Shown here one piece after another: positions 1 to 38,852 of a stretch of DNA of 38,852 nt. The DNA is from Flavobacteriales bacterium (GTDB taxonomy: Bacteria > Bacteroidota > Bacteroidia > Flavobacteriales_D > Parvicellaceae): NCBI GenBank assembly GCA_029244805.1, contig JAQWQH010000091.1, forward strand, positions 1 through 38,852, in the 5' to 3' direction. The notes beneath the pieces are model-generated. The model searched no databases, was not told the origin of the DNA, and was given only the letters and a program-made list of their open reading frames with translations. Every line of letters begins with the position of its first letter. Within the stretch, counting starts at the first letter, position 1. A program made the translations under genes and the position numbers.

Positions 1-53
1 CACAATTATGGTCGGCAAGAAGAAAAACGAAGAATTCATTTAAATTTCACTAA
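1..53 (+). CDS. Possible 3' tail of an upstream gene (truncated by window edge)
   Basis: Reading from base 3, an open frame gives 16 residues rich in Arg and Lys and stops at TAA 51-53, four bases before the next gene's ATG. That spacing would fit a gene co-transcribed with the SDR gene. The other two frames are also open for most of this stretch (frame 2 stops at 41-43; frame 1 runs straight into the SDR gene), so the assignment is weak. The fragment is too short to identify. Confidence 0.2.
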   Translation, partial: QLWSARRKTKNSFKFH

Positions 54-57
54 AACA

Positions 58-750
58 ATGAAAAATTATATAGTAATAGGAGGTTCCACAGGAATAGGAG
101 TCGAGCTTGTAAAGCTTCTCGAAGAGGAAGGTTCAAAAGTAATAGCAACCTACAATACCAACTTTATTCCGGACAGAAAAAATGTAAAATATTTAAAATA
201 TGATGTGTTAAATGACGACTTGGAAATTGACGACTTTCCAGAAGAGATTCATGGTTTGGCCTACTGTCCAGGCAGCATAAATTTAAAGCCTTTTCATCGG
301 TTCAGCGAAAAAGATTTTATTGACGATTTCAAATTTCAAGTTTTGGGAGCTACCAACGTAATAAAACAGCTGCTATCCAAGATGAAGAAAAGTGAAAATT
401 CTTCGATTGTCCTTTTTTCTACAATTGCGGTCCAATCGGGTTTTAGTTTTCACTCTCAGGTATCCATGTCGAAGGGAGCCATTGAGGGATTAACTAGATC
501 TTTAGCCGCGGAATTAGCGCCAAAGATAAGGGTTAATTCGATTGCGCCCTCCCTAACAGATACGCCCCTGGCGCTCAAATTGCTAAATACCGCAGAAAAA
601 GTTCAATTCCAATCTGAGAAAAATCCGTTGAAGAAAATTGGAGAGGCAAAAGAAATTGCAGAAGCAGCAGCATTTTTATTAACCCATAAATCCTCTTGGG
701 TAACAGGACAAATTATCCATGTAGATGGTGGGTATTCAACTATAAAGTGA
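58..750 (+). CDS. SDR-family oxidoreductase-like protein lacking the catalytic Tyr
   Basis: A 230-residue short-chain dehydrogenase/reductase fold protein, a normal length for a classical SDR. The N-terminal nucleotide-binding loop GGSTGIG lies at residues 8-14. The active-site Ser is in LFST (Ser121). The end of the fold is normal, with HVDGGYS near the C-terminus. The YxxxK motif is broken: Lys139 is present (SMSKGAIEG), but the Tyr position four residues earlier is Val135. Established SDR chemistry uses that Tyr as the acid/base, so this copy may bind a nucleotide without classical dehydrogenase activity, or use another residue. It starts at ATG 58 after an A/T-rich leader. The flavin reductase fusion starts 26 bases after its stop, so it probably heads a three-gene operon beside the carotenoid locus. 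Substrate unknown. Confidence 0.85.
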   Translation: MKNYIVIGGSTGIGVELVKLLEEEGSKVIATYNTNFIPDRKNVKYLKYDVLNDDLEIDDFPEEIHGLAYCPGSINLKPFHRFSEKDFIDDFKFQVLGATNVIKQLLSKMKKSENSSIVLFSTIAVQSGFSFHSQVSMSKGAIEGLTRSLAAELAPKIRVNSIAPSLTDTPLALKLLNTAEKVQFQSEKNPLKKIGEAKEIAEAAAFLLTHKSSWVTGQIIHVDGGYSTIK

Positions 751-776
751 CAATTAAATTAACCCTAATTACTTTT

Positions 777-1808
777 ATGATATTTAAAAAAAAACAGATT
801 GATTCTTGGGAAAAAGCATACAGATTGAAGTTCGTCAATTCTTTGTCTGGCTATAAAAGTGTGCATCTAATTGGAACAAAAAACGATAACGGTAGTGCCA
901 ACCTAGCGGTTTTTAATTCGATAGTACATATAAGCTCAAACCCTGCTCGTATTGCATTTGTCATGAGGTCCTTATCGGTCCCACGGCACACTTACAATAA
1001 TATTATGGAAACGGGTTTCTACACTATAAACCACGTCCATAAATCATTTTTCAAGCAAGCTCATTACACATCTGCTAAAGTTGAAGCTGATCAATCGGAA
1101 TTTGATGTTTGCAACCTCAATGAAGAATATGTAGAACAGTTTTCTGCTCCCTTCGTTGCGGAAAGTACAATGAAAATGGGAATGAAATTGGTTGAGGATA
1201 TTGAAATCAAAGAGGGTCAATGCAGATTAATTGTTGGTGAAGTGCAATTTGTTGAGGCAAAGGAAGAATACTTGGATGAAGATGGTCAATTGGATTTGGA
1301 GAAAGCAAATGATGTTTGCATAACGGGATTAAATCAATATTCTTCTGTGAAAAAGCTTGAAAACATTCCTTATGCTCGGGTAGGAAAATTACCTAATTTT
1401 TATCAAAAAGAGCGACCGGATAATGTTGTGTTTGATAAAGAAAGCCAGTCCTACAATGCTAATTTGTTGCCCTATGGAACTTCTGTTGGAGCCCCACACA
1501 TCAAGGCAGACAATCTTTCAAGGTGGAAAATCCAAGGAGTTACCAGTTTTAACCACGTTTTAAAAAGTAAAGTAGATAGCATAAAAGAAACGTATCAATC
1601 ACTCTTAGAATCCTATAGAGTGAATGAATTGCTTTACAAATCCAAATTTGAGTTTGAACCTATAGTAGGAGAAATTTATCACTTATATCAAAAAGACAAT
1701 AGAAATGAAAATTTCTTGTCATTGATTCCTCCCAATAGTTGGAAAAGAAAACACTTAGGGTCATTTAAGCTTGACACTGATAAGGTTTGGAACGAATTAA
1801 AAAAGTAG
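777..1808 (+). CDS. Flavin reductase-like domain fused to a DUF2452 domain
   Basis: A 343-residue cytoplasmic two-domain protein. Residues about 20-205 look like an FMN-binding split-barrel flavin reductase: NSLSGYKSVHLIGT, then a stretch with ANLAVFNS and ISSNPARIAF, and later GEVQFVEA. Residues about 212-343 match my memory of DUF2452: PDNVVFD, YNANLLPYGTSVGAP, FEPIVGEIYHLY, FLSLIPPNSWKRKHLGSFKL. The start is ATG 777 (MIFKKKQIDSW); an upstream in-frame start at 696 would overlap the SDR gene and adds an unrelated sequence. The next gene starts one base after the stop. Flavin reductases of this fold reduce or carry FMN/FAD; the role of DUF2452 is unknown. The context (SDR, CarH regulator, carotenoid genes) suggests a light- or flavin-related job, which is inference. 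Domain calls rest on motif recall. Confidence 0.8.
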   Translation: MIFKKKQIDSWEKAYRLKFVNSLSGYKSVHLIGTKNDNGSANLAVFNSIVHISSNPARIAFVMRSLSVPRHTYNNIMETGFYTINHVHKSFFKQAHYTSAKVEADQSEFDVCNLNEEYVEQFSAPFVAESTMKMGMKLVEDIEIKEGQCRLIVGEVQFVEAKEEYLDEDGQLDLEKANDVCITGLNQYSSVKKLENIPYARVGKLPNFYQKERPDNVVFDKESQSYNANLLPYGTSVGAPHIKADNLSRWKIQGVTSFNHVLKSKVDSIKETYQSLLESYRVNELLYKSKFEFEPIVGEIYHLYQKDNRNENFLSLIPPNSWKRKHLGSFKLDTDKVWNELKK

Positions 1809-1809
1809 C

Positions 1810-2178
1810 ATGACAACTTCAAAAAAGCAAATCCGACCAACAATTAACAGCATTATTATGACTGATAATATTAGTGACATGGAACGGTTTCAAAACGAAG
1901 TCCTTCGTCCTATTATCAAGCTTCAGCACGAGTTAATCATTTGCTGCTTTCAGCATTATTTAAAAAAGCACAAAATATCCCTAGATGAATTGGATTTCGC
2001 CAAGAAAACAAAATTGATCCATAATATATTGAAGTCGGATACACAATTAAAAAAAGAGCTAAGAGTTTTAATAATAGGAATGGTTACAATTGAAGAATAC
2101 AAAGAATATTTAAAAATGTACTCTCAATTAAATAAGCGCATAAATAACATGGTTTTGCAAAAACTATATTATCTATAA
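1810..2178 (+). CDS. Small conserved Bacteroidota protein of unknown function
   Basis: A 122-residue, mostly helical, soluble protein with no signal peptide or membrane segment. Its recognisable stretches are RFQNEVLRPIIKLQHELI (about residues 26-43), a Lys-rich middle and MVTIEEYKEYLKMYSQLNKR near the end. I recognise it as a family found in flavobacterial genomes, sometimes labelled 'glyoxalase' in databases. I see none of the metal-binding pattern of the glyoxalase/VOC fold, so I do not use that name. ATG 1810 is one base after the stop of the flavin reductase fusion, so the two are almost certainly co-transcribed and perhaps translationally coupled. Function unknown. Confidence 0.75.
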   Translation: MTTSKKQIRPTINSIIMTDNISDMERFQNEVLRPIIKLQHELIICCFQHYLKKHKISLDELDFAKKTKLIHNILKSDTQLKKELRVLIIGMVTIEEYKEYLKMYSQLNKRINNMVLQKLYYL

Positions 2179-2208
2179 TATCACTTCCCCTTGTGATCAA
2201 TTAAAGTG

Positions 2209-2240
2209 TTTGTTTTGATTCGGTCAATTGTTTACCTTTT
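2209..2240 (+). promoter_or_regulatory. Candidate distal promoter of the merR-crt operon
   Basis: TTTG (2209-2212) is followed after 20 bases by TACCTTTT (2233-2240). This is close to the Bacteroidota consensus TTG-N19-21-TAnnTTTG, with one mismatch in the last base. The -7 part coincides with the first of four repeats in this control region. It would give a long leader (about 170 bases) for the MerR gene. Not tested. Confidence 0.35.
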
Positions 2241-2400
2241 GGAATTATCATAATATTCGTTTTGAGGCAAATTGGCGCCTTTTTTACCTTTGATTATCGC
2301 AGATTTTATAATCTTGTCAAATAATAATATGAGCCAAGAAAGTGAAATTTAATCCGTTAAGCCTTGTATATTACCTTTTGTTAAGTATTTTTACCTTTTG
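2232..2400 (+). repeat. Four direct TTACCTTT(T)G repeats: candidate operator array
   Basis: Copies are at 2232-2241 (TTACCTTTTG), 2284-2292 (one T fewer), 2371-2380 and 2391-2400 (both TTACCTTTTG). The last two start exactly 20 bases apart, about two helical turns, so they lie on one face of the DNA, and the second ends 15 bases before the MerR start codon. CarH-type regulators are known to bind arrays of short direct repeats. It is inference that these are the operators. A caution: TACCTTTG is also a perfect -7 promoter element, so at least two copies may be promoter parts rather than operators. Confidence 0.5.
2260..2292 (+). promoter_or_regulatory. Candidate main promoter of the merR-crt operon
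   Basis: TTTTG (2260-2264), a 20-base spacer, and a perfect -7 element TACCTTTG (2285-2292) match the Bacteroidota sigma-A-type promoter. Transcription would start near 2299 and leave a leader of about 115 bases before the regulator's ATG at 2416. That leader contains two further TTACCTTTTG copies, which would suit a repressor that blocks the polymerase or its clearance. Confidence 0.5.
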
Positions 2401-2415
2401 GTTAAACACAAGTAA

Positions 2416-3297
2416 ATGTCACAATATTCAATTAAGGATTTAGAAAAATTATCAGGCATCAAAGCCCATACTATTAGAATATGGGAAAAAAGATATTCTT
2501 TGTTAACGCCACTAAGAACAGATACTAATATTAGGTATTACGGGGATGAAGAGTTGAAAAAACTAATTAATGTGACATCGCTACTTTGTCTTGGACTTAA
2601 AATATCCAAAATTTCTGAAATGTCTAATGATGAAATAAATCAAAAGCTTGGAGAATTAATTAGTGATATTAAATTTACCGATTCAGTTTCAGAAGTCATA
2701 ACTAATCAGTTGATCTCATCGGCAATAAATTATGATGAATATGCATTTGAAAAAGCATTTTCATCAGCTATTCTGAGACATGGACTTGTTGATACTTACA
2801 TTAATATAGTATACCCATTGCTAGAAAAGGTTGGCATGCTTTGGTTAAAATCGGACTTAATGCCCGCTCAAGAACATTTTCTCAGCAACCTGATTCATCA
2901 AAAAATTCAAAGTGCTATAGACAATGTGCCTCCAGCAAATCCATCCGACGAACCTTGGGTGTTGTTTTTGCCCTATGAAGAAGTCCACGATATCGCGCTT
3001 CTATTATCTTCTTTCATTATCAGAGAGCAAGGAAAGCCCGTTATTTATTTGGGGGCACGAGTTCCAGGGGATAGTCTTTTATCGGTTATTGAGTTATATC
3101 CTAAAGCCAATCTATTGTTTTTTCTCGTGAAAGAATTTGAGCCCAAGGCTATTAATGGCTTGGTTAAAAAAATAAACACTAACTATCCAGAATCAAAAGT
3201 GTTTATTAGTGCAAATCCATTTAGTATGCAGAAAATTGAAGGAGGTATTGATTTTGAAAAAATCAATTCTGTTCAGTGTCTGGTAAAAAAAGTTTAA
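2416..3297 (+). CDS. CarH/LitR-type MerR-family regulator with cobalamin-binding domain
   Basis: This 293-residue protein has three parts. Residues 1-75 are a MerR winged helix-turn-helix: YSIKDLEKLSG, then AHTIRIWEKRY, then RYYGDEEL. Residues about 85-170 are the helical cobalamin-cap domain. Residues about 178-293 are a Rossmann-like B12-binding domain. The CarH photoreceptor signature is intact: Trp143, nine residues, then Glu153-His154 (W-x9-EH). The lower-ligand His is at 191 in EVHDIA, where the usual final Gly of the DxHxxG-type motif is Ala. In Thermus and Myxococcus such proteins bind adenosylcobalamin, repress carotenoid genes in the dark and release DNA when light breaks the Co-C bond. 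The same job is likely here: the gene leads the crt operon and lies 45 bases before crtI. Confidence 0.92.
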   Translation: MSQYSIKDLEKLSGIKAHTIRIWEKRYSLLTPLRTDTNIRYYGDEELKKLINVTSLLCLGLKISKISEMSNDEINQKLGELISDIKFTDSVSEVITNQLISSAINYDEYAFEKAFSSAILRHGLVDTYINIVYPLLEKVGMLWLKSDLMPAQEHFLSNLIHQKIQSAIDNVPPANPSDEPWVLFLPYEEVHDIALLLSSFIIREQGKPVIYLGARVPGDSLLSVIELYPKANLLFFLVKEFEPKAINGLVKKINTNYPESKVFISANPFSMQKIEGGIDFEKINSVQCLVKKV

Positions 3298-3306
3298 CAT
3301 ATTTTA

Positions 3307-3334
3307 TTGTTGTATTATTTTTTGTTTAACTTTA
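3307..3334 (+). promoter_or_regulatory. Possible internal promoter before crtI
   Basis: TTG (3307-3309), 17 bases, then TAACTTTA (3327-3334), which is one base off the TAnnTTTG -7 consensus. It lies in the 45-base gap between the MerR gene and crtI and would start transcription a few bases before ATG 3343. It would let crtI-crtB-orf-crtZ be expressed separately from the regulator. Weak evidence. Confidence 0.3.
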
Positions 3335-3342
3335 CATCCGGT

Positions 3343-4836
3343 ATGTTAAACAATAATAAGATTGGTGTAATAGGTTCTGGCGTGTCAGGTCTCTGCTCTG
3401 CTATCGAATTAGCGGACAAGGGAATGGATGTACACGTATTCGAAAAAAACAAGGAGATTGGGGGTCGAGCTCGTAAATTCATCGCTGATGGTTTTACATT
3501 TGACATGGGCCCAAGTTGGTATTGGATGCCAGATGTTTTTGAAAACTTCTTTAAAAGGTTTCAAAAGAATTTATACGACTATGTTGACTTGGTAAAGTTA
3601 AATCCAGGATTTCAAATTATTTACAATAATGAAACGATTCAAATTCCGGAAAAATTTGAAGACCTTGTTCTTTTATTCGAGGAAATAGAAAAAGGAGCCG
3701 GTGATAAGTTGATAGCTTTTATTAAGGAGGCTGAAACAAAATATATTATAAGCATGAAAGATTTGGTGTTCAATCCAAGCCTTTCAATTAAAGAATTTAT
3801 ACGTGCAGATGTCATAAAGGCTGCGTTTAAACTTCAATTGTTCTCTTCTTTTAAAACGCACGTAAACAAATATTTTAAGCATCCTAAATTACTCTCCATA
3901 ATGGAGTTTCCTATTTTGTTTTTAGGTGCGCAGCCCAAAGACACCCCTGCTCTTTACAGTTTGATGAATTATTCTGGATTGAAGCAAGGGACTTTTTATC
4001 CTATGGGTGGTTTTTCAAAGGTAATAGATGCCTTTTATTCTTTGGCAATAGAGAAAGGAGTGACTTTTCATTTGGATACTACTGTAACTAATTTGCATTT
4101 AACAGGAAATAACATAGGGTATATTGAAACTTCTAACGGAAAATTTGACGTGGATAAAGTTCTCTCTTCTGCGGATTACAATCATACCGAACAATCACTT
4201 CTTCCAACAGAAAAAAGAACATACAGCGAAAAGTATTGGAAATCAAGAACATTTGCTCCCTCAAGCCTAATATTTTATTTAGGGATAAATAAAAAAATCC
4301 AAAACCTAGAACATCACAATTTGTTTTTTGACGAAGATATCCAAAAACATGCCGCAGAGATTTATGAAGATCCGAAATGGCCAACCAAGCCACTTTTCTA
4401 TGTTTGTTGCCCTTCAAAGACCGATGAAAGCACAGCTCCGGCTAACATGGAAAATATTTTCATTTTAATGCCAATTGCCACAGACTTGACAGATACAGAA
4501 GAAATACGAGAAAAGTATTTTCAGATTATTCTCAATCGCATTGAAAAATATGTGGGGGAAGATGTTTCTAAGGCAATAGTTTACAAAAGGAGTTATTGTG
4601 TTGCTGATTTCAAATCAGACTATAATGCATACAAAGGAAACGCCTATGGGCTTGCTAATACATTGAAACAAACCGCTTTCCTAAACCCGAAGATTAAAAG
4701 CAAAAAAGTGGAAAATTTGTATTATACAGGTCAATTAACAGTCCCTGGCCCTGGTGTTCCCCCTACTATTATTTCGGGCCAACTAGTAGCTAACCAATTA
4801 ATTAAAGACATTAAAGAACATGAAGCAGTTATTTGA
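3343..4836 (+). CDS. crtI: Phytoene desaturase CrtI
   Basis: A 497-residue FAD-dependent desaturase that turns phytoene into lycopene in stepwise desaturations at the membrane. The N-terminal FAD-binding loop is GSGVSG (residues 11-16), followed by VFEKNKEIGGRA. MGPSWYWMP is the family's substrate-side motif. The C-terminus has YYTGQLTVPGPGVPPTIISG, the classical CrtI end signature. Length is normal. I chose ATG 3343 (MLNNNKIGVIG); an in-frame TTG at 3307 would add 12 hydrophobic residues before the Rossmann strand. crtB begins inside its last 17 bases. The CrtI paralogue at 8496-9998 differs in its C-terminal motif, supporting CrtI here and CrtD there. Confidence 0.95.
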   Translation: MLNNNKIGVIGSGVSGLCSAIELADKGMDVHVFEKNKEIGGRARKFIADGFTFDMGPSWYWMPDVFENFFKRFQKNLYDYVDLVKLNPGFQIIYNNETIQIPEKFEDLVLLFEEIEKGAGDKLIAFIKEAETKYIISMKDLVFNPSLSIKEFIRADVIKAAFKLQLFSSFKTHVNKYFKHPKLLSIMEFPILFLGAQPKDTPALYSLMNYSGLKQGTFYPMGGFSKVIDAFYSLAIEKGVTFHLDTTVTNLHLTGNNIGYIETSNGKFDVDKVLSSADYNHTEQSLLPTEKRTYSEKYWKSRTFAPSSLIFYLGINKKIQNLEHHNLFFDEDIQKHAAEIYEDPKWPTKPLFYVCCPSKTDESTAPANMENIFILMPIATDLTDTEEIREKYFQIILNRIEKYVGEDVSKAIVYKRSYCVADFKSDYNAYKGNAYGLANTLKQTAFLNPKIKSKKVENLYYTGQLTVPGPGVPPTIISGQLVANQLIKDIKEHEAVI

Positions 4837-5656
4837 TCAAATTTCAGTAAAAACTAGTAAACTTGTTACGAATACATACAGTACGAGTTTTTCTTTAGGG
4901 ATTAAATTTTTGGATAAATCAATTCGAACACCCATTTATAATATTTACGGATTCGTTCGTTTTGCGGATGAAATCGTCGATAGTTTTCATGGATATGACA
5001 AAGCAAATTTATTACAAAAATTTCGCCTTGATACTATTGAAGCGATTGATCAAGGTATCAGCCTTAACCCTATTTTAAACTCTTTCCAAGAGACAGTTAA
5101 TCAATATGATATTGAATGGGATTTGATCGAAACATTTTTAGAGAGCATGAAAATGGACTTGAATCCAGAAGTTTCAAACCAAGCTTACTACGAAAAATAT
5201 ATATTGGGCTCCGCTGAAGTTGTAGGGTTAATGTGTCTTCATGTTTTTACAGAAGGAGATAAAGACTTGTATGAAAAGCTAAAGCCTTCGGCTCAAAAGC
5301 TGGGCGCAGCATTTCAAAAAGTAAATTTTTTACGAGATGCTCAAATGGATTTTATAGATTTAGGGAGGACTTATTTTCCAAATGTAGACTTTAACAATTT
5401 TTCTGATTCAGATAAGATCGAAATCGAAAAAGATATTGAAAAAGATTTCAGAGAAGCTTTGTTTGGAATAAAACAATTGCCAGCTTCGTCAAGAGGTGGA
5501 GTATATTTAGCGTACTATTATTATCTAAGACTTTTTAGAAAGATTAAAGGAGTTTCATCTGAGCATATTATAGCTGAAAGAATTCGAATTCCAAACGGTC
5601 AAAAATTTATCTTAATGTTACAATCTTTTGCAAAACATCAAACTAATTTACTATGA
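4820..5656 (+). CDS. crtB: Phytoene synthase CrtB
   Basis: A 278-residue squalene/phytoene synthase-family enzyme that condenses two geranylgeranyl diphosphates into phytoene. The first Asp-rich motif is DEIVD at residues 50-54. The second is NFLRDAQMDFIDLGRTYFP (residues 169-187), with Asp173 and Asp177 as Mg-diphosphate ligands and the GRxYFP tail. Upstream, NTYSTSFSLG is the usual N-terminal pattern. The gene overlaps the end of crtI by 17 bases, and the following gene starts at an ATGA overlap, so translation is probably coupled. The GGPP synthase that would feed it is not in the window. Confidence 0.95.
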   Translation: MKQLFDQISVKTSKLVTNTYSTSFSLGIKFLDKSIRTPIYNIYGFVRFADEIVDSFHGYDKANLLQKFRLDTIEAIDQGISLNPILNSFQETVNQYDIEWDLIETFLESMKMDLNPEVSNQAYYEKYILGSAEVVGLMCLHVFTEGDKDLYEKLKPSAQKLGAAFQKVNFLRDAQMDFIDLGRTYFPNVDFNNFSDSDKIEIEKDIEKDFREALFGIKQLPASSRGGVYLAYYYYLRLFRKIKGVSSEHIIAERIRIPNGQKFILMLQSFAKHQTNLL

Positions 5657-6165
5657 AGATTTTACTCTGCTTGATGGTTTTTATCACATCTGCTGGCCCG
5701 GCGTTTCCTGAAGGAGATGATTTATTGAAGGTCCGAAAATATTATTATCTTGCAATCGACAGCGAAGAGAAGTTTAAGGAGTTTGAAAACATTTTAGTTA
5801 ATTTTAATAACCCCGATAACACTATTTTAGGATACGTCGGTATGTCGTTTATGTTGAAAGCTAAATATGCCTGGCTTCCAAACTATAAAATGGATTATTT
5901 TACAAAAGGAAAGAATTTCTTGGAATCAGCTATATCAAACGATCCAAATAATGTAGAACTCAAATTCATGCGATTTTGTGTTCAAAATGATACCCCCAGC
6001 TTTCTATCCTACAAAAAGAATTTAGAAAGTGACAAACGGCATTTACTGAAGGCTATTCCAACTATTCGAGATAATGACCTTAAGGAAAAGATCATAAGCT
6101 ACATGTTAGAAAAGGAAATTAAACTAACGGAAGCAGAACTCAATCGGTTAAAAAACAGCAAATGA
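5653..6165 (+). CDS. Exported protein of unknown function inside the carotenoid operon
   Basis: A 170-residue protein with a short N-terminal signal peptide (MKILLCLMVFITSAGPAFP; likely cleavage around residue 17-20) and no other membrane segment. The mature part is helical and TPR-like: a Lys/Tyr-rich segment, then GKNFLESAISNDPNNVELKFMR (residues about 91-112) resembling a TPR helix pair with its DPNN turn, then a charged C-terminus. It overlaps crtB by 4 bases (ATGA) and crtZ by 4 bases (ATGA), so it is an integral part of the operon. I recall a protein of similar size in this place in other flavobacterial crt operons, but no assigned function. It may act in the periplasm, for instance in placing or carrying carotenoid, which is speculation. 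Confidence 0.8.
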   Translation: MKILLCLMVFITSAGPAFPEGDDLLKVRKYYYLAIDSEEKFKEFENILVNFNNPDNTILGYVGMSFMLKAKYAWLPNYKMDYFTKGKNFLESAISNDPNNVELKFMRFCVQNDTPSFLSYKKNLESDKRHLLKAIPTIRDNDLKEKIISYMLEKEIKLTEAELNRLKNSK

Positions 6166-6626
6166 ATTACGCTTTTGGAATAATAGTAACATTATTCGTT
6201 TTTCTTTTTATGGAACTGGTTGCTTGGTTCACACATAAATATGTAATGCATGGTTTTTTGTGGAAGTTACATAAAGACCACCATGACCATTCAAACAAAA
6301 CACCGTTTGAGAAAAATGATTACTTTTTTTTAATTTTTGCAATTCCGGGATTTTTAAATATTTTTTTTGGGTTAAATGACATTACTGCTCCCTATTTTTG
6401 GATAGGATTGGGCATTACCTTTTATGGTGCCGCCTATTTTTTTATACATGACTTATTTATACACCAGCGAATTAAAGTGTTGAGAAATACAACTAATCCG
6501 TATTTACTCAATTTAAGGCGCGCGCATAAAGTACATCATAAGAGTTTAGCAAAATCAGGAGGCGAATCTTTCGGTATGCTTTTATTAATAAAATACAAAA
6601 GCAGGAAAGTTTTAAAAAAACACTAA
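6162..6626 (+). CDS. crtZ: Beta-carotene 3-hydroxylase CrtZ
   Basis: A 154-residue membrane di-iron hydroxylase of the fatty acid hydroxylase superfamily. It adds 3-hydroxyl groups to beta-ionone rings. The His clusters are complete: His25-x4-His30, His37-x2-His40-His41, His96-x4-His101 and His122-x2-His125-His126. Hydrophobic segments lie at residues 3-23, 54-72 and 76-95. It overlaps the preceding gene by 4 bases and is the last gene of the merR-crtI-crtB operon. It converges with crtY across a 98-base gap that shows no convincing terminator. Confidence 0.93.
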   Translation: MNYAFGIIVTLFVFLFMELVAWFTHKYVMHGFLWKLHKDHHDHSNKTPFEKNDYFFLIFAIPGFLNIFFGLNDITAPYFWIGLGITFYGAAYFFIHDLFIHQRIKVLRNTTNPYLLNLRRAHKVHHKSLAKSGGESFGMLLLIKYKSRKVLKKH

Positions 6627-6724
6627 AAATAGGCTCTAAATGTATCCTTATGGTAGATGCCAATGCAGTAATCAGCGTAGTTTTTTAAATCCTAGTTGAG
6701 TGGGATTACATTTCTAAAATTTTG

Positions 6725-7870
6725 TTAAGATTTAAAGATTCGCTTAAATATTGCAGATAGAAACAGTTTTGGAGAGACCGATGACATGATTTTCAAATCC
6801 TGCGAAAAAGTAGATTCTTCATCCAGAAACTTCAATATAGTCTTAGCATTCACTTTTTTAAACATCGATGCAAATACGGTTGAACCTATTCCATTGTTAT
6901 TAGCCAATACATCTAGAAAAAGTAAGTCATAAAACCAGAATTTTGTTCTTTTTGAAAATTGAGTTAAATCATTTTCAGTTTTTAAAAACGCCACTAAATC
7001 TTTCGTTTTCTTCGAAGTATTATTAAACGTATAGCCTGTGCTTGCTTTAGTCCAACCACCTGCAGTGCCAATATTTAAAATACTTTTTGAGTTCAATTCT
7101 TCAAATTTAAAAGAGGTCATAGGTATCGATCCAATTTCTTTTTCTAAAATTTCAAAATCGGTAATCTTTTTTTGTTTTAAATAATCTTTAATAGCGTCTT
7201 CGTATTCGGAATGTATTAATAAGTCTTTTGAAAATAAAGTATATTCAAATAGTGCGGTACTTTTATCGATTGGTAGTACATACATAAAACGGGTGTTTCC
7301 ATTCTGTGGAATATTGAAATCCATAAAACTAGCAACGGAATCATCAAAGCAATCTGTTTTTGTTTTTACAAACCAACCCATAAAATGCTGTTGAAGAACA
7401 GGATATTTTTGTTGTGTTTCGTACACCGTTTTATTCGGAATGCTATTTAGAAGCTTCAAACCAAAATAGGTTGATTTCTTGGTTTCAACGGATACCCCTT
7501 TATCTTCTTCTGAATATTTTGTAACACTGTCTTCAATAAAGGTAATATTTGGTTTTAGATCAATACTCCTCCAAAGCTTATCATAGAATTTTGCGCTTCT
7601 AATCATTTTATAATTAAAAGGAGTAATAGTAATTGTTTTCGAAAATGCTTCACAACCAAAAAAGACTTTAGGCCATGTTTTAGTTAATAAATCGTCCCAT
7701 TCCCCAGAACCATCTTCCCAGTAACACCATGTTCTGTCGTTTCCTTTATCTTTTATCTGATCGACAATTAAAATTGCTTTATCATCAAAATAACTGTCTT
7801 GGGACATCCTATATGCAAGAAGCAATCCAGAGGCACCAGCTCCTAATATTATGTAATCATATTGTTTCAT
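6725..7870 (-). CDS. crtY: Lycopene beta-cyclase CrtY
   Basis: A 381-residue FAD-dependent cyclase that forms beta-ionone rings from the psi ends of lycopene. The N-terminal nucleotide-binding motif is YDYIILGAGASG, starting at residue 4. FMYVLPIDKSTALFEYTLF is the family's central motif. GTAGGWTKASTGYTFNN lies in the C-terminal half, as in CrtY/CrtL cyclases. The start is the ATG at 7870, whose A is shared with the stop of cruF (TGATG coupling). An upstream extension to 7996 would overlap cruF by over 120 bases and is not credible. With CruF and CrtD in the same operon, cyclisation probably occurs at one end only in the final pigment. Confidence 0.92.
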   Translation of the reverse strand: MKQYDYIILGAGASGLLLAYRMSQDSYFDDKAILIVDQIKDKGNDRTWCYWEDGSGEWDDLLTKTWPKVFFGCEAFSKTITITPFNYKMIRSAKFYDKLWRSIDLKPNITFIEDSVTKYSEEDKGVSVETKKSTYFGLKLLNSIPNKTVYETQQKYPVLQQHFMGWFVKTKTDCFDDSVASFMDFNIPQNGNTRFMYVLPIDKSTALFEYTLFSKDLLIHSEYEDAIKDYLKQKKITDFEILEKEIGSIPMTSFKFEELNSKSILNIGTAGGWTKASTGYTFNNTSKKTKDLVAFLKTENDLTQFSKRTKFWFYDLLFLDVLANNNGIGSTVFASMFKKVNAKTILKFLDEESTFSQDLKIMSSVSPKLFLSAIFKRIFKS

Positions 7871-8499
7871 CAAAAGAATAAAAAACAAACAAAGAAAAAT
7901 GTTATCGCGACCAATATATGGATCGATAATTTCACATGGGTTTTTAGGGATATTTGATTGTATAAATAATGTGCTACACTTCCTATAATGAACCAAGCAA
8001 TATAATTTTTTAAGGGAACGGTATTATTTTCAAATTGCCAAAAGTCAAACCTTGGTGCGGAGACTTCAATAATCAAATCCAAAATCATCATAAGTACACC
8101 TCCTAACAAAGAACGAACAAAAATGTTTTTATGAATCACCCTGCTCAAATCAGCAGTAATAATTGTTAGTAATCCCCAATTTACGCAAATCATCAAAGGA
8201 ACGCCCCAAATTTTAATGCCTAAATTATTTCCATATGAATAAGTACCAAACAACAATCCATAATTAACTCCTAAATATTCCGTGAAGAAGCCGATAAAAA
8301 AAGGTATCGAAAAAGCGATTAAAACTTTCTTGGATATATTTTCCAGATTCCAAATGATAAGAACTACATAGATTAATAGGTTTAAAGATGTATACCCTAA
8401 AAACCACGCAGAATAGGAAGATAATATGCCTACAATTCCCGAAAGATTAAACAACCAAATAATAAAAATTGATATGAATATTTTGTTTTTTGTTATCAT
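7870..8499 (-). CDS. cruF: CruF-like carotenoid 1,2-hydratase
   Basis: A 209-residue, highly hydrophobic membrane protein of the DUF422/CruF family with six to seven predicted transmembrane segments. Family marks are FFTEYLGVNYGLLFGTYSYG (residues 71-90), GVPLMICVNW (99-108) and MMILDLIIEVSAPRFDFWQF (137-156). CruF adds water across the 1',2' double bond of a psi end group, for instance turning gamma-carotene into 1'-hydroxy-gamma-carotene. It overlaps crtD by 4 bases and crtY by one base, so the three genes form one tight minus-strand operon. Confidence 0.9.
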   Translation of the reverse strand: MITKNKIFISIFIIWLFNLSGIVGILSSYSAWFLGYTSLNLLIYVVLIIWNLENISKKVLIAFSIPFFIGFFTEYLGVNYGLLFGTYSYGNNLGIKIWGVPLMICVNWGLLTIITADLSRVIHKNIFVRSLLGGVLMMILDLIIEVSAPRFDFWQFENNTVPLKNYIAWFIIGSVAHYLYNQISLKTHVKLSIHILVAITFFFVCFLFF

Positions 8500-9998
8500 G
8501 TGGCTTTTAAAATTAATTCAGAAACAATTTTACCAGAAAGTAAACAAAGCGGAATCCCTCCACCTGGATGAACGCTTCCTCCACAAAAATATAAATTTGA
8601 AATTTGTTGACTAAAATTGGGATGTCTTAAAAAAGCCGCAAACTTATTGTTGCTTGAAGCTCCGTACAACGCTCCTTGGTATGACATTGTTTTGGATTCT
8701 ATTAACCTTGGATCTAGGACTGCTTCAAAGTCGATTAAATCTTCAATTTTTACGGAAAGAGAAGTCGAAAGTTTTCTAAGAACCTCACCTCTCGTTTGCT
8801 CTATTATACGGTCCCAATCTTGCCCGGTATTACTAGGAACATTAACCATAACAAACCAGTTTTCACAGCCTTTGGGAGCATCGTCTTTGTTTTCTTTTGA
8901 GGTAATATTAATGTAAACAGTAGGGTCTTCATAGACATTATTTTTTTCAAAAATATGTTCAAATTCTTCTTTGTAATCCTCAGAAAAGAAAATGTTGTGT
9001 AAATCCAATGTTGGAAATTCTTTTTTTATCCCCCAATAAAAAATTAATGCTGAACTAGATCTGGGCTGTTGTAATGTTTTGTCTGGCGACTTTTGATCCT
9101 TCAATAAATTTCTATAAGTAGTAACTACATCACTATTAGAAATTACATAATCTGCTAAATAATCTTTGTTGTCACAAAAAATTCCAACTGCTTTTTTCTT
9201 CTGAACAATTATTTTTTCAACTTTTGAATTAAAATGAAATTTAACACCTAAATCAAGTGCTAATTGATAGATGCTTTTTGTAATGCTGTGCATTCCTCCT
9301 TCTGGAAAAAACGTACCGTAGTATTGTTCTAGGTGAGGAATCATAGACATAATGCCCGGCGTTTGATAAGGTGAAGAACCGTTGTATGTTGCAAATCTAT
9401 CAAAGAGCTGAACTAGTTTTGTGTCATTAAAAGCTTTAGCATTATAAGTGTGTAAACTTGTATTAATATCTAAACTTCTTACTTTGAAAATAGCTTTTAA
9501 AGTATCCTTTGTCAGATAGGTAGATAATTTATGCAATGAATTTTCAAGGAATAATGAAGAAGTTAAATCGTACTTCTTTTTACTTTTTTTAAAGTAATTC
9601 AAAACGTCATCTTTTTCTACATCAAAAGTCCTAGCTGCTTCTGATGCAAACTCCTTTTCTTTAGATGCTGCCTGAAAAGTTGTTCCGTCTTCATAAAAAT
9701 AATGACAAACAGTATCTTTCCGTTTATAGGAAAAATAGTCTTCAGGATTTTTATTGGAAACAGTAAATAGTTCATCGACAAAGTGAGGCATTGTAAATAA
9801 AGAAGGGCCCATGTCAAAGCGGTAGCCTTTTTCCGAAAATGCTGTTAATTTGCCTCCTGGGTAGTCATTCATTTCAAAAACAGACACTTGAAACCCGGCA
9901 TTTTGAAGTCGAATAGCTGAAGACAAACCTGCAATTCCAGCACCTATAACTATAGCCTTCTTTTTGTGACTTTTCTTTTCAGATAGTGCATTTACCAT
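8496..9998 (-). CDS. crtD: CrtD-type 1-hydroxycarotenoid 3,4-desaturase
   Basis: A 500-residue CrtI-family flavin desaturase. The FAD loop GAGIAG is at residues 19-24, followed by VFEMNDYPGGKL and RFDMGPSLFTMP. The C-terminal signature is LYFCGGSVHPGGGIPLCLLSG, which is the CrtD/hydroxyneurosporene-desaturase form and not the PGPGVPP form in the CrtI at 3343-4836. CrtD enzymes introduce a 3,4 double bond next to a 1-hydroxylated end group; one has been described from the myxol-producing marine flavobacterium P99-3. Its partner CruF, which makes the 1-hydroxy end, overlaps it by 4 bases. It is the first gene of the minus-strand operon. I see no clear -7 element in the 151-base gap upstream. 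Confidence 0.88.
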   Translation of the reverse strand: MVNALSEKKSHKKKAIVIGAGIAGLSSAIRLQNAGFQVSVFEMNDYPGGKLTAFSEKGYRFDMGPSLFTMPHFVDELFTVSNKNPEDYFSYKRKDTVCHYFYEDGTTFQAASKEKEFASEAARTFDVEKDDVLNYFKKSKKKYDLTSSLFLENSLHKLSTYLTKDTLKAIFKVRSLDINTSLHTYNAKAFNDTKLVQLFDRFATYNGSSPYQTPGIMSMIPHLEQYYGTFFPEGGMHSITKSIYQLALDLGVKFHFNSKVEKIIVQKKKAVGIFCDNKDYLADYVISNSDVVTTYRNLLKDQKSPDKTLQQPRSSSALIFYWGIKKEFPTLDLHNIFFSEDYKEEFEHIFEKNNVYEDPTVYINITSKENKDDAPKGCENWFVMVNVPSNTGQDWDRIIEQTRGEVLRKLSTSLSVKIEDLIDFEAVLDPRLIESKTMSYQGALYGASSNNKFAAFLRHPNFSQQISNLYFCGGSVHPGGGIPLCLLSGKIVSELILKAT

Positions 9999-10149
9999 AT
10001 TCCTAAAGGATTGAATTTGTCTGTGTAAATTTCATGAAAAGATTTCTAATATGTGTCTTGATTTTCGTTTTTCTACTCTTCAGTTAAAAGCTTATTCAAA
10101 TGAACTCCAAATTTCGTCAGGGATTCTAAGGAATAGCTATCTTAGCAAT

Positions 10150-11076
10150 ATGCATTGTCTTACTAATTGCCCTATTTGCAACTCTACTTCCATGAGCTCT
10201 TTTATACAAACAAAGGCTCAGATGCATTCTGATAATGAGTTGTTTAATTTTGACCAATGCTCAGAATGCCAGTTAGTTTTCTTAAACCCTAGAGTATCCC
10301 CTGATGACTTAAAAAAGTATTATACTTCGCATTATTTGCCGTATAGAGGATCCAAAGCATGGGGTAAGTTCGAGAAATTAGTAGAGAACAGCCAACAGAA
10401 ATTAGATTTAAGGCGCGTGAAACGCACAAAAGCAACTCATAATATTTCTCCAGATTCATTGATCTTGGATGTTGGTTGCGGCAAACCAAGTTTCCTAAAG
10501 GCTTGTCAACAAGAGTTAAGTTGCCGAACCTTGGGTATTGATTTTAGTGATGAAGGATGGAAAGGAGAAGATGCACATTTTTTAGGAATTGATTTGCGCG
10601 TAGCAGAAGTTAAAGATCTAAAAAATGTTCAGCCTGACGTAATTACTATGTGGCATTATTTGGAGCATGACTATTCTCCATTTGAAAATCTCAGCTATTT
10701 AAAGTCCATTGCGAAACCATCTACTAAGCTGATTATTGAAATCCCGAATTTTGATTCATCTAGCAGAAAAAAATACGGTGAAAAATGGGCAGGTTGGCAT
10801 ACACCTCGGCATCTTTCTTTATTCTCTCCAGAGAATGTAACATTATTACTTCAAAAAAGTGGCTGGAAAGTGTCTGAGCTTAATACTCATGGAACCATGG
10901 ATCCTTACCTACTTCAATGGATGAGCAGAATGGAACAAAAAGGCATTAAGTGGGACAAAAACATGGCAGATGAATTTTGGAAATTTGTATTTGGAATGAT
11001 ACTCTTCGCGCCTAAAAAGTGGATGCAGAAAAGATCTTCACTTGGAGTTATGACAGTCATTGCAACTCCTCAATAG
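10150..11076 (+). CDS. Zinc-ribbon class I SAM-dependent methyltransferase
   Basis: A 308-residue protein. An N-terminal four-Cys zinc ribbon (Cys7, Cys10, Cys37, Cys40) is followed by LVFLNPRVSPDDLKKYY, usual for this methyltransferase subgroup. The SAM-binding motif I is ILDVGCGKPSFL (residues 105-116), an acidic residue follows in GIDFSD, and WHYLEHDYSPF is at about 168-178. The HTPRHLSLFSP stretch (217-227) is typical of the group. The start is ATG 10150, just before the zinc ribbon; an earlier in-frame start at 10051 adds 33 unrelated residues. It lies between crtD (divergent) and crtA (convergent), so a carotenoid O-methyltransferase role is possible. The same fold also methylates sugars, quinones and lipids. 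The substrate is not readable from sequence. Confidence 0.85.
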   Translation: MHCLTNCPICNSTSMSSFIQTKAQMHSDNELFNFDQCSECQLVFLNPRVSPDDLKKYYTSHYLPYRGSKAWGKFEKLVENSQQKLDLRRVKRTKATHNISPDSLILDVGCGKPSFLKACQQELSCRTLGIDFSDEGWKGEDAHFLGIDLRVAEVKDLKNVQPDVITMWHYLEHDYSPFENLSYLKSIAKPSTKLIIEIPNFDSSSRKKYGEKWAGWHTPRHLSLFSPENVTLLLQKSGWKVSELNTHGTMDPYLLQWMSRMEQKGIKWDKNMADEFWKFVFGMILFAPKKWMQKRSSLGVMTVIATPQ

Positions 11077-11102
11077 CTGCATTAATTCAGATTCTCTAGT
11101 TA

Positions 11103-11798
11103 TTAAAAGACCAATAAATCTTTGCCCCCCCAAGTTCCTACTGACTTATAGGGTTGGAAGCGTGCGAAAAGTTCTTCCCTATACCAGTCGTTCTTGCGTG
11201 TTCTCCTAATTGCTTCTTGATGTTGTTTGCTGCTGTATGCAAACTGTTTTACTGATTCGAAATTTTTCCATAAACTAAATGTGGCCATTTGAACTATCGG
11301 AACCTCACCTACTCCCTTAGTGTAAATTAACCCCTCATTCCCATCCAAAGCTTCTTGTGATGTAGGCACATATTTCCAAAATCGTATAAGCCAATTCCAC
11401 TTAATTGTAGCTCTAGTAATCACAGCAATTGGCAGAGAAGTATCTAAATCTGCTCCCTTTTCGAATGGGTTTTTACCAACCCACGTGCCTCCAGCTGAAA
11501 TATTTTTCATGTAAAGTGTAAATAACTCGTCTGTACGCTCACTGTATTGCTGAATCAAATCAGAAGAATTAAAAAAAGTGTGGGCAGCTTCTTCAGACTC
11601 CCATACTTGAAGAAGGCAGTAAACAGACCAATCTGGAAAAGGATTAAAACCCTTTCCTTTTCCACTTCCCAAAAGTCGATAAAACGATAAGCCGTGAGTA
11701 TTTACTAAGCTTTTGTGTGCGAACTGCATCATTTTTAATGCCCAAAACTTATTCCGCAATGAAGTATATTTGAAGAAGGAAATCGTAGTAATTTGCAT
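11103..11798 (-). CDS. crtA: CrtA-family carotenoid oxygenase (probable 2-hydroxylase)
   Basis: A 231-residue protein of the spheroidene monooxygenase (CrtA) family. Supporting marks are GLSFYRLLGSGKGKGFNPFPD (in residues 36-56), GGTWVGKNPF, VITRATIKWNWLIRFWKYVP (126-145), then EVPIVQMATFSLWKN and WYREELFARFQPY (205-217). In purple bacteria CrtA makes a C-2 keto group. A CrtA relative from the myxol producer Flavobacterium P99-3 was shown to be a carotenoid 2-hydroxylase, and that activity fits better here given CruF, CrtD and CrtZ nearby. It lies 17 bases downstream of the M1 aminopeptidase gene on the same strand and may be read from that gene's promoter. No separate promoter is evident. 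Confidence 0.85.
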   Translation of the reverse strand: MQITTISFFKYTSLRNKFWALKMMQFAHKSLVNTHGLSFYRLLGSGKGKGFNPFPDWSVYCLLQVWESEEAAHTFFNSSDLIQQYSERTDELFTLYMKNISAGGTWVGKNPFEKGADLDTSLPIAVITRATIKWNWLIRFWKYVPTSQEALDGNEGLIYTKGVGEVPIVQMATFSLWKNFESVKQFAYSSKQHQEAIRRTRKNDWYREELFARFQPYKSVGTWGGKDLLVF

Positions 11799-11815
11799 AC
11801 TTAAACTTATTAAAG

Positions 11816-14470
11816 CTACATTCCTAAATATTTCTTGACATTTGGATCTGTTTCCTTAGCTTTCAATTTATTTAATACGTCAGCTATTTTGGTGTCTTGA
11901 GCCTTATAAACATTCATTTCCTTCTCTAATTCAGCCGCTTGTTCCGAGATGCCATCAGCTTGAACACTTTCTATTTTCGTAGCCATTTCCATCGCTCTTT
12001 TTGAATAAAAATTTTGTACACTAGCCAGTAGATTGTATCCCGATAACTTAACAAACCAAACAGATTCAGTCTCCACAATATTCTTATAAACGATAATTGC
12101 TTTGTCAATTTCGTTATTTGGCAACCTTAGAACATATTCACTGTATTTTTGCAGGAATCCTAGCTTATTCATTCCGTTCAATTCAGAAATGGTTTTTAAG
12201 AAAAATGCATGATCATCTAACGTTCCTTTTTTGGCATATATAGCAGCAATTGCATTATTTACAGCGGCACTTTCTTCGCCTTCCATTGATCTAGCCATAA
12301 TCAACCCTTTTTCAGGGTTGATGGATGTTACACCCGCTAAAGCACTTCCCATTACGCGATATGAGGAGTCTTTTAACCCCACCTCATAAGCGGTAAGTAA
12401 GGATTTGTCGTCAGAGAAATACTTCATCAATGTTTTAATTGCTGTTGCTCTCACTTTGGGGTTTTTGTCTTTCATTGCAAGTGCCATTAGCTTATTTTTT
12501 ACAACCTCTGGCTTTGCTTTAATCGCTTTTTTTATTTTACCCATAGCCATTGTTTTTACGTTCCAAAATGGCTGGTTTAGTGCATTAATCATTGCTTCAA
12601 TAGCAGACGGATCGCTACTTTTCCCACATTTATCAATTGCTTCTTTCTTGTCTAGCCAAAGCTCCGCATGGTTCAGCTGATACACCCATTGCTCTAGCGG
12701 TTTTTTGTCAGTCTTTTTTGCTAAAAGTACTTTTAAAGCATCTACGTTTACTAAACTTGGCGCAGATGCTACATTAAATTCAAAAACATTTTCAATGGTC
12801 TCAATCCAAACTAATTCTCTACGAGTATTTCCCTCACTATAGATGTCTATGTAAATAGGAAGTTTATACACAGGCCACTTTTCGGTGTCTTGTTTTTGCG
12901 TGATTGAAACTGTCAGTTTTTTGGTAGAATCATTGTATTCTTGTTCATATTTTAAAACCGGATGACCACTTGATAAAAACCACTGATCGAAAAACCAATT
13001 TAAATCTTCTCCTGTGGTCTCTTCAAAAGCCAGCCTTAAGTCATGTATTTCAGCATTTTTAAACGCGTGTTTAGTCAAGTATAATTTAAGCGATGCAAAA
13101 AAGGCTTCATCTCCTACATGGGCTCTTAGCATGTTTAATATTCTCCCCCCTTTATTGTATGAGTGTCCATCAAACATGTCTTCTTTACTCTCGTAATCAA
13201 ACCGTATCATATCTACATGGCCTCCCTGCTGTGCAGATAAAAAATAACCTTCCATTTCACCAAAAGCATTCATGTCTGCTTCCATCCTTCCATATTCAAA
13301 ATCATCCCATAAAAACTGGCTATAATTTGCAAAAGACTCATTTAAAGGAAGATTAGCCCAACTTTCACAAGTTACTAAATCGCCAAACCAATGGTGAAAT
13401 AACTCATGTGCAATTATTGACTCATTTCCTCCGTCTATGATTTCTCTTTTGGTTTGATATAAAAACTCTCCATGAATAGTTGCTGAAGTGTTTTCCATAG
13501 CTCCAGAAACGTAATCTCTTACCACTACTTGGCTATATTTCCCCCAAGGATATTCAACACCTAATAAATCAGAAAAGTGTTCAAGCATCCTAGGAGTTTT
13601 ACCAAATATTGCTCTCGCATGCGGTTCAAACTTTTTCTCCACGTAATAATTAACTTCGATTTCAGAACTATCTTTCTTTTTCCATGTGTCTTTGACTACC
13701 GCAAATTCACCCACGGCCATCATAAATAAATAAGGAGAGTGTGGCTTTTCCATCTTCCAATGGTCTGTTCTTGTTCCATTTTCATGTTGAGTGGATTCAA
13801 GCAATAGACCATTTGAAAGTGTTGTGTATTTATCTTTAACAGTGATATATATTTCTTCGGTAGTTTTTTCATTTGGGGAATCAATCGTAGGGAACCATGC
13901 AGAACTAGCTTCAGTCTCTCCCTGCGTCCATATTTCCATGTGCTTGTTTTTATCTGCTCCATCATGGTTTATAAAATAAAGTCCTTTCGCGTCGGAGATT
14001 GCACTGCTGCCTTCTTGCATTACTTCTTCGGGCTTAGCGGTATATTCAATATGTATATTATACTGTTCTGTGCGACTGTATTCTTTTGGTAATTTGATTT
14101 TTAAATAATGCCCATCATATGTATATTTCAATTCCATTGATTTTTCGTAATTTTGACGAACAGAATGGATTTCCATTGCTTTGGCATCCAGCGTTAAAGA
14201 ATCGGTGTTATAAAAGTATGGCTTAAGAGTTAAAAGCGCTTTGCCATTTAACTGTCGATTTGGCCAGTCAAAACTAACCTCTAGTTTCGTGTGAAGTAAA
14301 TCATTCACACGTTTTTCTGATGGATTATAATGCTTTCTCTCCGCTGGTTCTTTCACCTCTTTCTCAATCCTGTTTTCAACAGTTGGTGTTTCTTGTGTTT
14401 GTTTCTTTTGTATACAACTAATTGTAATTAATCCGCTACATATCAGAACTATCCCATTTTTCAGATTCAT
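11816..14470 (-). CDS. M1-family metallo-aminopeptidase, lipoprotein
   Basis: An 884-residue enzyme that removes N-terminal residues from peptides, anchored on the cell-envelope side. A lipoprotein signal ends at Cys19 (LITISC), followed by a charged linker to about residue 45. The exopeptidase motif GAMEN is at 323-327 and the zinc site is HELFH (355-359) with Glu378 nineteen residues after His359, so the catalytic set is complete. The region after about residue 590 resembles HEAT-type helical repeats (SSDPSAIEAMINAL, NPKVRATAIKTLMKYF). The start at 14470 places the signal peptide correctly. crtA follows 17 bases later. A periplasmic peptide-scavenging role is likely. Confidence 0.93.
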   Translation of the reverse strand: MNLKNGIVLICSGLITISCIQKKQTQETPTVENRIEKEVKEPAERKHYNPSEKRVNDLLHTKLEVSFDWPNRQLNGKALLTLKPYFYNTDSLTLDAKAMEIHSVRQNYEKSMELKYTYDGHYLKIKLPKEYSRTEQYNIHIEYTAKPEEVMQEGSSAISDAKGLYFINHDGADKNKHMEIWTQGETEASSAWFPTIDSPNEKTTEEIYITVKDKYTTLSNGLLLESTQHENGTRTDHWKMEKPHSPYLFMMAVGEFAVVKDTWKKKDSSEIEVNYYVEKKFEPHARAIFGKTPRMLEHFSDLLGVEYPWGKYSQVVVRDYVSGAMENTSATIHGEFLYQTKREIIDGGNESIIAHELFHHWFGDLVTCESWANLPLNESFANYSQFLWDDFEYGRMEADMNAFGEMEGYFLSAQQGGHVDMIRFDYESKEDMFDGHSYNKGGRILNMLRAHVGDEAFFASLKLYLTKHAFKNAEIHDLRLAFEETTGEDLNWFFDQWFLSSGHPVLKYEQEYNDSTKKLTVSITQKQDTEKWPVYKLPIYIDIYSEGNTRRELVWIETIENVFEFNVASAPSLVNVDALKVLLAKKTDKKPLEQWVYQLNHAELWLDKKEAIDKCGKSSDPSAIEAMINALNQPFWNVKTMAMGKIKKAIKAKPEVVKNKLMALAMKDKNPKVRATAIKTLMKYFSDDKSLLTAYEVGLKDSSYRVMGSALAGVTSINPEKGLIMARSMEGEESAAVNNAIAAIYAKKGTLDDHAFFLKTISELNGMNKLGFLQKYSEYVLRLPNNEIDKAIIVYKNIVETESVWFVKLSGYNLLASVQNFYSKRAMEMATKIESVQADGISEQAAELEKEMNVYKAQDTKIADVLNKLKAKETDPNVKKYLGM

Positions 14471-14552
14471 ATTATTTGAATTATATTATCAAGTACAAAT
14501 ATGGTCATTATTTGGTAATCAGCTAATGAATAGTGTATGTCTGGTATAATTG

Positions 14553-14583
14553 TTTGTTTAGCGATAGATTTTCGGTACCTTTG
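14553..14583 (+). promoter_or_regulatory. Promoter of the biotin carrier protein gene
   Basis: TTTG (14553-14556), a 19-base spacer and TACCTTTG (14576-14583) match the Bacteroidota -33/-7 promoter. The predicted transcription start is near 14590, about 14 bases before ATG 14604. The 133-base gap is shared with the divergent M1 aminopeptidase gene; for that gene the best candidate is CATATTTG on the minus strand (14501-14494), one base off consensus and without a clear -33. Confidence 0.6.
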
Positions 14584-14603
14584 GTACACCAAACATTATT
14601 TGA

Positions 14604-15122
14604 ATGAAAGTCAGTGCCAAAATCAACAATAACGCTTCTTTGGAGTTTTCTCCTCAAGGGAAGAATCCGTTGAAAGGAAATATAAGCAACGAGAAGTTTG
14701 AAATTGAGATGATACATCAAAATGGCAAAGAGTTATTAATTTCAAGAGATGGAAAAAAGCATATTGCTCGGATGCTTGCCATTGATTCTGAAAATAAAAA
14801 AATTACAATAAAAATTGACGGAGATCGATTTGAGGTAAAGCTTACAGATGAATATGATGTCCTTCTTCAATCTTTGGGAATGGATGCCGCATCAACTAAA
14901 AAAGTTAACGAGTTAAAAGCTCCTATGCCGGGAGTAGTTGTGGACATAGTTGTTAGTGTTGGCGATTCTGTTGCAAAGGATGATCCTCTGGTAGTTTTGG
15001 AAGCAATGAAAATGGAAAACATGCTTAAATCTCCATCTGATGGTGTTATAAAATCAATAAACATAAAAAAAGGGGACACGGTTGAAAAGAATCGAATTCT
15101 CATAAATTTTGACATTAAATAA
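14604..15122 (+). CDS. Biotin carboxyl carrier protein (acyl-CoA carboxylase subunit)
   Basis: A 172-residue protein with a C-terminal biotinyl domain (about residues 102-172): APMPGVVVDIVVSVGDSV, the biotin site EAMKM with Lys136 as the biotinylated residue, then SPSDGVIKSINIKKGDTVEKN. The first 95 residues are a beta-rich region typical of Bacteroidota biotin/lipoyl carrier subunits of propionyl- or acetyl-CoA carboxylases. The carboxylase and carboxyltransferase subunits are not next to it. Which complex it serves cannot be read here. The next gene starts 20 bases downstream. Confidence 0.88.
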   Translation: MKVSAKINNNASLEFSPQGKNPLKGNISNEKFEIEMIHQNGKELLISRDGKKHIARMLAIDSENKKITIKIDGDRFEVKLTDEYDVLLQSLGMDAASTKKVNELKAPMPGVVVDIVVSVGDSVAKDDPLVVLEAMKMENMLKSPSDGVIKSINIKKGDTVEKNRILINFDIK

Positions 15123-15142
15123 ATCAAGAAGATGAAAAATAC

Positions 15143-15802
15143 ATGAGCCAAATAGGAGTGTTCTCGTCAATATTGCTTTTTACAGCATGCGGAGGAACTG
15201 AAGAGGTGTCAGAGTTAGAGGAATTGGGAAACCAAATTGCGAAACAAGAAGTTCCTGCTGAGATGAAGCCTTGTTTGTTGACTTTAGACAAGGAAGGTGT
15301 TGTGGTAAACTGGACTGCTTTTAAGTTGAGCGAAAGAGTAGGCGTTGGAGGAACATTTGATTCTGTTATTGTAACAGGAGTGGTTCCAAATCAAACAATA
15401 ACTGAAGCGGCAAAAACAGCGCAATTTGATATTTATACAACTTCTGTAAACTCAAATAATCCGGAAAGAGATTGGAAAATTTCAAATAGCTTTTTTGGTA
15501 CTATGACTAATACTGAGTCTATCTCTGGAAAAATTATTTCTCTAAATCAAGATGGTTCGGGTTCTGTTGCATTAACAATGAATGGTGTTGAGAAGGAAGT
15601 AGAGATAGAATGGAGTGTGTCCACTGAAAACCGTTTAAAACTGTCTACAGCTGTTAGCGTTAATGATTGGGATGCTAAGCCATCGCTTGACTCTTTAAAT
15701 GGAGTTTGCACGGCAGTGCATACGGGGCCAGATGGATTGAGTGTTTTATGGCCAGATGTAGAAATTGAAGTGTTTGCAGATTTTAAATCGGATTGTGAAT
15801 AA
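15143..15802 (+). CDS. YceI-like lipoprotein, N-terminus probably affected by a one-base indel
   Basis: A 219-residue product from ATG 15143. It has a lipobox-like FTAC (Cys16), an acidic linker, and a YceI-like beta-barrel domain: VVNWTAFKLSERVGVGGTFDSV, then FDIYTTSVNSNNPERDWKIS. YceI folds bind lipids such as isoprenoids. The predicted signal peptide lacks any Lys or Arg before its hydrophobic core, which is odd. An out-of-frame ATG at 15132 followed by five A's reads only four codons to a stop. One more A in that run would give MKKYMSQIGV, a normal lipoprotein start in frame with this gene. So the real start may be 15132, with a base missing from the run. A strong terminator follows. Confidence 0.78.
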   Translation: MSQIGVFSSILLFTACGGTEEVSELEELGNQIAKQEVPAEMKPCLLTLDKEGVVVNWTAFKLSERVGVGGTFDSVIVTGVVPNQTITEAAKTAQFDIYTTSVNSNNPERDWKISNSFFGTMTNTESISGKIISLNQDGSGSVALTMNGVEKEVEIEWSVSTENRLKLSTAVSVNDWDAKPSLDSLNGVCTAVHTGPDGLSVLWPDVEIEVFADFKSDCE

Positions 15803-15824
15803 AAGTCTTCGTACTAAATAAAAA

Positions 15825-15857
15825 AGCCGTTAGAGATTCTTCTCTAGCGGCTTTTTT
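15825..15857 (+). terminator. Rho-independent terminator after the YceI-like lipoprotein gene
   Basis: The stem AGCCGTTAGAGA (15825-15836) pairs with TCTCTAGCGGCT (15841-15852) over a TTCT loop. All 12 pairs form, one of them G-T. A run of A precedes the stem and T's follow it, so it may work in both directions. It separates the biotin carrier/lipoprotein pair from the CAP-domain gene. Confidence 0.9.
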
Positions 15858-16057
15858 ATTTTTGGGAACAAAATTTCTGTATAGATTTCGAATTTATCAA
15901 TCTGCTTTTGCACTTTAGGGACCATAAAAGTCAGAGGTTCCCGATAAGATACCCCCCTCTACTATAACTGTACCTTTTTGGTGTTCATGCATTACAATAA
16001 GAAACAAAAGCCTATAGAAAATCATTACGCTCAAATAATTAATCTAAAACTTAAGCT

Positions 16058-16651
16058 ATGATTTTCCAACAAAAAAATTCTACTATTCTTGTATTTTCTA
16101 TTATTACTTTCTTTTTGCTTTCTTCATTTGTTTGTTCTTTCTACCCAAGAAAAAGCCAAAAATTTTTTGGGATTGCTATTGGCATTGAAAATGTTCCAAG
16201 CAGCAGTTTAATGAACGAAAGGCAATTTTTAATCATATTAAACAAGGCACGTAAAGACTCTCTACTGGAGCCGCTGATGATAGATAAAGATCTTTCAAGA
16301 GCTGCGAGATATCATTCTTACGATATGGGTACTCAGGATTATTTTGGTCACGATACATATGATAGAAACATAATTACAGATAGTTTAGAGTTTGTGTGTG
16401 ACGAACATACCAGGACTAAAAACTTTTTGAAGCACGAATCTAAAAATAAGGTTTGGAAAGTTTCTGCAGGTGTATCAGAGAATTGTAATTACGGCGCTGC
16501 TAATGGAAAAGAAGTATTCACATCTTGGCTTAATTCTCCGCCTCATTGTAAAAACATGTTTAATCCTGACCATCGTTTGGTCGGAATTGGATATATCCAT
16601 ATTCCAGGCTCTAAGAAACCACATTGCTGGACTGCTGATTTTAGCAGATAA
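16058..16651 (+). CDS. CAP-domain (SCP/PR-1-like) exported protein
   Basis: A 197-residue protein with an N-terminal hydrophobic signal or anchor (residues about 8-27) and one CAP domain. Marks are LNKARKDSLLEPL, RAARYHSYDMGTQDYFGHD, GVSENCNYG and SWLNSPPHCKNMFNPDHRLVGIGY. The four CAP-cavity residues are present: His86, His98, Glu141 and His163. Five cysteines in the mature part suggest disulfides outside the cytoplasm. CAP proteins bind or act on lipids or proteins outside the cell; bacterial roles are mostly unknown. It appears monocistronic. The 200 bases upstream contain TACCTTTT (15971-15978) as the only promoter-like hint. A second CAP gene lies at 35789-36439. Confidence 0.87.
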   Translation: MIFQQKNSTILVFSIITFFLLSSFVCSFYPRKSQKFFGIAIGIENVPSSSLMNERQFLIILNKARKDSLLEPLMIDKDLSRAARYHSYDMGTQDYFGHDTYDRNIITDSLEFVCDEHTRTKNFLKHESKNKVWKVSAGVSENCNYGAANGKEVFTSWLNSPPHCKNMFNPDHRLVGIGYIHIPGSKKPHCWTADFSR

Positions 16652-16752
16652 CGATTATTTAATAGGTTTATTTTTTTTATAACGATTGTCTTGACCATTT
16701 TTTATTAGGATAAAAACAGCGCAAATTAAACTAGTGTATTAGAGGATTAATT

Positions 16753-16760
16753 TATTTTTG
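16753..16760 (+). promoter_or_regulatory. Candidate -7 element for the DUF4271-hemD operon
   Basis: TATTTTTG is a perfect TAnnTTTG match 8 bases before the ATG at 16769. Transcription would start almost at the start codon, giving a leaderless or nearly leaderless mRNA. I see no -33 TTG at the expected distance, so confidence is limited. Confidence 0.35.
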
Positions 16761-16768
16761 TATTGAAA

Positions 16769-17470
16769 ATGAATCAAACGGGAATTCCCATAGATAAAAT
16801 TACCTCTATAGAATGGATGCTAGTTCCTCTTATGATAGTTCTAGTTTCCTATGCCATAATTAGGCATATGCAAGTTGGAGTTATTTCTAATGCTTTTCGA
16901 CAATGTTTTTCTTTTTCTCTCTCAAATCAGGACTATAAAGGAGCTCACGGGCTGTCATCTCGGTTGTCAATGGCTTTAGTTTTCAACTCGATTACTGTAA
17001 TTTCTATTCTTATTTACAAGCTTTTAATTAAAGTAATTTCTCCAGCAGATCCTTATTTGTTTTATGGATTAGTATTTGGAGGTGTGTTTTTTTTGTTGGC
17101 CTTAAAGTTTGCTGTCATAAGATTGGTTAAAGGCATTTCTGAAGCTAATGATGTGCTAGAAAAAGCAAAAAGTTACAACTTTAGATACTATCAAATAATT
17201 GGGGTCTTGTTACTCCCAGGAATAATTGCAATTTTGTTTTTTCCGCACAGCACTAATATAAATTTCCAACTATTGGGCCAGAAAAGCCATAATATTGGAG
17301 AGGCATATTGTGTTTTTTTATTAGCTATATCCTACATTATAAGGCTGTTCCAGAGTGTTCGTCAAAGCTTAGGTGTTAAAGTTTCGTGGTTTTACATTAT
17401 TTTGTACCTTTGCACCCTCGAAATATTGCCTCTAGTCGTAACTTATCTACTATTGGTTGGCAAATTTTGA
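16769..17470 (+). CDS. DUF4271 integral membrane protein
   Basis: A 233-residue membrane protein with about six transmembrane segments: residues about 16-34, 65-85, 92-112, 141-161, 177-193 and 208-229. I recognise it as DUF4271, a Bacteroidota family that usually lies directly before hemD. The start is ATG 16769; an in-frame TTG two codons earlier is possible but less likely. Its end overlaps the likely hemD start by 14 bases. No function is known. The constant neighbourhood suggests a link to heme synthesis or simply conserved co-transcription. Confidence 0.82.
   Translation: MNQTGIPIDKITSIEWMLVPLMIVLVSYAIIRHMQVGVISNAFRQCFSFSLSNQDYKGAHGLSSRLSMALVFNSITVISILIYKLLIKVISPADPYLFYGLVFGGVFFLLALKFAVIRLVKGISEANDVLEKAKSYNFRYYQIIGVLLLPGIIAILFFPHSTNINFQLLGQKSHNIGEAYCVFLLAISYIIRLFQSVRQSLGVKVSWFYIILYLCTLEILPLVVTYLLLVGKF
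17405..17412 (+). promoter_or_regulatory. Possible internal -7 element before hemD
   Basis: TACCTTTG followed by CA is a perfect -7 motif 45 bases before the TTG start and 84 bases before the GTG start of hemD. It lies inside the DUF4271 coding region, and no -33 TTG is seen at a suitable spacing, so it may be chance. Confidence 0.25.
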
Positions 17471-18236
17471 AAGTTTAACTAAAAACGAATTAATTGTGGG
17501 AGTTAAAACTATTCTAGTTTCTCAGCCGGAACCAAAAAGCGGGAAGAATCCATTTTCTGATTTGGCAGGCAAATATCGCGTACAAATTGATTATCGCTCA
17601 TTTATCCATGTAGAAGGAGTTGACGCGCAGGAGTTTAGGAAGGAACGCATTCTGTTTTCTGATTTTACGGGTGTAATTCTAACTTCTCGTATGGCCGTTG
17701 ACCATTATTTTAGAATGGCTAAGGAGATGCGATATACAGTTCCAGATGACATGAAGTACTTTTGCATTTCAGAGGCAGTTGCCTATTATCTGCAGAATTA
17801 TGTTGTTTATCGTAAAAGAAAAATATTTTTTGGAAAACAGACAACCGCAGATTTGGGAGATGTACTAAAGAAACATAAAAAAGAAAATTTCTTAGTTCCA
17901 TGCTCAGATATACAGCGAAAAGTAATTCCGGAGCAATTAGCAAAATTTGGCATAGAGTTCAAGAATGCTACTCTTTATAAAACTGTTTGCAGTGATCTAT
18001 CTGATTTATCTGCGGTTAAATATGACATGTTGGTTTTTTATAGTCCGTCAGGGATTCAATCTTTGATTAAAAATTTTCCAGAATTTACCCAAAATGGGAC
18101 CAAAATAGCGGTTTTTGGACCAACTACAGCCAAAGCTGTGGAAGATGCAGGGTTTAGAATTGATGTTCAGGCACCGAGTTCAAATGCTCCTTCAATGACA
18201 ATGGCTATTGAGCAGTATTTAAAAGGGAAAAAATAA
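17457..18236 (+). CDS. hemD: Uroporphyrinogen-III synthase HemD
   Basis: A 259-residue (or 246-residue) two-domain cytosolic enzyme that closes and rearranges hydroxymethylbilane to uroporphyrinogen III in heme and cobalamin synthesis. The Bacteroidota form begins VKTILVSQPEPKSGKNPF, followed by YRSFIHVEGVDAQEFR. The C-terminal domain has DMLVFYSPSGIQSLI and KIAVFGPTTAKAVEDAGF. No ATG is available. The start is either TTG 17457, which overlaps the DUF4271 gene by 14 bases, or GTG 17496, which leaves a 25-base gap. A hairpin that looks like a terminator follows. Confidence 0.88.
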   Translation: MANFESLTKNELIVGVKTILVSQPEPKSGKNPFSDLAGKYRVQIDYRSFIHVEGVDAQEFRKERILFSDFTGVILTSRMAVDHYFRMAKEMRYTVPDDMKYFCISEAVAYYLQNYVVYRKRKIFFGKQTTADLGDVLKKHKKENFLVPCSDIQRKVIPEQLAKFGIEFKNATLYKTVCSDLSDLSAVKYDMLVFYSPSGIQSLIKNFPEFTQNGTKIAVFGPTTAKAVEDAGFRIDVQAPSSNAPSMTMAIEQYLKGKK

Positions 18237-18265
18237 TTTTGTCACGTGCTCTACTTATTACCTTT

Positions 18266-18299
18266 ACAAGGTCGACCGTAGTCTACCTTGTTTTCTTTT
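18266..18299 (+). terminator. Probable terminator after hemD
   Basis: ACAAGGTCGAC (18266-18276) pairs with GTCTACCTTGT (18281-18291) over a CGTA loop, with one internal C-T mismatch. A T-rich tract follows (18291-18299). It sits 29 bases after the hemD stop and 14 bases before rnpA. An attenuating hairpin in the rnpA leader is an alternative reading. Confidence 0.55.
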
Positions 18300-18313
18300 G
18301 ATCAAATATTTCC

Positions 18314-18694
18314 ATGAAAAACACTTTGTCTAAATCGGATAGATTAACTAACCCTGTTGCTATATCACAGATTTATGATAAAGGGAAACATCTGAATTAT
18401 TTCCCTTTTAAAATTGTTTGGTTAAAGGAAGACGGAGGTGCCGGTTTAAAAGTGGTGTTTTCCGTTCCAAAAAGAAAATTTAAAAGAGCAGTTGATCGAA
18501 ATCAAATAAAAAGGAAGTTAAGAGAGACATATCGGAAGCATAAGCATGAAGTCCAAAAGGCTGTAGAAAATAAAAACACGCGTGTTTCTTTATTTTTAGT
18601 ATATCTGGGAAAAGATATTCCGCCGTCCGAAATAGTGGATGATAAAATAAACGTACTTTTAAAACGTTTAACGAAAGAGATTACAGATAAATAG
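18314..18694 (+). CDS. rnpA: Ribonuclease P protein component
   Basis: A 126-residue basic protein that binds the RNase P RNA and helps mature tRNA 5' ends. The family's RNR motif is intact: RNQIKRKLRE (residues 62-71), preceded by FSVPKRKFKRAVD. The N-terminal LSKSDRLTNP is also usual for RnpA. The next gene, the S41 protease, starts 5 bases after the stop, an arrangement common in flavobacteria. rpmH and dnaA, neighbours of rnpA in many other bacteria, are absent. Confidence 0.93.
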   Translation: MKNTLSKSDRLTNPVAISQIYDKGKHLNYFPFKIVWLKEDGGAGLKVVFSVPKRKFKRAVDRNQIKRKLRETYRKHKHEVQKAVENKNTRVSLFLVYLGKDIPPSEIVDDKINVLLKRLTKEITDK

Positions 18695-18699
18695 CATCT

Positions 18700-20376
18700 A
18701 TGTTCCAAACCAGAAAACCAATTTATATTGTTCTAATAGCCGCAATTTTCATCAGTGCAACAACTGTTACCTCAACACTAATTTCTGATAAAAATGATGA
18801 TAATTATTTCGAGATAACCAAGAACATTCGAATCATGACATCGGTTTACGATAACATCAACACGTTTTATGTAGATGAGCCAGAGCCAGGAAACTTGATG
18901 AAAAAAGGTATTGATGCTATGCTTCGGTCCCTAGATCCATATACTGTTTATATACCAGAAAGCGATATAGAAGATTATCGATTTATGACTACTGGACAAT
19001 ATGGAGGAATTGGCGCAATGATAAAAACACAAGATTCCTACGTGGTAATTTCAGAACCCTATGAAGGTTCACCAACTGATAAGGCAGGAATTATTGCAGG
19101 CGATATTTTATTAGAGATTGATGGTAAATCAGTAGCTGGAAAAACCACAAAAGAAATGAGTGCTATTTTAAAAGGCGGAGCAGGAACTATTCTGAAGGTT
19201 AAGTATGAAAGACACGGTGTTGCCAGTGAAACATCAATTACGAGGGAGGTTATCAAGATTCCTTCGGTTCCTTACTACGGGATGATTGATGAAGAAATTG
19301 GTTACGTGAAGTTAAACTCGTTTACGAGTACAGCAAGTAGAGAAGTTCTGAAAGCTTTGAAATATTTGAAGGATAGTAGTGGAATGAAAAAACTAGTTTT
19401 TGACCTCAGGGGAAATGGGGGAGGTCTGTTGCATGAGTCTGTCAATATTGTAAATTTCTTTATTGGTAAAGGGAATACGGTTGTTTCCACTAAAGGAAGG
19501 TTAGCAGATTTAAATAAAGACTACAAAACACTTAACACACCCTTTGATGAAGAAATGCCTATAGTTGTTTTAGTTGATGGTTATTCTGCTTCAGCAAGTG
19601 AAATTGTCTCCGGGAGCCTACAGGATTTGGATCGTGCCGTTATAATTGGAATGACAACTTATGGCAAAGGGCTGGTGCAGCAAACCAAAGATTTAAATTT
19701 TGGGAGTAAGGTAAAGCTGACCATAGCTAAATATTATACTCCAAGCGGTAGATGCATTCAAAAATTGGATTATGCAAATAGAGACGATAAAGGGTCTGTT
19801 TCGGAAGTTGCAGATAGCTTGATAAAGACCTTTATAACAAAAAATGGTAGAGAGGTAAAAGATGGACGTGGAGTTGAGCCTGAAATTAAAATAGAGCCTG
19901 CTGTTTTCAGCAAGCTTACTTCTGTTCTCGTTTTCAAGAATTACGTTTTTAACTATGCCACAGACTATAAACGAGATCATTCAGATATTGAGTCAGCAAG
20001 TACGTTTTCACTTTCAACAAGTGATTACAATAATTTTATTGCTTATTTAGGAGATAAAGAAGTTGAATATACAATGGATTCTGAGGAGATGCTGGAGGAA
20101 CTGAAGGAGATTGCTAAGGAAGAAAAGTACTATGACGATTCTGAAATTGAATTTGATGCACTTTTTGCAAAATTGAAACCAAGCCTAAAAGATGATATGG
20201 TTCGGTACAAAGATGAAATTATTGAGCTTCTTGAAAATGAAATTGTTTCACGATATTATTATCAAAATGGCCGGGTGGAAGCATCGCTTAAAAATGACCC
20301 ATATATGAAAGAGGCAAAAGAGGTTTTGAAAAACCAGGTGCGCTATAAAAGTATTTTAGCGGGAGAGTCCAAATAA
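18700..20376 (+). CDS. S41-family C-terminal processing protease
   Basis: A 558-residue protease with an N-terminal signal or anchor (residues 7-29). A PDZ domain lies at about 88-172 (GGIGAMI, SPTDKAGIIAGDILLEIDGK). The S41 catalytic domain follows: FDLRGNGGGLL (234-244), then the Ser in GYSASASE (Ser298 by spacing) and Lys323 in YGKGLVQ, the usual Ser-Lys dyad. The C-terminal 150 residues are charged and helical. Such proteases trim or degrade periplasmic proteins from the C-terminus. It lies 5 bases after rnpA and two bases before the broken ligase gene, so the three are probably one operon. Confidence 0.93.
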   Translation: MFQTRKPIYIVLIAAIFISATTVTSTLISDKNDDNYFEITKNIRIMTSVYDNINTFYVDEPEPGNLMKKGIDAMLRSLDPYTVYIPESDIEDYRFMTTGQYGGIGAMIKTQDSYVVISEPYEGSPTDKAGIIAGDILLEIDGKSVAGKTTKEMSAILKGGAGTILKVKYERHGVASETSITREVIKIPSVPYYGMIDEEIGYVKLNSFTSTASREVLKALKYLKDSSGMKKLVFDLRGNGGGLLHESVNIVNFFIGKGNTVVSTKGRLADLNKDYKTLNTPFDEEMPIVVLVDGYSASASEIVSGSLQDLDRAVIIGMTTYGKGLVQQTKDLNFGSKVKLTIAKYYTPSGRCIQKLDYANRDDKGSVSEVADSLIKTFITKNGREVKDGRGVEPEIKIEPAVFSKLTSVLVFKNYVFNYATDYKRDHSDIESASTFSLSTSDYNNFIAYLGDKEVEYTMDSEEMLEELKEIAKEEKYYDDSEIEFDALFAKLKPSLKDDMVRYKDEIIELLENEIVSRYYYQNGRVEASLKNDPYMKEAKEVLKNQVRYKSILAGESK

Positions 20377-20378
20377 AA

Positions 20379-21940
20379 GTGTTTAATAAGTACCTCCCTT
20401 ATACCAAGATTTACATATTTGCATTACTGTTATTGGTGATTGGGCTTTCTACGGGGAAATTTTTGATGAGCATTTCTTCAATAATTCTAGCTGCGGCTTG
20501 GGTTTTAGAGGGTGATTATTTAGCTAAATGGGAAAGGATAAAGAAGTTAAGTTACGCACCATTAATTTTGGCAGTAGGCTTTCTTGTGCATGTAATTTGG
20601 CTTTTTAACACTACAAATTATGACTACGGCTTTCATGATATAGTAAGAAAACTCCCCCTCTTAAGTTTTCCAATTGTGATTGGATCTATGCCGTTATTAT
20701 CAAAACGAATTTACGAGTTAATTATAGGTGTATTTATAGCGGGATTGCTTGTAAGCACCTTGATAAGTTTTGGGGCATACTTGGAGTTTTTTACAATAAA
20801 GGAAGATATTACAGATGTCCGTAACATCTCTTTTTTTATCTCTCATATTCGTTTAAGCTTATTAATTTGCTTAGCAATAGTTTTATTAAATTACTATTTC
20901 TTTAATAAAGGTAAAGTGATTCAAATTGTGTCAGTTTCTGTAAGTTTATGGTTCTGCTATTTTCTTTACATTCTTTCAGGAACAGGTTTAATAGTTCTAA
21001 GTGTCGTATTTAGCTATTCTTTGATATGGATAGTAATCGTGAATTCTTCTATCAAGGTTAAAATTCTATCTGGATTAACGGGATTGGGATTTATCGTTTT
21101 TGCACTATTATATGTCTGGAATTCGTACAATGAATATTCTGAAATCAAAGACAATGTTGTTTTCCAGTCCTTAGATACCCATACTCCGTCAGGAGAATTA
21201 TATATTCACGATACAACCAGTTTAGTTACCGAAAATGGATATTATTTATGGCTTTATGTTTGTCCAAGCGAAGTAGAACAAACATGGAATATGAAAAGCG
21301 ATTATCAATTTAATTCGCTTGATAAAAAAGGTCAACCAATGTCCGCAACTATCTATCGCTATATTACTTCAAAAGGAGATAGGAAGGATAAGCAAGGAGT
21401 TTCAGAACTGACTGATGTAGAGGTGTCTGAAATTGAAATGGGTATAACAAGCTGTATTAAATTGTCCAGCATCAATAAAAGGTTACATCAAATCTTTTTG
21501 AATTCAAAAATAAGGCGAGTGGGTTTAGTTCAAATGGACATTCTATTACGCAGAGACTAAATTTTTCAAACGCTGGGATATCTATTGCAAAAGATAATTT
21601 TTGGCTGGGCGTAGGGACGGGCGATGTCCCAGATGCCTTCGAAGCAAAGTACATTGAGTTAAACTCACGGCTCGCTCCTAAAAATAGAAAGAGAGGACAT
21701 AATCAGCTTCTAACTTTTTTTATAGCATTTGGGTTGGTTGGATGGTTAATTTGGATTATTTCATTTGTATATCCAATTATAACTATGGCAAAAGACAAAT
21801 ATGTTATTGGTGCTTTTCTGGTAATTAGTTTGCTAAGTTTTTTAGGTGATGATACGCTGGAAACACAGGCAGGTGTAACTTTTTTTGCTTTTTTTAATAG
21901 TTTTTTCTTATTCCATTCTTCCAATAAAGTAGGAAGATAA
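20379..21940 (+). pseudogene. O-antigen ligase-like membrane protein, one-base frameshift
   Basis: The reading frame from GTG 20379 gives 393 residues and ends at 21560. It has many transmembrane segments, then a large outer loop (about residues 255-370). At the run of five T's at 21495-21499, after RLHQIF, the homologous sequence continues in another frame through NGHSITQRL, FWLGVGTGDVP and LTFFIAFGLVGWLIW to 21940. One extra T restores a single 520-residue protein with the hallmarks of the Wzy/WaaL O-antigen ligase superfamily. Such proteins join or polymerise surface sugars at the membrane. The rest of the sequence is undecayed, so this is a recent mutation, a phase-variable switch or a sequencing error. 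The GTG start is two bases after the S41 gene. Confidence 0.82.
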
Positions 21941-21969
21941 TAACTACGTAAATACATTACGTAGTTATT
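21939..21969 (+). terminator. Perfect 13-bp hairpin at the end of the ligase gene
   Basis: AATAACTACGTAA (21939-21951) and TTACGTAGTTATT (21957-21969) form a perfect 13-bp stem with a 5-base loop. It overlaps the stop codon of the ligase gene and is followed by three T's at most. It probably works as a terminator or mRNA-stabilising hairpin. The stem is A/T-rich, so the strength is uncertain. Confidence 0.55.
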
Positions 21970-21979
21970 TCTGAAGTTT

Positions 21980-22001
21980 GTATTGTAATAACTAACAATA
22001 C
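21980..22001 (+). promoter_or_regulatory. Small hairpin directly before the orphan gene
   Basis: GTATTGT (21980-21986) and ACAATAC (21995-22001) form a perfect 7-bp stem with an 8-base loop, ending 5 bases before ATG 22007. It could be a protein-binding operator or a leader hairpin. I see no clear promoter between this and the preceding hairpin. Confidence 0.3.
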
Positions 22002-22006
22002 GAATT

Positions 22007-22318
22007 ATGAAAACAATATCATCATTAACAAAAGGAAGTAAAATGGAAATTCAGTTCATCGTATATGAGCGAAACGATGATGGTTTATTGCTTGCCTGTA
22101 AAGTGTTTAAAGGAGGTAAAAGTTACTTTACAAATATCAGCATCAATTTTAACGAGCTTAATAATTTAATAGGTAAACTACCGAGAATCAATGGAATTGA
22201 TTTTTCGGAGTTAATTACAAATGAGTTATTAACTAATCAGGATGAAATAAGTGAAATTAACTTAAAGAATAAGCTAGGTCAAACAATTATGATAAATGAC
22301 CAATTATTAGCAGCATAA
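22007..22318 (+). CDS. Small protein of unknown function
   Basis: A 103-residue soluble protein with no signal peptide or membrane segment, which I do not recognise. The first half looks beta-rich (MEIQFIVYERNDDGLLLACKV, residues 13-33, then KSYFTNISINFNEL) and the second half helical and acidic. The composition is A/T-rich like its neighbours. The HIRAN protein gene starts 22 bases after its stop, so the two are probably co-transcribed. Good codon structure and an ATG start make it a plausible gene. Confidence 0.55.
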   Translation: MKTISSLTKGSKMEIQFIVYERNDDGLLLACKVFKGGKSYFTNISINFNELNNLIGKLPRINGIDFSELITNELLTNQDEISEINLKNKLGQTIMINDQLLAA

Positions 22319-22340
22319 TCACTAATAAAACAAAATAATT

Positions 22341-22685
22341 ATGAGACAATTAAACACTGTTCCGCCTTTACCAGAAGCACTGCCAAACCTTGGATTACTC
22401 ACAAATGTAGTCGAATTAGCTTATTATGAAATGATTTATATTTATCATAGACTTAAACATAATAGTAGAATTGAATTGAGAAGAGAGCATAACCACATCT
22501 TTGACAAAAATGCTGTGGGAGTATATTTTGAGGGTTGTAAGTTAGGCTACGTTTCCCTAAAAGTTAATTCGATAATTGCAAAACAAATGGATAGAGGAAC
22601 CACGGTTTTAGCAAGAGTAAAAAGGATTAACAAGAATAAAAATAAGCCTTTGAGTGTTTTAGACATTGAAGTAATGGTAATGTGA
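22341..22685 (+). CDS. Stand-alone HIRAN-domain protein
   Basis: A 114-residue protein consisting almost wholly of one HIRAN domain (about residues 25-110). Marks are ELRREHNHIFDKNAVGVYF (residues 45-63) and KLGYVSLKVNSIIAKQMDRG (67-86). In eukaryotic HLTF/Rad5, HIRAN domains bind single-stranded 3' DNA ends. Bacterial stand-alone versions are thought to take part in DNA processing or stress, without firm evidence. It lies 22 bases after the orphan gene. Its stop codon directly abuts the stop codon of the convergent EnvC-like gene. Confidence 0.7.
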   Translation: MRQLNTVPPLPEALPNLGLLTNVVELAYYEMIYIYHRLKHNSRIELRREHNHIFDKNAVGVYFEGCKLGYVSLKVNSIIAKQMDRGTTVLARVKRINKNKNKPLSVLDIEVMVM

Positions 22686-23894
22686 TTACCGATAGATCCA
22701 AAGAGATGGGTCAACTGTATCCATATTCCCTGTAGATATTTTCCATATTTCCAAATGAGCTTCAGAAACATTACCGTTTTCTGAGGGTAGTAATGCGCCA
22801 AGTGCTTCTTTGGTGGTTACTTCGTCTCCTTTTTCGACATATACATCTTTTAGGTTGGCATATACAGTCCTGTAATTTCCATGACTAATCATTACAACTT
22901 TCCCGGAACCGGGAATAATAAATATACTTGTTACTTTCCCTCCAAAAATTGCTCTTACATCTGCCCCCTTTGCGGTTGTAATATCAATTCCTTTATTTTC
23001 AATTGTAGCTGTTTTAACAACCTGATGACGGTGCTTTCCATACTTGCCGGTTATTTCTCCTTTAGCAACTGGCCATGGCAACCTTCCTTTATTGGTTGTA
23101 AAGGATTTGGCTAATGCCTTGGTTTCAGGGGTGCTGCTAAATCCAGATTCTTTGCTTAAAAGAGCTTCTTTTTCTATCTCTTTTTCTATTGCTTTTCGGA
23201 TCGCAGAAGCCAAATTTTTTCTCTCTTGATTTTGTTTATTTAGCTTGTTTTTTAGTTGTTGCTCGTTTTGTTTTAATTTAGAAAGTGCTATCTGTTGCGT
23301 TTGTTTGTCCTCTAAAAAACGTTTCTTTTCTGTTTTTTGCATAGCTTTTAAATCCTTCTTTTCTAGCTTGGTTATCTCTAGTTCAGCTACCTTTTCGCTT
23401 AAAAGACTTTTCGTCTCTTTTATTCTTTCTACCTGTTTATTCCTATAATCTTTATATTGTTTAATATACTGCATCCTATGATATGCCTCAGTATAAGATT
23501 CAGCAGAAAATATATAAATTAGTTGATATTCCGTATTTCGGTTTTTATATGCGTATTGAAGCATTTTAGCGTATTCATCTTTCAATTCCTTTAAGTTATT
23601 TTCAAGTGATAATATTTGTTTTTTACGGTTATTCAAATGCTCATCTAATTTCCGCATTTGATAATTCAAGTTTGCCTCCAATTCTTCTCGGTAAGCAATT
23701 TGATGGTTAATAATCCCTAATTCTGCTATAGTTAACTGTTGGGAGTTTCTGGCTGTTTTGATTAAAGCCTTAGTATTAGAAATCTTGTTTTTTAGCTCTC
23801 TTTCCTTTTGTTTCAGTTTATCGGAATCTTGACTAAAAGAGGTCAAAAACCCAATTAGAAAAACAATCAGTAATATGTTATTATTTATTCTCAT
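22686..23894 (-). CDS. EnvC-like murein hydrolase activator (degenerate LytM/M23 domain)
   Basis: A 402-residue exported protein. A signal peptide (residues about 1-21) is followed by a long coiled coil (about 22-245, Lys/Glu/Gln-rich) and a LytM domain from about residue 272 (LPWPVAKGEITGKYG). The metal site is degenerate: the usual HxGxD His is Asn300 (NKGID) and the last HxH is HLE (380-382), while His338 remains. Loss of zinc ligands is typical of EnvC-type factors that activate amidases instead of cutting peptidoglycan. It is the last gene of the envelope operon and overlaps the DUF4292 gene by 14 bases. Confidence 0.88.
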   Translation of the reverse strand: MRINNNILLIVFLIGFLTSFSQDSDKLKQKERELKNKISNTKALIKTARNSQQLTIAELGIINHQIAYREELEANLNYQMRKLDEHLNNRKKQILSLENNLKELKDEYAKMLQYAYKNRNTEYQLIYIFSAESYTEAYHRMQYIKQYKDYRNKQVERIKETKSLLSEKVAELEITKLEKKDLKAMQKTEKKRFLEDKQTQQIALSKLKQNEQQLKNKLNKQNQERKNLASAIRKAIEKEIEKEALLSKESGFSSTPETKALAKSFTTNKGRLPWPVAKGEITGKYGKHRHQVVKTATIENKGIDITTAKGADVRAIFGGKVTSIFIIPGSGKVVMISHGNYRTVYANLKDVYVEKGDEVTTKEALGALLPSENGNVSEAHLEIWKISTGNMDTVDPSLWIYR

Positions 23895-24720
23895 TTAGTT
23901 CAAAGGGAGAATAGTTATCGTTAATGTTGAACAACATTTTTTGAGGCTCATTTATTTTAACCTTATTACTATATTTAATTTGCAGTGATAATGTATCATA
24001 AGGAGTAGTAAAATAAATTGAGGATTTTTCAGGAAAATAATGTCCGTCAATATCCATCCAATCGGAATAGTTGACTTCTAAGTAACTACTATCGGATAAA
24101 AAATTTATTTCCACTTTTGAACATTTAAAGTTAGAGGGTTCTATCCAACACCTGTAAAATAGGGTATGCTTTCGATTCCCTTTTCCTTTTTTAAGTAATT
24201 TTTCTATTTTTTTCGATTTATCCGAAGATAAAAGGTACATGCCGTTTTCTATTTTTGACTTGTATTTGCCTTCATAATCGAACATAATTGGTGTTCCTGA
24301 GACGAAGTCTTGTAAAAGAAGGTAGTTGAGGTCAAGGTTTAACAAATTGTTAATTTCTTTATAGTCACCTAAATAATATTGTTTTCCCCCAATTTTTTTA
24401 AGAAATTTTAATGAATCCGCCGACAGTAAAGCGCTTAGTATTGGGATGGTGCTTTTTGAAATACTGGTCCAAATAGCACTGTCTTTGCGAATTCTAAAAT
24501 TTACTTTAACAGTATTTTTGTCGCCTTGAAAATTAACAATAGCGCTTCCTTTTGTCCTTAACCAAGTATAATCAAATTCTGTTTTTGAGATTGAGTCGAT
24601 TATATATTTGGGCGAATGATTTTTGAGTTTTTCACCATCTAAAGTTTTCTTTCTTCCACTGCATGAATAAAGAGATGCCATTGAGCAAATTATTATTATA
24701 TATGTTCTGAAATTTATCAC
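23881..24720 (-). CDS. DUF4292 lipoprotein
   Basis: A 279-residue lipoprotein with a signal ending at Cys20 (SLYSC). The mature part resembles DUF4292, a Bacteroidota family with a LolA/LolB-like beta-rich fold as I recall it. Marks are IVNFQGDKNTVKVNFRIRKDSAIWTSIS and YYLGDYKEINNLL. LolA/LolB-like folds carry lipids or lipoproteins, so an outer-membrane transport role is possible, but this is inference. It starts two bases after the TPR gene's stop and overlaps the EnvC-like gene. Confidence 0.8.
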   Translation of the reverse strand: MINFRTYIIIICSMASLYSCSGRKKTLDGEKLKNHSPKYIIDSISKTEFDYTWLRTKGSAIVNFQGDKNTVKVNFRIRKDSAIWTSISKSTIPILSALLSADSLKFLKKIGGKQYYLGDYKEINNLLNLDLNYLLLQDFVSGTPIMFDYEGKYKSKIENGMYLLSSDKSKKIEKLLKKGKGNRKHTLFYRCWIEPSNFKCSKVEINFLSDSSYLEVNYSDWMDIDGHYFPEKSSIYFTTPYDTLSLQIKYSNKVKINEPQKMLFNINDNYSPFELNENK

Positions 24721-24722
24721 GC

Positions 24723-26459
24723 TTACTCTATCGTTGGTTCTATATAATATTTCTTAAGTATTTTCTGCTCAATAAATTTTGAAGCTTCCCCTGTTTCTTT
24801 TGCTTTTCCCCAAGAAATAATTGCCTCTTCTGTTTTATTTAACTTAAACAAAACATCTCCGAAATGCTCTAAAATAATGCCATTTGGGTTAGCACTCAGA
24901 GAAATCGCCTTTTTAAGCAATATTTCGGCCTCTGCAAAATTGCCTTTTAAAAAGAGCACCCAAGCATATGTATCTATAAAGTTTGGACTATCAGGAACCT
25001 GGTTGTTGGCTTCCTTAGCCATGGTTTCTGCTAGCGCTAATTTTTCCTTTCTCTGCGATAGGTAATAACTGTAATTATTTAAAACATATGGGTTGTATGG
25101 ATTAAATTCTAATGATTTGTCATAGCTTTCGTCGGATTTTAGATGCTCTTTTTTAGCATGGTAAGCATCGCCTAAATATTGATAGAATTCAGCTTGTAGC
25201 TGAGCGTTGTCAAAAACCATTTCCTTTCCGGAAAGTAGTGATTTGATTGCCTTATCATAGTTTTGGAGTTGAATATTAGCAATTCCGTTGAAAAAGTAAA
25301 AAGTGGGATGGGTAGGAAATACTTCAATAGCGGCCCGCGTATCTTTTTCCAAAAGATCAAACTCTTTCAAATCTGATTCTAAAAAAACAATTTGACTCCA
25401 AATAGGAAATTTCCCACTATTTAAGGTTGCTGCTTTTTTAAACATCTGTAGGGCTTCTTTTAGTTCCCCGTCTCGAGATAAAAAATCTCCATACATAGAG
25501 AAGCTTTTTGCTTCGTTTGGGTGAACGTCGATAAGGATTCTCGCTAAACGATATGCTTGAGTTTTGACTTTTTCATTTCTTTCTGAATTCGTAAAAAACT
25601 CTAACATGATTTGCATTTTTGTGTCAATATCAACTGTTGAGTTTTCAAACGCTAATATCAATTCAGACAATGCTTTATCTTGATTTCCGTGGTAGCGATA
25701 ATATTCGTACAAAGACAAATGAACAGTGCCGTTTGTAGGATCAATTTTTACAATTTTATTATAAATTTCTAAAGCCTTCGAATCAGAACTCTCGTTTTCG
25801 TATAGATTCGCTAGTAATCTATAAAAATAAATATTCGAGGGGTTTTGATCAATCAATTTTTGTATTTCAGCAATTGCTTTTTCTGGTTCACCCAATTTTA
25901 AATACAACTTATGTTTGTGCACAATTAAATCGGTTGATGGGCCTAATATTTGTTCAATTGCATCATAAACATCTAGCGCTTCTTTTATCTTTCCCTGATA
26001 TAAATAAGCCTCCGCTAGTGTAAATTGGTATTCACTCCTTTCTGGAAATAGTGTTATTAATTCTTTGTATAAAATTTGCGCCTTTTCAAATAAATTTGAC
26101 TCCTGATAGATGACTGCTAGATTCGTTTTGTACCAACCGTTGTTTGGGTTATACTTAACTGCTTTTTCCGCATGTACAATAGCCTTTTCTTCAGCATGAT
26201 TAAACAAATAAATCCCAGACAATTCAAAATGGGTTACAGCACTTTTTAAATCTATTTTTAAGCACTCTAGGTATAGTTTTTCAGCCTCTTCATAATTTCC
26301 AAGCACTTTTTCAGTAGTCGCTTTTATCAATAGTTGCTTTAAAGCAATTTCCTTTTTTTCAGATAGAGAGCTTTTACCCCCTTTTTCTAACGTGCTTTTT
26401 TTTGCATGGCAGCCATAGATACCAATTAGAAAAAATAATATTAAGAGTAGCTTACTCAA
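24723..26459 (-). CDS. TPR-repeat lipoprotein
   Basis: A 578-residue protein with a lipoprotein signal ending at Cys17 (IGIYGC). About a dozen degenerate tetratricopeptide repeats fill nearly all the rest, for example YEEAEKLYLECLKID, KALEIYNKIVKIDPTNGTVH and KSDESYDKSLEFNPYNPYVL. TPR arrays are protein-protein scaffolds. It begins one base after the nucleotidyltransferase stop and ends two bases before the DUF4292 gene, inside the envelope operon. The partner is unknown. Confidence 0.87.
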   Translation of the reverse strand: MSKLLLILFFLIGIYGCHAKKSTLEKGGKSSLSEKKEIALKQLLIKATTEKVLGNYEEAEKLYLECLKIDLKSAVTHFELSGIYLFNHAEEKAIVHAEKAVKYNPNNGWYKTNLAVIYQESNLFEKAQILYKELITLFPERSEYQFTLAEAYLYQGKIKEALDVYDAIEQILGPSTDLIVHKHKLYLKLGEPEKAIAEIQKLIDQNPSNIYFYRLLANLYENESSDSKALEIYNKIVKIDPTNGTVHLSLYEYYRYHGNQDKALSELILAFENSTVDIDTKMQIMLEFFTNSERNEKVKTQAYRLARILIDVHPNEAKSFSMYGDFLSRDGELKEALQMFKKAATLNSGKFPIWSQIVFLESDLKEFDLLEKDTRAAIEVFPTHPTFYFFNGIANIQLQNYDKAIKSLLSGKEMVFDNAQLQAEFYQYLGDAYHAKKEHLKSDESYDKSLEFNPYNPYVLNNYSYYLSQRKEKLALAETMAKEANNQVPDSPNFIDTYAWVLFLKGNFAEAEILLKKAISLSANPNGIILEHFGDVLFKLNKTEEAIISWGKAKETGEASKFIEQKILKKYYIEPTIE

Positions 26460-26460
26460 T

Positions 26461-27465
26461 TTATTCGTTTATTTCAGTATAGTCCCCAATACTTAAATCT
26501 CTATTTACACCTTTATAAGTTGCATGGTTACCTACCATACTGTCAGCAATAGTTGCTCTCATTAATTCGCTATCGTTTTGAATAATGCTATTCTGAATAA
26601 TACAGTTTGTTATATCTGTGTTGTTACCAATCGAAACATGCGGCCCAATTACGGAATTCTTTATAGTTGCATTATCCCCAATATAGCAAGGTTGAATAAT
26701 TACAGAGTTCTCAATATTCGCTTTTTCAGAGACATTGTTCGTATTTTTTTCAGATTCAAGAACGCGCTGGTTTGAATATACAGTTGCATTTTTATTCCCG
26801 CAATCTAGCCATTCTCGAACGGCCCCAGTTTTAAATTTTGTTCCTTTTTGTTTCATATTTTCCAAAGCATTGGTAAGCTGAAACTCTCCTTTTTCCTTAA
26901 TGTTATTGTCTATTAAATATTGCAGTTCACCCGACAGAAATGCACCATCTTTAAAGTAGTAAATACCAATTATTGCAAGATCAGAAACAAAGGTGTCTGG
27001 CTTTTCTACGAACTCAGTAATCACCTTATTGCTATCGAGCTTTACAACACCAAAAGCACTTGGGTCATCAATTTGACTTACCCAAATGATGCCATCTGCA
27101 GAAGTGTCTAGAGTAAAGTCAGCTTTAAACAGAGTGTCTGCAAATGCAACAACGATATTTCCCTTCAATGATTCTTTAGCGCACAATATAGCGTGAGCAG
27201 TGCCTAATGCTTCTTCTTGGTGATATACTGTCCCTTTCGCTCCAAGTCCTTCAGCAACGTTAATCAACTGTTTTTCCACCTGAGGGCCAAAATCTCCAAT
27301 GATGAATGCTATTTCATCCACAGGTTCTCCGCAGACTTTCGTAATGTCTTCTACCAAGCGTTGAACAATAGGTTTTCCTGCAACCGGAACGAGTGGTTTC
27401 GGAACTGTTAATGTGTGAGGTCTTAGCCTTGATCCCCTTCCTGCCATTGGTACTATAATCTTCAT
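26461..27465 (-). CDS. Sugar-phosphate nucleotidyltransferase with left-handed beta-helix tail
   Basis: A 334-residue enzyme that joins a sugar-1-phosphate to a nucleotide for surface polysaccharide synthesis. The nucleotide-binding loop MAGRGSRLRPHTLTVPKP is at residues 8-25, with Lys24 in PKP. FAEFVEKP-type and GEFQLTNAL regions follow. The C-terminal third (about residues 235-334) contains hexapeptide repeats of a beta-helix (CYIGDNATIKNSVIGPHVSI). The start is ATG 27465 (MKIIVPMAG); an in-frame extension to 27501 would run into dut. The sugar cannot be deduced. Confidence 0.87.
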   Translation of the reverse strand: MKIIVPMAGRGSRLRPHTLTVPKPLVPVAGKPIVQRLVEDITKVCGEPVDEIAFIIGDFGPQVEKQLINVAEGLGAKGTVYHQEEALGTAHAILCAKESLKGNIVVAFADTLFKADFTLDTSADGIIWVSQIDDPSAFGVVKLDSNKVITEFVEKPDTFVSDLAIIGIYYFKDGAFLSGELQYLIDNNIKEKGEFQLTNALENMKQKGTKFKTGAVREWLDCGNKNATVYSNQRVLESEKNTNNVSEKANIENSVIIQPCYIGDNATIKNSVIGPHVSIGNNTDITNCIIQNSIIQNDSELMRATIADSMVGNHATYKGVNRDLSIGDYTEINE

Positions 27466-27478
27466 TTTTTTTGTTTTT

Positions 27479-27913
27479 TTATTTAACTCCTGTACTTCCA
27501 AACCCTCCTGAACCTCGCTTGGTTTCTGACAAATCTTCCACGTTTATCCATTCAGCAACTTCGTGTTTGGCAATTACTAATTGTGCTACCCTTTCACCAT
27601 CTTCAACTACAAAGTTTTCATTGGAAATGTTTACAAGAATAACTCCTATTTCACCTCTATAATCCGCATCAATAGTTCCTGGTGAATTAAGAACAGTGAT
27701 TCCATTTTTATAAGCTAAACCGCTTCTTGGCCGCACTTGTGCCTCTGCTCCTTCAGGCAAAGCGATATACAGTCCTGTTTTGATTAAAGCTCTTTCAAGT
27801 GGCTTTAAAATAACGGCATCGTCTAGATTTGCTCTTAAATCTAATCCAGCAGAATGCTTTGTGGAATAGGTGGGTGTAGCGTGTTTTGATTTATTTATTA
27901 ATTCAATTTTCAT
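27479..27913 (-). CDS. dut: dUTP diphosphatase
   Basis: A 144-residue trimeric dUTPase that hydrolyses dUTP to dUMP and diphosphate, keeping uracil out of DNA and supplying dTMP synthesis. All five family motifs are present: AGLDLRA (22-28), RPRSGLA (61-67), [10 protein letters not shown] (79-88, catalytic Asp82), GERVAQ (106-111) and [10 protein letters not shown] (133-142). The start is ATG 27913; a longer in-frame form to 28024 would overlap the flippase gene. It is embedded in the envelope operon, 8 bases after the flippase stop and 13 bases before the nucleotidyltransferase. Confidence 0.96.
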
Positions 27914-27921
27914 ATATAAAA

Positions 27922-29517
27922 TTAAGGTTGTGAAAGTACCTCTTTTTTTGCGGGTTTTTCTAAAAAATACGCCATTGTAATAAAAATCATGATTAATGAA
28001 AAGTGGTATAAATAAACATACCACGAATAACTAGTATATGGCTCAAAAGGAATTTTTACCAGAAACAGCCCAGCTCCAAGGCTAAGGTAGATCCCAATCT
28101 TTTTTAAATTATATGGAATGGGATAGTGTTTTTTTCCTAAGAAATAAGAAACAATCATCATTGTTCCATAGCAAGCTAGCGTAGCCCAGGCTGAAGCTAC
28201 ATATCCATAAACGGGAATAAACACAAAATTGATAGTGATGGTTATAGTTGCTCCCAAAATGGAAATGTAAGCCCCGTAATTCGTTTTCTGCGAAAGTTTA
28301 TACCAGATAGAAAGGTTTACGAAAATTCCTAAAAAGACATTGGCTAAGAGTAAAACAGGAACTACTTTTAAACCTATCCAGTATGTTGGATTAGGCGTAA
28401 AATATTTCAAAATAGGCAAAAAGAGATCTAAACTTAAAAACATTACAGTTACTACAATAACGAAATAGGTCATTACCTTAGCAATAATATGTTTCGAGTT
28501 TTTTTCATTTTCCTGATTAAAGAAAAAGGGTTCGGCAGCATATCTGAAGGCTTGAATAAACATAGAAATAAACATTGTTATTTTATAATTCGCACCGTAT
28601 ATACCAAGCTGAATTAATGCGTTTTCAGTGGCCTCGGTTAAAGATTGGCCACTTTCCATAAACTGAGCGGTTTGCATTCTTTTGAGCATGCTCCTATCAA
28701 GGGTTTCGTTTACAATTCCGGCTAAACCAACGAATAACATGGGGAAAGCATACCACCACATGTGCTTAAGTAGCTTCCAGTCAAACTTTCCTTTAAAATT
28801 CATTATTGGAGTAAGCAATAAAAACTTGACAACACTTGCAATTAGGTTAGCGATAAACACATATCCTACACCCGTTTTTGGATCATAAACTAAGTTGAAA
28901 AATCCATTTAGTTCGCCGGTGTCAGTATTGTATACAACATTGACTAACCAATCAAAACTGCTCAACTCAACACCGCCATTTTCTATTAAATGGGTGCTGT
29001 AGATTAAAGCAATGTAAAATAGATTTAATAGAATATTTGTTCCTACATTGGCAAATTGAATTACGGCGAACTTTTTTGCTCTGCCTTGCTGCCTCAGTTT
29101 TGCCAGTGGAACAGCGCCCAAAGCATCAAGCCCTACAATAATTGCAAACCACACAATGTATTCTGAGTGATCTGGATAGTGCATCCAATCTGCAATATTC
29201 TGAGAAAAAATAATTGTAAATAGGACGAAAATAGCTGTTGTGCTAGTTAGGGAATAAAGAGCATTTGCATATACTTTTTCACCTTCTTTTTTATTTAATG
29301 TAGAGTACCTAAAAAAAGCGGTTTCCATCCCGTAGGTTAAGAAAACCACAAGAAACGCCACATAAGCATACATTTCTGTGATGATGCCGAATTGCTCTGC
29401 CGTAAAAATGGCAGAAAAGGTGTAAATAGGTGTTAATAAAAAGTTAAGGAACCTTCCAATCATACTGCTTGCGCCGTAGATAATTGTTTGCCCAGCTAAT
29501 TTTTTTATGGTACTCAT
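27922..29517 (-). CDS. Polysaccharide flippase (Wzx/MATE-like)
   Basis: A 531-residue integral membrane protein with about 12-14 transmembrane segments, of the oligosaccharide flippase superfamily. The start has the usual [27 protein letters not shown], split here as residues about 6-32. The end has an amphipathic helix and a short charged tail. Such proteins move lipid-linked sugars across the inner membrane. The start is ATG 29517 (MSTIKKLAG); an earlier in-frame start at 29532 adds five residues. It heads the operon with dut, the nucleotidyltransferase, TPR, DUF4292 and EnvC-like genes. Confidence 0.9.
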
Positions 29518-29622
29518 TGTTCTAACCCTCAAAGAAACAAATATCTATTGTTCTAATGAAGTCTGATGTCTAGAACTGTTAACACTATATTATTAACATG
29601 TTATCTAGTTAGAGTTAGAACA
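29518..29622. repeat. TGTTCTAA repeats upstream of the flippase operon
   Basis: TGTTCTAAC (29518-29526) is followed by TTGTTCTAATG at about 29548-29558, and an inverted copy GTTAGAACA lies at 29614-29622. A 10-bp perfect palindrome, TAACATGTTA, lies at about 29593-29602. No perfect -7 element is seen for the minus-strand operon. These repeats could be operator sites. The rest of the 162-base gap up to 29679 shows nothing further. Confidence 0.35.
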
Positions 29623-29679
29623 TTGATTGTTGCCTATTATTTTCTTGAAAGCTATAATTAATGTTAAAACCGAAAAAAA

Positions 29680-30459
29680 CTATTTCCCCGTAAATTCAGG
29701 TTTTCTTTTTTCCAGAAAAGCAGTTGTTCCCTCTTTAAAGTCTTCGGTTCCAAAGCATTTTCCAAACTCCGATATTTCAGTCTTGTAACCGTCAACACCT
29801 TCTTTATATAATGCGTTTACTGAGATAATAGCACTGGATATTGCTCTAGGAGAATTGCGTGCAATCTTCCCTGCAAGTTTTTCACAGGTGGGCATTAACT
29901 CATCTAATGTAACCACTTGGTTGACAAGCCCCCATTTTCCAGCATCTGTCGCAGACATCATTCCAGCAGACATTATTAGTTCAAATGCTTTACCTTTTCC
30001 AACAAGTTGAGCAAGCCTTTGCGTTCCCCCGTAGCCTGGAATAACACCCAAAGAAACTTCAGGGAGCCCTAGTTTAGCATTGTCAGAAGCGATTCTAATA
30101 TGAGATGCCATAGCTAATTCTAAACCGCCTCCCAGGGCATATCCGTTTACAGCAGCAATTACTGGAGTAGAAAGGTTTTCAACCAAATTAAAAAGTTTTT
30201 GATGTCCCTGCGCAGAAAGTAATTTTCCTTCTTCAATAGAAAAATCTGCAAATTCTTTTATGTCTGCACCAGCTACAAAAGCTTTTTCTCCAGAGCCGGT
30301 AAGGATTATAACTTTTATTTCATTGCTTTCTTCCGCCGATTGAAGCGCTTGTCCTAATTCATCAATTGTTTCTTTATTTAAAGCGTTCATCTGATTTGGA
30401 CGATTAATGCTTATTTTATGAATTGCGCCCTTGGACTCTGAGAGAATATTATTATACAT
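29680..30459 (-). CDS. Enoyl-CoA hydratase (crotonase family)
   Basis: A 259-residue cytosolic enzyme, normal length for the family, likely hydrating 2-enoyl-CoA thioesters in fatty-acid or amino-acid breakdown. The oxyanion-hole motifs are AGADIKEF (63-70) and NGYALGGGLELA (105-116). The two catalytic glutamates are Glu114 and Glu134 (LPEVSLGVIPGYGGTQRL). Both catalytic Glu match true hydratases and not just isomerases. It appears to be a single-gene unit. Confidence 0.93.
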   Translation of the reverse strand: MYNNILSESKGAIHKISINRPNQMNALNKETIDELGQALQSAEESNEIKVIILTGSGEKAFVAGADIKEFADFSIEEGKLLSAQGHQKLFNLVENLSTPVIAAVNGYALGGGLELAMASHIRIASDNAKLGLPEVSLGVIPGYGGTQRLAQLVGKGKAFELIMSAGMMSATDAGKWGLVNQVVTLDELMPTCEKLAGKIARNSPRAISSAIISVNALYKEGVDGYKTEISEFGKCFGTEDFKEGTTAFLEKRKPEFTGK

Positions 30460-30518
30460 GGTTTTTTGTTTTAAGGCGCAATATAAATTTAATTTTTCCG
30501 CTGTGGATGAATTATCCC

Positions 30519-30526
30519 TACTTTTG
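30519..30526 (+). promoter_or_regulatory. -7 element immediately before a start codon
   Basis: TACTTTTG (30519-30526) is a perfect TAnnTTTG match, with ATG at 30531, only four bases later. A start about 5-7 bases downstream of the element would begin the mRNA at or within the start codon (leaderless). No good -33 TTG is present about 20 bases upstream, where there is only a T-run. Confidence 0.4.
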
Positions 30527-30530
30527 CCGT

Positions 30531-30866
30531 ATGAATTTTGAGTTGGAAAAAAATTGGCGAGAAACAGTTGAAAAAGTTTCGAAACATTTTGGTGAGATAT
30601 TGGATATGCAGTCCATACTATTTATGATAGGCGTTCAAGAATTAAATAAAGGTTTTCAGAAGCTATCGAAAGATAAAAAAGTAGATGTGATGCATGTTGC
30701 TGTTTGCTCTGTGCTAGAGCCGGCAGGATATTATGAGTTTTTGGGAAGAGATGAAGACGGATGGCCTCATTATGAAAACATAAAAAAACTTCCGAATCTT
30801 AATGATAAGGAGCAAGATTCTATGATGAAAGAAGCTATCATAGAATATTTTAATGAACAATTTTAA
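30531..30866 (+). CDS. Conserved small Bacteroidota protein, unknown function
   Basis: A 111-residue soluble protein: MNFELEKNWRETVEKVSKHFG, then ILFMIGVQELNKGFQKLSKDKK, DVMHVAVCSVLEP, and GWPHYENIKKLPNLN near the end. It resembles a protein of about this size that I recall in many flavobacterial genomes, without an assigned function. The start is ATG 30531; an in-frame start at 30423 would extend it across the divergent enoyl-CoA hydratase promoter. Its stop codon overlaps that of the next, convergent gene. Confidence 0.78.
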   Translation: MNFELEKNWRETVEKVSKHFGEILDMQSILFMIGVQELNKGFQKLSKDKKVDVMHVAVCSVLEPAGYYEFLGRDEDGWPHYENIKKLPNLNDKEQDSMMKEAIIEYFNEQF

Positions 30867-31219
30867 AGAATTATGGTCTCAGCTGTAGTTTTTTCTTCTT
30901 CAACCTTAATGATTCCAACAATAACACCTTGAACATAAATATCCAAAACTGCAAAACCCGCTTGCCCAGATTGATATAGCTCATTGAAGTTAAAGGTTGC
31001 TGTGCCACCACCACCGGTAGTTGAAACTTCATCAATTCTAGCTGAATCAGCATTAACATCGTAAAAAAGCCGAACCTCTTTTCCAACAATTGGCTCATCG
31101 TTTACATTCAATAAGGTTACGTTAGCAATTGTATCTTTTTTCTTGTAGCAACTAGTGAGGGAAAAGACTAGGGTCATTATAAATGTAAATAGAAGAACGA
31201 TTTTAAAAGAATTTTTCAT
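30863..31219 (-). CDS. Small lipoprotein with a carboxypeptidase-regulatory/Ig-like fold
   Basis: A 118-residue protein with a lipoprotein signal ending at Cys24 (FSLTSC). The mature part is one beta-sandwich-like domain: ANVTLLNVNDEPIVGKEVRLF, then STTGGGGTATFNF, and an aliphatic C-terminus. This pattern resembles the small Ig-like/carboxypeptidase regulatory domains common in Bacteroidota surface proteins. ATG 31219 is chosen because it gives a proper signal peptide. A good promoter lies upstream on the same strand. Its stop overlaps the stop of the convergent gene at 30531-30866. Role unknown. Confidence 0.75.
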   Translation of the reverse strand: MKNSFKIVLLFTFIMTLVFSLTSCYKKKDTIANVTLLNVNDEPIVGKEVRLFYDVNADSARIDEVSTTGGGGTATFNFNELYQSGQAGFAVLDIYVQGVIVGIIKVEEEKTTAETIIL

Positions 31220-31276
31220 AGTATGATGTGCTTTTATCTCAGATAGTTCTACAAATTCATTTACTTTGTAGGCTAG

Positions 31277-31308
31277 CAAAGTTATTAAAATAAAATATAT
31301 GATTCAAA
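31277..31308 (-). promoter_or_regulatory. Promoter of the small lipoprotein gene
   Basis: On the minus strand, TTTG (31308-31305) is followed after 20 bases by TAACTTTG (31284-31277), an exact match to the Bacteroidota -33/-7 promoter. Transcription would start near 31270 and give a leader of about 50 bases. The element overlaps the first codons of the divergent cyclophilin gene, so the two may affect each other. Confidence 0.6.
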
Positions 31309-32225
31309 TTAATAGATTAAACATAGCGATTCTTGCAATAGTGATTCCATTTTTAGCAGCTTGTGGTGGTTCTGCGGAGTCAAAGGAGGTTACGAATAAT
31401 CTGCAAAAAGGTTTTTCAGAAATTGATAGATTAGAGCCAGAAAATAAAAAAATGACCAAGGTTATGATAAAGACTTCACAAGGTAACGTAGAAATTATAC
31501 TGTACAATGAAACGCCGAAGCACAAGGAAAATTTTATCAAATTGGTAAATGAAAATTTTTATGACAGTACCCTTTTCCATAGGGTTATTAAAGATTTTAT
31601 GATTCAAGGAGGAGATCCTAATTCTCGAGGAGCTGCTGCCGGAGTTGCCTTGGGAGAGGGAGGTCCAGGATATACAATAGTCGCAGAAATTCAGAATAAT
31701 CTGTATCACAAAAAAGGGGCGTTGTGTGCTGCAAGACAAGGAGATAATGTTAATCCCGAAAAAAGATCAAGTGGTTCTCAGTTTTATATTGTAACAGGTA
31801 AGACCTATCAAAAAGAGGAATTGGAACAAATGGAAGTCCAGCAAAATAGACAAAAAGAAAATGGATTGATGCAGGCGTTTATAAAAGCTCCAGAAAATGC
31901 AGCTTATATGGTTCGACTTCAAGAAGCTCAAGCGATAGGTAAAGACGCTGCCAAAAGAGCAGAAGCAGAAGCGGCAATCAATATTTTGGCTGAGGAAATA
32001 AAACCCCTAGCTTTGGCGGACTTTGTTCCCTTTAAATTTACAGAAGAACAGTCAAAAGATTACTCCACAATAGGTGGTACTCCATTTTTAGATAATGCAT
32101 ATACTGTTTTTGGAGAAGTAGTGAGTGGGATGGAGGTAATAAACGAGATTGGAAAAACAGCTACTGCACCTGGAGATAGACCTCTGGAGGATGTGGTTGT
32201 CTTGTCCATGGAAATAATTAAATAA
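31299..32225 (+). CDS. Cyclophilin-type peptidyl-prolyl isomerase, lipoprotein
   Basis: A 308-residue lipoprotein (signal ends at Cys22, FLAAC) with a cyclophilin domain. Marks are LFHRVIKDFMIQGGDPNSRG, the GSQFYIV strand and FGEVVSGMEVINEI near the end. Between GSQF and the last third there is an insertion of about 80 helical, Ala/Glu/Lys-rich residues, seen in related Bacteroidota proteins. It speeds prolyl cis-trans steps, probably in the periplasm, for envelope protein folding. pheS starts 8 bases after its stop, so the two may be co-transcribed. Confidence 0.9.
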   Translation: MIQINRLNIAILAIVIPFLAACGGSAESKEVTNNLQKGFSEIDRLEPENKKMTKVMIKTSQGNVEIILYNETPKHKENFIKLVNENFYDSTLFHRVIKDFMIQGGDPNSRGAAAGVALGEGGPGYTIVAEIQNNLYHKKGALCAARQGDNVNPEKRSSGSQFYIVTGKTYQKEELEQMEVQQNRQKENGLMQAFIKAPENAAYMVRLQEAQAIGKDAAKRAEAEAAINILAEEIKPLALADFVPFKFTEEQSKDYSTIGGTPFLDNAYTVFGEVVSGMEVINEIGKTATAPGDRPLEDVVVLSMEIIK

Positions 32226-32233
32226 AAGGATAC

Positions 32234-33247
32234 ATGTTGAGCAAGGTCGATCCAATAATGGATGAGGTTAATTCATTTAACTCTTCCGACCCAAATGAAA
32301 TCGAAGCGTTTAGAATAAAAATGCTTGGAAAAAAAGGATTAATAACCGATTTATTAGCGGAATTTCGCAATGTTCCTGTTGAACAGAAAAAGGAATTTGG
32401 ACAAAAAATTAATAAATTAAAGAAAACCACACAAGAAAAGATTGTTGCTCTAAAAGCAGGTGCTGGCGATTCTGAATCTACCAAAGGAAATCTTGATTTA
32501 AGCATGTCTGGAGAGCCTTTTGAAATTGGCGCAAGGCATCCATTGTCTGTTGTTCGCAAAGACATACTAGATGTTTTTACAAGAATTGGGTTTTCAATAT
32601 CTGAAGGCCCTGAAATAGAAGATGACTTTCATAATTTTACGGCTTTAAATTTTCCGGAAGAACATCCTGCAAGAGATATGCAGGACACTTTTTTTATTGA
32701 TAAAGATATTGCTCTTCGAACGCACACTTCTTCCGTTCAAGTAAGAGTAATGGAGTCTTCAAAGCCTCCAATTCGAACTATTTCTCCCGGAAGAGTATTT
32801 AGAAATGAAGCTATATCTGCGAGGGCGCATTGTATATTTCATCAAGTAGAAGGCTTATATATTGATAAAGATGTTTCATTTGCGGATTTAAAGCAAACAC
32901 TACTTTATTTTGCGAAGGAAATATTTGGGGAAGAAACTGAAATTAGACTGCGACCGTCTTATTTTCCCTTCACTGAGCCAAGTGCTGAGGTAGATGTGTC
33001 CTGCCAAATATGTTCTGGAAAAGGATGCAATGTTTGTAAAAATACGGGATATCTTGAGATTATGGGGTGTGGAATGGTTGATCCAAACGTTCTCGAAAAC
33101 TGCGGTATTGATAGTTCTTTATATTCTGGGTTTGCATTTGGAATGGGAATCGAAAGAATAGCCATGCTTAAGTATCAAGTAAACGATTTACGCCATTTTT
33201 TCGAAAATGATTTACGGTTCTTAAAACAGTTTAAATCAGCTCTCTAA
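32234..33247 (+). CDS. pheS: Phenylalanyl-tRNA synthetase alpha subunit
   Basis: A 337-residue class II synthetase catalytic subunit that charges tRNA-Phe with phenylalanine, as alpha2beta2 with PheT. The N-terminal coiled coil is at residues about 1-75. Motif 2 and catalytic-core marks are RTISPGRVFRNEAISARAHC (181-200), HQVEGLYID and FAFGMGIERIAMLKY (300-314). A CxxC-x4-CxxC cluster (Cys257, 260, 265, 268) sits in the insertion before EIMGCGMVDP, as in many non-proteobacterial PheS. The pheT gene is separate, at the right end and on the other strand. Confidence 0.96.
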   Translation: MLSKVDPIMDEVNSFNSSDPNEIEAFRIKMLGKKGLITDLLAEFRNVPVEQKKEFGQKINKLKKTTQEKIVALKAGAGDSESTKGNLDLSMSGEPFEIGARHPLSVVRKDILDVFTRIGFSISEGPEIEDDFHNFTALNFPEEHPARDMQDTFFIDKDIALRTHTSSVQVRVMESSKPPIRTISPGRVFRNEAISARAHCIFHQVEGLYIDKDVSFADLKQTLLYFAKEIFGEETEIRLRPSYFPFTEPSAEVDVSCQICSGKGCNVCKNTGYLEIMGCGMVDPNVLENCGIDSSLYSGFAFGMGIERIAMLKYQVNDLRHFFENDLRFLKQFKSAL

Positions 33248-33350
33248 GTTTTTTTATTCTATTACTGACTATTGGTTAATTCGTGAAAAGATCTGCAGCC
33301 ATTAGAATACATAGCTAAACCATCTGGCTGACATTTACTTCTTATCTATA

Positions 33351-35675
33351 TTATTGGACAATAAACTTATTCCAATTTCCATCAGAGTCTACAATGATAT
33401 AAGTCCCCGGATTTATTTGTTTGGTTAAAAAACGCGCTTCTGGCTTGTCTGTTTGATAAACTATTTCTCCGAGAAGGTTGTAGACCTTGAACATCATATT
33501 GTTTGACAAATACAAAACGTCGGATACAGGATTAGGATAGATGCTTAGCTTCTGATAATTCGATTCAACGATGTTGATTGTTGATAAATCTAAACTATGC
33601 GCATACAAACCAGTGCCGGTTCCAACCAAAAGGTCATCATAAAAAAGAACGTTAATATACGTTCCGACAGGATAATTATAGGCTACATTCCATGGATTAG
33701 AAAAGTCTACAGGGATAGTATGTATTTCCTCATTTATTGCCATAAAGATATACCCCTCGCCAAGTGTGATTGCACTTCCATAACCACCTGCCCAAGGACC
33801 GAAATAGGAACTCCATGTACCGGATGCTAAATCCTTAATCTGAACATTGTTGACAGGTAGGAGGCCAGGATCTGTATTCAAGAAAACAAGTGTATCTCGG
33901 GTGTTGTTGATTTGAATGTCCACCACGCCATCGGTTGCTCCATAAGATCCATCTCTTGCAAGAGACCAAACGCCGGTAATTAATTCAGCACGAAATAAAC
34001 CATATGCTCCTGAGGTAATAGGGTCTGATTCTAAACCTATATAAGCTACTACATTGCTGTTTTCCAGTGTAAATTCAATATCAAGAACATTAACATCTTG
34101 GCCGTTCACACTTGAGATAAGTAGTAATTGGTTCCATGATGCACCCGCATCTAAACTATAAAAACAACCACCTTTGTCTCCGTATTTACCGGTAAACCCC
34201 GCAACTATAACAGAAGAGTTATCTGGGGAAACTTCTATTGAAGTACAATGAGAGTTTATTGGACTAAAATTATAAGGAGCATTTTCCGGAGAAAATACCT
34301 GACTCCATAGTGTTCCAGAATTAGATGTTTTATAAATTCTTTGATTGCCTGCATAAATTACATTATCGTTATTAGGATCCATCCCGATCGCTTTATAAGG
34401 GGCTCCATCACCATTTGGAAAAATAGTCGAGCTCCAGGTCTCGGAAGGTGTATTATAGTCCATTACACTTCTGATTCCAGATTTCGAAGCAACCCAGCCT
34501 TTTGTAAACCCAGAGTTCATATCAATATCGTTTACTTGAACTGCCTCTAGACCTGTATTCCATCCAAAAATTGAATCCGATTGGAAAGTTGAATAACCCA
34601 TCCCTACATTGGTAGAATGATATTTTAAATCATTTATAATGTGATCGGCTTTTGTAACACCATCATTTGCTCGATTATAGTCGCCTATGTATTGGCTTCC
34701 TGGATTAACCCAATCACTCATAAAGCTAGTGTCTTTTAGAACAGCGTTGCCAAGAAAAAGATTTCTTTCAGTAGCAAGATCGTCAATAATTAGGTTACTC
34801 CCAACTACTCCTCCAACGAGTCCAGGAGTGTTAATAGGTGCATCAGCCCAAGAAGCCCCATTGGTATTACTCCAGGCAATGTGCCTATTTGCCGAACTAG
34901 GGTTACCAAGTGGCGGCTGCCCTGCTACATACCATGTGCCATTGTCTGCAAAACCATATGTCTGCCATTCAATGTTTGCTACTGAAGGAGCGGGGTTTAA
35001 AAAAGACAGTATGGGAGTCGAATTAGTCATAAGGTTTATAGGGTCATCAAATGATAACATGTGTGGACTAGCCCCCCTTTCAAAAAGACATAACTTATCA
35101 GTAGAAGAGTTAACAAGCATTTGAGGAGGGTCAAAGTATGTCTTTAGCAAAGATAATCCGTTGGTTGATACATAATTTCCAACTGAACTAATAGCGCCAA
35201 ATTCAAGTGTATCAAAACCACTCGGTAAAGGGCTGTTTTTTAACAAAAACATTGTATCCCCTACAATTAAAAATTCCTTAACCATGCTATCCACTGCCAC
35301 CGCAGATGATGAGGTGAAATCTGTCTGATAAACATAGCTTTGATGTAAAAAAAAGATAGAATTACTTGTTTCATGAATTTCAATATTACCAACCCCATCA
35401 CCATAACCATCGTCAATATCAGCGCTTGGAAGAGCTGTCCAATCTAAATTTGTTAAACTACCTATTCCCCCTCCTCTGTAAGCTTTAGAGAAAAAAATGG
35501 AATTAGGACTTTCTGTACTCACGACCACATAAACGGAGTCTGTATCAAATGACCAAGTTTCTATATCGCCAACTGTTCCTCCATAAACTGCTTGCGCAAC
35601 AGGGGCTGTTAGCGTCTGGGCATTCATTTGAGATGCAACAACAAAAAAGACAAATAAAGTAGATAAAGTTTTCAT
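33351..35675 (-). CDS. T9SS-secreted beta-propeller (Asp-box-like) protein
   Basis: A 774-residue exported protein with a signal peptide (MKTLSTLFVFFVVASQMNAQ; cleavage after residue 19 or 20). The middle is a sialidase/sortilin-like beta-propeller with Asp-box-like turns (SNTNGASWAD, YKTSNSGTLWSQV, YSLDAGASWNQL). The last 75 residues are a type A sorting domain of the type IX secretion system: LSIYPNPVSDVLYLSN, then KVYNLLGEIVYQ, TKQINPGTYIIV and a final KFIVQ. It is therefore likely delivered to the cell surface or medium. It has no neighbouring degradative genes, and the substrate or role is unknown. Confidence 0.87.
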   Translation of the reverse strand: MKTLSTLFVFFVVASQMNAQTLTAPVAQAVYGGTVGDIETWSFDTDSVYVVVSTESPNSIFFSKAYRGGGIGSLTNLDWTALPSADIDDGYGDGVGNIEIHETSNSIFFLHQSYVYQTDFTSSSAVAVDSMVKEFLIVGDTMFLLKNSPLPSGFDTLEFGAISSVGNYVSTNGLSLLKTYFDPPQMLVNSSTDKLCLFERGASPHMLSFDDPINLMTNSTPILSFLNPAPSVANIEWQTYGFADNGTWYVAGQPPLGNPSSANRHIAWSNTNGASWADAPINTPGLVGGVVGSNLIIDDLATERNLFLGNAVLKDTSFMSDWVNPGSQYIGDYNRANDGVTKADHIINDLKYHSTNVGMGYSTFQSDSIFGWNTGLEAVQVNDIDMNSGFTKGWVASKSGIRSVMDYNTPSETWSSTIFPNGDGAPYKAIGMDPNNDNVIYAGNQRIYKTSNSGTLWSQVFSPENAPYNFSPINSHCTSIEVSPDNSSVIVAGFTGKYGDKGGCFYSLDAGASWNQLLLISSVNGQDVNVLDIEFTLENSNVVAYIGLESDPITSGAYGLFRAELITGVWSLARDGSYGATDGVVDIQINNTRDTLVFLNTDPGLLPVNNVQIKDLASGTWSSYFGPWAGGYGSAITLGEGYIFMAINEEIHTIPVDFSNPWNVAYNYPVGTYINVLFYDDLLVGTGTGLYAHSLDLSTINIVESNYQKLSIYPNPVSDVLYLSNNMMFKVYNLLGEIVYQTDKPEARFLTKQINPGTYIIVDSDGNWNKFIVQ

Positions 35676-35722
35676 AATAAAGTGCTTAGTGGCACGAAAT
35701 ATAGAATAAACCCAAATAAAAA

Positions 35723-35730
35723 CAAAGTTA
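35723..35730 (-). promoter_or_regulatory. Candidate -7 element for the T9SS protein gene
   Basis: The minus strand reads TAACTTTG here, an exact TAnnTTTG match about 48 bases before the start codon at 35675. No TTG at a suitable -33 spacing is seen. The 113-base gap is shared with the divergent CAP gene, for which only a weak GAGATTTG (35768-35775) is visible. Confidence 0.35.
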
Positions 35731-35788
35731 ATTTCTAAGCAAAAAAATCTATCTGAAACAAAGTTTTGAGATTTGAGTAGAATAGCGC

Positions 35789-36439
35789 ATGAAATACAGC
35801 GTATATATTTTTATGTTTTTAGCATCATTTAGCTGTCCAGCGCAAAATTATTATTCAACAAGTTCAATGAAATTTTTCGAAACAGGCTTGGCAAAAGACA
35901 CAGCTAAATTAGAATCCTTAAATATGGAATTGCTTCAGGCTGCAATATTCCATGCAACGAATTTGGAACGACCAAAAAAAAGGCAGTTTAAATACGGTAA
36001 AAACCTTGAAAAAGGAGCTTCTTTTCATTCGACAGAAATGGAAGCAAAAGGGTTTTTTAGTCACATAAACAGAAAGAACAAAAAGTATAAAACACCTTTT
36101 GATAGAGCGGAAAAGTTTAAAGCCAAGTACACAGTGGTAGGAGAAAATATCTTGGAAGAAATTGCTCTTGACTATAAAGATAATAGTGTGTATGATTCGG
36201 AACTAGAAAATGGCGTTTATGTTTTTTACCACCACAAGAATGGGGAAATAGTTAGGGAGCTAACGTATGAAGAACTTGCAGTTAAGATGGTTGATTCTTG
36301 GATGAAATCTCCAGGACACAAAGCAAATATTTTGAGCAAAGCCTACACGCACTTAGGTGTTGGAGTGGCAATAAAGAAAAACCCATACGCAACGGATGAT
36401 TTGCCAAGGGTATTTGCTACACAGCTTTTTGGTGGGTAA
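35789..36439 (+). CDS. CAP-domain (SCP/PR-1-like) exported protein
   Basis: A 216-residue protein with a signal peptide (residues about 1-19; Cys16 could instead be a lipoprotein cysteine, FSCPAQ) and one CAP domain. Marks are LEKGASFHSTEMEAKGFFSH, YTVVGENIL and MVDSWMKSPGHKANILSKAY. The cavity residues His80, His92, Glu119 and His177 are all present. Compared with the CAP protein at 16058, it has an insertion between GEN and the SWMKSPGH helix, and few cysteines, so the two are old paralogues and not recent copies. Its stop lies one base before the end of the convergent acyltransferase gene. Confidence 0.87.
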   Translation: MKYSVYIFMFLASFSCPAQNYYSTSSMKFFETGLAKDTAKLESLNMELLQAAIFHATNLERPKKRQFKYGKNLEKGASFHSTEMEAKGFFSHINRKNKKYKTPFDRAEKFKAKYTVVGENILEEIALDYKDNSVYDSELENGVYVFYHHKNGEIVRELTYEELAVKMVDSWMKSPGHKANILSKAYTHLGVGVAIKKNPYATDDLPRVFATQLFGG

Positions 36440-36440
36440 T

Positions 36441-37772
36441 CTAGATTTCATATAATTTATCTAAAACACTTTTTATTTCAGCGTGTATCTCTTTGAGAAT
36501 TAAAAACCTTCCATCACTGTTTTTCGAGAGCTTGTTATACATTATTTTCCCTTTTGTTTTAAGAAGAGTAATCCAGTAATAATAACTAAATAATGCAGAA
36601 ATTATTAATGATCCAAAGTAGTATAACCAAATATAATGGCTAGTGAAAATTGCTACTAATCCAATTTGAATTCCCCAAAACAGCCAAAATAGAAGAACTC
36701 CCAAGGCCATTTTAATCGAACTGTGAAAATGTATATCCTTAACTTTTTTATCGACAAAAATTGCTGGCAATCGATAAGGTAAGTAATTATTAAGCACACC
36801 ATAAATATGCAACGGTGCTCCTAAGATTAAAAACAAAATAGGAAGTAATATGCTTTGTTTTTCTTTTCTAAATAACCAAGCTTTCAGGTTTAGCTTTTGA
36901 ATTCCATTCGTAAAGCTTTCTCTACTTTGTTTTAGTAGTTCCGCTTCTTCTGGATTGTTTTTTATCCAGCTTTCTATCTTCGAGATATACCCTTTTTGAC
37001 AATTAAATTCATCTATTATTTCACTTCCTTTTCGATTTTCATGCTGGTTAATTTCTTCACTATAATCAAACATTATTTCATGAATTGTATCGTAATATTC
37101 GTTGTTTTGAATATCAATCATTAAGTCACTCATGCTGCGACTTAACTTATTTTTCATATTGTTAAGTGTAGTTCCGTCTTCAACTTTAAAGGCTTCTGTA
37201 TAATCTTGAATTTTGATTGGCTTTCCAAAATTAATAAGCATTTTGGCCCCCATATTGATAGTGTCGCTATAGTATAGCCCAACAGGAACAATATGCACAT
37301 CCAAGCCTTTGTATTTGTTTTCTGCACCTAAACCCATTCTGAAAACCCCTTTTTGAAGCGGTCTTAACTTTTTTTGCTTTCCTTGATTTCCTTCTGCAAA
37401 GATTAAGATGGGTTTTTTCTCATTTAACAAGTCAAAACACTTGTCAAAAACAGCCTCATTTTTTTGAACAGTATTCCCTCCATCTCTTTGCCTATATATG
37501 GGCATCATATTTATGGACCATAACAATTTTGCTACAGATTTTTTTTTAAAAATATCTGCGCGAACCATATAGTACAATGGTTTGTTTAATTGGATTCCAA
37601 TTAGTGTAGGGTCCAAAAAAGCATTTTGGTGATTAGCTGCAAAGAGAATAGGTTTGTTTTTTGGAATATTCTCTAATCCAACAACTTGATGTTTTTTGTA
37701 AAATGTTCGTGCCCCTATAGTTACTAGAGTATATCCAAAAAGATACAGAGGAGTCCAATCTTTAATTCTCAT
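36441..37772 (-). CDS. PlsC-like phospholipid acyltransferase
   Basis: A 443-residue membrane-bound acyltransferase of the glycerol-3-phosphate/lysophosphatidate type. The catalytic motif is NHQNAFLD (His48 and Asp54). The usual FPEGTR motif is FAEGNQGK (125-132). Substrate motif VPVGLYY follows. The C-terminal third (about residues 310-405) has about four hydrophobic membrane segments. This longer form with a membrane tail is common in Bacteroidota. The gene starts two bases after pheT ends, so it is probably the downstream member of a pheT operon. The acyl acceptor is not certain. Confidence 0.87.
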   Translation of the reverse strand: MRIKDWTPLYLFGYTLVTIGARTFYKKHQVVGLENIPKNKPILFAANHQNAFLDPTLIGIQLNKPLYYMVRADIFKKKSVAKLLWSINMMPIYRQRDGGNTVQKNEAVFDKCFDLLNEKKPILIFAEGNQGKQKKLRPLQKGVFRMGLGAENKYKGLDVHIVPVGLYYSDTINMGAKMLINFGKPIKIQDYTEAFKVEDGTTLNNMKNKLSRSMSDLMIDIQNNEYYDTIHEIMFDYSEEINQHENRKGSEIIDEFNCQKGYISKIESWIKNNPEEAELLKQSRESFTNGIQKLNLKAWLFRKEKQSILLPILFLILGAPLHIYGVLNNYLPYRLPAIFVDKKVKDIHFHSSIKMALGVLLFWLFWGIQIGLVAIFTSHYIWLYYFGSLIISALFSYYYWITLLKTKGKIMYNKLSKNSDGRFLILKEIHAEIKSVLDKLYEI

Positions 37773-37774
37773 AT

Positions 37775-38852
37775 CTATCGAAGTTCAGCCTCTAGTTTTT
37801 CTGTCAGAGATAGCTGAATTTTACTCATTACACCGTCAATTTCTTTATCCTGGAGCGTTTTGTTTTTGTCTTGTAAAGCAAAGCGAACGGCATAAGACTT
37901 TTTCCCTTTCTCCATATTCTTTCCCTTGTAGACGTCAAAAAGGCTAACCTCTTTTAGCAATTCACTATTACAACTTTTCGCTATTGAGACAATTTCAGAA
38001 AATTTTATTTTCTCATTTAACAACAGAGACAAGTCTCTTTTTACACCTGGAAATTTCTCTAACTCCTTAAATTTTACCAACGTATTGGCAGCAATATTCA
38101 ACAAAGAATCCCAATTGAATTCGGCATAAAAAACATCTTCGTTAAGTCCGAAATGTTTTTTAAGATCAGTTCTAATCCAACCAAAATCGACTACCTTCTT
38201 TTTTCCTATCTTGTAGGAAAGGCCATCTTCCAATAAGTCGTTTTTCGTTACCGAAGCCTTATGTTTTCCTCCGCCAATCTTATTCAATAAAGTTTCTACC
38301 ATTCCCTTTAATGTGAAAAATGAAACGTCATTTGCGCTTCCATTCCATAATTCTTTTGTCTTTCTGCCGGTTAGAAATAGCCCTAACTGACTACTTTCTG
38401 AAAATCCGGTAGGAAATTTTTGATAAACTTTTCCAAACTCAAATAGTTTAACCGAATCACTTCCATGGTTTTGATTCAATCGCAAAGCTTCCAAGCCATT
38501 AAACAATAATGATTGCCGCAATACACTTAAATCACTACTTAAAGGATTTAGCATTGCTACATTAAATTCGGCTTGAATATTTGTGGTGTTCGCTAAATCA
38601 ACATAACTTTCTTTTGTCAAGGAATTTGACATGGCTTCGTTTAATCCAAACGAAATTAGCATGTCGCTCACCATGTTCTGCATTTTTTCCTTATCAACTT
38701 TTGGTCGACTGGTAATAGAACTGTTAAGTTTTTCGGGAATAGGAACATTGTTGAAGCCATAAATCCTCAATACTTCCTCAGCGACATCTACCTCTCTTAA
38801 AACATCTACTCGATAAGAAGGAACTTGAATTTTTAATTCTGCACCTTCTTTG
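37775..38852 (-). CDS. pheT: Phenylalanyl-tRNA synthetase beta subunit, C-terminal part
   Basis: The last 358 codons of pheT; the gene continues past the right edge of the window and has no start here. PSYRVDVLREVDVAEEVLRI (in the B5 domain), RIYGFNNVP, a catalytic-like core (SDLSVLRQSLLFNGLEALRLN, split over about 21 residues) and the C-terminal anticodon-binding FDX-ACB domain (FPGVKRDLSLLL, SLFDVYKG, GKKSYAVRFALQ) are visible. It partners with PheS in charging tRNA-Phe. It overlaps no other gene, and the acyltransferase follows two bases later. An internal TTG at 38770 is not its start. Confidence 0.94.
   Translation of the reverse strand, partial: KEGAELKIQVPSYRVDVLREVDVAEEVLRIYGFNNVPIPEKLNSSITSRPKVDKEKMQNMVSDMLISFGLNEAMSNSLTKESYVDLANTTNIQAEFNVAMLNPLSSDLSVLRQSLLFNGLEALRLNQNHGSDSVKLFEFGKVYQKFPTGFSESSQLGLFLTGRKTKELWNGSANDVSFFTLKGMVETLLNKIGGGKHKASVTKNDLLEDGLSYKIGKKKVVDFGWIRTDLKKHFGLNEDVFYAEFNWDSLLNIAANTLVKFKELEKFPGVKRDLSLLLNEKIKFSEIVSIAKSCNSELLKEVSLFDVYKGKNMEKGKKSYAVRFALQDKNKTLQDKEIDGVMSKIQLSLTEKLEAELR

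Follow-up and report, generated by a model that had tools for sequence, protein, structure and literature searches.

An interrupted palindrome, TGTTTAAY-N14-RTTAAACA, brackets the putative -7 promoter element of a gene encoding a CarH-like MerR regulator (merR) and is proposed here to be the operator (2379-2408) through which this protein would repress its own promoter as well as other light-response promoters, a reading to which a probability of about 0.75 is assigned. The window (i.e., the whole stretch of DNA that was analysed, 38,852 nucleotides) corresponds to the complete contig C215 of a 2.7 Mb genome (272 contigs; 88.4% complete). In this contig merR is followed by crtI and crtB (Table 1), which is the carotenoid linkage expected of CarH/LitR photoreceptors, and is preceded on its 5' side by an SDR gene, a flavin-reductase/DUF2452 gene and a gene for a 122-aa product that has no Pfam match.

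In two other members of the genus (G001 and G003) the merR cluster extends upstream into a photolyase operon, and the counterpart genes in the assembly of the window (G000), namely CIA30, TspO, photolyase and NmrA/DUF2867, are located on contig C142. The SDR gene at the end of C142 (end of L089) resembles the SDR gene of the window (1-750) and is not identical to it, and contig C28 (L182) carries another photolyase/NmrA pair, with tandem palindromes. The second SDR gene and the second photolyase/NmrA pair are perhaps strain variants held in one assembly, or paralogues.

Table 1. Genes, promoter elements, palindromes and repeat copies around merR (positions in the window)
Feature	Position	Strand	Basis and remarks
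merR, CarH-like MerR regulator with B12-binding domain	2416..3297	+	PF13411, PF02607; CarH NF052513 75 bits; structure model
crtI-type phytoene desaturase	3343..4836	+	NF058655 CrtID, above cutoff
crtB-like phytoene/squalene synthase	4820..5656	+	PF00494
Palindrome TGTTAAGT-N14-GTTAAACA, proposed merR autoregulatory operator	2379..2408		14/16 matches; genus-invariant halves (base counts in text); same position in relatives
Perfect palindrome TGTTTAAC-N14-GTTAAACA, proposed crtI operator, spanning the start codon	3323..3352		perfect in G001, G002 and G003 too
Proposed merR -7 element TATTTTTA	2386..2393	+	one mismatch to TAnnTTTG; homology; 8/8 invariant in genus
Proposed merR -33 element TTG	2364..2366	+	19 bases before -7; TTG position in merR promoters
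Candidate crtI -7 element TAACTTTA (TAACTTTG in G003)	3327..3334	+	sequence; inference
TTACCTTTTG, copy 1	2232..2241	+	exact; 6/10 columns invariant in genus, not conserved
TTACCTTTG, copy 2, one T fewer	2284..2292	+	4/10 columns (2284-2293) invariant in genus
TTACCTTTTG, copy 3; its TG opens the palindrome left half	2371..2380	+	9/10 columns invariant in genus
TTACCTTTTG, copy 4; its TTA closes the proposed -7, the rest is palindrome spacer	2391..2400	+	7/10 columns invariant in genus, 4/7 outside -7

The palindrome at merR and among Bacteroidota

Orienting the family loci revealed GTTTAA and TTAAAC around a fixed spacer right before merR. Among the four members of the genus the left half of the palindrome is invariant at 8/8 positions, the right half at 7/8 and the -7 element at 8/8; the CCTTT that adjoins the left half on its outer side is likewise invariant, which counts against the preferred reading. 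The merR site of the window has two mismatches, a level reached or bettered in 5/1000 shuffles of the merR promoter, and the perfect site at crtI was equalled in 0/1000 shuffles of the crtI promoter. A third match in the window (3270-3299) has three mismatches, a threshold at which three matches are expected by chance.

The promoter consensus of Bacteroidota consists of TTG and TAnnTTTG. With respect to the proposed elements of the merR promoter the palindrome starts 12 bases downstream of the TTG and flanks the -7 on both sides, which departs from the classical MerR layout where the palindrome occupies the spacer between the promoter elements. At crtI the ATG (3343) lies inside the palindrome and the candidate -7 occupies 3327-3334, thus the crtI transcript would be nearly leaderless.

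Sites stand out from the reversed control only when the half-site has 8 bases and no more than one mismatch is allowed, which gives 8:0, 12:0, 11:1, and 8:1 (sites:control) in the four genus members. A 7-base half-site with two mismatches was discarded, as it gave no clear excess over the control (80 vs. 66 in G000).

A wider sample comprised 80 named Bacteroidota merR loci (1.39 Mb in all). The best N14 site upstream of merR had at most one mismatch in 17 of these loci and at most two in 25, compared with 0 and 4, respectively, in 400 mononucleotide shuffles of the merR upstream regions; with at most one mismatch, spacers of N10-13 and N16-18 gave no site and N15 gave four. Over the 1.39 Mb there were 82 sites vs. 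2 for the control, three of the 82 being inside ORFs of at least 100 aa, and 55/80 loci had a site between -1.5 and +2 kb of the merR start. When the family and the other loci were taken together, 53/110 had a site (up to two mismatches) within 130 bases upstream of merR. The form found in Dyadobacter loci is TGTTTAAC-TATTTTTG-AAAAAC-ATTAAACA.

The position relative to the promoter was followed in 40 non-identical merR promoters whose site lies no more than 60 bases from the start. In 26 of them TTG occurs at -15 or -14 relative to the palindrome, and TAnnTT[TA][AG] starts at palindrome position 9 in 25 and at position 8 in six; the perfect TAnnTTTG was found at position 9 in 10/40 and at position 5 in 5/40. 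The palindrome over the -7 element is probably a real and widely shared operator.

The co-occurrence of palindrome and regulator was examined in 178 genomes of the order, all at least 95% complete except that of the window (88.4%), in which MerR presence was scored by a search with alignment A1 (E ≤ 1e-25). The 159 MerR-positive genomes hold 552 sites vs. 144 for the control, whereas the 19 MerR-negative genomes show no enrichment (19 vs. 23), a difference with a Mann-Whitney p of 8e-8. Permutation within genera holding both kinds of genome gave p = 2e-4, driven most by genus g32 (mean of 9.7 with MerR and 1.7 without). Tandem palindromes occur in 74/159 genomes with MerR and in 0/19 without it, and in the 82 places tallied the spacing was 34-35 bp in 36 and 42-44 bp in 18. 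In the family, 8/39 genomes had no MerR hit, and two of these, both incomplete assemblies, nonetheless keep several sites (6 vs. 1 control in G032; 5 vs. 0 in G006). Such co-occurrence is not proof of binding, because loss of merR may accompany loss of the light genes themselves.

The regulator and its relation to CarH

The merR product contains an N-terminal MerR winged-helix domain (PF13411, 52 bits; cutoff 21.6) and a B12-binding four-helix domain (PF02607, 30 bits; cutoff 23), and for the Rossmann half of the B12 domain Pfam gave no match at E 0.1. The predicted structure (pLDDT 88) can be superposed on the cobalamin domain of CarH (e.g., 8c31_D, TM 0.82 on the target); the closest structure to the model is CarH of Thermus thermophilus, with the cobalamin domain at about 3 A. 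The NCBIfam equivalog for CarH (NF052513) was not reached (75.3 bits; cutoff 400). In a phmmer alignment W143/E153/H154 and E189/H191 fall at the CarH Wx9EH and E-x-H positions. These five residues are invariant in 19/19 homologues, and in a second alignment (32 sequences) H154 is present in at least 90% and W143, E153, E189, and H191 are invariant. The E-x-H of MerR (E189, H191) we take to be the lower cobalt ligand His motif of CarH. Wx9EH is given as a motif of CarH in PMC8156234.

The protein shares with CarH/LitR of T. thermophilus, Bacillus megaterium, and Cystobacter the MerR domain joined to a four-helix/Rossmann B12 domain, the Wx9EH and lower-ligand His, the linkage to carotenoid genes and, by the present proposal, an operator overlapping the promoter. 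The operators differ: those known for CarH/LitR are arrays of 11-bp direct repeats (nnnnTnnACAn), three or four in tandem, which for CarH of Thermus and Bacillus extend over the -35 or the -10 (excerpts of PMC9304148 and PMC8156234), while here a palindrome brackets the -7 of a Bacteroidota-type promoter. The initial annotation had expected a CarH-like regulator with an array of direct repeats: the gene is CarH-like by its domains and structure model, yet no tandem TnnACA pair at 11 bp was found in the merR or crtI promoters, nor three tandem TnnACA in the merR promoter even with one mismatch allowed in each. The DNA-binding segment reads HTIRIWE in the window MerR instead of the EVLRQWE of CarH and would fit an operator unlike that of CarH. 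In its architecture, and probably in its mode of action, the protein thus resembles CarH, with an operator of another design.

Likeness is also found to two further systems. The class II LitR proteins PmlR2 and PplR1 of Pseudomonas are LitR/CarH-type MerR repressors of light-inducible genes with two half-sites at fixed spacing and a folate gene among the likely targets; they differ in the consensus, TGTACA-N12-TGTACA for PmlR2, and in being controlled by a LOV protein (excerpt of PMC9758184). For the CarA operator of Myxococcus xanthus, inverted repeats over the promoter bound by two dimers were first proposed, as in the present case, and were later read as 11-bp direct repeats overlapping the -35 (excerpt of PMC9304148).

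We infer that a dimer of the CarH-like MerR, or a tetramer by way of two of its DNA-binding domains, would bind both half-sites and, by covering the -7 (2386-2393) and the start region, would keep RNA polymerase out in the dark, and that light acting via adenosylcobalamin would release MerR from the DNA. Since the putative operator is merged with the -7 element, a bound repressor would mask the latter. The merging of operator and promoter had been anticipated by the initial annotation and stands for the palindrome at merR, not for the repeat named in it.

The direct repeats and other possible regulators

The initial annotation had called attention to four direct repeats before the CarH-like gene. 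They are real, with exact copies at 2232, 2371, and 2391 and one at 2284 that is one T short, and from the start of the third copy to that of the fourth there are exactly 20 bases, as described; this mismatch-free pair is unique in the genome. The 237-base region 2179-2415 contains one 8-mer four times and one 10-mer three times, and for non-homopolymer words repetition this frequent arose in 0/1000 dinucleotide shuffles of that region; the test loses much of its force once homopolymers count as words, about 3-4% of 2000 shuffles then reaching the observed repetition. TTACCTTTTG is not enriched genome-wide (36 copies vs. 35 of the reversed control). The repeats had also been said to contain the -7 core, and this applies to the 2284 copy, the only one with the strict TAnnTTTG, the other three having TACCTTTTG, one T too long. 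The proposed -7 of merR, TATTTTTA, sits between the last two copies, its overlap with the fourth being limited to the opening three bases, and the palindrome overlaps these two copies only in part. Between 2210 and 2292 a TTG lies exactly 20 bases before TACCTTT in copies 2232 and 2284, with a step of 52 bases, so that the two resemble the products of a duplicated promoter unit.

That the regulator recognises its own promoter through TTACCTTTTG, read as direct repeats with a 20-base period, is very improbable, even though the copies exceed local chance, CarH proteins elsewhere use direct repeats (excerpt of PMC9304148) and the 2371/2391 pair is recognisable in the other three genus members with one to three changes. 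Exact copies of TTACCTTT(T)G within 200 bases upstream of merR were found in 4/30 family loci, all from the genus of the window, and upstream of merR in 1/80 loci from elsewhere in Bacteroidota; the crtI, photolyase, and SDR promoters of the cluster have none, the spacing is not 11 bp and TnnACA repeats are lacking at merR. In the four-member alignment, where 103/226 columns are invariant over 2190-2415 (see Table 1 for each copy), copies 2232 and 2284 are not conserved, and outside the overlap with the palindrome and the -7 invariance amounts to 7/8 columns for copy 2371 and 4/7 for copy 2391. The repeat was rejected as an operator because it is not conserved in relatives: the search in homologous merR-crt and photolyase promoters that the initial annotation had proposed was carried out, and its operator claim falls on the result. 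To judge from the alignments, the direct repeats are a lineage-specific, species-level oddity whose copies decay within the genus. It is also rather unlikely that the TTACCTTT copies farther upstream serve as spare promoter elements which endow merR with extra unregulated promoters in the species of the window. The 2284 copy belongs to a full TTG-N20-TACCTTTG with a perfect TAnnTTTG (TTG at 2262-2264), 2232 is near one, and both have the TTG 20 bases upstream of TACCTTT; against this, neither copy is conserved in the genus and a perfect match arises in 53/1000 shuffles.

Another possibility, which we regard as unlikely, is that the palindrome is real and is bound by some other co-travelling factor, such as a second CarH-like MerR (merR2, G000:C261) or an unlinked repressor. 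Co-occurrence alone cannot separate candidate regulators, and merR2 has a similar DNA-binding domain and, in the genus, follows a gene that carries tandem sites. Elsewhere in the order, however, most genomes have one MerR-family copy and the sites are still present, and the site occurs at merR itself in many lineages. Binding of the palindrome by the CarH-like MerR is the preferred reading; against it stand the two mismatches of the window merR site, the 25/80 loci with no site (up to one mismatch) near merR, and the binding of direct repeats by characterised CarH proteins (as given in the excerpts of PMC9304148 and PMC8156234).

A candidate light regulon

Pooled over G000, G001, and G003, the units with a palindrome ahead of them are the photolyase operon, merR, crtI, and the genes for a fasciclin, a TonB-plug receptor and a PKD/GEVED secreted protein, as well as the stretch that leads up to the SDR gene. 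To these are added a rhodopsin gene in G001 and G003, GTP cyclohydrolase I in G001 and a DUF2805 gene in G003. All of these sites are intergenic, the crtI site reaching over the start codon. Most of the palindrome-bearing genes are light-related; some sites with one mismatch precede genes that have no evident light link (glycosyltransferase, PIG-L protein, FAD oxidase). Since the same site is found at crtI (perfect) and at other light-response genes, merR would belong, as an autoregulated gene, to a light regulon.

In other lineages an ECF sigma gene with one or two sites occurs behind merR (e.g., L118:10975, L106:11102, L119:11238 and others), and 5/5 of the proteins tested matched. These sites suggest a MerR-to-sigma cascade, without counterpart at this place in the genus of the window.

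Several features of the neighbouring loci were recorded. The fasciclin promoter has two palindromes 44 bp apart, and merR2 (L091:971-1852), 32% identical in the alignment, is located downstream of the fasciclin gene. Tandem palindromes 43 bp apart (L086:13259-13331, L089:9406-9478) lie more than 200 bases before a 76-aa ORF and about 600 before the SDR gene, which points to either a long leader or a small gene missing from the annotation. A gene for a BLUF blue-light sensor adjoins the photolyase operon in G001, the copy on which Pfam was run, and is present, by sequence, at the corresponding place in G003 (BLUF coordinates L086:18291-18707 and L087:5053-5469); none was seen in the corresponding G000 stretch (L089). 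BLUF beside photolyase may be a second light input.

Bacteroidota include many marine rhodopsin-bearing bacteria. For light control in this phylum there is a candidate regulator, yet the literature searched describes no operator and gives no account of this palindrome in that role, although one may still be in print. It is likely that a CarH-like B12 photoreceptor occurs Bacteroidota-wide with an operator code of its own, the -7-bracketing TGTTTAAY-N14-RTTAAACA, single or in tandem (about 34-35 or 42-44 bp), which would join photolyase, carotenoids, rhodopsin, pterin synthesis and ECF sigma in one regulon. The palindrome, its promoter position and the list of targets make this light regulon directly testable. 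In the known structures of the CarH tetramer single domains read direct repeats, and a palindromic operator would need another arrangement of the CarH-type DNA-binding domains; if the proposal is true, both inverted and direct repeats are recognised by the CarH fold.
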